From: Flavobacteriaceae bacterium
GTDB taxonomy: Bacteria; Bacteroidota; Bacteroidia; Flavobacteriales; Flavobacteriaceae
Reading direction: 5' to 3'
Length of the DNA: 64,000 nt
Assembly: GCA_018608625.1 (NCBI GenBank)
Contig: JABAZC010000071.1
Coordinates: 79,615-143,614, forward strand
Part shown: piece by piece, positions 1 through 64,000 of the stretch
How the letters are laid out: each line of letters begins with the position of its first letter
How positions within the stretch are numbered: the stretch's first letter is position 1
Translations under genes and position numbers: made by a program
The notes under the pieces: model-generated
The model's input: the letters and a program-made list of their open reading frames with translations, nothing else
Databases searched by the model: none
Told to the model about the DNA's origin: nothing

Positions 1-747
1 TTCACTTTAGATTTTAACGCCCTTCACCGCTGTGGGGAAATGAGAACGCCGATAGCCAACGCAAAAGGCGTTAAAATAATGATTGATCACCATCAACAGC
101 CCGACTCTTATGCAGATTATGTATACTCAGATGTAACCATGAGCTCAACATGTCAAATGGTGTATCATTTTATTGAAAAAATGGAAGATCTAAACCAAAT
201 TGATACTTCAATTGGAGAGGCATTATACACAGGAATAATGACCGACACTGCTTCATTTCGCTTTCCACTCACAACCAGTACAACTCACAAAGTCATTGCC
301 CATTTAATAGATATAGGTGTTGAAAAATCTAAAATACATAACGCTGTTTACGATACAAATAGCTTTGGACGCTTGCAATTATTAGGTTGTGCCATGAGTA
401 ATTTACGATTCTTAGAAAACCACAATACAGCCTATATTACTTTAACAAACAAAGAGCTTGATTCTCATGGATTTAAAAAAGGAGACACTGAAGGTTTAGT
501 GAATTATGGCTTGTCCTTAAAAAGAGCTAAACTTGCTGCCATATTTATTGAACATAAGCAAGAAGGTATTATTAAGATTTCCTTTCGATCCAAAGGGAGT
601 TTTGACGTAAATAAATTTGCGCGCAACCATTTTAACGGCGGAGGTCACAACAATGCTTCTGGCGGAAGAAGCGACCTCAACCTAAAAGACACGATTACAA
701 AATTTACTGACTTACTAACAGAATACGAATTAGAACTTAACTCATGA
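1..747 (+). CDS. DHH-family phosphoesterase, NrnA-like (5' end outside window)
   Basis: Frame is open from base 1 (FTLDFNALHRCGEMRTPIANAKGVKIMIDHHQQPD). DHH motif IDHH and C-terminal DHHA1-type GGGHNNASGG motif. Confidence 0.9.
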   Translation, partial: FTLDFNALHRCGEMRTPIANAKGVKIMIDHHQQPDSYADYVYSDVTMSSTCQMVYHFIEKMEDLNQIDTSIGEALYTGIMTDTASFRFPLTTSTTHKVIAHLIDIGVEKSKIHNAVYDTNSFGRLQLLGCAMSNLRFLENHNTAYITLTNKELDSHGFKKGDTEGLVNYGLSLKRAKLAAIFIEHKQEGIIKISFRSKGSFDVNKFARNHFNGGGHNNASGGRSDLNLKDTITKFTDLLTEYELELNS

Positions 748-1277
748 AACAGGCCCTGTTATATTTAATAACACTATTTCTTATCTCTAGTTGTAAGCCT
801 TCAGAATCCCGACTTCCAATTTCAAACAACTCAGGAACATTTATCGATGCCTCTATAGAACGCAACAAACAGCTCAATAAAATTGAATATAACAAAATTA
901 AAACACTGTTACAATCCTCTAACAAAACTGTTTTAAATTCTAATTTTGGTTTCTGGTATTACTATAACAATAAACTAGAAACTCCCGCTAAAACCCCTAA
1001 ATTTGGAGACTTAGTTTATTTCAACTACAACGTAAAAAACCTGAACAATGAGCTCATTTACTCCAAAGAAGATCTAGCCACACAAAACTACTACATCGAC
1101 CAACAAGATTTGTTCTCAGGACTTAGAGAAGGTCTTAAGCTGATGAAAGAAGGAGAAATTATTACGTTTATATTCCCGTCTCAAAAAGCGTACGGCTACT
1201 ATGGAGATAACGACCAAATTGGACGAAATGTGCCGCTGATTTGTGAAGTATCTCTTCTAAAGCATCAAATAAACTAA
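744..1277 (+). CDS. gldI: Gliding motility-associated FKBP-type peptidyl-prolyl isomerase, GldI-like lipoprotein
   Basis: Lipobox LISSC; FKBP-like domain (FPSQKAYGYYGDNDQIGRNVPLICEVSLL); 4-nt overlap with the upstream DHH gene. Confidence 0.8.
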   Translation: MKQALLYLITLFLISSCKPSESRLPISNNSGTFIDASIERNKQLNKIEYNKIKTLLQSSNKTVLNSNFGFWYYYNNKLETPAKTPKFGDLVYFNYNVKNLNNELIYSKEDLATQNYYIDQQDLFSGLREGLKLMKEGEIITFIFPSQKAYGYYGDNDQIGRNVPLICEVSLLKHQIN

Positions 1278-1298
1278 CCCCCATAATTAAAAAATAAA

Positions 1299-2474
1299 AT
1301 GAAATTCACCAAAAGAATCATCAAAACGGTCGCTTTAATGCTACTAATAAGCGCAACTGCTTGTAAACAAAAATACCCTGATCTAGGCGAGGGCTTATTT
1401 GCAGAATTCGTTACCTCTAAAGATACCATGGTAGTAAAATTATTTTATAATAAAGCTCCTTTAACTGTTTCCAGTTTTGTTGGTCTTTCTGAAGGCACAC
1501 ACCCAATGTTGGTAGATTCTTTGAAAGGAAAACCTTATTATAATGGCACTGTATTTCATCGGGTCATTAATAACTTCATGATTCAAGGAGGCGACCCATC
1601 AGCTACCGGATCTGGAAGTCCTGGATTTAAATTTGGAGATGAATTTGACAATAGCCTCACTCATGACAAGGCGGGTATACTTTCTATGGCCAATTCAGGC
1701 CCTGCCACCAATGGAAGTCAATTTTTTATTACAGACGCCCCCACCCCTCACTTGGATAATAAACATAGTGTTTTTGGTGAAGTAGTTAAGGGCCTTGATA
1801 TTGTGGATGCGATATCAAATGTAGATGTGTCTCCTGGGTCAAACAAACCCCTAGAAGATATTATTATCTTAGAGCTTAATATTATACGACAAGGAATGGC
1901 TGCAAAGCAATTTGATGCTGCCAAAACATGGGCAACTGAATTGCCGTTACTTGAAGAAAAGCGTTTGAAAAAAATAGAAGCTGCTAAACTGAAAGCTGAA
2001 GAAGAGAAAAAAATCGCTGAAGAGAAAGCAGCTATTATTTCCAAAGAAATGATTGTTATTTTAGAAACTTTCAAAAGCAAAGCTACCAGCCTAAGTTCTG
2101 GTTTATTAATTCACGTTATTTCTAAAGGAGAAGGTCCAAAACCTAGAAATGGTGTCACAGTAAAACTTAATTATGAAGGCTATTTTACGGATGGAAAACT
2201 ATTTGGAACCAATGTTAAGTCTGTAGACGAAAAGTATGGAAGCTATGATCAACGTAAAGACACCCAAGGCGCTTATAACCCTATTTCAATGCCACTTGAT
2301 CCAGAGGCACAAATGATTCCTGGGTTTAAGGAAGGTGTATTTAATATGTCTTTAGGAGATAAAACATTCTTATACCTACCGTCCTACATTGCCTATGGCG
2401 AAAAAGGGCGTGGTCCCATAAAACCTAATACTGACTTGATTTTTATTGTTGAAATGGTCGAAGTAATCAATTAG
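1299..2474 (+). CDS. Peptidyl-prolyl isomerase lipoprotein, cyclophilin domain fused to FKBP domain
   Basis: Lipobox-like SATAC; cyclophilin motif FHRVINNFMIQGGDPSATGSG; FKBP motif IPGFKEGVFNMSLGDKTFLYLPSYIAYGEKG. Confidence 0.9.
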   Translation: MKFTKRIIKTVALMLLISATACKQKYPDLGEGLFAEFVTSKDTMVVKLFYNKAPLTVSSFVGLSEGTHPMLVDSLKGKPYYNGTVFHRVINNFMIQGGDPSATGSGSPGFKFGDEFDNSLTHDKAGILSMANSGPATNGSQFFITDAPTPHLDNKHSVFGEVVKGLDIVDAISNVDVSPGSNKPLEDIIILELNIIRQGMAAKQFDAAKTWATELPLLEEKRLKKIEAAKLKAEEEKKIAEEKAAIISKEMIVILETFKSKATSLSSGLLIHVISKGEGPKPRNGVTVKLNYEGYFTDGKLFGTNVKSVDEKYGSYDQRKDTQGAYNPISMPLDPEAQMIPGFKEGVFNMSLGDKTFLYLPSYIAYGEKGRGPIKPNTDLIFIVEMVEVIN

Positions 2475-2498
2475 TAAGATGAACTTATCATATCTAAA

Positions 2499-2521
2499 AG
2501 GCAGCTCTAGGGCTGTTTTTT
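2499..2521 (+). terminator. Putative rho-independent terminator after the PPIase gene
   Basis: Short imperfect GC stem (ggcagc tcta gggctg) followed by a T-run. Confidence 0.4.
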
Positions 2522-2539
2522 AAGTGAAAATATTTAATG

Positions 2540-4009
2540 TTAGGCTTTTGGAATGTTTTTTAAAATCTCTAACAAAAAGCCCCAGAATTTCTGAACAGAA
2601 GATATTTGCGCACGTTCATCTGGCGAATGAGCTCCTTTGATATTAGGGCCAAAACTAATCATCTCCATTTCTGGGTAATTAGTACCTAAAATACCACATT
2701 CCAAACCTGCATGACAAGCAGCAACATGCGGCTTCTCATTATACATCGTTTCATATAAACCTCTTAAGACTTTTAAGATTGAAGAATCCATATCTGGTGC
2801 CCAGCCTGGGTAATCCCCTGAAAGTGTAACCTCGCAACCTGTGAGTTCAAAAGTAGATCTTAGGGTCATTGCTAAGTCAATTTTCGTAGACTCTACAGAC
2901 GACCGTGTTAAGCAACCTATTTTTATATGCCCGTCTTTTACAATGACACGCGCTATATTGTTTGAGGTCTCCACCAAACCTTGAATATCAGGACTCATTC
3001 TATAAACTCCATTCCATGCAGCATAAAGTGCACGTGTAAGCCCTTCTTGAACGCCTAAGTCCATAATCAGTTCAGGCGTTTCAATTTTATTTAAACTAAT
3101 TTCTAAGTCTGGCTCTAAGGTTTTAAGTTCTAATTGTATAGACTCAATGAACGCTCCAACATCATTTAAGAAAACAGTTTCATGAACACTATCAACAGCC
3201 ACAACGGCACGACTTTCTCTTGGAATGGCATTCCTAAGGCTTCCCCCATCAATCTCAGTTATTCGCAATCCGTAGTTTTCAAAACCATCAAAAAGAATCC
3301 GGTTCATAATTTTATTTGCATTTCCAAACCCTTTATGAATATCCATGCCTGAATGCCCCCCCTGAAGTCCATTAACTTCAATTTCATATCCAATTTTGGT
3401 TTCCGGAGTAGATTCTTCATTATAATCTCTTTGGGCAGTAACATCTATACCTCCAGCACAACCAACGCCTATCTCATCGTCTTCTTCAGTGTCTAGATTT
3501 AATAAAATAGTCCCGCTTAAAAGTCCACCTTTAAGCCCCATAGCTCCTGTCATTCCTGTCTCTTCATCTATTGTAAATAGAGCCTCTATAGCGGGATGAG
3601 AAATATCATTACTTTCTAACACTGCCATAATCGTGGCAACGCCCAAACCATTATCAGCCCCTAGTGTTGTTCCTTTGGCTTTGACCCAGTCGCCTTCTAC
3701 ATGCATTTCAATGCCTTCAGTCAGGAAATCAAAAATAGTTTCGTTGTTTTTTTGATGTACCATGTCCAAATGTGATTGCATGACAATCGGCTTACGATCT
3801 TCCATACCAACAGTCGCTGGTTTCTTAATAATCACATTGCCGACTGAATCTTCAATCACCTCCAAACTTAAGGATGCTCCAAAATCTTTCATAAAAGCGA
3901 TCACACGTTCTTCTTTTTTAGAAGGACGTGGAACTGCATTTAAATCGGCAAACTTATTCCAAACCGCTCTGGGTTCTAACTGGCGTATTTCTGTACTCAT
4001 AATAGACAA
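2540..4009 (-). CDS. pepD: Aminoacyl-histidine dipeptidase (cytosol nonspecific dipeptidase, M20 family)
   Basis: Motifs VMQSHLDMVHQKN, GADNGLGVA, DEETGMTGA, HAGLECG. A shorter start (MSTEIRQLEP, 4000) is also plausible. Confidence 0.92.
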   Translation of the reverse strand: MSIMSTEIRQLEPRAVWNKFADLNAVPRPSKKEERVIAFMKDFGASLSLEVIEDSVGNVIIKKPATVGMEDRKPIVMQSHLDMVHQKNNETIFDFLTEGIEMHVEGDWVKAKGTTLGADNGLGVATIMAVLESNDISHPAIEALFTIDEETGMTGAMGLKGGLLSGTILLNLDTEEDDEIGVGCAGGIDVTAQRDYNEESTPETKIGYEIEVNGLQGGHSGMDIHKGFGNANKIMNRILFDGFENYGLRITEIDGGSLRNAIPRESRAVVAVDSVHETVFLNDVGAFIESIQLELKTLEPDLEISLNKIETPELIMDLGVQEGLTRALYAAWNGVYRMSPDIQGLVETSNNIARVIVKDGHIKIGCLTRSSVESTKIDLAMTLRSTFELTGCEVTLSGDYPGWAPDMDSSILKVLRGLYETMYNEKPHVAACHAGLECGILGTNYPEMEMISFGPNIKGAHSPDERAQISSVQKFWGFLLEILKNIPKA

Positions 4010-4074
4010 GGTTTTTTGTGATACAAAGGTACGTATTACTTCCCATTCATAAATTAAAATTATTACATTTGAGC

Positions 4075-5136
4075 GTGATTAAAAAATTGAAATACCTAAT
4101 TATATTAAGTCTTTTACCCCAATACCTAGGGATATTATTTTTAAAAAACAACCCCGGTTTAGTGGAGCAGTATTACAGCACAGGCCTCTACCCTGTTATT
4201 TCTAAGCTACTAAACACTTCTTTTAAATGGAGCCCTGTATCATTTGGAGACTTGTTGTACATCGCAGCAATAATTTACATGAGTAAGTGGGTTGTCACAA
4301 ACTGGAAGCGCCTTAGAACTCAGCCTAGAGTCTGGGGGCTGGATGTTTTAACATTAGTATCAATTGTCTATTTTTTATTTCACTTATGCTGGGGGCTTAA
4401 CTACTACCGCGAGTCTTTGCATGTAACCTTAAGCCTTAAACCAACTTACACGACAGAAGAACTAAAAATAATCACAAGTAAGCTGGTACTAAAAACAAAT
4501 AGCCTGCACTTAAGTATTACTAATGATTCCCTTCAAAAAATCGACACCCCTTATTCATTTAATAAAATGGCTGCCCTTAGTCAACAGGGCTATAAACAGC
4601 TTGAAACTGTGTACCCTATTTTTGGACATCCTGGTCAAAATACTAAAAAATCACTATTTAGCACCCCCCTAACCTATATGGGTTTTGGCGGCTATCTCAA
4701 TCCATTTACGCTAGAAGCGCAAGTTAACAGTGTCATACCAAAATCAAGCATGCTAACCACGATCGCACATGAACAAGCCCACCAATTGGGCTATGCCGCA
4801 GAAAATGAAGCAAATTTTATTGGATTTCTAGCCTGTATTCACAATAAAGACCTTTTCTATCAATATGCAGGTTATGCGTTTGCATTGCGCTATTGTTTAC
4901 AAGAGATGAGTAGAAGAGACATCGATTTTTATAAAAACACAGTCAAATCAATACACCCAGGAATCTTAAAAAACTTCCAAGAAACTTCAGAGTTTTGGAA
5001 GGCTTACAATAACCCACTTGAACCACTCATTAAAAATTTTTACAATAATTTCTTAAAAGCTAATAATCAAGAAAAAGGAATAGAAAGTTATAGTTACGTC
5101 GTAGCATTATTGGTGGATTATTTACATAATAAATAA
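4075..5136 (+). CDS. DUF3810 domain-containing membrane protein (probable zinc-peptidase-like)
   Basis: N-terminal TM segments and HEQAHQLGYAAENEANF (HExxH). The GTG at 4075 (VIKKLKYLIILSLL) is a better start than the tool's 4018. Confidence 0.75.
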   Translation: MIKKLKYLIILSLLPQYLGILFLKNNPGLVEQYYSTGLYPVISKLLNTSFKWSPVSFGDLLYIAAIIYMSKWVVTNWKRLRTQPRVWGLDVLTLVSIVYFLFHLCWGLNYYRESLHVTLSLKPTYTTEELKIITSKLVLKTNSLHLSITNDSLQKIDTPYSFNKMAALSQQGYKQLETVYPIFGHPGQNTKKSLFSTPLTYMGFGGYLNPFTLEAQVNSVIPKSSMLTTIAHEQAHQLGYAAENEANFIGFLACIHNKDLFYQYAGYAFALRYCLQEMSRRDIDFYKNTVKSIHPGILKNFQETSEFWKAYNNPLEPLIKNFYNNFLKANNQEKGIESYSYVVALLVDYLHNK

Positions 5137-5186
5137 CCGCTATTAAATACGTACTTTAGACAAAGCACAAATAGCAAAGAATAATC

Positions 5187-6593
5187 ATGAAATTAATTAC
5201 CTTTCTTTTATTAATTAATTTTACAAATTTACAATCACATGAAGCTTTAGACAACGACGTTAAAGGGTCATCTATCTTTTCTTACTCAGAAATAGAACTA
5301 CATAAAATAACGGATCGAAAATCAGAAAAAGACCTACTAATTTCAATACTAATACATTCTAAATGGAGTAACTTTAATTCCATTATAAAATTGTCGACTA
5401 CTGACCTAAGGGCACTCTTAATTTCAGAGCTCAATATCCGCACAAATGAAAAAATTAACGTTTTAAGTAGCAAAACTAATATTGAATTAACCACTTTTTG
5501 TTTAGTTTACACCTTTTTAAAAACAGCAACCGTCCGTACTGAAAGTAAATTACAGGAAATGTTTCTTACTGATCTTCGAAACACCTTAATTATTGAAAAT
5601 GAGAAGCATTTAAATAAAACCATAAACACCCTGCAAACCCTAACCACAAAAAAGCTTGTGCAGTTAGGATACAGTTGGTACCTTCCTAAAACCTATAACT
5701 ACTTTATTAATTTTAATTTGAGTCAAAGATCAACAAAACCATTACGATCTAAATTTAAGTTAAAAGATGATTTAGGAAGACGTATGAATGTTATTAAAAT
5801 TGTAAAAACGAACGAGAATGGTCCTCATAAATATCCTTATTTAGGGCTATATCATATAAGAGTTTCAGAAGATGATTTTAACCTACAATTAGCAGGCTCA
5901 AATGACCTGTTTAACTGGAACTTCATCACTGAAATTGATTACAATGCTCACCAGGGTGATATCGTAAAATGGAACGACGGTTACCTTATCGCTTATGAAG
6001 AAGATAAAACCCAAGGGGTTAATAATATTGCATTAAAATATTACATGGATTATGATAGTTTAATATCTAATCACAGTACCTATGACAAACATCTAAATAC
6101 ATCAATACATAGATTCGGAGTTGAAGGAACTCCAGATATCAGAAATTTTTCGGGGGAATCTCCCACAAATGGAAACATACAAATTGGGTTTCATTATTAT
6201 GACGGCACTATCGATAAATTAGCCATGGGAGTTTTACAAAATGGGGAGACTTGGACTGCATGTAAAGATGCATTATCTGAAATTAATTTAAGAGCTATGA
6301 ATTTCAAAGGGAATATTGGAAGTCGAAAAGGGTTTCAATATCAAGATGAATTGCTAACCTTACAGGAAGCTAGGTTTGTGAAGGGCGATTGGAGTACCTG
6401 GAAAATCATGTTAGGCCTTAATGGGTATTATACTGAAGTTTTAATTTCTACCCCAAAAGGATCTAAATCCTTTGCTAATCCATCAATAACTGAAATCGAC
6501 ACTAATAAATACGCTATTTCACTATTCCTTCCTACAGAAGGAAATCATTTTAGAGAAAACAATGGTGGAGTCATTTTTTTAAATAATAAATAA
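5187..6593 (+). CDS. Secreted protein with C-terminal five-bladed beta-propeller (GH43-like/sialidase-like) region
   Basis: Signal peptide MKLITFLLLINFTNLQS. C-terminal half has repeated propeller-like segments (YPYLGLYHIRVSEDDFNLQLAGSNDLFNWNF, HQGDIVKWNDGYLIAYEED, ANPSITEIDTNKYAISLF). Confidence 0.5.
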   Translation: MKLITFLLLINFTNLQSHEALDNDVKGSSIFSYSEIELHKITDRKSEKDLLISILIHSKWSNFNSIIKLSTTDLRALLISELNIRTNEKINVLSSKTNIELTTFCLVYTFLKTATVRTESKLQEMFLTDLRNTLIIENEKHLNKTINTLQTLTTKKLVQLGYSWYLPKTYNYFINFNLSQRSTKPLRSKFKLKDDLGRRMNVIKIVKTNENGPHKYPYLGLYHIRVSEDDFNLQLAGSNDLFNWNFITEIDYNAHQGDIVKWNDGYLIAYEEDKTQGVNNIALKYYMDYDSLISNHSTYDKHLNTSIHRFGVEGTPDIRNFSGESPTNGNIQIGFHYYDGTIDKLAMGVLQNGETWTACKDALSEINLRAMNFKGNIGSRKGFQYQDELLTLQEARFVKGDWSTWKIMLGLNGYYTEVLISTPKGSKSFANPSITEIDTNKYAISLFLPTEGNHFRENNGGVIFLNNK

Positions 6594-6609
6594 ACACAAA
6601 TTACATCAA

Positions 6610-7584
6610 ATGAACAAACAAAAACTTTTATTCACTCTTTGCTTAATATTGACAATACACCATGCCTCAGCGCAAGTATGCAACGAGGAGCCAAGGTTCA
6701 CCAATACCGACTATTTTTCAAATATTCAGATTGATTCCCTTAAAAATATAACCTATGGCGAGGCTACAAATTACAAGGGGAATTCACAAGATTTAAAAAT
6801 GGATGTCTATTTTCCAAACACTGAATTAGACACGCTAAAAAAGCGACCTTTTATACTTTTGATTCACGGAGGTGGATTTACAGGTGGTACTAGAGAAAGA
6901 ATGACTTATCACTCTGTAGAGCTATCTAAAAGAGGATTTGTAGTGGCCACAATAAGTTATCGTCTGGGCTACGATGTAGAGATTTTTGGCAGCATCCAAA
7001 AAGCAGTATATAGAGCTCAACAAGATGCCAATACAGCACTTCGATATATAGCTAGTCAAAAAGAAATACTAAAAATTGATACTGAATGGTTTTTTATTGG
7101 AGGATCAAGTGCTGGGGCGGTTACCTCACTGTCTACGAGCTATGCAAGTCAAGCAGAATGGAATCAAATAGCACCTGAATTTGAGTCTGATTTAGGCCTA
7201 TTAGAATCTTCAAATAATAGTTTAAATGAAATTTTTACAATCAAAGGTATCTACAACTTCATGGGAGCTATTCCACCGGTTGTCTTTAATTCAGGAAACT
7301 TAATCCCAACCATCTCATTTCATGGAGATTTAGATACGACCGTCCCTATCGGAAAAAATATAATGACAGGCTTTGGATCAAGACCTATTCATGAATTACT
7401 TTCGAAGGCTGGTGTTTGCAACGACCTAACAGTGGTCCCGGACGGAGGGCATGGCATATACAGATCCAAAAGAGACGTTGACTTTAGAATTAACCGGGTT
7501 GCTTGTTTCTTCAAAAGCTTGATTTGTAACAGATGTGTAGACTTTATGGCAGAAGAAAGCATTCCGGCCATATGTACTAATTAA
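6610..7584 (+). CDS. Secreted alpha/beta hydrolase (carboxylesterase-type)
   Basis: Signal peptide ending SAQ; oxyanion HGGGFTGG; nucleophile elbow GGSSAGA; C-terminal D and GGHG. Confidence 0.85.
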   Translation: MNKQKLLFTLCLILTIHHASAQVCNEEPRFTNTDYFSNIQIDSLKNITYGEATNYKGNSQDLKMDVYFPNTELDTLKKRPFILLIHGGGFTGGTRERMTYHSVELSKRGFVVATISYRLGYDVEIFGSIQKAVYRAQQDANTALRYIASQKEILKIDTEWFFIGGSSAGAVTSLSTSYASQAEWNQIAPEFESDLGLLESSNNSLNEIFTIKGIYNFMGAIPPVVFNSGNLIPTISFHGDLDTTVPIGKNIMTGFGSRPIHELLSKAGVCNDLTVVPDGGHGIYRSKRDVDFRINRVACFFKSLICNRCVDFMAEESIPAICTN

Positions 7585-7642
7585 ACTAGCCTATGGCTTA
7601 AAATTAATTATTTTTTACATCACATACAATTAAGAACCATTC

Positions 7643-7789
7643 ATGAAAGAATCAAATTTAAATACCTAGTTGCCGTTAATAATTATTACATTACTAATTG
7701 TATGTGCTACTGGAATATATTCACGTCTATCATTAGTGCTAATAGACGCTAAAATCATGAATTGGGTCAGCATTTTTCTAATTAATTAA
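7643..7789 (+). pseudogene. Remnant of a small membrane protein interrupted by an in-frame TAG
   Basis: ATG at 7643, TAG at 7667-7669, then open to TAA 7787: MKESNLNT*LPLIIITLLIVCATGIYSRLSLVLIDAKIMNWVSIFLIN. Confidence 0.4.
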
Positions 7790-7796
7790 ATAAGAA

Positions 7797-8903
7797 ATTC
7801 AAAATTCAAAAAAAATACTAGTTGCTTGTTTGTTAATGCTCGTTACAACCCAATATACGGACGTTGTACTTGCTCAATGTGAAGAGGTCACAATTGATAG
7901 TTTATCTAATCCTGGACCATTTGAGGTACAAACACTCAATGAGTCTGATGGAATTCGAAATGGACCTGACTATTTTGGAGCCACTATCTACTACCCTATA
8001 AATGCCAGCCCACCATTTGCAAGTATTGCAATTGTTCCTGGTTTCATATCAGGCCCTTCAACTGTAGCAGAATGGGGAGTGTTTTATGCCTCACACGGAA
8101 TAGTAACTATTATTGTAGGAACAAACAGTCTTTATGATTTCCCAGAAGCCCGAGCCTATGCCTTATTGGATGCTCTAGAAACTATTAGAATAGAAAATAG
8201 CAGAGCGAATTCACCACTAGAAAACGCTCTTAATTTAGATCAATTAGCCGTCAGTGGGTGGTCCATGGGTGGTGGTGGTGCTCAAAGAGCAGCGGTCCTA
8301 GATAATAGAATTTCTGGAGTTATCGCATTGTGTCCTTGGTTAACAAACACTAATCTAAACCACGAAAGCTCCGTATTAATTTTTAGTGGCGAAAACGACA
8401 CTACTGCCCCTGCTGAATTACATGCAGACATTCATTATAATTCCACACCAAACGAAAATAACAAACTCCTTTTCGAAATTGAAAATGGAAATCATTCTGT
8501 GGCTAACTCTCCAAATGGAGGTAATGGTATCATTGGAAAAATAGCACTTTCATGGCTAAAACTATATGTAGAGCATAATGACTGCTATTGTCCATTACTC
8601 ACAGAAAATCTTTTAGAAAACCCAGCTGAGGCCTCTAGGGTTGAAGACAATTTTGAATGTGAACTACTTGGAATTAATACGACACAACTGTCTATTAAAG
8701 TGTATCCAAACCCCACAAATAACCTAATTAACTTAAAAATAAATGAGAACGTTGACTACGAACTTATTTCTCCTCTAGGTCAGCGCATATTTAAAGGCAC
8801 TCTTAGAGGCTTAAACAAACAAATTAACTTATCCCAACTCGACCAGGGATTGTATTACTTATGTATGAATAATCAAACAATTAAAGTAATAAAGCAAAAT
8901 TAA
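7797..8903 (+). CDS. PETase/cutinase-like polyester hydrolase (dienelactone-hydrolase fold) with type IX secretion C-terminal sorting domain
   Basis: SHGIVTIIVGTN, GWSMGGGG nucleophile elbow, CPW, GENDTTAP (Asp), NGNHSVAN (His), C-terminal Cys pair, then VYPNPTNNLINLKI...LSQLDQGLYYLCMNNQTIKVIKQN sorting domain. The ORF track starts at TTG 7830, but the signal-peptide reading extends upstream to ATT 7797. Confidence 0.8.
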   Translation: MQNSKKILVACLLMLVTTQYTDVVLAQCEEVTIDSLSNPGPFEVQTLNESDGIRNGPDYFGATIYYPINASPPFASIAIVPGFISGPSTVAEWGVFYASHGIVTIIVGTNSLYDFPEARAYALLDALETIRIENSRANSPLENALNLDQLAVSGWSMGGGGAQRAAVLDNRISGVIALCPWLTNTNLNHESSVLIFSGENDTTAPAELHADIHYNSTPNENNKLLFEIENGNHSVANSPNGGNGIIGKIALSWLKLYVEHNDCYCPLLTENLLENPAEASRVEDNFECELLGINTTQLSIKVYPNPTNNLINLKINENVDYELISPLGQRIFKGTLRGLNKQINLSQLDQGLYYLCMNNQTIKVIKQN

Positions 8904-9028
8904 TTAGTTGGGTGTTTAATTTTATTAATAGAGCGCTCTTTGTTTGTCTCAATTTTAAAAATATATTAATTATAGTTTTTCATTTAAAGTTTATACCTAA
9001 ATTTATAAACTATCTATAATTATATATT

Positions 9029-12007
9029 ATGTTAAAAAAACTTTTATCTATTAGTGTGTTTTTTGTTGCTCTTTCGTTGTCAGCACAAGATTATTTCCCA
9101 AAGAACGATGGCGTGAAATCAAAAAATACAAATTTCACAGCTTTAGTTAATGCTAAAATTTTCATCACCCCTACAAATCAGGTTGAAAATGGAGTTTTAC
9201 TAATTCAAGAAGGTCGCGTGATTCAAGTAGGAGCAGAAGTTAAACTGCCTCAGAATACCGTAATAATTGATTTAAAAGGAAAATCTATATACCCTTCTTT
9301 TATAGATATTTATTCTGATTTTGGAATTGCAAAAACCAAACGTAAAAGTGGTGTCTCACGCTCCGCTCAATACGGGCCAAGTCGAGAAGGTTTTTACTGG
9401 AATGATCACGTACGTCCGGAACAAAATGCAATCGACCAGTTTAAATATGATGACAAAACTGCTAAAAGCTTATTAGAAGCAGGTTTTGGAGTGGTCAACA
9501 CCCACATTCAAGACGGAATTGTACGTGGAACAGGTGCCTTAATTGCTTTAGATTCAAAAGGGTCTGATTCGCAGCGCATCTTGTCTGACCAGTCGGTACA
9601 GTACACATCCTTTTCAAAAAGTGTGCTTTCTCAACAATCATATCCATCTTCTATTATGGGTGCAATGGCTTTATTAAGACAACTTAATCACGATTCAGAA
9701 TGGTACAAAAAAGGGAACATTCCAACTAAAGACCGCTCTATAGAAGCCTTTAATCAACATAAAAAAAAGGTACAGATTTTTGAGGCTGGTAGCAGAGCAA
9801 ATGCCCTGAGAGCTGATGCCGTAGGAGACGACTTTGGAGTTCAGTATGTTATTTTGGGTGGTGGTGATGAGTACGAACGTATCAACGATATCAAAAACAC
9901 ACAAGCTACGTTTATCCTCCCTTTAAACTTTCCAAAAGCTTATAATGTTGAAGATTCTTTTTTAACAAATTCGTTGGAGTTGGAGGCGATGAAAGAATGG
10001 AACCAACGACCTGGAAATCCCGTGGCTTTAGATTTATCTGGAGTGTCGTTTGCATTTACAACAAAGGGATTAAAATCTATGAAAGACTTTAAGACTAACC
10101 TATTGAAATCCATTGAGTATGGATTGGACAAGGTCACTGCTCTAGAAGCCTTAACCTCACAGCCTTCGAAAATTTTAGGAAACTCAAAACTTGGTAATTT
10201 AAATATTGATAGCTACGCAAATTTCTTAATTACTTCAGGAGATATATTTGAAGCTGAAACAACCCTTTATGAAAATTGGGTTAATGGTTCAAGAACGATC
10301 ATTACCCCTCTTTCCAAAACTGATCTTAGAGGAGACTACTATTTTTCAATAAATAAAGACTCCTATAAACTAAAAATCAGTGGTACATTAATTAAACTTA
10401 AATCAGAAGTGACATCAGATTCATTGAAATTAAGTAGTAGTTTAAACTATAAGAATGATTGGATGCATTTAATGTTTTCATCTAAAGACACTACAAATCA
10501 AGAATTTATAAGATTGAATGCTAAAATTTTATCAACTATAAAATCGATAAAAGGAAAAGCAACCTTAGTGGACGGCTCTACCCCTAATGTAGAACTGAAA
10601 AAAGTAGTAGACACGAGCAAAACATCAAAACCAGAGATGAAGAAGAAAGAGCTTCCTTTTCCAGTCATAGTCCCTGTTAGTTATCCAAATGGTGCCTATG
10701 GGTTTTCAAAACTCCCAGAAGCAGAGACACTCTTATTTAAAAATGCAACGGTTTGGACCAATGAGTCCGAAGGTATTCTAGAGGCTACAGATGTATTAGT
10801 TCATAATGGTTTAATTTCAAAAATTGGGAAAAATATTAAAAGTAAAAAAGCAGTAGTAATCGATGCAACTGGAAAGCATTTAACAACTGGAATTGTAGAT
10901 GAACATTCGCACATAGCGGCTGCTAGTATTAATGAAGGAGGTCAAAATTCTTCAGCAGAAGTAAGTATTGAAGATGTAATTGACGCTGATGACATTGATA
11001 TTTATCGAAATTTAGCAGGCGGCGTAACTTCAATTCAGATTTTACATGGTTCTGCCAATCCTATCGGAGGTCGCTCCGCTATTATTAAGTTAAAATGGGG
11101 GGCGTCGGCAAAAGAATTGATTTATAATGAAAGTCCTAAGTTTATAAAGTTTGCTTTGGGAGAAAACGTAAAACAATCTAATTGGGGCAGCTACAGTAGG
11201 TTTCCACAAACGCGAATGGGAGTTGAACAACTTTACATTGATTATTTTACAAGAGCAAAAGCATATGATGCCAAACAAAAAAGTGGAAAACCGTACCGCA
11301 AAGATGTTGAAATGCAGGTTCTTGCTCAAATTCTTAATAAAGAACGCTTTATTAGTTGCCACTCCTATATACAAAGCGAAATTAATATGCTAATAAAAGT
11401 CGCTGAAAAATTTGATTTCAACATTAATACCTTCACACATATTTTGGAAGGCTACAAAGTAGCTGATAAGATGAAAGCTCACGGAGTTGGCGCCTCAACT
11501 TTTAGTGATTGGTGGGCCTATAAATTCGAAGTGAATGATGCAATTCCCTACAATGCGTCGATATTAAACGCTATGGGCGTTGTAACCGCTATCAATAGTG
11601 ATGATGCCGAAATGTCTCGACGCCTTAACCAAGAAGCTGCGAAGGCCGTAAAATATGGCGGCACCTCTGAACAAGACGCCTGGAAAATGGTCACACTTAA
11701 CCCTGCAAAACTACTTCATATCGACCATCGTGTGGGTAGTATTAAGGTAGGGAAAGATGCCGATCTTGTACTTTGGAGCCATCACCCATTATCAATTTAT
11801 GCGAAAGCTGAAAAAACACTAATTGAAGGTGCGACCTATTTTGATAGTGAACGGGATCAAAAGATAAGAACTTCTATTCAGTCTGAAAGAAACATACTCA
11901 TAGAAATGATGTTAAAAGAAAAAAATAAAGGTATGAAAACACAGCCAATTAAGAAAAAAGATAAACAGTTACTTCACTGTGATTCTATGCATTTTAATCA
12001 ACTATAA
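9029..12007 (+). CDS. Secreted two-domain amidohydrolase
   Basis: Signal peptide ending LSAQ. C-terminal amidohydrolase with GIVDEHSHIAA, CHSYIQSE, THILEGYK, NSDDAEM and GSIKVGKDADLVLW. The N-terminal copy has a related composite-domain start. Confidence 0.88.
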   Translation: MLKKLLSISVFFVALSLSAQDYFPKNDGVKSKNTNFTALVNAKIFITPTNQVENGVLLIQEGRVIQVGAEVKLPQNTVIIDLKGKSIYPSFIDIYSDFGIAKTKRKSGVSRSAQYGPSREGFYWNDHVRPEQNAIDQFKYDDKTAKSLLEAGFGVVNTHIQDGIVRGTGALIALDSKGSDSQRILSDQSVQYTSFSKSVLSQQSYPSSIMGAMALLRQLNHDSEWYKKGNIPTKDRSIEAFNQHKKKVQIFEAGSRANALRADAVGDDFGVQYVILGGGDEYERINDIKNTQATFILPLNFPKAYNVEDSFLTNSLELEAMKEWNQRPGNPVALDLSGVSFAFTTKGLKSMKDFKTNLLKSIEYGLDKVTALEALTSQPSKILGNSKLGNLNIDSYANFLITSGDIFEAETTLYENWVNGSRTIITPLSKTDLRGDYYFSINKDSYKLKISGTLIKLKSEVTSDSLKLSSSLNYKNDWMHLMFSSKDTTNQEFIRLNAKILSTIKSIKGKATLVDGSTPNVELKKVVDTSKTSKPEMKKKELPFPVIVPVSYPNGAYGFSKLPEAETLLFKNATVWTNESEGILEATDVLVHNGLISKIGKNIKSKKAVVIDATGKHLTTGIVDEHSHIAAASINEGGQNSSAEVSIEDVIDADDIDIYRNLAGGVTSIQILHGSANPIGGRSAIIKLKWGASAKELIYNESPKFIKFALGENVKQSNWGSYSRFPQTRMGVEQLYIDYFTRAKAYDAKQKSGKPYRKDVEMQVLAQILNKERFISCHSYIQSEINMLIKVAEKFDFNINTFTHILEGYKVADKMKAHGVGASTFSDWWAYKFEVNDAIPYNASILNAMGVVTAINSDDAEMSRRLNQEAAKAVKYGGTSEQDAWKMVTLNPAKLLHIDHRVGSIKVGKDADLVLWSHHPLSIYAKAEKTLIEGATYFDSERDQKIRTSIQSERNILIEMMLKEKNKGMKTQPIKKKDKQLLHCDSMHFNQL

Positions 12008-12018
12008 ACACAACAACT

Positions 12019-13317
12019 ATGAAACTTATAAAATTAATATCTGTTATAACTGTTTGTGTGACTATATCAAATGCACAACAAACGCCAGGAGATCAACAAT
12101 CAAAATCAGTTGCTATTATTGGTGCCACCGCACATATTGGAAATGGAAACGTCGTAGAAAATAGCCTCGTTCTTTTTAACAATGGAATTATTCAAAATGT
12201 TTCTGTATACAATGGAAGTGAAGATCTGACAAAGATGGATGTTATTAAGGCCTCTGGGCAACATATCTATCCTGGGTTTATCGTTCCTAACTCCACATTG
12301 GGATTAATCGAAATTGATGCCGTAAGAGCCTCTGATGACGACGAAGAAATCGGAACATGGAACCCACACATTCGGAGTCTAATTGCTTACAATGCAGAAT
12401 CTAAAGTGGTTGAGAGCATGCGACCAAACGGAGTGCTTTTAGCACAAATAACACCCAGAGGTGGACGTATCTCCGGGACGTCATCTGTGGTCCAATTAGA
12501 TGCTTGGAACTGGGAAGATGCAGTGGTTAGAGAAAATGGTGGCATTCATCTAAATTGGCCTAACACATTAACTCGTGGGCGTCGTTGGCTAGGAGAAGAT
12601 TCTGGACTGAAAAGCAATCCAAAATATAGCATTCAAACTACAGAAATAGAGGCTTACTTTAAGCATTCCAAAGCAAATTCAAAAAGCAGTAGAGGGACTC
12701 AAAACCTTCCTCTAAATGCTATGAAAGGTTTATTTAACAACTCAAAAACACTTTTTATTCATGTGAATGATGAAAAAGGAATCTGGGATGCTGTTGAATT
12801 TTCAAAAAAACAGGGCATTACAAAAGTAGTCATTGTTGGAGGCTATGAAACGTATAAGCTAGGTACATATTTGAAAGAAAATAATGTATCGGTGCTTCTG
12901 CAACGTGTGCACTCTAGACCTACTAATGACGATCATGATTACGACCTTCCATTTAAAATGGCAAAGCTATTGGTAGATGAAGGAGTTAATGTAGGCTTGG
13001 AAACGAGTGGTGACATGGAGCGCATGAATTCTAGAAACTTACCCTTTTATGCGGGTACAACAGTAGCGCACGGACTTTCAAAAGAACAGGCACTTCAGTT
13101 AATTACTTTAAATACTGCAAAAATATTAGGAATTGATGCTAAATATGGATCTTTGGAAGTTGGTAAAAGCGCGACCTTATTTATAAGTAAAGGTGATGCG
13201 TTAGACATGCGAACAAACCAGCTGACTCAAGCTTTTATTGACGGTCGAAACATCAGTTTAGAAAGTCATCAAACTGAGTTATGGAAACGCTACTCAAAAA
13301 AATACAGCACGAACTAA
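12019..13317 (+). CDS. Secreted amidohydrolase family protein, apparently lacking the metal-binding HxH
   Basis: Signal peptide ending SNAQ; GQHIYPGFIVPNSTLGL where HxH is expected; C-terminal YGSLEVGKSATLFIS composite-domain motif. Confidence 0.85.
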   Translation: MKLIKLISVITVCVTISNAQQTPGDQQSKSVAIIGATAHIGNGNVVENSLVLFNNGIIQNVSVYNGSEDLTKMDVIKASGQHIYPGFIVPNSTLGLIEIDAVRASDDDEEIGTWNPHIRSLIAYNAESKVVESMRPNGVLLAQITPRGGRISGTSSVVQLDAWNWEDAVVRENGGIHLNWPNTLTRGRRWLGEDSGLKSNPKYSIQTTEIEAYFKHSKANSKSSRGTQNLPLNAMKGLFNNSKTLFIHVNDEKGIWDAVEFSKKQGITKVVIVGGYETYKLGTYLKENNVSVLLQRVHSRPTNDDHDYDLPFKMAKLLVDEGVNVGLETSGDMERMNSRNLPFYAGTTVAHGLSKEQALQLITLNTAKILGIDAKYGSLEVGKSATLFISKGDALDMRTNQLTQAFIDGRNISLESHQTELWKRYSKKYSTN

Positions 13318-13357
13318 TTAATGAAATTAATAAGAAGTAAACACTTAATTTAGTGGC

Positions 13358-14155
13358 ATGGTAAAAACAATCAGTAGTCTTCAAAATCCATTTATAAAAC
13401 AATTAGTTCAGCTTAAAGAAAAGTCTAAATTAAGAAAACAAACGGGCTTGTTTATCATAGAAGGCAAGCGTGAAGTATCGTTAGCTATCAAAGGGAGTTA
13501 TAGGCTAGAAACGCTCTACTACTATGCGGACTTATTTTCTGCTGCTGAAGCTGCTGCTCTTGAACCCTATGGAATAGATATTATTGAGATTTCAAAGGCT
13601 GTGTATGAAAAGGTAGCACACAGAGAAACAACTGAAGGAGTAATTGCAGTTGCAAAGGCCAATGACCTGAGCTTGGATAGCTTAAAAATAACATCTGAAA
13701 ACCCATTAATATTAGTCGCTGAATCACCTGAAAAACCTGGGAATATTGGAGCGTTATTACGCACCGCTGATGCTGCTAATATTGATGCTGTTATTATTGC
13801 CAATCCATTAACAGATCTCTACAATCCAAATATTATAAGATCAAGTGTTGGCGGAGTCTTTACCGTACCTATAGCTACAGGAACAACTTCCGAAGTGATT
13901 GCGTACTTAAAACGTAATAATATTGCTATCTACCCTGCAATACTTCAAGAATCTGTAGCGTATGACTCTATAGATTTTAAAACTCCTTCTGCAATAGTCA
14001 TAGGGACTGAATCTACTGGACTTACAGAAAAATGGCTTAAAGACTCTACAACAAAAATCCAAATTCCTATGGAAGGAAAATTAGATTCTATGAACTTATC
14101 GGTTGCCGCAGGAATTCTCATATTTGAAGCTAAAAGGCAACGGAAACTTATCTAA
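13358..14155 (+). CDS. TrmH/SpoU-family RNA 2'-O-methyltransferase
   Basis: SPEKPGNIGALLRTADAANID, IVIGTESTGLTEKW, IPMEGKLDSMNLSVAAGILIFE (SpoU motifs 1-3). Confidence 0.92.
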   Translation: MVKTISSLQNPFIKQLVQLKEKSKLRKQTGLFIIEGKREVSLAIKGSYRLETLYYYADLFSAAEAAALEPYGIDIIEISKAVYEKVAHRETTEGVIAVAKANDLSLDSLKITSENPLILVAESPEKPGNIGALLRTADAANIDAVIIANPLTDLYNPNIIRSSVGGVFTVPIATGTTSEVIAYLKRNNIAIYPAILQESVAYDSIDFKTPSAIVIGTESTGLTEKWLKDSTTKIQIPMEGKLDSMNLSVAAGILIFEAKRQRKLI

Positions 14156-14243
14156 AAATAAGTTCCATTAATTGTTTAAATATTTTGTGTAAAAACTAAG
14201 TATTGTTATTGCGTGTTTCGTTTGATTGTAGTAATTTTAGATA

Positions 14244-16460
14244 ATGACAGAGGATGAAATTGCAACTGAAAATGCGGCTATAGCAAAAGACTACAAAGAA
14301 CTACTAAAAATCAGTTACAGAACTCTCTCTGCAAAAGACAAAAAGCTAATAAGAAAAGCATTTGAAGTTGCTCTGGATGCTCATTCAAACCAACGCCGTA
14401 AATCTGGAGAAGCCTATATTTTTCATCCAATTGCAGTTGCAAAAATAGTAGCTTCAGAAATAGGTCTTGATGCGAATTCCATTGCTGCTGCCCTGCTTCA
14501 CGACGTTGTGGAAGATTGTGCACGCTACACCATAGATGACATTCAACAACTATTTGGTGAAACTGTTGCAAGAATTGTGAACGGCTTAACTAAAATCTCA
14601 AACATAAAAAAAGACTTGAATGTCTCGATGCAGGCCGAGAATTTTAGACGAATGCTTCTAACCCTCCATGATGACATCCGCGTTATTATTATTAAGATTG
14701 CCGATAGACTTCACAACATGCAAACTATTCATTCGATGCGTGAAGATAAGCAACTAAAAATCGCTTCTGAAACATTATACATTTATGCACCTCTTGCCCA
14801 TAAAATAGGCTTATATAATATCAAAACAGAACTTGAAGACTTAGCTTTAAAATATACAGAGCCAGAGATTTATAACGGGATTTTAAACAAATTAAAAGAA
14901 AGCAAAGAAGAACAAGATCTTTACATAAAAGATATTAATAAGATTCTCAAAAAGGCTCTCAATAAAGAGAAATTAAAGTATGAAATCAAAGGTAGACCAA
15001 AATCAATTTTCTCAATTCGAAGAAAAATAAGAAACCAAGGCGTTTCTTTTGAAGAAGTCTATGATAAATTTGCAGTAAGAATTATCTATAAATCAGAACT
15101 AAAAGAGGAGAAATTTTTAGCTTGGAAAATTTATTCTATTGTTACTGACCACTTTCGCCCCAACCCAATTCGATTACGAGACTGGATATCAGCGCCAAAA
15201 TCTACGGGCTATGAAGCTCTACATATCACAGTTATGGGGCCTAAAGGTCGCTGGGTAGAAGTTCAGATTAGAAGCGAACGAATGAATGAAATTGCAGAAA
15301 AGGGGTATGCAGCGCATTACAAGTATAAAGAGGGTGAAAAAGAACAGGATGAAAATTTAGAGAGTTGGATTGGAAAACTTCAAGAAGTAATTGAGAATCC
15401 AGATTCGAATGCAGTAGAGTTTGTAGAGCAGTTTAAACTTAATCTTTATGCTAAAGAAATATTTGTATTTACCCCCAATGGTGATTTAAAATCACTGCCG
15501 ACAGCCGCTACTCCTTTAGATTTCTCTTTTAGTATCCATACCGAGATAGGAATGAAAACTAGAGGCGCCAAGGTGAATGGCAAATTGGTTCCACTAAACC
15601 ATATCTTACAAAGTGGTGATCAAGTAGATATTATTACTTCCGAAAATGCCAAACCAACGTCCAACTGGCTAGATTACGTTACAACAACACGCGCTAAAAG
15701 TAAGATAAAATCCTCACTCAAAGAAGAAAAGAAAACCATTGCTGAAGATGGAAAAGAGATATTAAGACGAAAGCTTAAGCAACTGAAAATTTCTTTAAAT
15801 GAAAAATCAATCAATGAACTTGTAAACTATTTTAATCTAAATACAAGTTTAGATTTGTTTTATAGAATTGGCATCGGAAGTATCGACAATACAATGCTAA
15901 AAAGTTATGCCGCTTCCAGAAGTAACGCGCTGGTTAGTTTTATAAAAAATAAAATTACTCGCAACAAAGGAATCCTAAAAGAATCAGTTGAAAAAGATGA
16001 AATCACTTCTAAATACGACATGCTTGTTTTTGGAAAAGAAGAAGAGAAACTTAATTACCTACTTTCTTCTTGTTGCAATCCAATTCCTGGAGATATGGTT
16101 TTTGGGTTTCTTAGTATCAAAGAAGGTATTAAAATTCATAAAAAAGTATGCCCAAATGCGTTAAGTCTTCAATCCAATTATGCCTACAGAATAATGTCAG
16201 CAAAATGGATAGATTCTTCACAACAAGTATTTAGGGCAGTTGTTAAGCTAACAGGAATAGACAGACTAGGTTTAGTAAACTCTATAACCAAAGTGGTTTC
16301 TGAAAATATGAACGTAAATATTAAAAGTATAAAATTTGATACTGATAGTGGAATCTTTAATGGGGAAATTAGTGTAGAAGTCAACAATAATAACTTTGTT
16401 GAAAAGCTCATGGAGCGCCTGCAAAAAATAAATGGTATCGAAAAAGTGTTTAGAATCTAA
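14244..16460 (+). CDS. Bifunctional (p)ppGpp synthetase/hydrolase, RelA/SpoT family
   Basis: HD motif AALLHDVVED, DRLHNM, synthetase motif DKFAVRIIY and GYEALHITV, TGS domain (FVFTPNGDLKSLP), C-terminal ACT domain. Confidence 0.95.
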   Translation: MTEDEIATENAAIAKDYKELLKISYRTLSAKDKKLIRKAFEVALDAHSNQRRKSGEAYIFHPIAVAKIVASEIGLDANSIAAALLHDVVEDCARYTIDDIQQLFGETVARIVNGLTKISNIKKDLNVSMQAENFRRMLLTLHDDIRVIIIKIADRLHNMQTIHSMREDKQLKIASETLYIYAPLAHKIGLYNIKTELEDLALKYTEPEIYNGILNKLKESKEEQDLYIKDINKILKKALNKEKLKYEIKGRPKSIFSIRRKIRNQGVSFEEVYDKFAVRIIYKSELKEEKFLAWKIYSIVTDHFRPNPIRLRDWISAPKSTGYEALHITVMGPKGRWVEVQIRSERMNEIAEKGYAAHYKYKEGEKEQDENLESWIGKLQEVIENPDSNAVEFVEQFKLNLYAKEIFVFTPNGDLKSLPTAATPLDFSFSIHTEIGMKTRGAKVNGKLVPLNHILQSGDQVDIITSENAKPTSNWLDYVTTTRAKSKIKSSLKEEKKTIAEDGKEILRRKLKQLKISLNEKSINELVNYFNLNTSLDLFYRIGIGSIDNTMLKSYAASRSNALVSFIKNKITRNKGILKESVEKDEITSKYDMLVFGKEEEKLNYLLSSCCNPIPGDMVFGFLSIKEGIKIHKKVCPNALSLQSNYAYRIMSAKWIDSSQQVFRAVVKLTGIDRLGLVNSITKVVSENMNVNIKSIKFDTDSGIFNGEISVEVNNNNFVEKLMERLQKINGIEKVFRI

Positions 16461-16485
16461 AAATTAGTTTAAATTTGAAGTTCTT

Positions 16486-16947
16486 ATGAGTATAAAACCA
16501 AAAAATAACAATCAGGAAATTGTAAAAAATGAGTTTACTAAATTTCTTGGCGAAAATGGTCATCGTAAAACCCCAGAGCGTTTTGCTATTCTTCAAGAAA
16601 TTTATGATAACGAGGATCACTTTGATATAGAATCTCTTTACATCAAAATGAAAAACAAAAACTACCGTGTTTCAAGGGCAACTTTATACAATACTATTGA
16701 ACTACTTTTAGAATGTGCATTGGTAAGAAGACATCAATTTGGTCAAAATCAAGCTCAATATGAGAAGTCATACTTTGACAAACAACACGATCACATTATT
16801 TTAACTGATACTGGTGAAGTATTTGAGTTTTGTGATCCAAGAATTTTATCGATACAAAAAACAATCGAGGAAGTATTTGACATAAATATTGACAAACACT
16901 CTTTATACTTTTATGGAACAAAAAGAAATACTAAAATTAACGATTAA
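16486..16947 (+). CDS. Fur-family transcriptional regulator
   Basis: [50 protein letters not shown] winged helix; [20 protein letters not shown]. Confidence 0.92.
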
Positions 16948-16952
16948 ATAGC

Positions 16953-18224
16953 ATGGCGGTAGATTTATTACTTGGGTTACAATGGGGTGACGAAGGTAAA
17001 GGAAAAATTGTAGATGTATTAACATCAAATTATAATATTATAGCACGATTTCAAGGGGGTCCAAATGCAGGTCACACACTTGTTTTTAATGGGATGAAGC
17101 ATGTGCTACATACTATTCCTTCTGGAATTTTTCATAAAGAGGCTATAAACTTAGTGGGCAATGGAGTAGTTATTGATCCCGTAATTTTCAAAAAAGAATT
17201 AGACAAATTAGCCGTTCATAATATTGATTATAAAAAGTCCTTGGTTATTTCTAGAAAAGCGCATTTGATATTACCAACACACCGCCTTTTGGATGCCGCT
17301 TCTGAAGCTTCAAAAGGTAAAGCCAAAATTGGATCTACTCTAAAGGGAATCGGACCAACTTACATGGACAAAACTGGCCGTAATGGCATACGAGTTGGTG
17401 ATTTAGAATTGGACAACTGGAAAGAGAAATATAGAGTATTGGCAAACAAACATGAGTCAATGGTAAGTTTCTATAACGTTGATTTAGAATATGACTTAGA
17501 TGAACTAGAAGCTGAATTTTTTAAAGCTGTAGACGTTTTAAAATCTTTAAATTTTATTGATTCTGAAGAATATTTACACCAAGCACAACGCGATGGAAAA
17601 TCAATTTTAGCTGAAGGTGCTCAAGGATCCTTATTGGACATTGACTTTGGGACCTACCCATTTGTAACTTCATCGAATACAACAGCAGCTGGCGCATGTA
17701 CAGGCTTAGGAATTGCACCTAACACCATAGGAGATGTGTTTGGGATATTTAAAGCATACACAACCCGAGTAGGTTCTGGCCCATTCCCAACTGAACTATT
17801 TGATGAAGATGGTGAAACTATGGGACGAGTAGGAAATGAATTTGGAGCCACTACAGGTCGATCACGTCGATGTGGATGGCTAGATCTGGTAGCGCTCCGT
17901 TATGCATGTCAAGTTAATGGAGTAACTCAACTAATGATGATGAAAGCAGATGTGTTGTCAGGATTTAAATCACTGAAGGTTTGTACTGCATATAAATACA
18001 AAGGAGAAATCATTCACCATTTCCCTTACAATGTAGAAGCCGATAATATCTCCCCTATTTATACTGATTTTGAGGGTTGGGATGAAGATCTTACAGAAAT
18101 GAACAATGAATCTACACTTCCAAAATCATTGAATGCTTACATTGATTTTCTTGAAGAAGAATTACAGATTCCTATAAAAGTAGTTTCTGTAGGTCCTGAT
18201 AGAAAACAAACAATATTTAGATAA
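16953..18224 (+). CDS. purA: Adenylosuccinate synthetase
   Basis: GLQWGDEGKGKIVD, FQGGPNAGHTL, GIGPTYMDK, GRSRRCGWLDLVALRYA. Confidence 0.97.
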   Translation: MAVDLLLGLQWGDEGKGKIVDVLTSNYNIIARFQGGPNAGHTLVFNGMKHVLHTIPSGIFHKEAINLVGNGVVIDPVIFKKELDKLAVHNIDYKKSLVISRKAHLILPTHRLLDAASEASKGKAKIGSTLKGIGPTYMDKTGRNGIRVGDLELDNWKEKYRVLANKHESMVSFYNVDLEYDLDELEAEFFKAVDVLKSLNFIDSEEYLHQAQRDGKSILAEGAQGSLLDIDFGTYPFVTSSNTTAAGACTGLGIAPNTIGDVFGIFKAYTTRVGSGPFPTELFDEDGETMGRVGNEFGATTGRSRRCGWLDLVALRYACQVNGVTQLMMMKADVLSGFKSLKVCTAYKYKGEIIHHFPYNVEADNISPIYTDFEGWDEDLTEMNNESTLPKSLNAYIDFLEEELQIPIKVVSVGPDRKQTIFR

Positions 18225-18232
18225 TAATTAAG

Positions 18233-18260
18233 AATCTATCCTAGCGATAGATTTTTTTTT
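18233..18260 (+). terminator. Rho-independent terminator downstream of purA
   Basis: Perfect 8-bp stem aatctatc/gatagatt, loop ctagc, followed by T9. Confidence 0.8.
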
Positions 18261-18333
18261 AGGTCATAAAATAATCTTAAGTTGCTAACCAAAGATCTCT
18301 ATTTTACTTATTTTTGGAATAAATCATATAAAC

Positions 18334-20103
18334 TTGAAGTATAAAAGTCATAATTTCATAACCTACCTCCTAATTTTATTAGGTACTACTTTATATGCCC
18401 AAGAACGAAGAAAGATTGAGATTGAGTATGCTCCATTCATGACTTTTGATGAATCTAAACCTGATGCTGCAATACTGACTCGAGATAATTCAAAACAAGT
18501 TCACATTAAACATGAAGGAATTGAGATGTGGTGTGATCAAGCCATCTATGACGCCAAACAGGACTTTATAGAGGCCTACGGTAAAGTTAGAATAAACCAA
18601 GGGGATACAATTAACATGACCTCTAAATATGTTGAATATAGTGGTAAAACTCAACTAGCATTTGCAAGTGGTGAGGTTGTTTTAAAGGATCCAACCTCAG
18701 TAATCACAACCGACACCCTATACTTTGATCGAATGAAGCAAAAAGCCTTTTATGAAAGTAATGGTAAGGTCGTTCGAGACACAACTGGTACCATTACTAG
18801 TACGGTTGGGCTGTATTACATGAAAACTAAAAAATATCAATTTGTGAACAATGTTAAATTAGTAAATCCTGAATATATAATAGAATCTAATCGGCTTGAT
18901 TTTTACAGTCTTTCAGGCTATGCCTTTTTATATGGACCAACAACAATCACAAGTGAAACTAGTGTAATATACTGTGAAAGAGGATTCTATAATACCACTG
19001 ATGATACTGGATACTTTGTGAAAAAATCAAAAATAAATTATGATGAACGTGTTGTTGAAGGGGACAGCCTATACTTTGACCGAAATAAAAGTTTTGCATC
19101 GGCTACCAATAACATTGTAATTACAGATACACTAAATAACACGATTGTAAAAGGACATTATGCCGAAGTATTTAGAGCCAAAGATTCTTTATTTATAACT
19201 AAGCGAGCTTTAGCAATTACGTTACAAGAAAACGACTCCATATTTGTACACAGCGATACCTTAATGGTGACTGGCAAACCTGAAAGAAGAATAACGAGAG
19301 GATATTATAATTCGAAAATATATAAATCAGATTTGAGTGGAAAAGCTGATTCTATTCACATGAATCAAAGAACTGGTTTAACCCAGCTAATAAATATTGA
19401 TCGAAATACTACACAGGATGCATTCTATAAACCTCAAAAACCTGTTTTATGGAATATTAAGAATCAGATCTCAGGAGATTCTATCCATTTAATTTCAAAC
19501 TCTGCTAATGAAAATTTAGATTCTTTGAAAGTTTTTAATAATGCCTTTGTGATTAGTAAAGACACATTAGGTGATGGATATAATCAGATCTCAGGAAAAA
19601 AACTATTTGGACTATTTGAAAATAATAGTCTATCAACCATCGATATAATTAAAAATGCCGAAACTATATATTATCTAAGAAATGAGGATAATGAATTGGT
19701 TGGAATTGACAAGTCTAAATCTGGGGCTATTAAAATTTGGTTATCCGAAAATAATATCGATGAAATGCGAAAATATAATCAGATTGGTGGCAAAACATAC
19801 CCGGAGTTGGATTTTCCTGAAAATGAAAAGATTCTTCGCGGATTTAATTGGCGTGAATCAGAACAACCTAAGAGTGTAAAAGATTTATTTAAAGACGATC
19901 CTCCATTGATTCTCAAAGTTATAAAAGGATTAGATGCCTATCCCTCTCAAGAATTATTTTTTGACTCAAATCTATTAGACCGAGTTAAAAAGGCTGAACC
20001 AAAATCGGATCTTAACACAAAAGAAAAAAAACAAAAGCCCAACAATAAATCTGCTCGAAAAGTCCCAAATAATCTATTGAAAGATAATTATATTACAAAG
20101 TAG
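18334..20103 (+). CDS. OstA/LptA-like LPS transport periplasmic protein (long Bacteroidota form)
   Basis: Signal peptide; repeated OstA units (IEMWCDQAIYDAKQDFIEAYGKVRINQGDTINMTSKYVEYSGKTQLAFASGEVVLKDPTSVITTDTLYFD). Confidence 0.85.
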   Translation: MKYKSHNFITYLLILLGTTLYAQERRKIEIEYAPFMTFDESKPDAAILTRDNSKQVHIKHEGIEMWCDQAIYDAKQDFIEAYGKVRINQGDTINMTSKYVEYSGKTQLAFASGEVVLKDPTSVITTDTLYFDRMKQKAFYESNGKVVRDTTGTITSTVGLYYMKTKKYQFVNNVKLVNPEYIIESNRLDFYSLSGYAFLYGPTTITSETSVIYCERGFYNTTDDTGYFVKKSKINYDERVVEGDSLYFDRNKSFASATNNIVITDTLNNTIVKGHYAEVFRAKDSLFITKRALAITLQENDSIFVHSDTLMVTGKPERRITRGYYNSKIYKSDLSGKADSIHMNQRTGLTQLINIDRNTTQDAFYKPQKPVLWNIKNQISGDSIHLISNSANENLDSLKVFNNAFVISKDTLGDGYNQISGKKLFGLFENNSLSTIDIIKNAETIYYLRNEDNELVGIDKSKSGAIKIWLSENNIDEMRKYNQIGGKTYPELDFPENEKILRGFNWRESEQPKSVKDLFKDDPPLILKVIKGLDAYPSQELFFDSNLLDRVKKAEPKSDLNTKEKKQKPNNKSARKVPNNLLKDNYITK

Positions 20104-20124
20104 AGGAGAATATAAAAAGGATTA

Positions 20125-21300
20125 ATGATCAACGATTTTTTAAAACACCAAGCACAAACTACTCCCCATCCATTAGGAATGGAAATCTCCTTTGCTGAAG
20201 GTTCTTATATTTATGATCAAAATAAAACTCCTTATTTAGATTTTATTGCCGGGGTATCAGCTTGTAGTTTAGGGCATCGACACCCGAAAGTGATAGACGC
20301 CATTAAAAAACAACTGGACTCTTACATGCATGTCATGGTTTACGGCGAATACATACAATCTCCTGCTGTTAAGCTTTCGAAGTTACTTGCTGATCATCTG
20401 CCGCAAAAACTTGAAAAAACATACTTAACAAATTCAGGAACTGAGGCTATTGATGGAGCCATGAAACTTGCACGGCGTTATACAGGACGCTCAGAGATTA
20501 TAGCTGCAAATAATGCCTATCACGGAAACACTATGGGAGCTTTGAGTATTATGGGATATGAAGAAAGAAAACAACCTTTTAGACCCCTGATCCCTGATGT
20601 ACGATTTATCGAATTTAATAACGCTAAAGATTTATCAAAAATCACCAGGAAAACAGCCGCTGTAATTTTAGAAACTATTCAAGGAGGTGCTGGTTTTATC
20701 CAGCCCCTAAACGGCTATTTGACAAAGGTTCAAAAAAGATGTAATGAAGTTGGTGCTTTATTCATACTAGATGAAATTCAGCCTGGAATTGGAAGAACCG
20801 GAAAACTGTTTGGGTTTGAAAACTACAACTGTATCCCAGATGTGGTTGTAACTGGAAAAGGACTTGGAGGTGGTATGCCTATTGGTGCATTTACAGCTTC
20901 GGAAGAAATGATGGACAGTCTATCTGACCATCCTAAACTAGGTCATATTACTACCTTTGGTGGACACCCTGTAATAGCAGCCGCTGCCCTAGCAACCCTA
21001 AAAGAAATTACACGCAGTACTTTAATTCCAGACACCCTTTACAAAGAAAAACTGATAAGAAAAAAACTACAACATCCCTCAATCAAAGAGATTAGAGGAA
21101 AAGGGTTGATGCTAGCGTTAATCGTTGAAAATCCAGAAATAGCAAACAAAATAGTCTTGGAAGCGAAAGAAAATGGCTTGATCTTATTTTGGCTGCTCTA
21201 CGAACCAAAAGCTATACGAATATCACCACCTCTTACAATCTCTAATGATGAACTCATGAAAGGCTGTGCTATTATTCTAAAGATTCTAAATTCAATCTGA
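20125..21300 (+). CDS. Class III aminotransferase (acetylornithine-aminotransferase-like, PLP-dependent)
   Basis: YLDFIAGVSACSLGHRHPKV, TNSGTEAIDGAMKLARRYTGRSEI, LDEIQPGIGRTGKLF, VTGKGLGGGMPIGAF, TTFGGHPV. Confidence 0.93.
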   Translation: MINDFLKHQAQTTPHPLGMEISFAEGSYIYDQNKTPYLDFIAGVSACSLGHRHPKVIDAIKKQLDSYMHVMVYGEYIQSPAVKLSKLLADHLPQKLEKTYLTNSGTEAIDGAMKLARRYTGRSEIIAANNAYHGNTMGALSIMGYEERKQPFRPLIPDVRFIEFNNAKDLSKITRKTAAVILETIQGGAGFIQPLNGYLTKVQKRCNEVGALFILDEIQPGIGRTGKLFGFENYNCIPDVVVTGKGLGGGMPIGAFTASEEMMDSLSDHPKLGHITTFGGHPVIAAAALATLKEITRSTLIPDTLYKEKLIRKKLQHPSIKEIRGKGLMLALIVENPEIANKIVLEAKENGLILFWLLYEPKAIRISPPLTISNDELMKGCAIILKILNSI

Positions 21301-21395
21301 AAAAATAATGTTAATTATTTTGTTGAAAACATTAAAACTCTCTAAGTGTTTGGAGTGCATATACTCTTAAATTTAATATTGTAAAAAAACCATTT

Positions 21396-22799
21396 ATGGA
21401 GTTCGATCAATCGGAAGAAAATCAAGAAGTTACAGTCTCAAAATTTGAGTCAATGTTAAAAACTAACAGCGTATTTTTCTTTGACTCTAATGAGTTTGAA
21501 AACATCATTCATCATTACCTAGAGAGTGGGAAAATTGCCCTAGCAAAAAAGGCGATAAAACTTGGACTGAGCCAGCACCCGTCTTCTTTAAATCTTAAAT
21601 TATTTCAAGTTGAGATATTGATTTTTGAGAATAAATTAAACGAAGCGGACAGGTTATTATCTCCCCTATTTGAAATCGAACCAAATAATGAAGAGCTTTA
21701 CATTCAAAAAGCAAATATTTACTCGAAAAAGGATCAACATGAAAAAGCGATAGAGGTTTTTAAAAGTGCTATTAAAATCTCTGATGATTGTGCTGACCTC
21801 TATTCATTAATTGGAATGGAATACTTGTTTTTAGATCAATTTCAAGATGCTAAAGTGAATTTTATAAAATGTATTGAGCTAGATGTGGAAGATTATTCTG
21901 CACTTTATAATATTATTTATTGCTTCGACTTTTTAGACGATACAGAGGGAGCTATTGAATACCTAAATAGCTACCTAGACAAAAATCCTTATTGTGAGGT
22001 TGCATGGCATCAACTGGGCAAACAATACACTGAGACCAAAGAACTAGTAAAAGCGGTTACCGCCTTTGATTTTGCTATTATTTCAGATGATACTTTTATT
22101 GGTGCTTATCTTGAGAAAGCAAAAGTCTTAGAAAAATTAAATCGACTTGAAGAAGCTATTGAAAACTATAAAATTACCATAGCCATCGAAAATTCAAACC
22201 CATATGCATTAGTTAAAATAGGGTATTGTTTTGAGCGACTTGGCAATGAAGAATTAGCACTTCAAAACTACTACCTTGCAGTTGAACAAGATCCTGCTTT
22301 GGATAATGGTTGGATGCGAATTACTAAGTTTTTCAATTCTAAAAAAGATTTTCTTAAGGCTTTATTTTACATAAATAAAGCGATTGATATTGACGCTGAA
22401 AATGCATCTTATTGGAAGTTGTATTCAACTATCAATGAACGGCTAAATAAATTAGAAGAAGCAGAGCGTGGCTATAAAAAAACATTAGAACTTGGTGATA
22501 GCAAATTAAATACCTGGTTATCAAGAGGAGATATTTTAATTAAGCTAGGAGAAGATGAAGCAGCAAAGTTTAATTTTGTTCAAGCGTTAGAATACCATCC
22601 AAAAAGCGAGGAATTAGAATTTCGTCTTTCTGGTGTGTGTTTTAAACTAAATAATATGGAAGCTGGGTATGCACATTTACTTACTGCTTTACATATTAAT
22701 TCAGAGCATGTGTTTATATTAGAGGAATTATTTCCAGAGGTTTACAACCGTAAAGCAGTCCTTCAATTAATTGAAAATTTCAAAAATACTTACAAGTAA
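21396..22799 (+). CDS. Tetratricopeptide repeat protein
   Basis: Multiple TPR units (EELYIQKANIYSKKDQHEKAIEVFKSAIKI; ADLYSLIGMEYLFLDQFQDAKVNFIKCIELD). Confidence 0.92.
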   Translation: MEFDQSEENQEVTVSKFESMLKTNSVFFFDSNEFENIIHHYLESGKIALAKKAIKLGLSQHPSSLNLKLFQVEILIFENKLNEADRLLSPLFEIEPNNEELYIQKANIYSKKDQHEKAIEVFKSAIKISDDCADLYSLIGMEYLFLDQFQDAKVNFIKCIELDVEDYSALYNIIYCFDFLDDTEGAIEYLNSYLDKNPYCEVAWHQLGKQYTETKELVKAVTAFDFAIISDDTFIGAYLEKAKVLEKLNRLEEAIENYKITIAIENSNPYALVKIGYCFERLGNEELALQNYYLAVEQDPALDNGWMRITKFFNSKKDFLKALFYINKAIDIDAENASYWKLYSTINERLNKLEEAERGYKKTLELGDSKLNTWLSRGDILIKLGEDEAAKFNFVQALEYHPKSEELEFRLSGVCFKLNNMEAGYAHLLTALHINSEHVFILEELFPEVYNRKAVLQLIENFKNTYK

Positions 22800-22867
22800 A
22801 ATTTCATATATTTACTGCAGGATCCTATAGTATAAAATTACTTTAGAACACACTTATTGCTCAAGAC

Positions 22868-23809
22868 ATGAAGAGATCTCTAACTGATTATCTTATTATT
22901 TCATTGAAAGGAATGGCTATGGGTGCTGCGGATGTAGTTCCCGGAGTTTCTGGTGGTACAATCGCTTTTATTTCTGGTATCTATGAAGAACTCATTGAAT
23001 CTTTGAACAACATTAATAGTTCAATTTTTAAAGAATTGAGATCTAAAGGAATAAAATACACTTGGAAAAAATTGAATGGCCCCTTTTTGCTTGCGCTTAT
23101 GTCTGGAGTATTAATTAGTATTTTCTCACTCGCCAAAGGAGTTGAGTGGCTACTTGAACATCACCCTATACTTTTGTGGGCATTCTTTTTTGGTTTGGTC
23201 GCAGCAAGTATCGTATATATAAGCAAGCAGATTAAAACCACTTTATGGGATATCGCAGGACTCAAAGTGGTTTTAGCAATTACTATAGGAGGTAGTATTG
23301 CCTACTTTATTACAATTCTAAATCCTATTGAATCCTCAGACTCCAATTTATTTCTATTTTTTGCTGGAGCATTAGCCATATGCGCAATGATATTACCAGG
23401 TATTTCAGGGGCTTTTATTTTGGTAATTATAGGGGCATACGGTCCCGTACTTGAAGCGATTTCAAATAGAGATATTAAAACAATTTTAATTATTGGAACT
23501 GGCTCAATCGTAGGACTTCTCTCTTTTTCAAAGCTTTTAAAATGGCTGTTTGAATCCTATAATCAGCTAACTTTAGCAGTACTTACTGGGTTTATGATCG
23601 GATCTTTAAATAAAATATGGCCATGGAAGGTAGTACTAACATATCGAATGAATTCTAAAGGAGTAGAAATTCCTTTAAATGAAGAAAGCATCTCTCCATT
23701 TAACTACGTTGGAGATGCTCAATTTCTACAGGCAATTGGCTTGATGTTATTCGGTTTTTTTATCATTCTATTTTTAGAAAAAATAGGCAAAAAAAATAAA
23801 CATAGTTGA
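22868..23809 (+). CDS. DUF368 membrane protein (polyprenyl-phosphate transporter family), copy 1
   Basis: KGMAMGAADVVPGVSGGTIAFISGIYEELI and MILPGISGAFILVIIGAY. Confidence 0.9.
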   Translation: MKRSLTDYLIISLKGMAMGAADVVPGVSGGTIAFISGIYEELIESLNNINSSIFKELRSKGIKYTWKKLNGPFLLALMSGVLISIFSLAKGVEWLLEHHPILLWAFFFGLVAASIVYISKQIKTTLWDIAGLKVVLAITIGGSIAYFITILNPIESSDSNLFLFFAGALAICAMILPGISGAFILVIIGAYGPVLEAISNRDIKTILIIGTGSIVGLLSFSKLLKWLFESYNQLTLAVLTGFMIGSLNKIWPWKVVLTYRMNSKGVEIPLNEESISPFNYVGDAQFLQAIGLMLFGFFIILFLEKIGKKNKHS

Positions 23810-24822
23810 TAGATAAATATCAAAAATCTAACTCATTTTCATTGATTCTAAAAGGAATCATCATGGGAACTGCGAACAAGGTTCCTGGTGTGTCCGGAGG
23901 AATTGTAGCTTTTGTAATGGGCTTTTATGAGACGTTTATATATTCCTTACAAAGGTTTAATTCAAAATCTGCAAACTTGTTTTTTCAGGGACGCTTCAAA
24001 AGTTTTTATCTGTATATAAATGGACGCTTTCTATCACTGCTTTTTCTAGGGATGATAATCAGCTACTTCAGCATCTCTAAACTATTAGATTACTTAATAG
24101 GTCGCTATGAGCTCTTTGTATGGAGTGTGTTCTTTGGAATGATCATCGGGTCTGTTATTTATATTTATAATGATTATCAGTCCTGGAATTTTAAAACCGC
24201 TATCACCGCTTTAATTGGCATAACAGTAGGAATTGGGATTAGTCTTTTAGATCCTGCAACACAAGACGACAATCTTTGGTTTGTGTTCTTTTGTGGTATT
24301 GTAAGCGTTACAGGGATGGCATTACCTGGCTTTTCTGGATCATTTATACTAATATTACTTGGCAATTATGTAATGCTACTTGTAGATTCTGTTAACACAC
24401 TTTTTGATACGTTTATATTCGTATTAACTGGTGACTTTGGTTTTATTTCGGACACTCAGCACATGCGATTATTAAAAGTCCTATTAGTATTTACATTTGG
24501 TTCCATCATTGGACTCATTAGTCTATCACATGTCCTGACTTATGTCCTTAAGCGCTATAAAAACATCACTTTGGCTCTGATTATGGGGTTTATTACAGGG
24601 TCTCTAGGAGTAGTTTGGCCATGGAAAAAAACTATTTATAAGCAAGATAATTTCGGAGAAATTCTTGTTGACGCTAATGGGTCACAGGTTATAGAAAACT
24701 ATCAACGTTATTTGCCAGAAATTAATTTTCATACTATCTCCCTTATACTTTTTATTATTCTTGGGGTTGGTATTATACTTGGTTTAGACTGGTATGGAAA
24801 AAAACGAAAAAAATACATATGA
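23806..24822 (+). CDS. DUF368 membrane protein (polyprenyl-phosphate transporter family), copy 2
   Basis: KGIIMGTANKVPGVSGGIVAFVMGFYETFI and MALPGFSGSFILILLGNY; start overlaps the stop of copy 1. Confidence 0.9.
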   Translation: MIDKYQKSNSFSLILKGIIMGTANKVPGVSGGIVAFVMGFYETFIYSLQRFNSKSANLFFQGRFKSFYLYINGRFLSLLFLGMIISYFSISKLLDYLIGRYELFVWSVFFGMIIGSVIYIYNDYQSWNFKTAITALIGITVGIGISLLDPATQDDNLWFVFFCGIVSVTGMALPGFSGSFILILLGNYVMLLVDSVNTLFDTFIFVLTGDFGFISDTQHMRLLKVLLVFTFGSIIGLISLSHVLTYVLKRYKNITLALIMGFITGSLGVVWPWKKTIYKQDNFGEILVDANGSQVIENYQRYLPEINFHTISLILFIILGVGIILGLDWYGKKRKKYI

Positions 24823-25550
24823 AAATTTTTGGACTGCTAGGAAAGAACATTGATTACTCTTTTTCAAGAGAGTATTTTAAAGAAAAGTTTGAGAATAACA
24901 AATTTGACTGTACTTACAAAAACTTCGATCTTGAAACGATTGATGCGTTTATTGAACTGAAAGAAAACTGTAAAGATTTCTCAGGATTCAATGTAACCAT
25001 CCCTTACAAAGAAGTCATCCTACCCTATTTGGATTTAATTGACGAAGAAGCGAATAAAATTGGTGCCGTAAACACTATTAAAATTAAAAAAAACCAATTA
25101 ATTGGATATAATACAGATCATTACGGGTTTAAAAAAAGTCTGGCTCCACATTTAAAACCACAGCATAAAACAGCTCTTATTCTTGGGACAGGAGGTGCAT
25201 CAAAAGCAGTTGCTTTTGCATTAAAAGAATTAGGAATCAAATTTGAATATGTGTCAAGAACAGAGTCACCAGAAATAAAATACACATACAACTCATTAAC
25301 TCCTATAGAAATTAAGGCTCATAAACTAATTATCAACTGCACCCCTTTAGGAACATTTCCAGAAATAGAAAGTTGTCCAGACATTCATTATGATGACATA
25401 GACGATCAACACTTACTCTTTGATTTAATTTATAACCCAGCCGAAACAATATTTTTAAAAAAAGGGAAATCAAGAGGGGCTAAAGTAATAAATGGTTTAG
25501 AAATGCTAAAAAATCAAGCTGAAAAATCATGGGAAATATGGAATTATTAA
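24819..25550 (+). CDS. aroE: Shikimate dehydrogenase
   Basis: FGLLGKNIDYSFSREYF, FSGFNVTIPYKE, GAVNTIKI, LILGTGGASKAV, NCTPLGTFP, NGLEMLKNQA. Confidence 0.94.
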   Translation: MKIFGLLGKNIDYSFSREYFKEKFENNKFDCTYKNFDLETIDAFIELKENCKDFSGFNVTIPYKEVILPYLDLIDEEANKIGAVNTIKIKKNQLIGYNTDHYGFKKSLAPHLKPQHKTALILGTGGASKAVAFALKELGIKFEYVSRTESPEIKYTYNSLTPIEIKAHKLIINCTPLGTFPEIESCPDIHYDDIDDQHLLFDLIYNPAETIFLKKGKSRGAKVINGLEMLKNQAEKSWEIWNY

Positions 25551-25575
25551 TAAATAAATTTATTTAAAATAATTA

Positions 25576-25621
25576 GATAATTTGTAGATTAATGGGATAA
25601 TTTGTAGATTAATGGGATAAT
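25576..25621. repeat. Tandem direct repeat: two 20-bp units plus a partial third
   Basis: gataatttgtagattaatgg at 25576-25595 and 25596-25615, followed by gataat. Confidence 0.95.
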
Positions 25622-25657
25622 GTTATATTTATCTAAAGTATTAAACACCCTAAAACA

Positions 25658-27679
25658 TTGAAAGATATGTCAGAGCATGATAACCTGCAAGATGCAGATG
25701 GAGATAACCTAAACGTCACTCCCCCAAAATCAGAAATTACAGAAGATGTGAATTCTCTAAGTGAAGTTGTAAATGAAATCGAAAATAAATCAACTGAAGA
25801 CGCCACAATAGAGACAATCACAGTACAATCTAAGGAAGATAACTCAGAAGAAATCAGCTCAGAAGAAGAAGAAGAAGAAGAAGATGATGATGAAGAGAGT
25901 TTAGATAAGGGGAATCAGAAAAAAACTGATAAAAGTGACGCCAAAATAGGGTCTGAAAAAATAGATTCTGAAGAAAGTTTTGAATCTTTATCTTTAGAAG
26001 ATTTGGTTAATAAATTTGAATCTCTTTTAGAAAATGAAAATTCTCAAAACGTTCGCAACAACATTAATAAGATTAAAAACAGTTTTAACGCTGCGTTCGC
26101 AATTTTAATTGCGGAAAAAAAAGATGCATTTTTAGCTGATGGCGGTAATGTTATTGATTTTAATTTTACAAGTCCACTTAAGAAAAGGTTTAATGATCTA
26201 TCAAAATCATTTAGAGAAAGACAACAATCATTTCAAAAAAACAGAGCCCAACAACTGAATCAAAATCTTGAGATTCGACTTCAAATAATCGAAGAAATAA
26301 AAGGACTGATAAATGTAGAAGGGGATATTAATTCTTCATACAATACTTTTAAAAGTTTACAAGAACGTTGGAGAAATACGGGGCAGATTCCATCAACTGA
26401 AAATAACAATACTTGGAATAATTATAGACACCATGTAGAGATATTTTATGGATTTCTGCATCTAAACAGAGATTTAAGAGATTTAGATTACAAACATAAT
26501 TTAGAACAAAAACAAAAAATAATTCAAAGCACTGAAGAGTTAGCAACTGAAACTGACTTAAACAGGGCTTTTAGAGAACTTCAGGCACTTCATAAAATTT
26601 GGAAAGAAGAATTAGGACCTGTAGCAAAAGAATTTAAAGATGAGCTTTGGGAACGGTTTAGTGCCGCTACCAAAGTGATTAATGATAAACGTCAAGATTA
26701 CTACGGACAGCTTGAAGAGACTTTTAATGATAATCTGGTTATAAAAAATGATATCATAGATAAAATTAAAGCAATCTCAGAAAAAACCAGTTTAGTTCAT
26801 AAAGAGTGGCAAGCTAATATAAAGGAGATTGAAGCCCTTAGAGATGCCTTTTTTAAAGCAGGTAAAGTACCCTCAAAGCAAAACGAAAAAACATGGACTG
26901 CGTTTAAAGATGCTGTAAGAATTTTTAATAAAAACAAAAACACTTACTATAAAACATTAAAGAAAGACCAGTCAGAAAACTACCGGAAAAAGTTAGAGCT
27001 AGTAGAAATCGCTGAACAAAACAAAGATAGTTTAGATTTAGAAACGACTTTAGCTTTAATGAAAGACATTCAGAATCGCTGGAAATCTATTGGTCACATT
27101 CCTAGAAAAGACAGTGATAAGTTATGGAAGCGATTTAGAGGTGCTTGTAATTTATTCTTTGACCGCTATCATGAACAAAAAAACAATGGTTCAGAAGAAG
27201 AGATTAAATCTTTTGAAGATAAGACAAGCCTTCTAGAGACTTTAAATTCTTTTATTCCAAGTGAAGATAAAGATACTAACCTGGATAGTCTAAACCAATT
27301 TTCAAGTCAGTGGAAAAAAATCGGAAATGTAACAAAAAGTAAACGTTTTATAGATGGCAAATTCTTTAAATCTTTAGATGGTTTCTATTCAAAAATAGGA
27401 CTGGACAAAGAGGCTTTAGAAAACTTAAAATATAGTCTGAAGCTTGAAACTATTTCTAAAGACCCTAGTTTATTTAATAATGAAGTGATTTTTATTAGAA
27501 AGAAAATAGACGAAATAAAAAGTGAAATAAACCAACTTGAAAATAATTTACAGTTCTTTTCAAATGTTGATGACGATAACCCTCTTGTAAAAGAAGTTCA
27601 TAAAAATATCAGTAAGCATAAAGAAGCTTTAAAAGTTTGGGAATTGAAATATTCAAAAATAAAAAAGCTTATAAATTAA
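25658..27679 (+). CDS. DUF349 domain-containing protein with acidic N-terminus
   Basis: Repeated ~70-aa helical units (LQERWRNTGQIPSTENNNTWNNYRHHVEIFYGFL; LMKDIQNRWKSIGHIPRKDSDKLWKRFRGACNLFFDRY). Acidic EEEEEEEDDDEE run. Confidence 0.9.
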   Translation: MKDMSEHDNLQDADGDNLNVTPPKSEITEDVNSLSEVVNEIENKSTEDATIETITVQSKEDNSEEISSEEEEEEEDDDEESLDKGNQKKTDKSDAKIGSEKIDSEESFESLSLEDLVNKFESLLENENSQNVRNNINKIKNSFNAAFAILIAEKKDAFLADGGNVIDFNFTSPLKKRFNDLSKSFRERQQSFQKNRAQQLNQNLEIRLQIIEEIKGLINVEGDINSSYNTFKSLQERWRNTGQIPSTENNNTWNNYRHHVEIFYGFLHLNRDLRDLDYKHNLEQKQKIIQSTEELATETDLNRAFRELQALHKIWKEELGPVAKEFKDELWERFSAATKVINDKRQDYYGQLEETFNDNLVIKNDIIDKIKAISEKTSLVHKEWQANIKEIEALRDAFFKAGKVPSKQNEKTWTAFKDAVRIFNKNKNTYYKTLKKDQSENYRKKLELVEIAEQNKDSLDLETTLALMKDIQNRWKSIGHIPRKDSDKLWKRFRGACNLFFDRYHEQKNNGSEEEIKSFEDKTSLLETLNSFIPSEDKDTNLDSLNQFSSQWKKIGNVTKSKRFIDGKFFKSLDGFYSKIGLDKEALENLKYSLKLETISKDPSLFNNEVIFIRKKIDEIKSEINQLENNLQFFSNVDDDNPLVKEVHKNISKHKEALKVWELKYSKIKKLIN

Positions 27680-27683
27680 CTAT

Positions 27684-28457
27684 TCATAACTTTTTAGCTT
27701 CATCCCAATAAACATCCATCTCGGCTAAGGTCATCTCAGAAAGTGATTTCTGAAGTCCCTTAGCCTTTTTTTCTAAGTATTGAAAACGTTTAATAAATTT
27801 CTTGTTCGTGCGTTCTAGTGCATTCTCTGGGTTAATATTTAGAAATCGAGCATAGTTTATTAATGAAAATAAAACATCTCCGAATTCGTCTTCTATGGCG
27901 TCTTGATTCTTATTTACAATTTCTTCTTTTAACTCTCCTATCTCTTCTTCTACTTTGCTCCAAACTTGGTCAGAATGTTCCCAGTCAAATCCGACTCCAG
28001 CTACCTTTTCTTGTATTCGACATGCTTTTACCAACGCAGGAAGGCTTTTCGGCACTCCTTGAAGCACGCTTAGCTTTCCTTCTTTAAGTTTTAAGTTCTC
28101 CCAATTCTGCTTGACTTCAGTTTCATCCTTAACTTTTACATCACTGTAAATATGTGGATGCCGATGAATTAATTTTTCACATATTCCATTAATCACATCT
28201 GAAATATCAAAATCATTAGTTTCACTACCGATTCTAGAATAAAATACGATGTGCAACAAAAGATCGCCTAACTCTTCTTTAACTTCATTTAAATCTGCAT
28301 CTAAAATAGCATCTCCCAATTCATACGTCTCTTCAATGGTTAAAGGACGAAGAGTTTCCATCGTTTGTTTTTGATCCCATGGACATTGTTCGCGAAGTTC
28401 ATCCATGATCGTTAATAAGCGATCAAATGCTTTTAATTGAGTTGGTCTATTGGTCAT
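27684..28457 (-). CDS. mazG: Nucleoside triphosphate pyrophosphohydrolase MazG
   Basis: LREQCPWDQKQTMETLRPLTIEETYELGDAI, EELGDLLLHIVFYS, EEIGELKEEI, EDEFGDVLFSLINYAR. Confidence 0.95.
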   Translation of the reverse strand: MTNRPTQLKAFDRLLTIMDELREQCPWDQKQTMETLRPLTIEETYELGDAILDADLNEVKEELGDLLLHIVFYSRIGSETNDFDISDVINGICEKLIHRHPHIYSDVKVKDETEVKQNWENLKLKEGKLSVLQGVPKSLPALVKACRIQEKVAGVGFDWEHSDQVWSKVEEEIGELKEEIVNKNQDAIEDEFGDVLFSLINYARFLNINPENALERTNKKFIKRFQYLEKKAKGLQKSLSEMTLAEMDVYWDEAKKL

Positions 28458-29412
28458 TAGTAGTAGTTATATTAATTGTTGATATGCGTGATTTACACTC
28501 ATCAAACTCTTTCAGGATTGTGCTTACAATATCAAAAACAGAGGCAATAGTATCAATCAATCCAGAGATTTGACCAATTTCTAGTTCTCCTTCTTCTAGG
28601 TCGCCTTCAAACATCCCACACTTGGCACGTGATTTCCCTAACAGATTTTTTAAATCCTCTTTGGAAGGAGTGGTTGTATATAGGTGATTAATGTCTTCAT
28701 AAAATTTATTTTTCAAAAGACGAACAGGTGCTAGTTCTTTCAGAGTTAGCTGTGTATCGCCTTCTTTGGCTAAAAGTACGGCTTTTTTAAAAGCTTTATG
28801 TGCAGAGGACTCCACACTTGCTACAAAGCGACTTCCGATTTGAACTCCGTCCGCTCCTAAAGCCATAGCTGCCATCATTCCATTTCCAGTTGCAATTCCC
28901 CCAGCAGCGATTAAAGGAATTTTTAGCTGGGCATGTATCATTGGAATCAGTGTCAATGTGGTTGTTTCATCACGGCCATTATGACCACCGGCTTCAAATC
29001 CTTCTGCAACAATTGCATCCACTCCTGCAGCTTCCGCTTTTAATGCAAATTTTAAACTACTCACAACGTGTACAACAGTAATTCCTCGTTCTTTTAACCA
29101 GGATGTCCAAGTGTTTGGATTGCCAGCTGATGTAAAAACTATTTTAACCCCTTCTTCAATAATAATTTGCATCAACTCCTCTATGTTTGGGTAAAACATT
29201 GGAACATTGACTCCGAAAGGCTTATCTGTAGCAATTTTACATTTACGAATATGAGTTCTTAGTACATCGGGGTACATCGATCCAGCTCCAATTAAGCCTA
29301 ATATACCCGCATTACTAGATGCAGAGGCTAATTTCCACCCGCTATTCCATACCATGCCTGCTTGAATAATTGGATAACGAATATTAAAAAGCTTTGTAAT
29401 GATGTTTTGCAT
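28447..29412 (-). CDS. FMN-dependent nitronate monooxygenase / enoyl-ACP reductase (FabK)-like oxidoreductase
   Basis: YPIIQAGMVWNSGWKLASASSNAGILGLIGAGSM, AEGFEAGGHNGRDETTTLTLIP, AAGGIATGNGMMAAMALGADGVQIGSRF. Confidence 0.88.
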   Translation of the reverse strand: MQNIITKLFNIRYPIIQAGMVWNSGWKLASASSNAGILGLIGAGSMYPDVLRTHIRKCKIATDKPFGVNVPMFYPNIEELMQIIIEEGVKIVFTSAGNPNTWTSWLKERGITVVHVVSSLKFALKAEAAGVDAIVAEGFEAGGHNGRDETTTLTLIPMIHAQLKIPLIAAGGIATGNGMMAAMALGADGVQIGSRFVASVESSAHKAFKKAVLLAKEGDTQLTLKELAPVRLLKNKFYEDINHLYTTTPSKEDLKNLLGKSRAKCGMFEGDLEEGELEIGQISGLIDTIASVFDIVSTILKEFDECKSRISTINITTTNDQ

Positions 29413-29454
29413 AACGTAAAAGACGTGTATTATTAAAAACTAGAGTCTATCAGT

Positions 29455-30645
29455 CTAAGAAATTACTCCAGAACCCACTAACTCATCTCCTAAATACCAA
29501 GCTACAAATTGGCCCTCAGTAATAGCTGACTGTGGCGAATCAAAAGCAACATATAATCCATCTGAAGTAGCATACAAGCATGCTGTTTCTAGTTTCTGTC
29601 GATAACGAATGCGGGCCGTCACTTTTAGAGAACCTCCTAAATCAATCGCTAAATCAGGCCGTACCCAATGGGCTTCTGATGCCTGAACTAAAAGTACAGA
29701 TTTATATAGTCCGGGGTGACTTTTCCCTTGACCCGTGTAAATAATATTATCAACAACATCTGTGTCTATCACAAAAAGAGGCTCTACAGTACCGCCAACG
29801 GCTAAGCCTTTACGCTGTCCTTTAGTGAAGTAATGTGCGCCTTGATGCGTACCAACTACAGTTCCATCTGAATGATCGTATTTAGTTTTCATAGCTCTAA
29901 AAGCTAATTCTTCTTGGAGAGATTTAAACGTAGGCTGACTCCTGGAATAGGATTCAAAACTCTCTGGAATTTCGATAATTTGTCCCTCTTTAGGCTGTAA
30001 CTGTTGTTGCAGAAAATCAGGCAATCTCACTTTTCCTATAAAACACAATCCCTGAGAATCCTTTTTATCTGCCGTTACTAAATCTTGTTTTGTAGCGATC
30101 GCCCTAACTTCTGGCTTGGTTAATTCTCCGATAGGAAACAATATTTTTGACAATTGTTCTTGGGATAATTGACACAAAAAATAAGATTGATCTTTATTAG
30201 AATCTTTCCCAGAAAGAAGTCGATATGCTGGAGAATCCGAAGCTGTTTTCGTGGTGTCTTTTCTACAGTAATGTCCTGTAGCAACAAAGTCTGCTCCAAG
30301 AGATAAGGCTATTTTAAGAAATATATCAAATTTAATTTCACGGTTGCATAGAATATCAGGGTTGGGGGTGCGTCCATTTTTATATTCCTTAAACATATAA
30401 TCGACAATCTTATCCTTGTATTCCACACTAAGGTCAACTGTTTGAAAAGGTATATTTAATTTTTCTGCTACCAACATCGCATCATTACTGTCATCTAACC
30501 AGGGGCAGTCATCAGAAATAGTTACAGAATCATCATGCCAGTTTTTCATAAACAAACCGATTACATTATAACCTTGTTTTTTTAACAAATAGGCCGCAAC
30601 ACTAGAATCTACACCTCCTGAAAGACCAACAACAACTGTTTTCAT
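29455..30645 (-). CDS. mnmA: tRNA-specific 2-thiouridylase MnmA
   Basis: [58 protein letters not shown]. Confidence 0.97.
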
Positions 30646-30704
30646 ACCGCAAATTTACGAATTAATTTATTGTATGACTAGTTAACTACTCCTTGTATTA
30701 AAAC

Positions 30705-30733
30705 AAAAAAGCCACCCAGTTGGGTAGCTTTTT
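30705..30733 (-). terminator. Rho-independent terminator downstream of yidC
   Basis: Minus strand AAAAAGCtACCCA act TGGGTgGCTTTTTT-type stem with T-run. Confidence 0.8.
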
Positions 30734-30753
30734 AAAATATAGTAATGCGATGC

Positions 30754-32652
30754 TTATTTTTTTCGCTTTTGTTGTGCTTGCTTTTGTGCTTCAGCCTGCT
30801 CCATTATATCGGCCATTTTCTTTTGAAAACGATTTTGTTTTTTAGGCTTTGCTTTACTCACTTGTATTTGTGCTAATACTTTGTCTTCATCAATAATAAA
30901 GTTTTTAATCACAAGCATAAGAGCAATACTAATTAAGTTAGATATAAAATAGTATAAGCTCAATCCAGAAGCATAATTATTAAAAAATATCAGCATCAAA
31001 ATTGGAGAAAAGTAAATCATATATTTCATCATCTTGGCCATATCCGGGGCCCCTTCTTGCGTAGGCTGATTCGACATTTGCTGTCCGGTAGTCATTTTCA
31101 TATAGAAGAAAATTGCTATCGATGCTAATATTGGAAATAAACTAATGTGGTCTCCATAAAGAGGAATATAAAATGGAAGCTCTGCAATAGAATCGTAGGA
31201 ACTTAAATCCTCTACCCATAAAAATGGCTTTTGGCGTAATTCAAATGCAATTGGAAAAAACATAAATAGAGAATAGAATACTGGCATTTGAAAGAACATA
31301 GGCAAACAACCCGCTAAACTCATGGGGTTTGCACCAACTCTAGTTTGCAGGGCCATTGTTTCTTTCTGAACTTTCATTTTATCCTTTTTGTACTTTTCTT
31401 TTATAGCATCCAACTCTGGCTTTATTATTTTATTCTTAGCTTGTGTTAAAAACTGTTTATATTGAACAAATGATAATAAAATCTTAACAAGAATAGTCAT
31501 TACTATTATAGCGATACCATATGATAAGTAATTGGTTAACCATCCATACAAAGGACTGAAAACCGATTTATTAATCCATCCAATAATACCCCATCCAAAA
31601 GGAATACTAGCCTCTAAGTTTTTGTCGTATTGATTTAAGATTTTATCATACGTTGGCCCATAGTATATACTCATTTTATGTGCCAATTCACCACCAGAAA
31701 AGCTTAAAGGAAGACTCACTTCATAACGCTTCGTAAATAAGGTATCAACCGCTTCATCATTAATTAAATTAAATGATTTTAAGTCGGCTGTTTTGAAAGG
31801 AACTTCTGGAACTAAAATAGAACTGAAAAAATGCTGTCTAAAAGAAATCCATGAAACGTCTCTTTCAGATTCATCATCGTCTCCTGTTTGAGATAATTTA
31901 TTTGTTTTATCGCCTTCGTGCTCGTAAGATAAACGGGTGTAACGATTCTCAAAAGCAATACTTTTACCTTGTCGGTGAGCGTCAAATTTCCAATCCAATT
32001 GAACCTCTTGAGAAGTGTTTAAAACAGAGGATAATCCTTGAGAACGAACCGAAAACCCCAGCATATGATCATTCGGCTTTAATTCGTACCGGTATTCTAA
32101 AAATTGTGACTCTGAAACCTTGAGTCGCATTGAAAGAATTTGATTATCTCCTGAAGTTGAAAATATTGGTTGAAAATATAGTTCAGAAGAATTTAATGTT
32201 CGATTATCTGTAGTTACAAAATTTAAATTAAACTGTGAACTACCGTCTTTAATAAGATAAACTGGAACCGAATCATGATTCACATAGCTTTTTAACTTTA
32301 CTTCTGAGATAAAGCCACCTTTGTTATCAATTTTTAAAGCTAAGACTTCATTTTCAAACGTTGTAATAGCAGGGGTTGCCGAAGGCAAAGTCATCGAGTA
32401 GGCAAAATCACCAACTCTATTTTTTAAATTTGACAAGCTTTGTGAATCTTCAATAGATTGATTGCTTGCATTATTTGTTGTTAAAGCTGCCTTATTTAGG
32501 GCTGCCTCAGTTGCCAACTCTTCTATTTTAGCTTCTTCTTGAACTGCAAGTTCTTCTGGAGTTGGTTGTTGTTGCCATAACATGAACAACAAAATAGCAC
32601 CAATAAGTAAAAAACCAATAATTGTATTTGAGTCAATTTTTTTCTCTTCCAT
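30754..32652 (-). CDS. yidC: Membrane protein insertase YidC
   Basis: TIIGFLLIGAILLFMLWQQ N-terminus; periplasmic domain; YGIAIIVMTILVKILLSFVQYKQFLTQAKNKIIKPELDAIKEKYKKD; GCLPMFFQMPVFYSLF. Confidence 0.96.
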   Translation of the reverse strand: MEEKKIDSNTIIGFLLIGAILLFMLWQQQPTPEELAVQEEAKIEELATEAALNKAALTTNNASNQSIEDSQSLSNLKNRVGDFAYSMTLPSATPAITTFENEVLALKIDNKGGFISEVKLKSYVNHDSVPVYLIKDGSSQFNLNFVTTDNRTLNSSELYFQPIFSTSGDNQILSMRLKVSESQFLEYRYELKPNDHMLGFSVRSQGLSSVLNTSQEVQLDWKFDAHRQGKSIAFENRYTRLSYEHEGDKTNKLSQTGDDDESERDVSWISFRQHFFSSILVPEVPFKTADLKSFNLINDEAVDTLFTKRYEVSLPLSFSGGELAHKMSIYYGPTYDKILNQYDKNLEASIPFGWGIIGWINKSVFSPLYGWLTNYLSYGIAIIVMTILVKILLSFVQYKQFLTQAKNKIIKPELDAIKEKYKKDKMKVQKETMALQTRVGANPMSLAGCLPMFFQMPVFYSLFMFFPIAFELRQKPFLWVEDLSSYDSIAELPFYIPLYGDHISLFPILASIAIFFYMKMTTGQQMSNQPTQEGAPDMAKMMKYMIYFSPILMLIFFNNYASGLSLYYFISNLISIALMLVIKNFIIDEDKVLAQIQVSKAKPKKQNRFQKKMADIMEQAEAQKQAQQKRKK

Positions 32653-32703
32653 AATTTACTTTTTAATTAGCTCCAAAGTTGTTAAACAATTGAAAATCAA
32701 ATA

Positions 32704-34332
<1,629 letters not shown>

Positions 34333-34422
34333 TTAAACGCGAACAAATTTACAAATAAGTATTGAAACTATTCGTAAAATTTTAAGTTGTTTATGAACAG
34401 TTTATATTAAATAAAAAAAGTC

Positions 34423-35355
34423 TTATTTAACGTCAACTAATTCAACATCAAATATCAAATTTGCATCTGGGGGAATCGAACCGCCTGCACCTCTGCTGCC
34501 ATAACCTAAATTACTAGGAATCACAAAACGCGCTTTATCTCCAATTTTTAAAAGAGAAACACCCTCATCCCAGCCAGCAATAACTTGTCCCATGCCCAAC
34601 ACAAATTCGATAGGTTCTTTTCTTTTGTATGAAGAATCAAATACAGTTCCATCTGTTAATTGTCCTTTATAGTGTACTGAAACTGTAGCCCCTTTTTCCG
34701 CTTTTGAACCACTACCATTTTGAAGAATTTGGTAACGAAGACCACTTTCTGTTTTTTCAAAACCAGTTGCTAATTTATCAAGCTCAGCTTCAATTGATGC
34801 TTTCTCTTCTGCGAGTCGAGATTCACGTGATCCTTCAAAGCTTCGAAAAGCCTCAACCGATTGAAACGCTTCTGCCGCTACACCTACTGCAATAATTTCA
34901 ACAGTCTCAAGCACATCGCCTTGAGCAACACAGTCAACGATTGACTGCCCTTCAATTACGTTTCCAAAAACAGTATGCTTACCGTCCAACCATGGTGTTG
35001 GAATGTGTGTAATAAAAAATTGGCTTCCATTCGTTCCAGGACCTGCATTTGCCATGGATAAGATTCCAGGAACGTCGTGCTTTAAATCCGAATGAAACTC
35101 ATCATCAAATTGATATCCTGGATTTCCTGTCCCAGAACCCAATGGACATCCACCTTGAATCATGAAATCAGGAATTACTCTATGAAATTTTAATCCGTTA
35201 TAGTACGGGTCACCTTGTTTTTTAACTGAATTCTCTAATTGACCTTGAGCTAAAGCAACAAAGTTACCTACTGTTCCAGGTGTTTTTTGAAATTCTAAAT
35301 TTACTAAGATTTCACCTTTAGATGTGTTAAATTTTGCGTATAAACCGTGTTCCAT
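34423..35355 (-). CDS. Cytoplasmic peptidyl-prolyl isomerase, cyclophilin-FKBP fusion
   Basis: FHRVIPDFMIQGGCPLGSGTGNPGYQFDDE plus VSVHYKGQLTDGTVFDSSYKRKEPIEFVLGMGQVIAGWDEGVSLLKIGDKARFVIPSNLGYGSRGAGGSIPPDANLIFDVELVDV. No signal peptide. Confidence 0.94.
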   Translation of the reverse strand: MEHGLYAKFNTSKGEILVNLEFQKTPGTVGNFVALAQGQLENSVKKQGDPYYNGLKFHRVIPDFMIQGGCPLGSGTGNPGYQFDDEFHSDLKHDVPGILSMANAGPGTNGSQFFITHIPTPWLDGKHTVFGNVIEGQSIVDCVAQGDVLETVEIIAVGVAAEAFQSVEAFRSFEGSRESRLAEEKASIEAELDKLATGFEKTESGLRYQILQNGSGSKAEKGATVSVHYKGQLTDGTVFDSSYKRKEPIEFVLGMGQVIAGWDEGVSLLKIGDKARFVIPSNLGYGSRGAGGSIPPDANLIFDVELVDVK

Positions 35356-35384
35356 GATTTTAAAATTATATTTTTTTATAGCTG

Positions 35385-35392
35385 CAAATATA
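35385..35392 (-). promoter_or_regulatory. Putative Bacteroidota -7 element TATATTTG upstream of the PPIase
   Basis: Matches TAnnTTTG on the minus strand about 29 nt before the ATG. Confidence 0.4.
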
Positions 35393-35444
35393 AGCAGGAA
35401 TTATAAACAAAAAAGATTCTGGAATGGTTTTGTTGTTTGCGACG

Positions 35445-37637
35445 TTAATTAGCAACCTCACTAATAAACTTTAGCCGGTATAATCGCAGTTCTTGATCGT
35501 CATAATCTCCGTCAAATTCTTCAATAGCCGCTTCAATATCATCAGATTCAGAATCCATAAAGTAATCATGAATTTCTTCTTGTTGGTCTTCATCAAAAAG
35601 TTCATCAATCCAATAATCAATATTTAATTTAGTTCCAGAAAAAACAATCGCTTCTAGCTCTCTAATAAATTCAGACATATTCATTCCTTTAGCAGATGAG
35701 AGGTCGTCAAGTGGTAATTTCCGGTCTATATTTTGGATAATATATAGTTTCAGTGATGAATTTGACCCTGTAGACTTAATGACCATGTCTTGCATTCGAT
35801 CTATTTCATTTTCATCTACATAACGCTTTATAAGCTCTACAAAATCGTTTCCATATCGCTTTGCTTTACCTTCTCCAACTCCATGAATATTATACAACTC
35901 TTCTATAGTAATTGGATACTTAAGCGCCATATCCTCCAAAGATGGATCTTGAAAAATAACAAAAGGAGGTACTCCTAATTTTTTAGCATTTGATTTTCTA
36001 AGGTCTTTTAGCATGGGCATTAAATTGACATCCGCTACTGAAGTGGAAGGACTGAACCTTCTATTAGAATCTGATAAATTGTAGGTATGATCTTCAGTCA
36101 TTGTAAACGATGATGGTTCGTTTATAAATGTTAGCCCTTCATCTGTAATCTTTAAAACACCATAGGTTTCGATATCCTTGCGCAAAAACCCTGCTACTAA
36201 AGATTGTCTAATTAATGCCATCCAATATAATGGCATCTTTTCTTTTCCTTTACCAAAAAATGGCTTTTCATCTGTTTTATGTGATTTAATAAGCGCATTT
36301 TCCTGGCCCGTCAGTACATTCACTAAATCCTTACTTTTATATTTTTCATGGGTAGAGGAAACTACTTCAAGAAGTAAACTTACTTGGTTTATTGCTTCGG
36401 ATTGTGGCTTTGGGTTGCGAATATTATCGTCCATATCACCCCCATCTCCAGTTTCAGAATCAAAAGATTCCCCAAAATAATGCAGTATAAATTTCCGTCT
36501 TGACATCGAAGTTTCTGCCAAAGCCACAACTTCTTGTAGCAAAGCGAACCCAATTTCTTGTTCCGCCACAGGCTTGCCAGACATGAATTTCTCTAGTTTC
36601 TCTATATCTTTGTATGCATAGTAGGCTAAACAATGACCCTCGCCACCATCACGCCCCGCGCGACCGGTTTCTTGGTAGTAACTTTCTATACTTTTAGGAA
36701 TGTCATGATGAATCACAAAACGAACATCCGGCTTGTCTATTCCCATACCAAAAGCAATCGTTGCAACAACAACGTCTACATCTTCCATCAAAAACATATC
36801 TTGATGTCTAGAACGTGTTTTGGCATCTAAACCTGCATGATAAGGCACTGCTTTGACTTGATTAACTTGAAGAATTTGTGAGAGTTCTTCAACTCGTTTT
36901 CTACTCAAGCAATAGATTATACCTGATTTGCCTTCGTTTTGCTTGACAAACCTAATAATATCATTATCAACTTGTGCCGTTTTAGGCAATATTTCATAGT
37001 ACAAATTAGGCCTATTAAAAGAGGCTTTAAAAGTTTTTGCATCTGTAGTACCTAAATTTTTCAAAATATCCTCTTGAACCTTAGGCGTGGCAGTTGCAGT
37101 TAATCCTATTATGGGAATGTTATCCCCAATTTGGGTTATAATATGTTTTAAATTTCTGTATTCTGGCCGGAAATCATGTCCCCATTCACTAATACAGTGG
37201 GCTTCATCAACTGCCATAAAAGAGACGGTTTGTTCTTTTAAAAAAGCTATGTTTTCAGCCTTAGAAAGCGATTCAGGAGCCACGTACAAAAGCTTTGTGA
37301 TTCCAGATTCAATATCTGATTTAACCTGCTTAATCTCGGATTTATTTAAGGAAGAGTTTAATACATGAGCAATACCCTCTTCACTAGAAATACCCCGAAT
37401 GGCATCTACTTGATTTTTCATTAAAGCGATTAAAGGTGATACAACAATTGCGGTTCCGTCCTGCATCAAGGCTGGGAGCTGATAGCAAAGAGATTTACCC
37501 CCACCTGTTGGCATAATTGCAAACGTGTTTTTTTTGGATAAAATGCTTTTTATAACTTGTTCTTGAAGTCCCTTAAACTTAGTAAATCCAAAATAAGTTT
37601 TCAGTGCGGCATGTAATTCTTTAGTCGAAATACTCAT
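35445..37637 (-). CDS. recQ: ATP-dependent DNA helicase RecQ
   Basis: IMPTGGGKSLCYQLPAL, DEAHCISEWGHDFRPEY, TATATPKVQEDI, YYQETGRAGRDG, RQC and HRDC-like C-terminus. Confidence 0.95.
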   Translation of the reverse strand: MSISTKELHAALKTYFGFTKFKGLQEQVIKSILSKKNTFAIMPTGGGKSLCYQLPALMQDGTAIVVSPLIALMKNQVDAIRGISSEEGIAHVLNSSLNKSEIKQVKSDIESGITKLLYVAPESLSKAENIAFLKEQTVSFMAVDEAHCISEWGHDFRPEYRNLKHIITQIGDNIPIIGLTATATPKVQEDILKNLGTTDAKTFKASFNRPNLYYEILPKTAQVDNDIIRFVKQNEGKSGIIYCLSRKRVEELSQILQVNQVKAVPYHAGLDAKTRSRHQDMFLMEDVDVVVATIAFGMGIDKPDVRFVIHHDIPKSIESYYQETGRAGRDGGEGHCLAYYAYKDIEKLEKFMSGKPVAEQEIGFALLQEVVALAETSMSRRKFILHYFGESFDSETGDGGDMDDNIRNPKPQSEAINQVSLLLEVVSSTHEKYKSKDLVNVLTGQENALIKSHKTDEKPFFGKGKEKMPLYWMALIRQSLVAGFLRKDIETYGVLKITDEGLTFINEPSSFTMTEDHTYNLSDSNRRFSPSTSVADVNLMPMLKDLRKSNAKKLGVPPFVIFQDPSLEDMALKYPITIEELYNIHGVGEGKAKRYGNDFVELIKRYVDENEIDRMQDMVIKSTGSNSSLKLYIIQNIDRKLPLDDLSSAKGMNMSEFIRELEAIVFSGTKLNIDYWIDELFDEDQQEEIHDYFMDSESDDIEAAIEEFDGDYDDQELRLYRLKFISEVAN

Positions 37638-37792
37638 TAATCATCAAATTTCTTAACTTAAAGTAAAAAATGTTATCTTATTTAATCAAAAACTAGAATA
37701 AATTCAAGAACACTCCTATTTTTTTTGTTTTTTTGTAACTTAATCTAAAGGTAAATATATTAAAACAAGTACACAACCAAAAGATAAAAAAT

Positions 37793-38758
37793 TTGAACTC
37801 TAAAAAAGCCATAGTATCGCACGCTAAAAAAACCATCATTGATGAAAGTTTAGCTATTTCAAAACTTGCTGATTTTGTAGATGAATCATTTGCAGAAGCT
37901 GTAGAGTTGATCTATAATTCTAAAGGACGTGTTATAATAACTGGCATTGGTAAAAGTGCCATTATTGCTAATAAAATTGTAGCCACGCTAAATTCCACAG
38001 GAACTCCCTCCGTATTTATGCATGCTGCGGATGCAATTCACGGAGACTTAGGGCTTATCTTGAAGGAGGATGTTGTTATTTGCATCTCAAAGAGCGGAAA
38101 CACTCCAGAAATAAAAGTTTTAATTCCATTACTGAAAAAGGCTAAAAACATCTTAATTGCAATCACAGGAAACATGAAATCTATGTTAGCTGAGCAAGCC
38201 GATTTTATTTTCAATTCTTATGTACAAAAAGAAGCATGTCCTAACAACTTAGCACCAACCACAAGCACAACTGCTCAGCTTGTAATCGGCGATGCTTTAG
38301 CAGTATGCCTTCAAGAAATCAGAGGGTTTTCTAGTGATGATTTTGCTAAATACCACCCCGGTGGAGCACTGGGTAAAAAACTATTTTTATCCGTTAAGGA
38401 ATTACTAGAACTAAACGAGAAACCAGCTGTATCATTAAATTCGGGTATTAAAGAAGTAATCATTGAAATATCTAAAAAACGCTTAGGAGTCACCGCTGTG
38501 ATAGAAAACAATAAAATAGTAGGTATCATAACTGATGGAGATTTGAGACGCATGTTGGCTAATACTGAAGACTTCTCTAAGCTATATGCTAAAGACATCA
38601 TGAGTAAAGCTCCTAAAACTATAAACGTTAGTGCCATGGCTATAGAAGCGATGGAGATAATGGAGTCAAACGAAATCTCACAACTCCTAGTGCAAGATAA
38701 TGAACAATATGCTGGAGTTATTCATCTTCACGACCTAATCAAAGAAGGATTAATTTAA
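37793..38758 (+). CDS. kdsD: KpsF/GutQ-family sugar-phosphate isomerase (arabinose-5-phosphate isomerase)
   Basis: SIS domain (GRVIITGIGKSAIIANKIVATLNSTGTPSVFMHAADAIHGDLGLI) plus CBS pair. Confidence 0.92.
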   Translation: MNSKKAIVSHAKKTIIDESLAISKLADFVDESFAEAVELIYNSKGRVIITGIGKSAIIANKIVATLNSTGTPSVFMHAADAIHGDLGLILKEDVVICISKSGNTPEIKVLIPLLKKAKNILIAITGNMKSMLAEQADFIFNSYVQKEACPNNLAPTTSTTAQLVIGDALAVCLQEIRGFSSDDFAKYHPGGALGKKLFLSVKELLELNEKPAVSLNSGIKEVIIEISKKRLGVTAVIENNKIVGIITDGDLRRMLANTEDFSKLYAKDIMSKAPKTINVSAMAIEAMEIMESNEISQLLVQDNEQYAGVIHLHDLIKEGLI

Positions 38759-38760
38759 CT

Positions 38761-39573
38761 ATGGGACAAGAAAAAGAAATGTCTTTTTTAGATCATCTTG
38801 AAGAATTAAGATGGCATGTTATCAAAGCATCTGGTGCTATAATTATAGCCGCAATCGTCGCTTTTTTAGCAAAAGGATTCTTATTTGACGTTTTAATATT
38901 TGGACCAACTAAAGCTGACTTTTTCACATATGAGTTCCTGTGTAATACGTCTCGGATTCTTGGATTTGAGAGTTTTTGCAACACCAACTTCGATTTTGAA
39001 GTGCAAAGTCGGACCATGGCTGGTCAGTTTTCCGCACACATATGGACCTCTATTACCTTTGGTTTTATCATAGCTTTCCCATATGTAATCTTTCAATTCT
39101 GGAAATTTATAAGCCCAGGCTTGCACCACAAAGAAAAAAATAGCTCAAGAGGTTTTATTTTCATTTCTTCAATTTTATTTTTTATTGGAGTTCTATTTGG
39201 CTACTACATTGTTTGCCCGTTGTCCATAAACTTTTTAGGAACGTATTCTGTAGCAGACCTCGTACACAACGATTTTGATTTAAACTCTTACATTGGGCTT
39301 ATTAGAGCATCTACACTAGCCTCTGGGCTCATATTTGAATTACCGATAATTATCTATTTTCTAACTAAAATTGGATTGGTCACTCCTGAGTTTCTTAAAA
39401 AAAACAGGAAATATGCATTGGTTATTGTTTTAATTTTTGCCGCTATAATAACCCCTCCTGATATAGCGAGCCAGGTTATTGTAGCAATCCCAGTACTGGT
39501 GCTTTATCAAGTGAGTATCCTTATTTCAAAAATTGTATTAAGAAACCAGAAAAGAAAAGAAACCAATGGCTAA
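38761..39573 (+). CDS. tatC: Sec-independent protein translocase TatC
   Basis: MSFLDHLEELRWHVIKASGAI; multiple TM; FVISPGLHHKEK-like FISPGLHHKEKNSSRGF; AAIITPPDIASQVIVAIPVLVLYQVSI. Confidence 0.95.
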   Translation: MGQEKEMSFLDHLEELRWHVIKASGAIIIAAIVAFLAKGFLFDVLIFGPTKADFFTYEFLCNTSRILGFESFCNTNFDFEVQSRTMAGQFSAHIWTSITFGFIIAFPYVIFQFWKFISPGLHHKEKNSSRGFIFISSILFFIGVLFGYYIVCPLSINFLGTYSVADLVHNDFDLNSYIGLIRASTLASGLIFELPIIIYFLTKIGLVTPEFLKKNRKYALVIVLIFAAIITPPDIASQVIVAIPVLVLYQVSILISKIVLRNQKRKETNG

Positions 39574-39913
39574 AGAAGTCGAAGAATTTAATGCCTATCG
39601 CGAGAAAATGAACACCAAAATTCTTGCAGAAAACAACACGGTCATCAAGCGTATTTTTAACTTAGACACCAATGCCTTCAAAAAAGGTGCTTTAGACACA
39701 AAAACAAAAGAATTATTAGGGCTTGTTGCCTCTACTGTTTTAAGATGTGACGACTGTGTGCGCTATCATCTTGAGAAATGTCATTCCGAAGGACTCACCA
39801 AAAAACAAATTGCTGAAGCTTTAAGTATTGCGACCTTAGTTGGAGGAACAATTGTTATTCCGCACTTAAGACGGGCTTATGAATATTTAGAGGCTTTAGA
39901 AGCTAAATTTTAA
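39566..39913 (+). CDS. Carboxymuconolactone decarboxylase / AhpD-like family protein
   Basis: LGLVASTVLRCDDCVRYHLEKCHSEGLTKKQIAEALSIATLVGGTIVIPHLRRA (CxxC...H motif). Confidence 0.9.
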   Translation: MAKEVEEFNAYREKMNTKILAENNTVIKRIFNLDTNAFKKGALDTKTKELLGLVASTVLRCDDCVRYHLEKCHSEGLTKKQIAEALSIATLVGGTIVIPHLRRAYEYLEALEAKF

Positions 39914-39920
39914 AAAAAAA

Positions 39921-40097
39921 ATGAAAAAATCAGCACTATTGCTGGCGGCTGGAATCGTTCTGTTAATCTGAGGATAACTTCTTATAATACAAAAAATAGA
40001 CTATTCTTTTAATGCGCTTTTTGCAGGCTTATTACTGGAGATTGTTGGAATAGCTGCTGAATCTTATACGTTAATTACACAGAAAAAGTCTAGTTGA
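39921..40097 (+). pseudogene. Small two-TM membrane protein frame with two in-frame stops
   Basis: MKKSALLLAAGIVLLI*G*LLIIQKIDYSFNALFAGLLLEIVGIAAESYTLITQKKSS*. TGA at 39969 and TAA at 39975 in an otherwise continuous frame. Confidence 0.6.
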
Positions 40098-40175
40098 ATT
40101 TCATATAAACTAGTCTGACTTGGTGAATAGTAAAAATCATTTCACTATTTTTAAAAAAATTCTTTAAACCAACTA

Positions 40176-40916
40176 ATGAAGTTAAGAGTCCAAAATTTAA
40201 TGAAATCCTATAATGGCCGAAAAGTTGTTAAAGATGTTTCTCTTGAAGTTAATCAAGGGGAAATTGTGGGACTCCTAGGCCCTAACGGAGCCGGAAAAAC
40301 AACATCTTTTTACATGGCTGTTGGACTAATCAAACCAAATGGGGGTGCAATCTATTTAGACAATAAAGAAATTACTTCGTATCCGATGTACAAAAGAGCG
40401 CAAAGTGGTATTGGATATCTTGCTCAAGAAGCTTCAGTTTTTCGAAAACTAAGTATTGAGGATAATATCTTGAGTGTACTTCAAATGACCAAATTATCTA
40501 AAAAAGAACAGATTGATAAAATGGAGTTATTGATTGATGAATTTAGTCTTCACCACATTCGAAAAAGCAGAGGAGATTTATTATCCGGAGGCGAAAGAAG
40601 ACGTACTGAAATCGCTAGGGCTTTGGCTACTGATCCTAGTTTTATTTTGCTTGATGAACCTTTTGCAGGCGTTGATCCCGTAGCAGTAGAAGACATACAA
40701 CGAATTATAGCCAAACTGACTAAAAAAAATATTGGAATTCTAATTACAGACCATAACGTTCAAGAAACATTGGCAATTACAGATCGTACGTATTTGATGT
40801 TTGAAGGCAGCATCTTAAAGGCTGGAAAACCTGAAGACTTAGCAAATGACGAAATGGTGAGAAAAGTTTATCTTGGACAGAATTTTGAACTCCGTAAGAA
40901 AAAATTAGAATTTTAA
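40176..40916 (+). CDS. lptB: LPS export ABC transporter ATP-binding protein LptB
   Basis: GLLGPNGAGKTTSFYMAVGLI, GIGYLAQEASVFRKLSIEDNI, LLSGGERRRTEIARALA, FILLDEPFAGVDPVAVEDIQ. Confidence 0.95.
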   Translation: MKLRVQNLMKSYNGRKVVKDVSLEVNQGEIVGLLGPNGAGKTTSFYMAVGLIKPNGGAIYLDNKEITSYPMYKRAQSGIGYLAQEASVFRKLSIEDNILSVLQMTKLSKKEQIDKMELLIDEFSLHHIRKSRGDLLSGGERRRTEIARALATDPSFILLDEPFAGVDPVAVEDIQRIIAKLTKKNIGILITDHNVQETLAITDRTYLMFEGSILKAGKPEDLANDEMVRKVYLGQNFELRKKKLEF

Positions 40917-41800
40917 GACTCTCTAGACTTGAAGGTTGTATCATAAATTTTCTTAAATAACTTCACAACAAATAACGTTAGTGTTCCAACAGAAGCTCCG
41001 ATTATTAAATCTTTTAGCATGCTCGGAATTCCCTCTAAAAAGTGATAAAAAAAGGAGACGTTATGTACAAAAATCCCTCCTGAAACTAATAATAAAGCTA
41101 CAGTTCCTACAACCGACAATGACTTGATGACAAGTGGTAAAGCATTTACCAATCCCATCCCTATAAAATACAAACTATTTTTTCGACCCTTACTCAATTT
41201 AACAAGCTTATAGCCCAAGTCATCCATTCGTACAATAAGTCCTACCATTCCGTACACACCAGCCGTAGCTACCATAGAAATAATAGTTACTACCGCTAAC
41301 TTCATCCCCATCGATTCGTTAACAACCGTACCTAGGGCAATAATAATAATCTCAATAGACAGAATAAAATCGGTTAAAACAGCAGACTTAATTTTCTTAG
41401 TTTCTAAATTAAAGAGTGCTTGTTTTGAAAGTAGCTCCGATTTGGGAATAACGGATGCTATATTGTCAGGGAAAAAATAATCCGCAATTTTCTCTACCCC
41501 TTCAAAGGCTAAATAGGCGCCTCCAGCTACAAGCACTACTAAAATCGCTGAGGGTAAAAAAGCACTTAATAAAAAAACGAATGGCAAAATAATTAGTTTA
41601 TTTAAAAAAGAGCCTTTAGTGATAGCCCACAACACAGGAAGTTCTCGAGACGATGAAAATCCAGATGCTTTTTCCGCATTAACTGCCAAATCATCTGCCA
41701 GTATACCGGCTGTTTTTTTAGCGGATATTTTACTCATAACAAGTACATCATCCATAAGAACACCAATATCATCAAGAAGCACAAAGAAGCCAGAAGCCAT
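40913..41800 (-). CDS. DUF808 domain-containing membrane protein
   Basis: ASGFFVLLDDIGVLMDDVLVMSKISAKKTAGILADDLAVNAEKASGFSSSRELPVLWAITKGSFLNKLI; multiple TM. Confidence 0.9.
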   Translation of the reverse strand: MASGFFVLLDDIGVLMDDVLVMSKISAKKTAGILADDLAVNAEKASGFSSSRELPVLWAITKGSFLNKLIILPFVFLLSAFLPSAILVVLVAGGAYLAFEGVEKIADYFFPDNIASVIPKSELLSKQALFNLETKKIKSAVLTDFILSIEIIIIALGTVVNESMGMKLAVVTIISMVATAGVYGMVGLIVRMDDLGYKLVKLSKGRKNSLYFIGMGLVNALPLVIKSLSVVGTVALLLVSGGIFVHNVSFFYHFLEGIPSMLKDLIIGASVGTLTLFVVKLFKKIYDTTFKSRES

Positions 41801-41810
41801 ATAACTTATG

Positions 41811-42506
41811 TTATTTGTTAGAAATTACTGACAAAACCACATAACCAATTATAGACAGTGGAATTCCAGAAAACTGAAAGAACAAAAGAAAGACTAAAGC
41901 TGATACGATTAATAGATACCTGAACATATTATCTTTAAAACTCCAGTTTTTAAACTTTAACGCAATCAACTTAATAGGCGCATTTAGCAAATAACAACTT
42001 ATTAAAGTCATCATTATTAAAACCCATGGATTTAAAATGAGTGCATGAATCGTGTCATTTGATTGATATTCTAAAATTAATGGCAAGGCGATAATACATA
42101 TAGTATTTGCAGGAGTTGGCAATCCAATAAAGTAGTCTGATTGGTTGTTTGAAATATTAAATTTAGCTAACCTGTAAGCCGAAGCAAGGGTGACTAGCAA
42201 TCCAAAATAAGGAAGAAGCCTGAAGGGATCCCATGAAAACTGAGGCGTAAGACCAAGTAAATAATAAAGCACTAAACCAGGCACTAGCCCACTAGTAACC
42301 ATGTCTGCCAAAGAATCTAACTGCAAGCCTAATTCACTCTGAACCTTTAATTTGCGTGCGACTAACCCATCAAAAAAATCAAAGAATATCCCAGCACAAA
42401 CAAACAAGGCTGTATATTTCATATCCCCCCCTATAGCGTACACTACTGCAATACATCCAGAGAATAAATTTAATAATGTTATAGAATTAGGTATATATTT
42501 TTTCAC
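41811..42506 (-). CDS. pssA: CDP-alcohol phosphatidyltransferase, phosphatidylserine synthase-like
   Basis: IPNSITLLNLFSGCIAVVYA; CDP-alcohol motif DFFDGLVARKLKVQSELGLQLDSLADMVTSG. Confidence 0.9.
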   Translation of the reverse strand: MKKYIPNSITLLNLFSGCIAVVYAIGGDMKYTALFVCAGIFFDFFDGLVARKLKVQSELGLQLDSLADMVTSGLVPGLVLYYLLGLTPQFSWDPFRLLPYFGLLVTLASAYRLAKFNISNNQSDYFIGLPTPANTICIIALPLILEYQSNDTIHALILNPWVLIMMTLISCYLLNAPIKLIALKFKNWSFKDNMFRYLLIVSALVFLLFFQFSGIPLSIIGYVVLSVISNK

Positions 42507-42621
42507 GCTAAATTGTAATTAATTAGTAAAAATAATAAACTATTTTTGTTTTACGTAAATAAACAACAATATCTAAAAAAAAATAGAGTTTTATAATAGT
42601 GTTTACCAGATAAAAAAGCCT

Positions 42622-43689
42622 TTGAGAATCTTAAGACTAATCTTACTCCTTTTTGTCCCTCTATTTATAGAAGCACAAACTACACGAAAATATTCAAACG
42701 AATTTATGAATATCGGCGTGGATGCAGCCGCTTTAGGAATGAGTAATGCCGTAGTAGCATCTTCTCAAGACGTCAATTCAGGCTATTGGAACCCCGCTGG
42801 TCTTGTACAGATTGAAGACCGTCAAATAGCAGTAATGCATTCTAGTTATTTTGCAGACATTGCCAATTATAATTATGTGGCTTTTGCAATGCCTTTAGAC
42901 AACCAAACTGTAATAGGTATTTCTTTAATCCGATTTGGGGTCGATGATATTCTAGACACAACCAACCTAATCGATCATCAAGGGATCGTTAATTACGACC
43001 GTATTAATTTATTTTCTGCTGCCGACTATGGACTTACATTTTCTTTTGCTAGAAAACTTCCTGTTCCAGGCTTGAATTATGGCGTGAATGCGAAAGTAAT
43101 CCGACGTATTATTGGTGATTTCGCTACATCTTGGGGCTTTGGGTTTGACCTTGGAATTCAGTTTGAATCCAATGAATGGAAATTTGGATTAATGGCAAGA
43201 GATATAACAACAACTTTCAATGCTTGGGCCATTGATGAAGGGCGGTTACAAGATATACAAAACGCAATCCCGGGCGAGAACCAAGAAGCACCAAAAACAT
43301 CCGAACTAACCCTGCCGAAATTACAATTTGGTATATCTAAATTATTTACATTTAATTACGACTATACATTAAGAACTGAAGTGGATTTAATAGCTAGACT
43401 TGAACAAAACAACGACCTCATTTCTACCTCTTTTGTAAGTATTAACCCAGCTTTCGGATTTGAGTTTGGCTATACAGATCTCGTATTTTTAAGAGGGGGT
43501 GTTGGGAATTTTCAAAATGAATTACAAATTGACAACTCAGAATCTCTAACATTTCAACCTAATTTTGGGGTTGGGTTTAAATACAATGGCATCTATATAG
43601 ACTACGCTTTTACTGATATAGGCGATCAAAGTGCTGCTTTGTATTCCAATGTGTTTTCACTCAAAATTGATTTAAGTATTTTTAGATAA
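42622..43689 (+). CDS. PorV/PorQ-like outer-membrane beta-barrel protein (TTG start)
   Basis: FMNIGVDAAALGMSNAVVASSQDVNSGYWNPAGL and beta-barrel ending in FSLKIDLSIFR. Confidence 0.75.
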   Translation: MRILRLILLLFVPLFIEAQTTRKYSNEFMNIGVDAAALGMSNAVVASSQDVNSGYWNPAGLVQIEDRQIAVMHSSYFADIANYNYVAFAMPLDNQTVIGISLIRFGVDDILDTTNLIDHQGIVNYDRINLFSAADYGLTFSFARKLPVPGLNYGVNAKVIRRIIGDFATSWGFGFDLGIQFESNEWKFGLMARDITTTFNAWAIDEGRLQDIQNAIPGENQEAPKTSELTLPKLQFGISKLFTFNYDYTLRTEVDLIARLEQNNDLISTSFVSINPAFGFEFGYTDLVFLRGGVGNFQNELQIDNSESLTFQPNFGVGFKYNGIYIDYAFTDIGDQSAALYSNVFSLKIDLSIFR

Positions 43690-44867
43690 TGATATTAAAA
43701 AACGTAACTACTCTGCTCATTTTACTGCTTTCGCTATCCTCGAGCGCGCAGCTTCAGCTAACAGACGCCTCAGAAATTAGTGTTTTAACTATTGGACCTG
43801 GGCATTTGTTAAACGATTCATTTGGACACAGTGCCATTCGAGTAAAAGACCCATTATACAACTTTGATGTGGTGTTTGATTACGGACGCTATAACTTTGA
43901 AGCTGAAGGATTTTATTTGAATTTTGCTCAAGGTAAACTTGATTATATGCTTGGACGCACTGCCTTTGATGACTTTTTATCGTTTTACGAATACCAAAAC
44001 AGAAGTATTCAAGAGCAACAGCTGAACTTAAGCATCGAACAGAAAACGGCCTTTTATTTTTTTTTAAGAGAAAATAACAAGCCTGAAAACCAAGCGTATC
44101 CATATGATTTTTTCTACAACAATTGTGCGAATAAAATCACAGATGCTATTGAGACCGTTTTAGGAGAACAAATTTCCTACAACCCACCTAGCAGTTTCGA
44201 GCAACAAACGTTTAGAAACTTAATCCGTTCGGACTTAAATCAAAACTCTTGGGGAAGCCTAGGGATTGATGTGGCATTAGGATCAAAAATTGACCAGTTA
44301 GCAAGTGTAAAGGAACATCTCTTTTTACCAAAAAACCTTTACCTGCTTCTTGAAAATGCTGAAGTGGAATCAAAAGAGTTAAAGCTTGTTAAAAAATTAA
44401 AAATTCTGACACCTGCTACTCTTGATAAAACTTCTGAAGGATTTGGCAGCCCTCTTGTCATTTTATCATTAGTCGCCTTTCTTATGCTTTTTGTAACCTA
44501 TAAAGACAACAAGAACAATAAACGAAGTAAATGGTTAGATGTAATTTTATTTGCCACCACAGGGAGTATAGGACTTGTTTTACTGATGTTATGGTTTGCT
44601 ACAGATCATACGGCAACAGCGGACAACTATAATTTGTTATGGGCCTTTGCCACAAATCTTCTTTTTATTCCTTCTATTTTAAAAACACGCCTAAACAATC
44701 GAGGCATTAAATACATTGTATTTCTAATCATCCTTTTATCTCTAATGTTACTGCATTGGATGACCGGAGTTCAATCCTTTGCGATTGGATTAATCCCTAT
44801 TCTGATTGCAACTGGAGTACGATATTTATTTTTAATTCGTCATTTCAACAAGGCAATTCGTGTATAA
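43689..44867 (+). CDS. DUF4105 (Lnb N-terminal periplasmic-like) membrane protein
   Basis: LTIGPGHLLNDSFGHSAIRVKDPLYNFDVVFDYGRYNF, FFYNNCANKITDAIE, four C-terminal TM segments. Confidence 0.85.
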   Translation: MILKNVTTLLILLLSLSSSAQLQLTDASEISVLTIGPGHLLNDSFGHSAIRVKDPLYNFDVVFDYGRYNFEAEGFYLNFAQGKLDYMLGRTAFDDFLSFYEYQNRSIQEQQLNLSIEQKTAFYFFLRENNKPENQAYPYDFFYNNCANKITDAIETVLGEQISYNPPSSFEQQTFRNLIRSDLNQNSWGSLGIDVALGSKIDQLASVKEHLFLPKNLYLLLENAEVESKELKLVKKLKILTPATLDKTSEGFGSPLVILSLVAFLMLFVTYKDNKNNKRSKWLDVILFATTGSIGLVLLMLWFATDHTATADNYNLLWAFATNLLFIPSILKTRLNNRGIKYIVFLIILLSLMLLHWMTGVQSFAIGLIPILIATGVRYLFLIRHFNKAIRV

Positions 44868-44894
44868 TTAACCTTTATTTGCAAAAACAAAATT

Positions 44895-46757
44895 TTGAAT
44901 TACCTCAACGTAGAAAATATATCGAAGTCATACGGCGAACTCAGTCTTTTTGAAAACCTTTCTTTTAGTATTCATAAAGACCAAAAAATAGCATTTGTCG
45001 CCAAAAACGGAACTGGAAAAACAACCATTTTAAATATACTTTCTGGAAAAGATACTCCCGACTCAGGACAGATTATTTATCGAAAAGACCTAAGAACCAC
45101 GTTCCTATCTCAAGAACCTGTTTTGGATCAGTCTCTGACCGTGGAGGAGACGATTTTAAAGTCCGACAACCCGATTTTAAACGTTATTAATACCTATCAC
45201 CAAGCGCTTGAAAACCCCGAAGATAGCAAGCTGTATCAAACCGCTTTTGACGACATGGAGCGCTACCAAGCTTGGGACTACGAAACACAATACACTCAAA
45301 TACTTTTTAAATTAAAACTTGTTGATTTAGATCAAAAGGTAAGTGAACTCTCTGGAGGACAACAAAAGCGTTTGGCGCTGGCAAATACGCTATTAAGCAA
45401 ACCAGATTTATTAATTTTAGATGAGCCTACCAACCACTTAGATTTAGAAATGATTGAATGGTTAGAAGCTTTTTTTGCAAAAGAAAATATCACACTTTTT
45501 ATGGTGACGCATGACCGGTATTTCTTGGAACGAGTCTGCTCAGAAATTATCGAATTAGACGAAGGTTGCATTTACAATTATAAGGGGAATTACTCATATT
45601 ACTTAGAGAAAAAGGAAGAACGCATTGAGCGCGAAGCGATCGAAACAAACAAGTCCAAGCAGTTATTTAAAAAAGAACTTGGATGGATGCGTCGACAACC
45701 AAAAGCACGAACAACCAAATCGAAGTCAAGAATTGATGATTTTTATGAAATAAAAGAACGAGCAAGCAAACGTCGAAACGACCATGAAATTCAACTAGAG
45801 ATTAACATGGAACGTTTGGGAAGTAAAATCTTGGAAATCTACAAGGTCTCTAAGGCCTTTGACGAAAAGTTAATTTTAGACAAATTCGAATACGTATTTC
45901 AAAGAGGAGAACGCATTGGAATCATAGGTAAGAATGGAACTGGAAAATCAACTTTTCTTAATATGATTACTGGAGGTCTTCAACCCGATAGCGGTAAAAT
46001 TATTCAAGGCGAAACTATTAAGTTTGGTTATTATACACAAGACGGCATCAAAGCAAAACCGATGCAAAAAGTGATTGATGTAGTAAGGGACTACGGCGAC
46101 TATATCCCCCTAATGAAAGGCAAGCAGATTAGCGCCCAACAATTATTGGAGCGTTTTTTATTCAGTCGTAAAAAGCAATATGATTTTGTTGAAAAACTAA
46201 GTGGTGGTGAACGTAAACGTCTTTACTTATGTACGGTTTTAATACAAAACCCGAATTTCTTAATACTCGATGAGCCCACAAATGATTTAGATATTGTGAC
46301 GCTTAACGTTTTAGAAAACTTTTTACTTGATTTCCCTGGTTGTTTGCTTGTTGTTTCGCATGACCGTTATTTCATGGATAAGATTGTGGATCATTTATTT
46401 GTATTTCGAGGCGAAGGCATGGTGGAGGATTTCCCAGGAAATTACTCAGATTTTAGAACCTATGAAGACAGTACTTCTGTATCTTCAGAACCCAAAAAAA
46501 TAGCCACTACTAATAAAGAAATCACTCCAAAGCAATCGCAAACCAAACTAAGTTTTAATGAGCAAAAGGAGCTAAAGAACCTTGAGAGCAAGTTGAAGTC
46601 GCTTGAGTTTGACAAGAAACAAATCGAGTCTAAATTTTTGGTGGAAGACATTAGTATAGACACCATAGAAATGCTTTCTACTAATTTAAAAAAGGTACTT
46701 CAAGTGATTGAAGACAAAGAACTAAGATGGTTAGAATTAAATGAAAAATTGAATTGA
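44895..46757 (+). CDS. ABC-F family ATPase (TTG start)
   Basis: Two ABC domains with LSGGQQKRLALA and LSGGERKRLYLC signatures, LDEPTNHLD and LDEPTNDLD, C-terminal coiled coil. Confidence 0.94.
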   Translation: MNYLNVENISKSYGELSLFENLSFSIHKDQKIAFVAKNGTGKTTILNILSGKDTPDSGQIIYRKDLRTTFLSQEPVLDQSLTVEETILKSDNPILNVINTYHQALENPEDSKLYQTAFDDMERYQAWDYETQYTQILFKLKLVDLDQKVSELSGGQQKRLALANTLLSKPDLLILDEPTNHLDLEMIEWLEAFFAKENITLFMVTHDRYFLERVCSEIIELDEGCIYNYKGNYSYYLEKKEERIEREAIETNKSKQLFKKELGWMRRQPKARTTKSKSRIDDFYEIKERASKRRNDHEIQLEINMERLGSKILEIYKVSKAFDEKLILDKFEYVFQRGERIGIIGKNGTGKSTFLNMITGGLQPDSGKIIQGETIKFGYYTQDGIKAKPMQKVIDVVRDYGDYIPLMKGKQISAQQLLERFLFSRKKQYDFVEKLSGGERKRLYLCTVLIQNPNFLILDEPTNDLDIVTLNVLENFLLDFPGCLLVVSHDRYFMDKIVDHLFVFRGEGMVEDFPGNYSDFRTYEDSTSVSSEPKKIATTNKEITPKQSQTKLSFNEQKELKNLESKLKSLEFDKKQIESKFLVEDISIDTIEMLSTNLKKVLQVIEDKELRWLELNEKLN

Positions 46758-47314
46758 ATCAACTGCTCTTATATTTAAAATTTTTATGGCATTCCAAAAA
46801 TGAACATGGAGTCCACTCCCCTTTTGTTTATAATTTAATTACAAAATGCTTTTACAACCGCAGTACAAACATAGCCTTTCAGCAATTTCCAAAAAACGAT
46901 TCAAAGAGTCAATTCTTAGCACGCTTAGGGCTGTATTTAAAATATAACCACTGCTACCTAGCTGCATCTATCCCCCCTGTTTTTGAATGTGCTTTAAGTT
47001 TGGATGGTGTTGTTAAAAAATTCAATAGGATTGAAAACCTAGTGGACCACTCAAATTTAATTTTGGAAACCCCTAGCCTTATCTACATGGATATGAATTC
47101 AATAAATACTGACGCAGTCCTAGAATTGTTTAAAGCATGCCATCGCGATTCGTTTGTTTTAATTCCTTCTATACGAAAAAGCAAAGCCCATTATGATAAC
47201 TGGAATCAGCTCAAATCATCTGCTGACGTTTCGGTCTCTATAGACACCTTTTACTGGGGATTATTGTTTTTCAGAACAGAACAACCCAAAGAACATTTCA
47301 CAATAAGGCTCTAA
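46754..47314 (+). CDS. Divergent SAM-methyltransferase-like flavobacterial protein, probably catalytically degenerate
   Basis: N-terminal KFLWHSKNEHGVHSPFVYNLITKCFY and C-terminal DTFYWGLLFFRTEQPKEHFTIRL resemble flavobacterial class I methyltransferases. No GxGxG-type motif I visible. Confidence 0.55.
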   Translation: MNQLLLYLKFLWHSKNEHGVHSPFVYNLITKCFYNRSTNIAFQQFPKNDSKSQFLARLGLYLKYNHCYLAASIPPVFECALSLDGVVKKFNRIENLVDHSNLILETPSLIYMDMNSINTDAVLELFKACHRDSFVLIPSIRKSKAHYDNWNQLKSSADVSVSIDTFYWGLLFFRTEQPKEHFTIRL

Positions 47315-47365
47315 TACTTTGTTGTTTTATAATATTACTTTTAACTTTAGGGCAGAAAATAGCTA

Positions 47366-47938
47366 ATGAAGATTTATACAAAAACAGGAGATAACGGTAC
47401 TACAGGACTTATAGGTGGTGCCCGATTGCCTAAACACGATTTAAGAATCGAATGTTATGGGACCTTAGATGAACTCAACTCCTACTTGGGCCTTATACGA
47501 GATCAAGAAATTTCAAGTGACTCCAAAGCGGGTCTAATTAATATCCAAGAACAACTCTTTACAATTGGTGCACTCCTAGCGACGGACCCTAAGCTTGAGC
47601 AAAGCTCTATTAGTAACCGTTTTCAGACTCTAACACTTAAACCAGAAGCAACTACTTTTTTAGAAACTACCATCGATACTATGAATACGGCCTTACCGCC
47701 ACTGACCCACTTCATATTGCCAGGGGGTCACACGACGGTGTCATACTGTCATATTGCAAGAAGTATTTGCCGTCGAGCTGAGAGAAACACCACAAAACTT
47801 CATTCTGAGCAGCCGGTTCCAACAGAAGTTCTCATCTATTTGAACCGCTTATCTGACTTCTTATTTGTGTTGGCACGGAAATTGTCCAAAGAACTAGAAG
47901 CAGAAGAGATCAAATGGATCCCAAATAAAACCTCCTAA
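47366..47938 (+). CDS. Cob(I)yrinic acid a,c-diamide / cob(I)alamin adenosyltransferase, PduO type
   Basis: MKIYTKTGDNGTTGLIGGARLPKHDLRIECYGTLDELNSYLG; FILPGGHTTVSYCHIARSICRRAER; LNRLSDFLFVLAR. Confidence 0.95.
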   Translation: MKIYTKTGDNGTTGLIGGARLPKHDLRIECYGTLDELNSYLGLIRDQEISSDSKAGLINIQEQLFTIGALLATDPKLEQSSISNRFQTLTLKPEATTFLETTIDTMNTALPPLTHFILPGGHTTVSYCHIARSICRRAERNTTKLHSEQPVPTEVLIYLNRLSDFLFVLARKLSKELEAEEIKWIPNKTS

Positions 47939-48061
47939 TTAAAGATCAAGTTTTTACAAATTACTGATTAACAAAATTTTAGTTTACGAGGTAATTAATA
48001 ACGTTCATAACTTTATTGATGAAATAAATGCTTTTTTACTTGAATTTTTCAACTAAAAAAT

Positions 48062-48069
48062 TATTTTTG
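48062..48069 (+). promoter_or_regulatory. Putative Bacteroidota promoter -7 element TATTTTTG with upstream TTG
   Basis: TAnnTTTG match; TTG at 48040-48042 gives a 19-bp spacer; ATG at 48092. Confidence 0.5.
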
Positions 48070-48091
48070 CAGAAATTAAACACTTTAAAAA

Positions 48092-48313
48092 ATGTATTGG
48101 ACGTTAGAACTCGCATCATTCCTTAGTGATGCCCCTTGGCCAGCCACTAAAGACGAATTAATAGATTACTCTATCAGAACTGGAGCACCACTAGAAGTCG
48201 TAGAAAACCTTCAAGCAATTGAAGATGAAGGTGACTCATACGACTCTATTCAGGAAATTTGGCCTGACTATCCTTCAGACGAAGATTATCTTTGGAATGA
48301 AGATGAATACTAA
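48092..48313 (+). CDS. DUF2795 domain-containing small acidic protein
   Basis: LSDAPWPATKDELIDYSIRTGAPLEVVENLQAIEDEGDSYDSIQEIWPDYPSDEDYLW. Confidence 0.85.
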   Translation: MYWTLELASFLSDAPWPATKDELIDYSIRTGAPLEVVENLQAIEDEGDSYDSIQEIWPDYPSDEDYLWNEDEY

Positions 48314-48331
48314 AAACTCAAAAATTATTTT

Positions 48332-48360
48332 AAAAAAGTCTCATTTGAGACTTTTTTTTT
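48332..48360 (+). terminator. Rho-independent terminator after the DUF2795 gene
   Basis: aaaaaagtctca tt tgagactttttttttt stem and T-run. Confidence 0.8.
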
Positions 48361-48393
48361 GCTTTATTTCACAAAGAAAATAACAACAAACTG

Positions 48394-48401
48394 TATCTTT
48401 G
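48394..48401 (+). promoter_or_regulatory. Putative Bacteroidota -7 element TATCTTTG upstream of secA
   Basis: Exact TAnnTTTG match 41 nt before the ATG; no convincing -33 element found. Confidence 0.35.
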
Positions 48402-48442
48402 ACTGTCTTTACATTTAAAGATTATTAAAATAAAACCCAAAA

Positions 48443-51400
48443 ATGAGTTTACTGAATTCGGTACTAAAAGTATTCGTTGGAGATAAATCCAAACAAGACG
48501 TAAAGGCGCTCATGCCTGTCGTTAATAAAATAAAAACATTTCAAGTTGCGACGCAAGCCCTTAGCAATGATGCTTTAAGAGCAAAAACACAAGGTTTTAA
48601 AACCACTATTAAAGACGCTTGTCAAACGCTTGAAAACTCCATTGCTGAGCTGTATATAGAAGCAGACACTACAGAGGACATTGACAGAAAAGAGGAAATC
48701 TACCAAGAAATTGATAGCCTTAAGGACGATGTATATGTTAAAACGCAGGAAGTCTTAGAAACTATTTTACCGGAAGCGTTTTCGGTTATTAAAGAAACAG
48801 CCCGTCGTTTTGTAAATAACACAACTATTGAGGTCACAGCAAGCACCTATGATAGAGAGCTTTCAGGTACTAAAGACTACATCTCATTAGACGGAGAAAA
48901 AGCATTTTGGGCCAACTCATGGGATGCTGCCGGAAAACCAATTACTTGGGATATGGTACATTATGACGTTCAGCTGATTGGTGGAGTTGCTATGCACGAA
49001 GGAAAAATTGCAGAAATGCATACAGGGGAAGGAAAAACATTGGTGGCGACACTTCCTGTATACTTAAATGCCTTAACTGGAAAGGGGGTTCACTTGGTAA
49101 CGGTGAATGATTACTTAGCAAAAAGAGACAGTGCTTGGATGGCACCTATTTTTCAATTCCACGGACTGAGTATCGATTGTATCGATTACCACCAGCCAAA
49201 CTCACAAGAAAGAAAAAATGCTTACAATGCCGATATTACCTATGGAACAAATAACGAATTTGGATTTGACTACCTAAGAGATAACATGGCGCATACGCCA
49301 GCAGACTTGGTTCAGCGTCCGCATCACTATGCAATTGTAGATGAAATTGATTCGGTTTTAATTGATGATGCTCGAACGCCATTAATCATCTCTGGCCCAA
49401 TTCCGCAAGGCGACCGTCATGAATTCATGGAATTGAAACCAAAAGTTGAAGATATTGTTGGTATTCAGCGTAAATACCTCACAGGGATATTAGCAGAGGC
49501 TAAAAAAATGATTGCTGCTGGAGACACCAAAGAAGGTGGGTTTCAATTACTCCGCGTCTTTAGAGGAATTCCAAAAAACAAAGCACTGATTAAGTTTTTA
49601 AGTGAAGAAGGGATCAAACAACTCCTTCAGAAAACTGAAAATTTTTATATGCAGGACAACAATAGAGAAATGCCCAAAGTGGATGAAGAACTCTATTATG
49701 TAATTGATGAAAAAAATAATCAGATTGAACTGTCTGATAAAGGGGTCGAACATTTGTCTGGAAAAGACAATCCCGACTTTTTTGTAATGCCAGAAATAGG
49801 CATGGAGATTTCTAAGATCGAAAGTCAAAACCTTGCGACCGAGAAAGAAGCCGAACTCAAAGAAGAATTGTTCAGAGAGTTTGGCGTTAAGTCGGAACGT
49901 ATCCATACTCTAAATCAACTACTAAAGGCCTATGCCTTATTTGAAAAAGACATTCAATATGTAGTGATGGAAAACAAAGTCATGATTGTCGATGAGCAAA
50001 CAGGACGTATCATGGATGGCCGCCGTTATAGTGATGGACTTCACCAAGCGATTGAAGCCAAAGAAAATGTAAAAATTGAAGCGGCGACACAAACGTTTGC
50101 TACAGTTACTTTACAGAATTACTTCAGAATGTACCGCAAGCTCTCAGGAATGACAGGAACAGCAGTGACAGAAGCAGGTGAGTTTTGGGAAATTTATAAA
50201 TTGGATGTTGTAGAAATTCCTACCAACCGCCCAATTGCAAGAGATGACCGTGAAGATTTGGTATATAAAACCAAGAGAGAGAAATATAATGCCGTTATTG
50301 AGGAAGTGACTAATTTGTCTAAGTCAGGGCGTCCAGTACTTATTGGAACAACCAATGTAGAAATTAGTGAACTGTTAGGGAAGATGTTGAGCATCCGAAA
50401 AATCCCTCATAATGTCCTAAATGCTAAACTTCACAAAAAGGAAGCCGATATTGTAGCAGAGGCTGGACAACCCGGTCAGGTCACTATAGCCACCAACATG
50501 GCGGGGCGGGGTACGGATATAAAATTATCTGAGGAAGTGAAAGCAGCAGGTGGTTTAGCCATTGTAGGAACGGAACGTCATGACTCTCGCCGTGTAGACA
50601 GACAATTACGTGGACGTGCAGGACGTCAAGGAGATCCAGGAAGCTCACAGTTTTACGTTTCTTTAGAAGATAATTTGATGCGTTTATTTGGAAGTGAACG
50701 GATTGCAAAAATGATGGACCGAATGGGTCTGGAAGAAGGTGAAGTGATTCAGCACTCTATGATCTCAAAATCCATTGAACGCGCCCAGAAAAAGGTAGAA
50801 GAAAATCAATTTGGAGTGCGTAAACGATTGTTAGAGTATGATGATGTCATGAACTCACAGCGCGAAGTGGTTTACAAGCGTCGCTATAATGCTCTTTTTG
50901 GAGAACGTCTGCGTGTGGATTTGGCTAATATGATCTATGACACGTCTGAGATTATTACGGAAGAAAATAAGGCTAATAATGACTTTAAAAACTTTGAGTT
51001 TGAATTGATTCGTTATTTTTCAATGAGCTGCCCTATTTCTTCAGATGAGTTTTCTGAAATGACCCCCCTAGATATTGCTGGTAAAGTATACAAAACCGCC
51101 TTCCAACACTACCTCTCAAAAATGGAGCGAAATGCCGAATTGGCTTTTCCAGTAATTCAAAATGTCTATGAAACCCAGCGCGAGAAATTTAAGCGTATTG
51201 TGGTTCCTTTTACAGATGGTGTAAAATCATTACAAGTGGTTACTGACCTGGAAAAAGCATACCAAACAAATGGAAAACAATTAGTGACAGATTTTGAAAA
51301 AAACATATCCCTAGCGATTATTGATGATGCATGGAAAACCCATTTAAGAAAAATGGACGAACTAAAGCAATCGGTACAGCTGGCCGTACATGAGCAAAAA

Positions 51401-51793
51401 GATCCCTTACTAATCTATAAGTTTGAATCGTTTGAATTGTTTAAGGTCATGATTGACCAAGTAAATAAAGAGGTAATCTCATTTCTATTTAAGGGGGAAA
51501 TTCCACAGGAAACTGCCAATACTATTCAGGAAGCAAAATCGCGTCGTCGTGAAAAGACTCGAACGTCTAAGGAAAATATCCCCAATTTGGACGAGCGCTC
51601 GGCTCAGTCGAGAGCGGCTGGAAACACACAAGGGTCCCAACAAACAGTTGAAACGATTGTAAGAGACCAACCAAAAATTGGTCGTAACGATCGAGTTACA
51701 ATAAAGCATGTTATGAGCGGTGAAAATAAAACCGTCAAATACAAGCAAGCTGAACCCCTTATTGTTAAAGGCGAATGGGTATTAGTTAATTAA
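48443..51793 (+). CDS. secA: Preprotein translocase subunit SecA (Bacteroidota long form)
   Basis: MHTGEGKTLVATLPVYLNALTGKGVHLVTVNDYLAKRD, YGTNNEFGFDYLRDNM, VDEIDSVLIDDARTPLIISG, ATNMAGRGTDIKL, RQLRGRAGRQGDPG. Confidence 0.97.
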   Translation: MSLLNSVLKVFVGDKSKQDVKALMPVVNKIKTFQVATQALSNDALRAKTQGFKTTIKDACQTLENSIAELYIEADTTEDIDRKEEIYQEIDSLKDDVYVKTQEVLETILPEAFSVIKETARRFVNNTTIEVTASTYDRELSGTKDYISLDGEKAFWANSWDAAGKPITWDMVHYDVQLIGGVAMHEGKIAEMHTGEGKTLVATLPVYLNALTGKGVHLVTVNDYLAKRDSAWMAPIFQFHGLSIDCIDYHQPNSQERKNAYNADITYGTNNEFGFDYLRDNMAHTPADLVQRPHHYAIVDEIDSVLIDDARTPLIISGPIPQGDRHEFMELKPKVEDIVGIQRKYLTGILAEAKKMIAAGDTKEGGFQLLRVFRGIPKNKALIKFLSEEGIKQLLQKTENFYMQDNNREMPKVDEELYYVIDEKNNQIELSDKGVEHLSGKDNPDFFVMPEIGMEISKIESQNLATEKEAELKEELFREFGVKSERIHTLNQLLKAYALFEKDIQYVVMENKVMIVDEQTGRIMDGRRYSDGLHQAIEAKENVKIEAATQTFATVTLQNYFRMYRKLSGMTGTAVTEAGEFWEIYKLDVVEIPTNRPIARDDREDLVYKTKREKYNAVIEEVTNLSKSGRPVLIGTTNVEISELLGKMLSIRKIPHNVLNAKLHKKEADIVAEAGQPGQVTIATNMAGRGTDIKLSEEVKAAGGLAIVGTERHDSRRVDRQLRGRAGRQGDPGSSQFYVSLEDNLMRLFGSERIAKMMDRMGLEEGEVIQHSMISKSIERAQKKVEENQFGVRKRLLEYDDVMNSQREVVYKRRYNALFGERLRVDLANMIYDTSEIITEENKANNDFKNFEFELIRYFSMSCPISSDEFSEMTPLDIAGKVYKTAFQHYLSKMERNAELAFPVIQNVYETQREKFKRIVVPFTDGVKSLQVVTDLEKAYQTNGKQLVTDFEKNISLAIIDDAWKTHLRKMDELKQSVQLAVHEQKDPLLIYKFESFELFKVMIDQVNKEVISFLFKGEIPQETANTIQEAKSRRREKTRTSKENIPNLDERSAQSRAAGNTQGSQQTVETIVRDQPKIGRNDRVTIKHVMSGENKTVKYKQAEPLIVKGEWVLVN

Positions 51794-51819
51794 AATATGA
51801 TCTAAATATTGATTGACAA

Positions 51820-52500
51820 TTATAGCTTCAAAACCAAGTTAGGGTCTGGACAATTATTGCTATAAAATTCAATATCAGCCTGGGAACACACACCTGGATA
51901 ATCACCTTCATAATGTTCAATGTCTTTTATGATTTGAAAATGTAGATGTGGTGCATAATCGCCATTTATTTCACTACTACCTATAAAACCAACTACTTCA
52001 CCCTTAGTTATTTGTGTGTTTTCACTTAAACATTCAATTGATGCCCTAGATAAATGTCCATAAAGAGTGTAAAAAATCATATTATTTATATAATGTTTTA
52101 TCACTATAGTAGGCCCATAGTCGCCATGATTAGTGTTGTCAGCAACACTATGAATCACCCCATCAAAAGCAGCCATGACTGGAGTTTTTTCCACACACCA
52201 AAAATCGATCCCTAAATGAATATTCCGTGATTTTAATGAACTACTTTGATGAAAATAATCACTTCTGTCATACATATTACGACGCTCCAAATAACCACCA
52301 AACGCTATTAATTTTTGATGGCTTTTTAAGTAAGAACCTATATATTTAATCCATGACGTAGAACATTTTACATCAAACTCTTCTAACTTTATATTCCCAA
52401 CCGACAAGTCAATAGAAATATAAGCACTGAAATCTAAATCAGAAGCGACAACCCTGATTGGCGCTTCTGACAATTCCATTAAAAAAGTTCTGAAATCCAT
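51820..52500 (-). CDS. Stand-alone M23-family peptidase domain protein without signal peptide
   Basis: HLGIDFW (HxxxD), YTLYGHLS, HLHFQII; C-terminus CPDPNLVLKL. Confidence 0.85.
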   Translation of the reverse strand: MDFRTFLMELSEAPIRVVASDLDFSAYISIDLSVGNIKLEEFDVKCSTSWIKYIGSYLKSHQKLIAFGGYLERRNMYDRSDYFHQSSSLKSRNIHLGIDFWCVEKTPVMAAFDGVIHSVADNTNHGDYGPTIVIKHYINNMIFYTLYGHLSRASIECLSENTQITKGEVVGFIGSSEINGDYAPHLHFQIIKDIEHYEGDYPGVCSQADIEFYSNNCPDPNLVLKL

Positions 52501-52588
52501 TTATATAAATATGATTTAAAGATACGTATATTAAAAAAAATAATTCTAATATAAAAAATTAGATTAAATTAGTGATAACATTTTAAAT

Positions 52589-53680
52589 GTGAATAAAAAC
52601 CAATCAAATAAAGCTGCACTTCGTAAAAATGAAGGAGTTTCTAGTCAAGAATCCACCAATAAGGATGGAATTTCTAACTTAAAAAGAAAACGTCAAGAGC
52701 AACCCTCTGTTGAAGAATTACTGAAAGGTATTTTAAAAAGTAACACTGCCGCATTAAGCCGAGGAATCACCCTGATTGAAAGTCAAAACCTTTCGCATAA
52801 GTCAAAAGCAAACGCCTTAATCCAGAACTGCTTAGAACACACAAAGCCTTCGGTACGGATTGGTATTACTGGCGTACCTGGCGTAGGAAAAAGCACTTAC
52901 ATCGAAGCATTGGGTACTTATTTAACAAACCTAGGCAATAAAGTAGCTGTCTTGGCTGTAGACCCTAGTAGCAGCCTAAGTAAGGGAAGTATTTTAGGAG
53001 ATAAGACCCGAATGGACGTCTTGGTAAGAAACCCAAATGCTTTCATTAGACCCTCTGCAGCAGGGGAATCTCTAGGAGGCGTAGCGCGACACACTCGAGA
53101 AGCGATTACGCTTTGCGAAGCTGCAGGTTATGATGTTATTTTAATTGAAACTGTTGGAGTTGGACAAAGCGAAACATCAGTACACAGTATGGTTGACTTT
53201 TTTCTACTTCTTAAGCTAGCAGGTGCAGGCGATGAACTACAAGGTATCAAACGAGGAATCATAGAGATGGCTGATGCTATTATTATCAATAAAGCAGATG
53301 GGAATAATAAAAATGCCGCCAAATTAGCGATGTTAGAATTTAAACGGGCCCTTCACCTCTACCCTGCTAAAGCCTCTAACTGGATACCAAAAGTAATTAT
53401 GTGCAGTGCACTGAAGCAAATAGGAATTGAAGAAAGCTGGACTTTGATTAAAGACTATCTAGATCTAGCTAAATCAGAATTATATTTCACCAAAAAACGA
53501 CAAGAACAAAACATGTTTTGGCTAATTCAATCTATTGAAAACCAACTAAAAGACCAGTTTTTCAAAGACAGTGTGATTAACAAAGAGATGGAGTCTCAAA
53601 TTGAGTTAATCAACAACAACAAGCGCTCCCCTTTTGCAGCTGCTGAATACCTACTCAACTTACAGAAAACGCAATCTTAA
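52589..53680 (+). CDS. meaB: Methylmalonyl-CoA mutase-associated GTPase MeaB
   Basis: RIGITGVPGVGKSTYIEALG, AVLAVDPSSSLSKGSILGDKTRM, FIRPSAAGESLGGVARHTREAI, ETVGVGQSETSV, IINKADGNN. GTG start. Confidence 0.95.
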   Translation: MNKNQSNKAALRKNEGVSSQESTNKDGISNLKRKRQEQPSVEELLKGILKSNTAALSRGITLIESQNLSHKSKANALIQNCLEHTKPSVRIGITGVPGVGKSTYIEALGTYLTNLGNKVAVLAVDPSSSLSKGSILGDKTRMDVLVRNPNAFIRPSAAGESLGGVARHTREAITLCEAAGYDVILIETVGVGQSETSVHSMVDFFLLLKLAGAGDELQGIKRGIIEMADAIIINKADGNNKNAAKLAMLEFKRALHLYPAKASNWIPKVIMCSALKQIGIEESWTLIKDYLDLAKSELYFTKKRQEQNMFWLIQSIENQLKDQFFKDSVINKEMESQIELINNNKRSPFAAAEYLLNLQKTQS

Positions 53681-54217
53681 GGCTTCAAAAACTTTATAGA
53701 AGCCATACCCAGCGAATACTCCAAAGCTAAGTCCGCATAAAATATCCAAAGGATAATGTAAGCCTAAATAAATACGACTATACGCCACAACAACACTCCA
53801 CGCGATTAATAAATAGATTAAGTTTTTGTGTAATGGACGAAGCATTAACCCGACGAAAATAGCTGTTGCCATTGAATTCGAGGAATGGCCCGAAAAGAAA
53901 CCGTAACCCCAACACTCCCCTTGTCGTATTAGCTCCAAAACCCCTTCCTGTGCGCAGGGACGAAGACGTTCAAATGTGAATTTAAACAGATTGGTGATTT
54001 GATCTGTAAATATAATCATAAAGGTGATTGAAATTAATAGAAGAAATACACCCTTTTTACTTAACGGCTTACACATAAAATAAAGCAAAACCAAGTACAT
54101 TGGAATAAAGGTTCGCTTATTTGTAACTACCATCCAAAAGCCATCCCAAGATTGAGATCCTAAGTTATTTAGAAATATTAGAAACGACTTATCAAATTCT
54201 ATGAGTTGTTCTAGCAT
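53660..54217 (-). CDS. PAP2-family phosphatase (lipid phosphatase-like)
   Basis: KFTFERLRPC, GYGFFSGHSSNSMATAIF, RIYLGLHYPLDILCG. Confidence 0.93.
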   Translation of the reverse strand: MLEQLIEFDKSFLIFLNNLGSQSWDGFWMVVTNKRTFIPMYLVLLYFMCKPLSKKGVFLLLISITFMIIFTDQITNLFKFTFERLRPCAQEGVLELIRQGECWGYGFFSGHSSNSMATAIFVGLMLRPLHKNLIYLLIAWSVVVAYSRIYLGLHYPLDILCGLSFGVFAGYGFYKVFEALRLRFL

Positions 54218-54219
54218 GA

Positions 54220-54447
54220 TTAATTATCGTATGTAGATACTTCTTTATCGTAAAACTCCGTAGCCTCTTTAATCGCTGTCTCTGTTTCTGAAAGAAGCTC
54301 TTCTTCATCTTGAGTATCAAAATCCTCTAACCACTCCACTTCATCCGTTTCTAGATTGATAATAAAACGAGGGAAATCTGTATGAATCACAAAGATAGCA
54401 TTAGGTAAGTCCGTATTATCGCCGAGTATAAATTTTGGTAATTCCAT
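54220..54447 (-). CDS. Small acidic hypothetical protein
   Basis: 75-aa ORF fitted between the PAP2 and MATE genes on the same strand with 2-nt gaps. Confidence 0.75.
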   Translation of the reverse strand: MELPKFILGDNTDLPNAIFVIHTDFPRFIINLETDEVEWLEDFDTQDEEELLSETETAIKEATEFYDKEVSTYDN

Positions 54448-54449
54448 AA

Positions 54450-55829
54450 TTAATTGGTTTTATGAGCTTGAATCAAGCGATTCGTTAAATAAATAAATCT
54501 AAGGTATAAAAAAATGGAGGCAGATGCTAATCCTACTAAAAGACCAATCCAAATCCCTGTACTTCCGTAAGCTGATTCTTTGCCAAGAAAATAACTCGTA
54601 GGAAACCCTATCATCCAGTAGGCTATAAAAGTTAACACTGTTGGTATCTTAACATCTTGTAATCCTCTAAGAGCTCCTAAGAAAATAACCTGAGCACTGT
54701 CGCTGATTTGAAATAAAGCTGCCACAAGCAGTAATTTCGAAGCAATTGACACAACCTCTTGATTATCTGAATAATTATTTACATCATCTAAATCAAGGTA
54801 GAGCGCTGGGAAAATATCGTGAAAAATCAAGAAAAGAAGCGCGAAAACTGAGGCAAACATAATTCCCATCAAAAATATAGACTTTGCGATTCGCTGTAGC
54901 TCTTCATAGTTTCTCAGTCCTTTTTGATTACCAACACGGATCATGGCTGTAACACTTAGTCCCATAGCGATCATAAATGTCATTGACGATAAATTAAGAG
55001 CAATTTGGTTAGCTGCTTGTGCATTTTTACCTAACAGACCACTTAACCATATAGCCGAGGTGAAAATAGCCACTTCAAAAAACATTTGCATAGCGCTTGG
55101 CAATCCCAAATTAATTATTTTCTTCAGCATCGTGCTATCTAAAATAAACAGCCTTATATGCGTGACAAATGCAGATGCTTTTTTATCATTTTTAAGTAGA
55201 GTCCAAATAATCGCAATCATAGCTAGCCTCGACACCAAGGTACCCACTCCTGCGCCAACGATTCCCATTTTTGGGAAACCTAGTTTTCCAAAAATCAAAA
55301 TGTAATTAAGACCTATATTAATCAGGTTACCTACAATAGTCGCATACATAGCATGTTTGGTCAATGAAAGCCCGTCACTAAATTGCTTAAATCCTTGAAA
55401 TATAATGAGAGGGATTAAAGAAATTGCAATAATATCTAAATATGGCATTGTTAAAAGTACTACTTCTTCAGGTTGCTCCATCAAATACATAAGCGGCTTA
55501 GCTAATAGAATCATCCCAAAAAGCAATAGACTTAAGACGATACACAAAAACAAACCGTGCTTGAAAGCAGATTTTCCTTTTTTAAAATTATTTTCAGAAT
55601 CAGCTTCTGCAACCAATGGAGTGATGGCCGTAGAGAACCCAATTCCCAAGGACATAGCTACAAAGAAAAAACTATTTCCAAGAGAAACTGCCGCCAATTC
55701 CGCAGACCCTAATTGTCCCACCATAATGTTGTCCACTAATCCTACGAAAGTATGACCCAACATACCCATAATAACAGGAGCAGACAATTTCCAATTATAA
55801 CGAAATTCTTTTGAGAGGTGTGATAACAT
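54450..55829 (-). CDS. MATE-family multidrug efflux transporter
   Basis: APVIMGMLGHTFVGLVDNIMVGQLGSAELAAVSLGNSFFF; 12-TM hydropathy; second-half repeat INLGLPSAMQMFFEVAIF. Confidence 0.93.
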   Translation of the reverse strand: MLSHLSKEFRYNWKLSAPVIMGMLGHTFVGLVDNIMVGQLGSAELAAVSLGNSFFFVAMSLGIGFSTAITPLVAEADSENNFKKGKSAFKHGLFLCIVLSLLLFGMILLAKPLMYLMEQPEEVVLLTMPYLDIIAISLIPLIIFQGFKQFSDGLSLTKHAMYATIVGNLINIGLNYILIFGKLGFPKMGIVGAGVGTLVSRLAMIAIIWTLLKNDKKASAFVTHIRLFILDSTMLKKIINLGLPSAMQMFFEVAIFTSAIWLSGLLGKNAQAANQIALNLSSMTFMIAMGLSVTAMIRVGNQKGLRNYEELQRIAKSIFLMGIMFASVFALLFLIFHDIFPALYLDLDDVNNYSDNQEVVSIASKLLLVAALFQISDSAQVIFLGALRGLQDVKIPTVLTFIAYWMIGFPTSYFLGKESAYGSTGIWIGLLVGLASASIFLYLRFIYLTNRLIQAHKTN

Positions 55830-55845
55830 TTTTAAAATACATTGT

Positions 55846-55873
55846 TAAAAAAAGCAGCTAATAGCTGCTTTTT
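55846..55873 (-). terminator. Rho-independent terminator after the DUF5606 gene
   Basis: Minus strand AAAAAGCAGCT att AGCTGCTTTTTTT. Confidence 0.8.
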
Positions 55874-56293
55874 CTATTCTTCTTCTTCCGAAACCGATGT
55901 TTCAGTTTTAAAATCGATAAGCTTGTGTTGATTTAATAAATTATACCAACTCAATATTTTTTTAATATCACTGGCATACACCCGGTCCTCGTCGTAATCA
56001 GATAATATAGAAAAGAAATAGGCTTCTAAATCATCTTTGGAGGATTTTGGTGTTATGCTTGTTTGCCCACCATTTTCCTTTTCAAATATGTTTGAAAAAA
56101 CAGTTTTTAAAGGCACTTCTTTGCTAAGTGTGTATATCGCAATTTCACTTAACAGGCTAACGTTACTGCTAATACTTACTGAAATACGTTTTTGATCTAA
56201 CAAAGATTCTGCGATAAAACCGCCACGAGATTGTGTAATTAATTTATATAAGCCTGGTTTTTTTGAAATGGCTAAAATTTTATCTAATTCCAT
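55874..56293 (-). CDS. DUF5606-type flavobacterial protein
   Basis: MELDKILAISKKPGLYKLITQSRGGFIAESLLDQKRISVS...NGGQTSITPKSSKDDLEAYF; adjacent to def. Confidence 0.75.
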   Translation of the reverse strand: MELDKILAISKKPGLYKLITQSRGGFIAESLLDQKRISVSISSNVSLLSEIAIYTLSKEVPLKTVFSNIFEKENGGQTSITPKSSKDDLEAYFFSILSDYDEDRVYASDIKKILSWYNLLNQHKLIDFKTETSVSEEEE

Positions 56294-56314
56294 TGATTAA
56301 ATTATATTATTTAT

Positions 56315-56908
56315 TTAAGATCTTTTTTTTGACATGTTAGGAAAACGCATTCGATAATCAACACTTGTTTTTCCTTTAGATATATTACTCAATTTGCCTT
56401 TAAGAAGTCGCTTTTTAAGAGTAGATACTTTATCAGTAAACAAAATTCCTTCAATGTGATCATATTCATGCTGGATCACTCTAGCTATTAAGCCATCGAA
56501 TGTTTCGGTATGCGTATTAAAATTTTCGTCCAGATATTCTACTTTTATAACTGGTTTTCTCAACACCTCTTCACGAACATTTGGAATACTTAAACACCCT
56601 TCATTAAAGGACCACTCTACGCCAGTTTCTTCAATGATTTTGGCGTTAATAAACGTTCTCTTAAAGTCCTTTAGCTTTTCTTGTTCTTCAACAGAATACT
56701 CCTCATCATCTGCAAAAGGAGACGTATCTACAAGAAACAAACGAATTGAAAGTCCAACTTGTGGAGCAGCAAGTCCAACTCCATGAGCACCATACATAGA
56801 CTCGTACATATTGAGGATGGTTTCATCTAACTTTGGAGTGGATTTAGAAATCTCAGAAGCTCTTTTTTTAAGAATAGGATCTCCATAGGCTACAATTGGT
56901 AAAATCAT
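56315..56908 (-). CDS. def: Peptide deformylase
   Basis: GVGLAAPQVGLSIRLF, EGCLSIPNVREEVLR, VIQHEYDHIEGILFTDK. Confidence 0.97.
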   Translation of the reverse strand: MILPIVAYGDPILKKRASEISKSTPKLDETILNMYESMYGAHGVGLAAPQVGLSIRLFLVDTSPFADDEEYSVEEQEKLKDFKRTFINAKIIEETGVEWSFNEGCLSIPNVREEVLRKPVIKVEYLDENFNTHTETFDGLIARVIQHEYDHIEGILFTDKVSTLKKRLLKGKLSNISKGKTSVDYRMRFPNMSKKRS

Positions 56909-56970
56909 ACTTTTAGTAATAAGGGGTCAAAAATACAATTCTTTGGTTTTATAAAATAATACTTCAAGAA

Positions 56971-57390
56971 TTATTTATTGTAAAGATAGGACTGAAGAAT
57001 AAGCGTCGCGCTAATTTCATCAACGAGCGCCTTATTTTTTCGTTTTTTTTTATTAAGACCACTGTCAATCATTGTCTGGAAAGCCATTTTTGAAGTAAAA
57101 CGCTCATCAACTCTGTGTATAGGTATATCAGGAAGCTCTTTATCCAATGTTTTAATGAATTTCAGTATCAATGGCTCACTTTCTGAAAGTTCATTATTCA
57201 TTTGTTTTGGCAATCCAATAAGAATCAAGTCCACTGATTCTTTATCGATATAAGATTTTAAAAAATCAATTATATTTTTAGTGTCTACAGTAGTTAATCC
57301 TGATGCAATAATCTGCATCTCATCTGTAACAGCTACACCTGTTCGCTTACTTCCATAATCTATTGCTAAAAGACGTCCCATATATGACAA
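56971..57390 (-). CDS. ruvX: Holliday junction resolvase-like RuvX/YqgF
   Basis: LLAIDYGSKRTGVAVTDEMQIIASGLTTV, ILIGLPKQMNNELSE, VDERFTSKMAFQTM, VDEISATLILQSYL. Confidence 0.95.
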   Translation of the reverse strand: MSYMGRLLAIDYGSKRTGVAVTDEMQIIASGLTTVDTKNIIDFLKSYIDKESVDLILIGLPKQMNNELSESEPLILKFIKTLDKELPDIPIHRVDERFTSKMAFQTMIDSGLNKKKRKNKALVDEISATLILQSYLYNK

Positions 57391-57485
57391 AAATAAGAAT
57401 TTAAAACGGATATGTCTGCCTTAAAAAGTGAGTCCCTTAAGCAGTAAAAAACCTTGATTATTTTATATTATTTTTTTATTAAGGC

Positions 57486-57493
57486 TATATTTG
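57486..57493 (+). promoter_or_regulatory. Putative Bacteroidota -7 element TATATTTG upstream of dapD
   Basis: TAnnTTTG match 13 nt before the ATG. Confidence 0.35.
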
Positions 57494-57506
57494 TAAAAAA
57501 CACGCA

Positions 57507-58322
57507 ATGACTAATCTGAGAACACTTATTGAAACTGCTTGGGAAGACAGAATGCTTCTGCAGGAAAACACAACGAAAGAAGCGATCCGATCGATAATAG
57601 ATCTACTAGATAAAGGAGAGGTTCGCGTTGCAGAACCAACTTCAGAAGGATGGCAAATTAATGAATGGATTAAAAAAGCTGTCGTAATGTACTTTCCAAT
57701 TCAAACAATGGAAACAATTGAAGTTGGTCCATTTGAGTTTCATGATAAAATTCCTTTAAAAACAGGCTATGCTGAAAAAGGTGTTCGAGTAGTACCTCAC
57801 GCAGTCGCACGCCATGGTGCCTACATTTCTAAAGGCACAATCTTAATGCCTAGCTATGTAAATATAGGAGCTTATGTAGATGAAGGCACCATGGTAGACA
57901 CTTGGGCTACGGTAGGAAGTTGTGCTCAAATTGGAAAAAATGTCCACCTTTCCGGAGGGGTTGGTATTGGAGGTGTTTTAGAACCTCTGCAAGCGGCACC
58001 TGTTATTATTGAAGATAATGCTTTTATTGGTTCGCGTTGTATCGTAGTTGAGGGTGTTCGTGTCGAGAACGAAGCTGTACTTGGGGCTGGAGTTGTTCTA
58101 ACAATGAGTACTAAAGTAATAGATGTAACTGGTGAAGAACCAAAAGAATTTAAAGGAATTGTACCAGCACGTTCGGTTGTTATTCCCGGTAGTTATGCCA
58201 AAGAATTTCCTTCAGGTACTTTCAACGTCCCTTGTGCGTTAATAATTGGCAAACGAAAAGAAAGTACTAATAAAAAGACTTCGTTAAATGATGCATTGAG
58301 AACACATAATGTAGCGGTATAG
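57507..58322 (+). CDS. dapD: 2,3,4,5-tetrahydropyridine-2,6-dicarboxylate N-succinyltransferase
   Basis: Left-handed beta-helix hexapeptides: RVVPHAVARHGAYISKGTILMPSYVNIGAYVDEGTMVDTWATVGSCAQIGKNVHLSGGVGIGGVLEPLQAAPVIIEDNAFIGSRCIVVEG. Confidence 0.97.
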   Translation: MTNLRTLIETAWEDRMLLQENTTKEAIRSIIDLLDKGEVRVAEPTSEGWQINEWIKKAVVMYFPIQTMETIEVGPFEFHDKIPLKTGYAEKGVRVVPHAVARHGAYISKGTILMPSYVNIGAYVDEGTMVDTWATVGSCAQIGKNVHLSGGVGIGGVLEPLQAAPVIIEDNAFIGSRCIVVEGVRVENEAVLGAGVVLTMSTKVIDVTGEEPKEFKGIVPARSVVIPGSYAKEFPSGTFNVPCALIIGKRKESTNKKTSLNDALRTHNVAV

Positions 58323-58367
58323 TACATTTTTACAATATGACTTACATCTACCAAAACCTTTAACTAT

Positions 58368-59279
58368 ATGGTTAATAAATTACGAAAATTCAGCTTACGG
58401 TTCTTAAGAAAAATGCGTCATTCTCCTCCAAAGTTATATGCTCATTTTCTTTACGAATATTATACAGGAAAAAGATTGAATTTAGAAAATCCGGTTGAGT
58501 TTAATGAAAAAATTCAGTGGTATAAAGTTTTTTATCATCCGAAAATTCTAAACAAATTAGTGGACAAATTTGCAGTTAGAGCATATGTTGAAGAAAAAAT
58601 TGGAGAGAAATATCTGAATGAAATTTACGGAGTATATGAAAGGCCTGAAGAGGTAGCTTTTAAAGATTTACCAAGTCAATTTGTGGTTAAAGCCACCCAT
58701 ACTAGTAGTCATAACTTGATTGTGACCGATAAAAAGAAGGTGGACACGAATGCAGCTAATAAGCTATTTAAAAAGTGGCTTGGCAAAAATCAATATTATA
58801 GAACAGGTCAAGAATGGGCATACAAAGATGTTAAACCACGCTTAATTGCAGAGAAGTATTTAAAAGAAGACGAGAGGTCTTCACTAATAGACTATAAATT
58901 TTATTGCTTTGATGGTGTTGCTAAATTTTTAGAAGTTCACCTAGATAGAACTGACAACCATAAAAGAGGTTTTTTTGACCTAGAATTTAAACCCTTACCT
59001 TTTCGCTATGTTTCAATAGAAAAAAGTATCACAGATGAGATTGAAGAACCTTCTAATCTTGACGAAATGAAGAGATTATCTGAAATATTGGCCGATAAAT
59101 TCCCTTATGTACGTGTCGACTTTTACTCAATCAATGGAAAAGCTATTTTTGGTGAAATGACCTTTTATCCGTCAGATGGAAGAAAAGATTTCACTCCTGA
59201 TAAGTATAACAAAATAATTGGAGAGTACATGAAGCTTCCTAAACTCAAAAAAGGTCAAAAATTAATAACAGAACTCTAG
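58368..59279 (+). CDS. TupA-like ATP-grasp protein (polysaccharide biosynthesis)
   Basis: LNLENPVEFNEKIQWYKVFYHPKILNKLVDKFAVRAYVEEKIGEKYLNEIYGVY; FVVKATHTSSHNLIV; YKFYCFDGVAKF; YVRVDFYSINGKAIFGEMTFYPSDG. Confidence 0.88.
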   Translation: MVNKLRKFSLRFLRKMRHSPPKLYAHFLYEYYTGKRLNLENPVEFNEKIQWYKVFYHPKILNKLVDKFAVRAYVEEKIGEKYLNEIYGVYERPEEVAFKDLPSQFVVKATHTSSHNLIVTDKKKVDTNAANKLFKKWLGKNQYYRTGQEWAYKDVKPRLIAEKYLKEDERSSLIDYKFYCFDGVAKFLEVHLDRTDNHKRGFFDLEFKPLPFRYVSIEKSITDEIEEPSNLDEMKRLSEILADKFPYVRVDFYSINGKAIFGEMTFYPSDGRKDFTPDKYNKIIGEYMKLPKLKKGQKLITEL

Positions 59280-59282
59280 GCT

Positions 59283-60227
59283 ATGACAAAAGACAAAGTC
59301 AATACTCATTCAATAGACGCAGTAATTTTATGGGTAAATGGAAGTGACGGTAAACACATAGATAAAATATCAAAATATGTTGAAAATAAAAATATTATTT
59401 CTTCAACAAAATTTAGAACAAGATTTGATCAGGTTAATGAAATCAAATTTACGATTGACTCTATACTGAAGTTTGCGCCATATATTGACAAAATATATAT
59501 TATAACTGATGAACAAACTCCCGATTTTTTAGAGAAAAGCGTTAGAAAGGATTACTATAATAACGTCTCAATCATTGATCATAAAGTCATTTTCAAAGGC
59601 TATGAGAAATTTCTACCTGTTTTTAACTGTAGGCCTATTGAAACCTGTATGTACAAAATTCCAGGACTAGCAGAACATTTCATATATTTCAACGATGATT
59701 TTTTTCTGATTAACCCAACTAAACCTAGCGACTTTTTTAGAGATAAATTACCTGTTCTTAGAGGTAAATGGCTAAAGTTTGATAAAGATATTTTTTACAA
59801 GAAATTCAAAAAATCAAGAATTAGCCATAAAAAAGCACAGCAAAAAGCTGCAGAAATCATTGGTTTGAAGAAATACTACAACTTTAAACACACCCCTCAC
59901 CCACTTAGAAAATCAACATTTCAAACTTATTTCAAAAATAACCCCGGAATTTTAATAGATAATATTAAGTTTAGATTTCGAAATGAAAATCAGTTTACTC
60001 CACAAGGCTTAGCTAATCACATAGAAATAAAAAACAAAACATGCGTCCTTAAAATAGAATTAGAACTTCTCTACTTTAGATCATACAAAAAACCGCTTTT
60101 TTGGTATAAATTTCAAATCAAATTAAGACATAAGCAAAAAAAGTTTTTAGGACTACAGAGTCTTGATCAATGTCCTCCAAAAAAACTAAATTTTCTAATT
60201 CACTGGATTGAGAATTGCATAAAATAA
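59283..60227 (+). CDS. Stealth-family capsular polysaccharide phosphotransferase
   Basis: CR1-like IDAVILWVNGSDGKHI; CR2-like RFDQVNEIKFTIDSILKFAPYIDKIYIITDEQTPDFL...PVFNCRPIETCMYKIPGLAEHFIYFNDDFFLI; CR3-like HTPHPLRKSTF. Confidence 0.85.
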   Translation: MTKDKVNTHSIDAVILWVNGSDGKHIDKISKYVENKNIISSTKFRTRFDQVNEIKFTIDSILKFAPYIDKIYIITDEQTPDFLEKSVRKDYYNNVSIIDHKVIFKGYEKFLPVFNCRPIETCMYKIPGLAEHFIYFNDDFFLINPTKPSDFFRDKLPVLRGKWLKFDKDIFYKKFKKSRISHKKAQQKAAEIIGLKKYYNFKHTPHPLRKSTFQTYFKNNPGILIDNIKFRFRNENQFTPQGLANHIEIKNKTCVLKIELELLYFRSYKKPLFWYKFQIKLRHKQKKFLGLQSLDQCPPKKLNFLIHWIENCIK

Positions 60228-60256
60228 TTAACTACAAAAATACACTTTAACTAGTT

Positions 60257-61015
60257 TTATTTATTCCAAAAGAACAAACGTTTTTTGATGCGTTTTTTTC
60301 TATGGTATCTGTATTGAAAATCACAGGTGCTTTTCCACATAATATCAAAAATAGAATTATAAGATTTACCTGTACATTTTGAATACTCATCACTCATAAC
60401 TTCAATCATAGATTTATGAGTTGTTAATTTAGAAAAATTAGCGATACGTTCGTTAAAACTCATGTCCTTAAATTCCATTCGATTTAGGTCGACAAGGTAA
60501 AAGTCGTAACTTGCATCCTGTTTAATAATCAGTGTGTTTCCTGGTGAATGATCTAGAAAATTAATACCATTTTGGTGTAAATCATATGTGAACCTTGTAA
60601 AGGCTCTTAGAATAATTTCATGATCGGGGTAATTAAAGTCTGTCGTAAGTTCTCTGTAAGTAAGGTCATAAGCCAAATGCTCACTTATGTAGTAACTTTT
60701 ACCAAATAAACCAAAAGTTGAAAATTCGTAATAAGCAACCGGCTTTGGGGAATTTATCCCTAAATATTTTAATTGTTTGGCAAACTCAAAAGACCTTCTC
60801 GCTTTACTTTTTCTTATAGTCCCATAAATTAAACGGTTAATAAACATAGGGACTTTAAAGGCTTTCACATTAACCTTAACCTCATTTAAATTAAATAATT
60901 TAATTGTATTTCTTGAAGCTTCACCAAATTGTTCTCCGTTTTGAGCAAAATTAGATATAAAGTCATCAAGTTTAGTTTGATGGTTTTTAAAAAAAGAATC
61001 TACTACTTTGTTCAT
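60257..61015 (-). CDS. Lipopolysaccharide (Kdo/WaaP-like) kinase family protein
   Basis: LHQNGINFLDHSPGNTLIIKQDASYDFYLVDLNRMEF catalytic-loop/DxN-like and D motif of the kinase fold. Confidence 0.78.
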   Translation of the reverse strand: MNKVVDSFFKNHQTKLDDFISNFAQNGEQFGEASRNTIKLFNLNEVKVNVKAFKVPMFINRLIYGTIRKSKARRSFEFAKQLKYLGINSPKPVAYYEFSTFGLFGKSYYISEHLAYDLTYRELTTDFNYPDHEIILRAFTRFTYDLHQNGINFLDHSPGNTLIIKQDASYDFYLVDLNRMEFKDMSFNERIANFSKLTTHKSMIEVMSDEYSKCTGKSYNSIFDIMWKSTCDFQYRYHRKKRIKKRLFFWNK

Positions 61016-61022
61016 AAAAATT

Positions 61023-61862
61023 TTAAATCAGTTCGTTGGCTTCAGTATTAATAATTCCATAATCTGTCCATGCTTTTGACTGTTTTTTGGTGTTAGCTCT
61101 AATGGCTAAATTACGATCTATTGACTCTTTGGTTTTATACCCCCTAGGGTGATCTAGATGGATACAAATCGAACTATATCGTATTTGTTTACTTTTAACT
61201 CCATAGTTAAACAGGCGCTCTCCTAGCTCACGATCTTGTCCACCATATTGCATACGTTCGTCAAAACCATTAATTCCAATTATATCATTTTTCCATCCAG
61301 AAGCATTATGACCATTCCAACTTGCATTTGTTGGAGTAATCTTATTTAAAAACCAAGCTTTAAATCCAGAAGCTGATAGCTTGTTATTTTTAAATGTCGA
61401 TTTTAAGCCGTTTGCTTTTAACCATTTCAAATCAAAACAATTAGCTTCATTAATATCCCCAATAGTTATGAGTTTTGAAATATTCATAGGAAGCATAAAA
61501 TAACCACCTGATAAGAACCAGCCCTCCTCTCTGTGTTTAATATGAGTCTGCACAAAATCAGCTCTCGGAATACAATCACCATCTGACATTATGATATACG
61601 AGGTGCAGCTTTGTATAATGGCTTTGTTTAATATTTGTGACTTTTGAAAACCATTATCTTCGTGCCAGACATGAATAATAGAATAAAAGACTTCCTTTTG
61701 AAGTTTTATAATAAGATCAGAGGTTTCTCGGTTAGAGCCGTCGTCAGCAATAACTATTTCAAACAATTTATACGTTTGATTATTATAGCCATGAAGTACT
61801 TTTTCTAACCATTCGGTAGAGTTGTAAGTACTTATAATAATTGAAGTGTCTATAGAATTCAT
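61023..61862 (-). CDS. Glycosyltransferase family 2
   Basis: TSIIISTYNSTEWLEKVLHGYNNQTYKLFEIVIADDGS, IMSDGDCIPRADFV, NGFDERMQYGGQDRELGERL. ATG at 61862 (MNSIDTS) preferred over upstream TTG 61871. Confidence 0.9.
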   Translation of the reverse strand: MNSIDTSIIISTYNSTEWLEKVLHGYNNQTYKLFEIVIADDGSNRETSDLIIKLQKEVFYSIIHVWHEDNGFQKSQILNKAIIQSCTSYIIMSDGDCIPRADFVQTHIKHREEGWFLSGGYFMLPMNISKLITIGDINEANCFDLKWLKANGLKSTFKNNKLSASGFKAWFLNKITPTNASWNGHNASGWKNDIIGINGFDERMQYGGQDRELGERLFNYGVKSKQIRYSSICIHLDHPRGYKTKESIDRNLAIRANTKKQSKAWTDYGIINTEANELI

Positions 61863-61868
61863 GTGGTA

Positions 61869-61876
61869 CAAATATA
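61869..61876 (-). promoter_or_regulatory. Putative -7 element TATATTTG immediately upstream of the GT2 gene
   Basis: TAnnTTTG on minus strand, 6 nt before ATG 61862. Confidence 0.35.
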
Positions 61877-62015
61877 AAGTTTTTTTGTAAATTTACGACT
61901 CTAACTTGAACACAAACCTTAACAGCAAACACCCCAACTTGTTGTGAGATTAAAGACTAGAAAAGCTTTTATATTCTGTTAAATTCATAAAATAAACTAA
62001 TGATATTTATGAAAA

Positions 62016-62786
62016 ATGATTAAAATATCTGCAGTTATCATCACATACAATGAAGAAGAGCATCTTGAAAAATGCTTGCGTTCAATAACTGGAATTGTTG
62101 ACGACATTATAGTTGTAGACTCCTTTTCTACCGACAGAACTATTGAAATATGCAATGCGTTTAATGTGCGAGTAGTTAAGCAATCATTTTTAGGATACAA
62201 GGAGCAAAAAAACTTCGGAAACTCTCAAGCAAAATATGATTATATTTTATCTCTAGATGGAGATGAAGCATTGTCTGATACCCTCAAAAGTTCAATTTTA
62301 AAAGTAAAATCAAATTGGTTATATGATGGCTATTACTGTAACAGACTCAACAATTATTGTGGTCAATGGATAAAGTATTCAGATTGGTATCCAGACAAAA
62401 AGCTACGGCTTTTCAAAAAAAACATGGGGGAATGGAAAGGGATTAACCCTCACGACTCATTTAAATTATTACCTAATTTAAAAACCGGAAAACTAGAAGG
62501 AGACCTTTTACATTGGATTTATCGCGATTATGATGAACACAAGCAAAAAATGGAATCTTTTTCTACAATTGCTGCACTTGCCTACTTTGAGCTTGGGATT
62601 AAATCTTCTGTTTTCAAAACCATTTTCAGGTCTTCTTGGGCTTTTTTTAAGGCCTACTTTTTAAGACTTGGGTTTTTAGATGGTAAATCGGGCTGGCACA
62701 TATGCAAACAAACATTCATAGTGACGTATTTGAAGTATTATAAACTTAGACAGCATTGGAAACAAGCAAGGGCTTCGAATACTTAG
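62016..62786 (+). CDS. Glycosyltransferase family 2, WaaE/KdtX-like
   Basis: KISAVIITYNEEEHLEKCLRSITGIVDDIIVVDSFSTDRTIEI, ILSLDGDEALSD, HWIYRDYDEHKQKMESFSTIAALAYFE. Confidence 0.92.
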   Translation: MIKISAVIITYNEEEHLEKCLRSITGIVDDIIVVDSFSTDRTIEICNAFNVRVVKQSFLGYKEQKNFGNSQAKYDYILSLDGDEALSDTLKSSILKVKSNWLYDGYYCNRLNNYCGQWIKYSDWYPDKKLRLFKKNMGEWKGINPHDSFKLLPNLKTGKLEGDLLHWIYRDYDEHKQKMESFSTIAALAYFELGIKSSVFKTIFRSSWAFFKAYFLRLGFLDGKSGWHICKQTFIVTYLKYYKLRQHWKQARASNT

Positions 62787-62904
62787 TTCTAGAAAATTTA
62801 TAGAAATAAAAAACAAACCTTGATCTAGCTTTTAAAAATAATGTAAATTTACATTTCCTCTTTTTCAAAAAAGAAAGAATTTAACCTTAACTATTTTTAC
62901 TGCC

Positions 62905-63468
62905 ATGAATTCTCTTGAACTCAATAACACAATTAAAACGCTGAAACAAGGGGGTATTATCCTTTACCCAACTGATACAGTCTGGGGACTAGGATGTGAT
63001 TCTACTAATTTTTCCGCAGTTGAAAAATTATATAAGCTTAAAAATAGAGAAGACGAAAAAGCAATGATATGTTTAGTTAATGATTTCAAAATGTTAAATT
63101 ATCACGTAGAAGAAATCCCAGAAGCGGCTTACAGTATATTGGAACATGCTGAAGAACCTACAACTATCGTATATGACAAGCCTTTGAGAGTTACAGAAAA
63201 TCTTATTGCAGCTGACAATACATTAGCTATTCGAATGGTAAAAGAAGGCTTCTGTGCAGATTTACTAAAAAGATTTAAAAAACCTATTGTATCAACTTCT
63301 GCAAATATTTCAGGAAAATCTACTCCAAAAACCTTTCAAGAAATTGAAGAGTATATTTTAAAAGGTGTGGACTATGTCGTAAATTTGGACCATACAAGAA
63401 AAGCTTCTAAAACGTCTTCTATTATTAAACTGAGTAATAATGGCGAAGTTAAAGTTATTAGAAAATAA
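62905..63468 (+). CDS. L-threonylcarbamoyladenylate synthase, Sua5/YciO/YrdC family
   Basis: GGIILYPTDTVWGLGCDSTNFSAVEKLYKLKNREDEKAMICLV; KPIVSTSANISGKSTPKTFQEI. Confidence 0.93.
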   Translation: MNSLELNNTIKTLKQGGIILYPTDTVWGLGCDSTNFSAVEKLYKLKNREDEKAMICLVNDFKMLNYHVEEIPEAAYSILEHAEEPTTIVYDKPLRVTENLIAADNTLAIRMVKEGFCADLLKRFKKPIVSTSANISGKSTPKTFQEIEEYILKGVDYVVNLDHTRKASKTSSIIKLSNNGEVKVIRK

Positions 63469-63495
63469 TTTTCAACTGTTACCATACACGAAAAA

Positions 63496-64000
63496 ATGAA
63501 TTATAAACATGCACTTTCAACTCCAATTTTTGAGATAATCTCTAAATCAGCAGAGCAACTTGGTTTTGACTCTTATGCCATTGGAGGTTTTGTACGGGAT
63601 TTTATTTTAGATCGTGATGCCAAAAAAGACATAGACATTGTAGCGATAGGAAGTGGAATTGAACTAGCTAAACGCGTTTCAAAAAATCTACCTAACAATC
63701 CAAAGGTTCAAATTTTCAAGAACTACGGAACAGCAATGATTAAATATGAAGGCGTTGACCTAGAATTTGTAGGGGCTAGAAAGGAATCCTATACAGAAGA
63801 CAGCAGAAACCCTATAGTTGAGGATGGCACATTAGAGGAAGATCAAAATCGAAGAGACTTTACAATCAATGCAATGGCCATTAGTCTAAATACTGCCAAC
63901 TATGGCGACCTCTTAGATCCATTTGGAGGTATTAGTGATATCACTTCAAAATGTATCAAAACACCCTTAGAACCTGCGATTACTTACAGTGATGATCCTT
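63496..64000 (+). CDS. cca: CCA tRNA nucleotidyltransferase (3' end outside window)
   Basis: ATG at 63496; YAIGGFVRDFILDRDAKKDIDIVAIG, NYGTAMIKYEGVDLEFVGARKESY, EEDQNRRDFTINAMAISL; open to window end. Confidence 0.92.
   Translation, partial: MNYKHALSTPIFEIISKSAEQLGFDSYAIGGFVRDFILDRDAKKDIDIVAIGSGIELAKRVSKNLPNNPKVQIFKNYGTAMIKYEGVDLEFVGARKESYTEDSRNPIVEDGTLEEDQNRRDFTINAMAISLNTANYGDLLDPFGGISDITSKCIKTPLEPAITYSDDP

Follow-up and report, generated by a model that had tools for sequence, protein, structure and literature searches.

Close described relatives of the locus studied here are the esterases PET27, PET28, PET29, and PET30, all of which hydrolyze pNP-C6/C10, TBT, PCL, BHET, and Impranil (PMC8767016). 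Two of them, PET27 and PET30, also acted on PET foil and freed TPA from it; the reported amounts were 174 nmol for PET27, 3 for PET30, and 811 for IsPETase (PMC8767016). PET28 and PET29, which are T9SS-tagged and have a Phe-Met-Trp clamp, hydrolyze PCL and BHET and do not attack PET (PMC8767016). PET turnover by the homologues considered here is regarded as a side reaction (PMC8767016). A 2025 marine survey found activity solely in enzymes bearing a DxDxR(Y)xxFxC ("M5") tail (PMC12224614). These two sources disagree in part, since PET27 has no such tail and yet was reported to be active.

Start codons other than ATG, GTG, and TTG are well documented for infC, which begins with ATT in E. coli and ATC in Streptomyces (PMC5472188). 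Here we describe a PETase-like gene that probably also starts with such a codon. It lies in a 64,000-nucleotide stretch of flavobacterial DNA (the window, meaning the whole stretch analyzed) that belongs to a draft genome of 1.9 Mb in 92 contigs with 90.7% completeness.

A T9SS-tagged esterase of the PET27/PET30 group

The first-pass annotation of the window had proposed a secreted PETase-like polyester hydrolase at 7797–8903. We found all of its listed motifs at the positions it gave, in a single open frame that holds GWSMGGGG, CPW (Trp181), HSVAN, a CYC...FEC segment (C263, C265, C288), and VYPNPTNN. The coordinates stand as a reading frame (Table 1). They do not stand as a gene with a canonical start, since the opening codon at 7797–7799 is ATT. 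We numbered residues from this codon, and Ser156, Asp201, and His233 are thus encoded at 8262–8264, 8397–8399, and 8493–8495.

Table 1. Positions of the esterase gene, its parts, and the neighboring genes in the window.
Feature	Position	Strand	Details
PETase-like T9SS-secreted esterase gene	7797..8903	+	368 codons, proposed ATT start to TAA
Putative start codon ATT (non-canonical)	7797..7799	+	Sole near-cognate codon between in-frame stop TAA 7791-7793 and signal peptide n-region
Sec signal peptide, 27 aa, KKILVACLLMLV...VVLAQ	7797..7877	+	Aligns with signal peptides of all homologues
Catalytic alpha/beta-hydrolase domain PF12740	7878..8663	+	Phe83, Trp155, Ser156, Met157, Trp181, Asp201, His233; predicted disulfide Cys265-Cys288
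T9SS type A C-terminal sorting domain	8700..8900	+	PF18962 / TIGR04183
Adjacent secreted BD-FAE/HSL-type esterase	6610..7584	+	PF20434, 65.9 bits
DUF3810 gene, conserved left border of island	4018..5136	+	
Amidohydrolase gene, conserved right border of island	9029..12007	+	

The product of this frame matched the PETase family PF12740 with 178.4 bits (cut-off 28) and Por_Secre_tail with 37 bits (cut-off 27) in Pfam, and TIGR04183 with 37.7 bits (cut-off 23) in NCBIfam. These motif and domain matches far exceed chance. The NCBIfam equivalog for the BHET hydrolase BdeA (NF051441) stayed below its cut-off (128.5 bits vs 520). Judged by charge and hydropathy, the protein has a Sec signal peptide only when translation is initiated no later than the Lys-Lys pair. 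The proposed status as T9SS cargo is borne out both by the two sorting-domain models and by the genome, which encodes SprA (2740 bits) and 27 T9SS sorting domains.

The annotation had also noted that the second disulfide of IsPETase is missing. This is correct, with Gly198 and Val235 occupying the sites of G195 and V232 in PET30, and both cysteines of the lone C-terminal disulfide (predicted C265/C288) are present. Two further cysteines lie outside the reported disulfide: Cys28 (7878–7880), the first residue past the signal peptide, is invariant across the family and Cys263 (8583–8585) is nearly so. These two might pair with each other.

The top PDB sequence match was 7PZJ (PET30 from Kaistella jeonii; E 8e-141), which covers residues 6–367 including the sorting domain, and the matches ranked below it scored about 300 bits lower. 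A profile of 25 homologues likewise put 7PZJ first. A full-length AlphaFold run with 16 close homologues gave a pLDDT of 49, and we used instead a model of the catalytic domain built with 25 diverse homologue rows, which had a pLDDT of 92. With this model the top Foldseek match was again 7PZJ (66% identity, TM 0.91, rmsd 1.2), followed by Ple629, PET44, LCC, and IsPETase at 32–36% identity, and no other hydrolase subfamily ranked first in the HMM and structure searches. Our genome scan also recovered the source strain of PET27, Aequorivita sp. CIP111184 (L005), whose 364-residue product is 65% identical to the window protein. In the tree, the window protein and three genus-mates formed a clade (support 100/99) inside an 11-row group (100/99) that joins PET27 at 94/89; the 20-row ingroup holding all of these had moderate support (90/88).

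Together, the Pfam, NCBIfam, PDB, AlphaFold/Foldseek, and phylogenetic results uphold the family and the catalytic triad, and the suggested kinship with Bacteroidota PET hydrolases is now specific, the nearest characterized proteins being PET27 and PET30 (PMC8767016). The window protein is a member of this already described group, and its Ser-Asp-His esterase family is not new.

Active site and likely substrates

All contact residues reported for PET30 (PMC8767016) map to the window protein at an offset of +3 (F83, W155, M157, W181, T203, H233). They differ only in having W181 for Y178, a substitution shared with PET27. The triad (S156, D201, H233) and clamp (F83, M157, W181) are those of the PET27/PET30 type, and the Phe-Met-Trp clamp is the one found in PET27, PET28, and PET29. 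Because PET27 differs from PET28 and PET29 in its action on PET with an identical clamp, the clamp residues do not foretell whether an enzyme attacks PET. Esterase activity is very likely and some activity on polyesters is likely, whereas activity on PET is uncertain. The natural substrate is probably something other than PET.

Whether polyesters are cut at all bears on another reading, in which the protein is a general esterase or lipase, or a feruloyl-type esterase, that shares the fold and has zero polyester activity. Four proteins from the HMM screen behind PET27–PET30, namely PET38, PET53, PET57, and PET58, either showed no activity or were insoluble (PMC8767016), and the clamp residues vary among genus-mates, as this reading would allow: G010 has GHSMG and CPF, G008 and G012 have CPY, and the window has Trp. 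However, PCL, BHET, and Impranil were hydrolyzed by all four assayed members of the near clade (PET27–PET30), and we consider a complete lack of polyester activity improbable. The GHSMG variant of the GWSMG nucleophile elbow occurs in L027 (6268–7371; the G010 copy), L013, L014, L015, L016, L018, and L040, and these homologues are without the Trp that contacts substrate in PET30 and IsPETase.

Exact spacing rules aside, the other elements of M5-PETases are present, namely PGF ([PG]G[YF]), GWSMGGGG, CPW, END, and NHS (PMC12224614). The M5 tail itself was not found in the window protein, which has EHNDCYCPLL, nor in PET27 or any homologue tested. A ring-hydroxylating dioxygenase alpha subunit (PF00848; Rieske) was not found in the 90.7% complete genome. 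Growth on terephthalate is therefore unlikely, with the proviso that the assembly lacks about 9% of the genome.

These results weigh on the idea that the enzyme is a dedicated PET degrader and that the organism lives on PET as a carbon source. The fold and Phe-Met-Trp cleft do resemble those of PET27, which has about one-fifth of the activity of IsPETase (PMC8767016). Against this, the missing PF00848 leaves no obvious route for TPA catabolism, the M5 tail is missing, PET turnover by homologues is seen as incidental, and the family is both old (dS 0.6–1.2 even inside the genus) and patchy. We regard a dedicated PET degrader as very improbable.

The four genus orthologues, from small draft genomes of about 1.6–1.9 Mb, enlarge the PET27/PET30 family. 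Their residues vary naturally (Trp, Tyr, Phe) at the clamp position where PET27 differs from the less active PET30, and this series could be useful for testing what gives esterases of this type their PET activity.

The start codon

No ATG, GTG, or TTG lies ahead of the signal peptide in any of the four genus copies, a feature shared with genes of the infC and sigR type, whose non-canonical start is controlled by IF3. The start regions are at 7791–7838 in the window, 6268 in L027, 3490 in L028, and 8137–8149 in L029. The window reads TAA GAA ATT CAA AAT TCA AAA AAA ATA, G010 reads ATT AAA AAT TTA AAA AAA ATA, and G008 reads ATT AAA AAT TTT AAT AAA ATA. G012 reads GTC AGA AAG TTA AAA AAA ATA and has an ATT four codons further up. 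Thus, the same codon is ATT in three copies and GTC in the fourth, and in the window and G010 an in-frame stop leaves one near-cognate codon before Lys-Lys. Sequencing error was rejected as the cause of the missing ATG, as four separate genomes concur.

Nearly all non-genus homologues with a readable signal peptide have an ATG just ahead of it; the exception, L042, has GTG, and the N-terminus of L016 was unreadable. By inspection of window ORFs of at least 120 codons with a signal peptide, the PETase-like gene alone has no canonical start ahead. These sequences are best read as having a non-canonical start, and an AUU start appears likely.

The first in-frame TTG (7830) and ATG (7836) of the window gene fall within the signal peptide, and translation from one of these would shorten the leader. 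Canonical codons occur there in the window (TTG, ATG), G010 (TTG, ATG), and G008 (GTG), but G012 has ATA at that place. Such a start would leave a leader of 14–16 aa that is weakly hydrophobic and has no positive n-region, and in every homologue the signal peptide aligns with the residues that would be discarded. We judge a downstream start unlikely.

The lack of ATG, GTG, and TTG ahead of the signal peptide in four of four copies could also mean that the gene is a pseudogene decaying in the genus after loss of its start codon, and the first 28 codons do have a higher dN/dS (0.37–0.64). Fast evolution is normal for signal peptides. The full frame, with triad and CTD, is intact in four species that have diverged to a dS of 0.6–1.2, a time over which a neutral 1.1-kb ORF would have broken. 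Because the whole-gene dN/dS is 0.13–0.16, the genus copies are not pseudogenes and the gene is maintained; we hold decay to be highly unlikely.

A non-canonical AUU start remains our preferred reading. In the genus, infC likewise has no ATG, GTG, or TTG at its N-terminus in the three members checked (L069, L070, L078), where the frame opens CTA AAA TAT AAA GCC ATA GCA ATA CGT AGA, and the start is probably AUA or another non-canonical codon. infC was not found in the draft genome of the window. Because it is present in 14 of 18 genus genomes, this looks like an assembly gap and not a loss of IF3.

Distribution and the two-esterase island

The PETase-like gene is patchily distributed, occurring in 15 of 400 sampled family genomes (12 of 237 genera) and in 4 of the 18 genus genomes. 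The same four genus genomes have a BD-FAE-type esterase gene that adjoins the PETase-like gene each time, and the other 14 have neither; in G008 the pair is cut by a contig end. In four pair-less genus genomes, the DUF3810 gene is followed by the amidohydrolase gene after about 150–220 bp, and the pair therefore fills a variable slot. In G012 the two esterase genes are about 35 bp apart, a spacing that suggests an operon.

A general association of the two esterases was rejected, since none was found in the flanks (up to 6 kb) of non-genus homologues. The BD-FAE-type esterase occurs in one other of the 400 family genomes, where the PETase-like gene is absent. Recent plasmid transfer was also rejected because there was no close plasmid homologue, the best having about 35% identity.

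Several other features of the region were observed. A 400-bp tract at approximately 8700–9100 covers the sorting domain, the space between the genes, and the first part of the gene that follows. It is 96–99% identical to G010 (L027), with about 70–87% identity on both sides, and probably reflects recent recombination between species. A 468-aa ORF at 5187–6593 had no family match over cut-off, and its counterpart in the slot is absent from G010 and G012. Another family member (G155; L041 and L044) has two tandem PETase-like T9SS genes with about 45% identity to the one in the window.

Discussion

Taken as a whole, the evidence is best explained by a serine carboxylesterase of the PET27/PET30 type, either secreted or attached to the cell surface, that is exported by the T9SS and probably starts with AUU, and we hold this with high confidence. 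Such a protein would carry a signal peptide when synthesized, pass through Sec, cross the outer membrane via the T9SS by means of its C-terminal domain, and act outside the cell. There, Ser156-His233-Asp201 would cut ester bonds in an open Phe-Met-Trp cleft. It probably acts on aliphatic polyesters of natural origin, or on lipid esters, that occur on marine particles, and cleavage of PET, PCL, or BHET would be promiscuous. If translation begins at the AUU, as seems most likely, expression may be low or dependent on IF3.

How this arrangement arose can be proposed with less assurance. In one genus clade the ancestral ATG may have been swapped for AUU (or AUU/GUC) and this change retained through speciation, with IF3 holding down synthesis in the way seen for infC or Streptomyces sigR, and with the two-esterase island gained or lost as a unit. 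We give this account slightly less than an even chance. If real, a gene under selection whose copies have all lost the canonical start would have few bacterial parallels besides infC. Such a loss would also account for the way automated annotation may shorten genes of this sort and overlook the signal peptides they encode. The initial assignment to a known family was sound, and the enzyme itself is ordinary as a discovery; what stands out is its start codon, together with the two-gene island. We found no report of either the genus island or the start-codon loss in the open-access PMC literature, which is not proof of novelty.

Other secreted flavobacterial alpha/beta-hydrolases with reported PET action are the dienelactone hydrolases PET93 and PET94 of Maribacter and Arenibacter, which are described as a different scaffold and lack a PorC domain (PMC13188925). 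IsPETase from Ideonella sakaiensis and the M5-PETases (PMC12224614) have the fold, triad, GWSMGGGG, and Trp clamp in common with the window protein (TM 0.86–0.88). However, identity is 34%, and the window protein has Phe for Tyr in the clamp, an added T9SS domain, and neither the active-site disulfide nor the DxDxR(Y)xxFxC tail. PET30 (7PZJ) is closer, with the same length, the same order of signal peptide, PETase domain, and PorC/T9SS tail, one C-terminal disulfide, and the Phe-Met part of the clamp, but its third clamp residue is Tyr178 where the window protein has Trp181. PET27 has an identical Phe-Met-Trp clamp, the same GENDxTAP and NHSVAN loops, and the CYC...FEC segment, in a protein with 65% overall identity. 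By contrast, the PET27 gene has a normal ATG start and other gene neighbors, and it sits on a neighboring branch of the tree.
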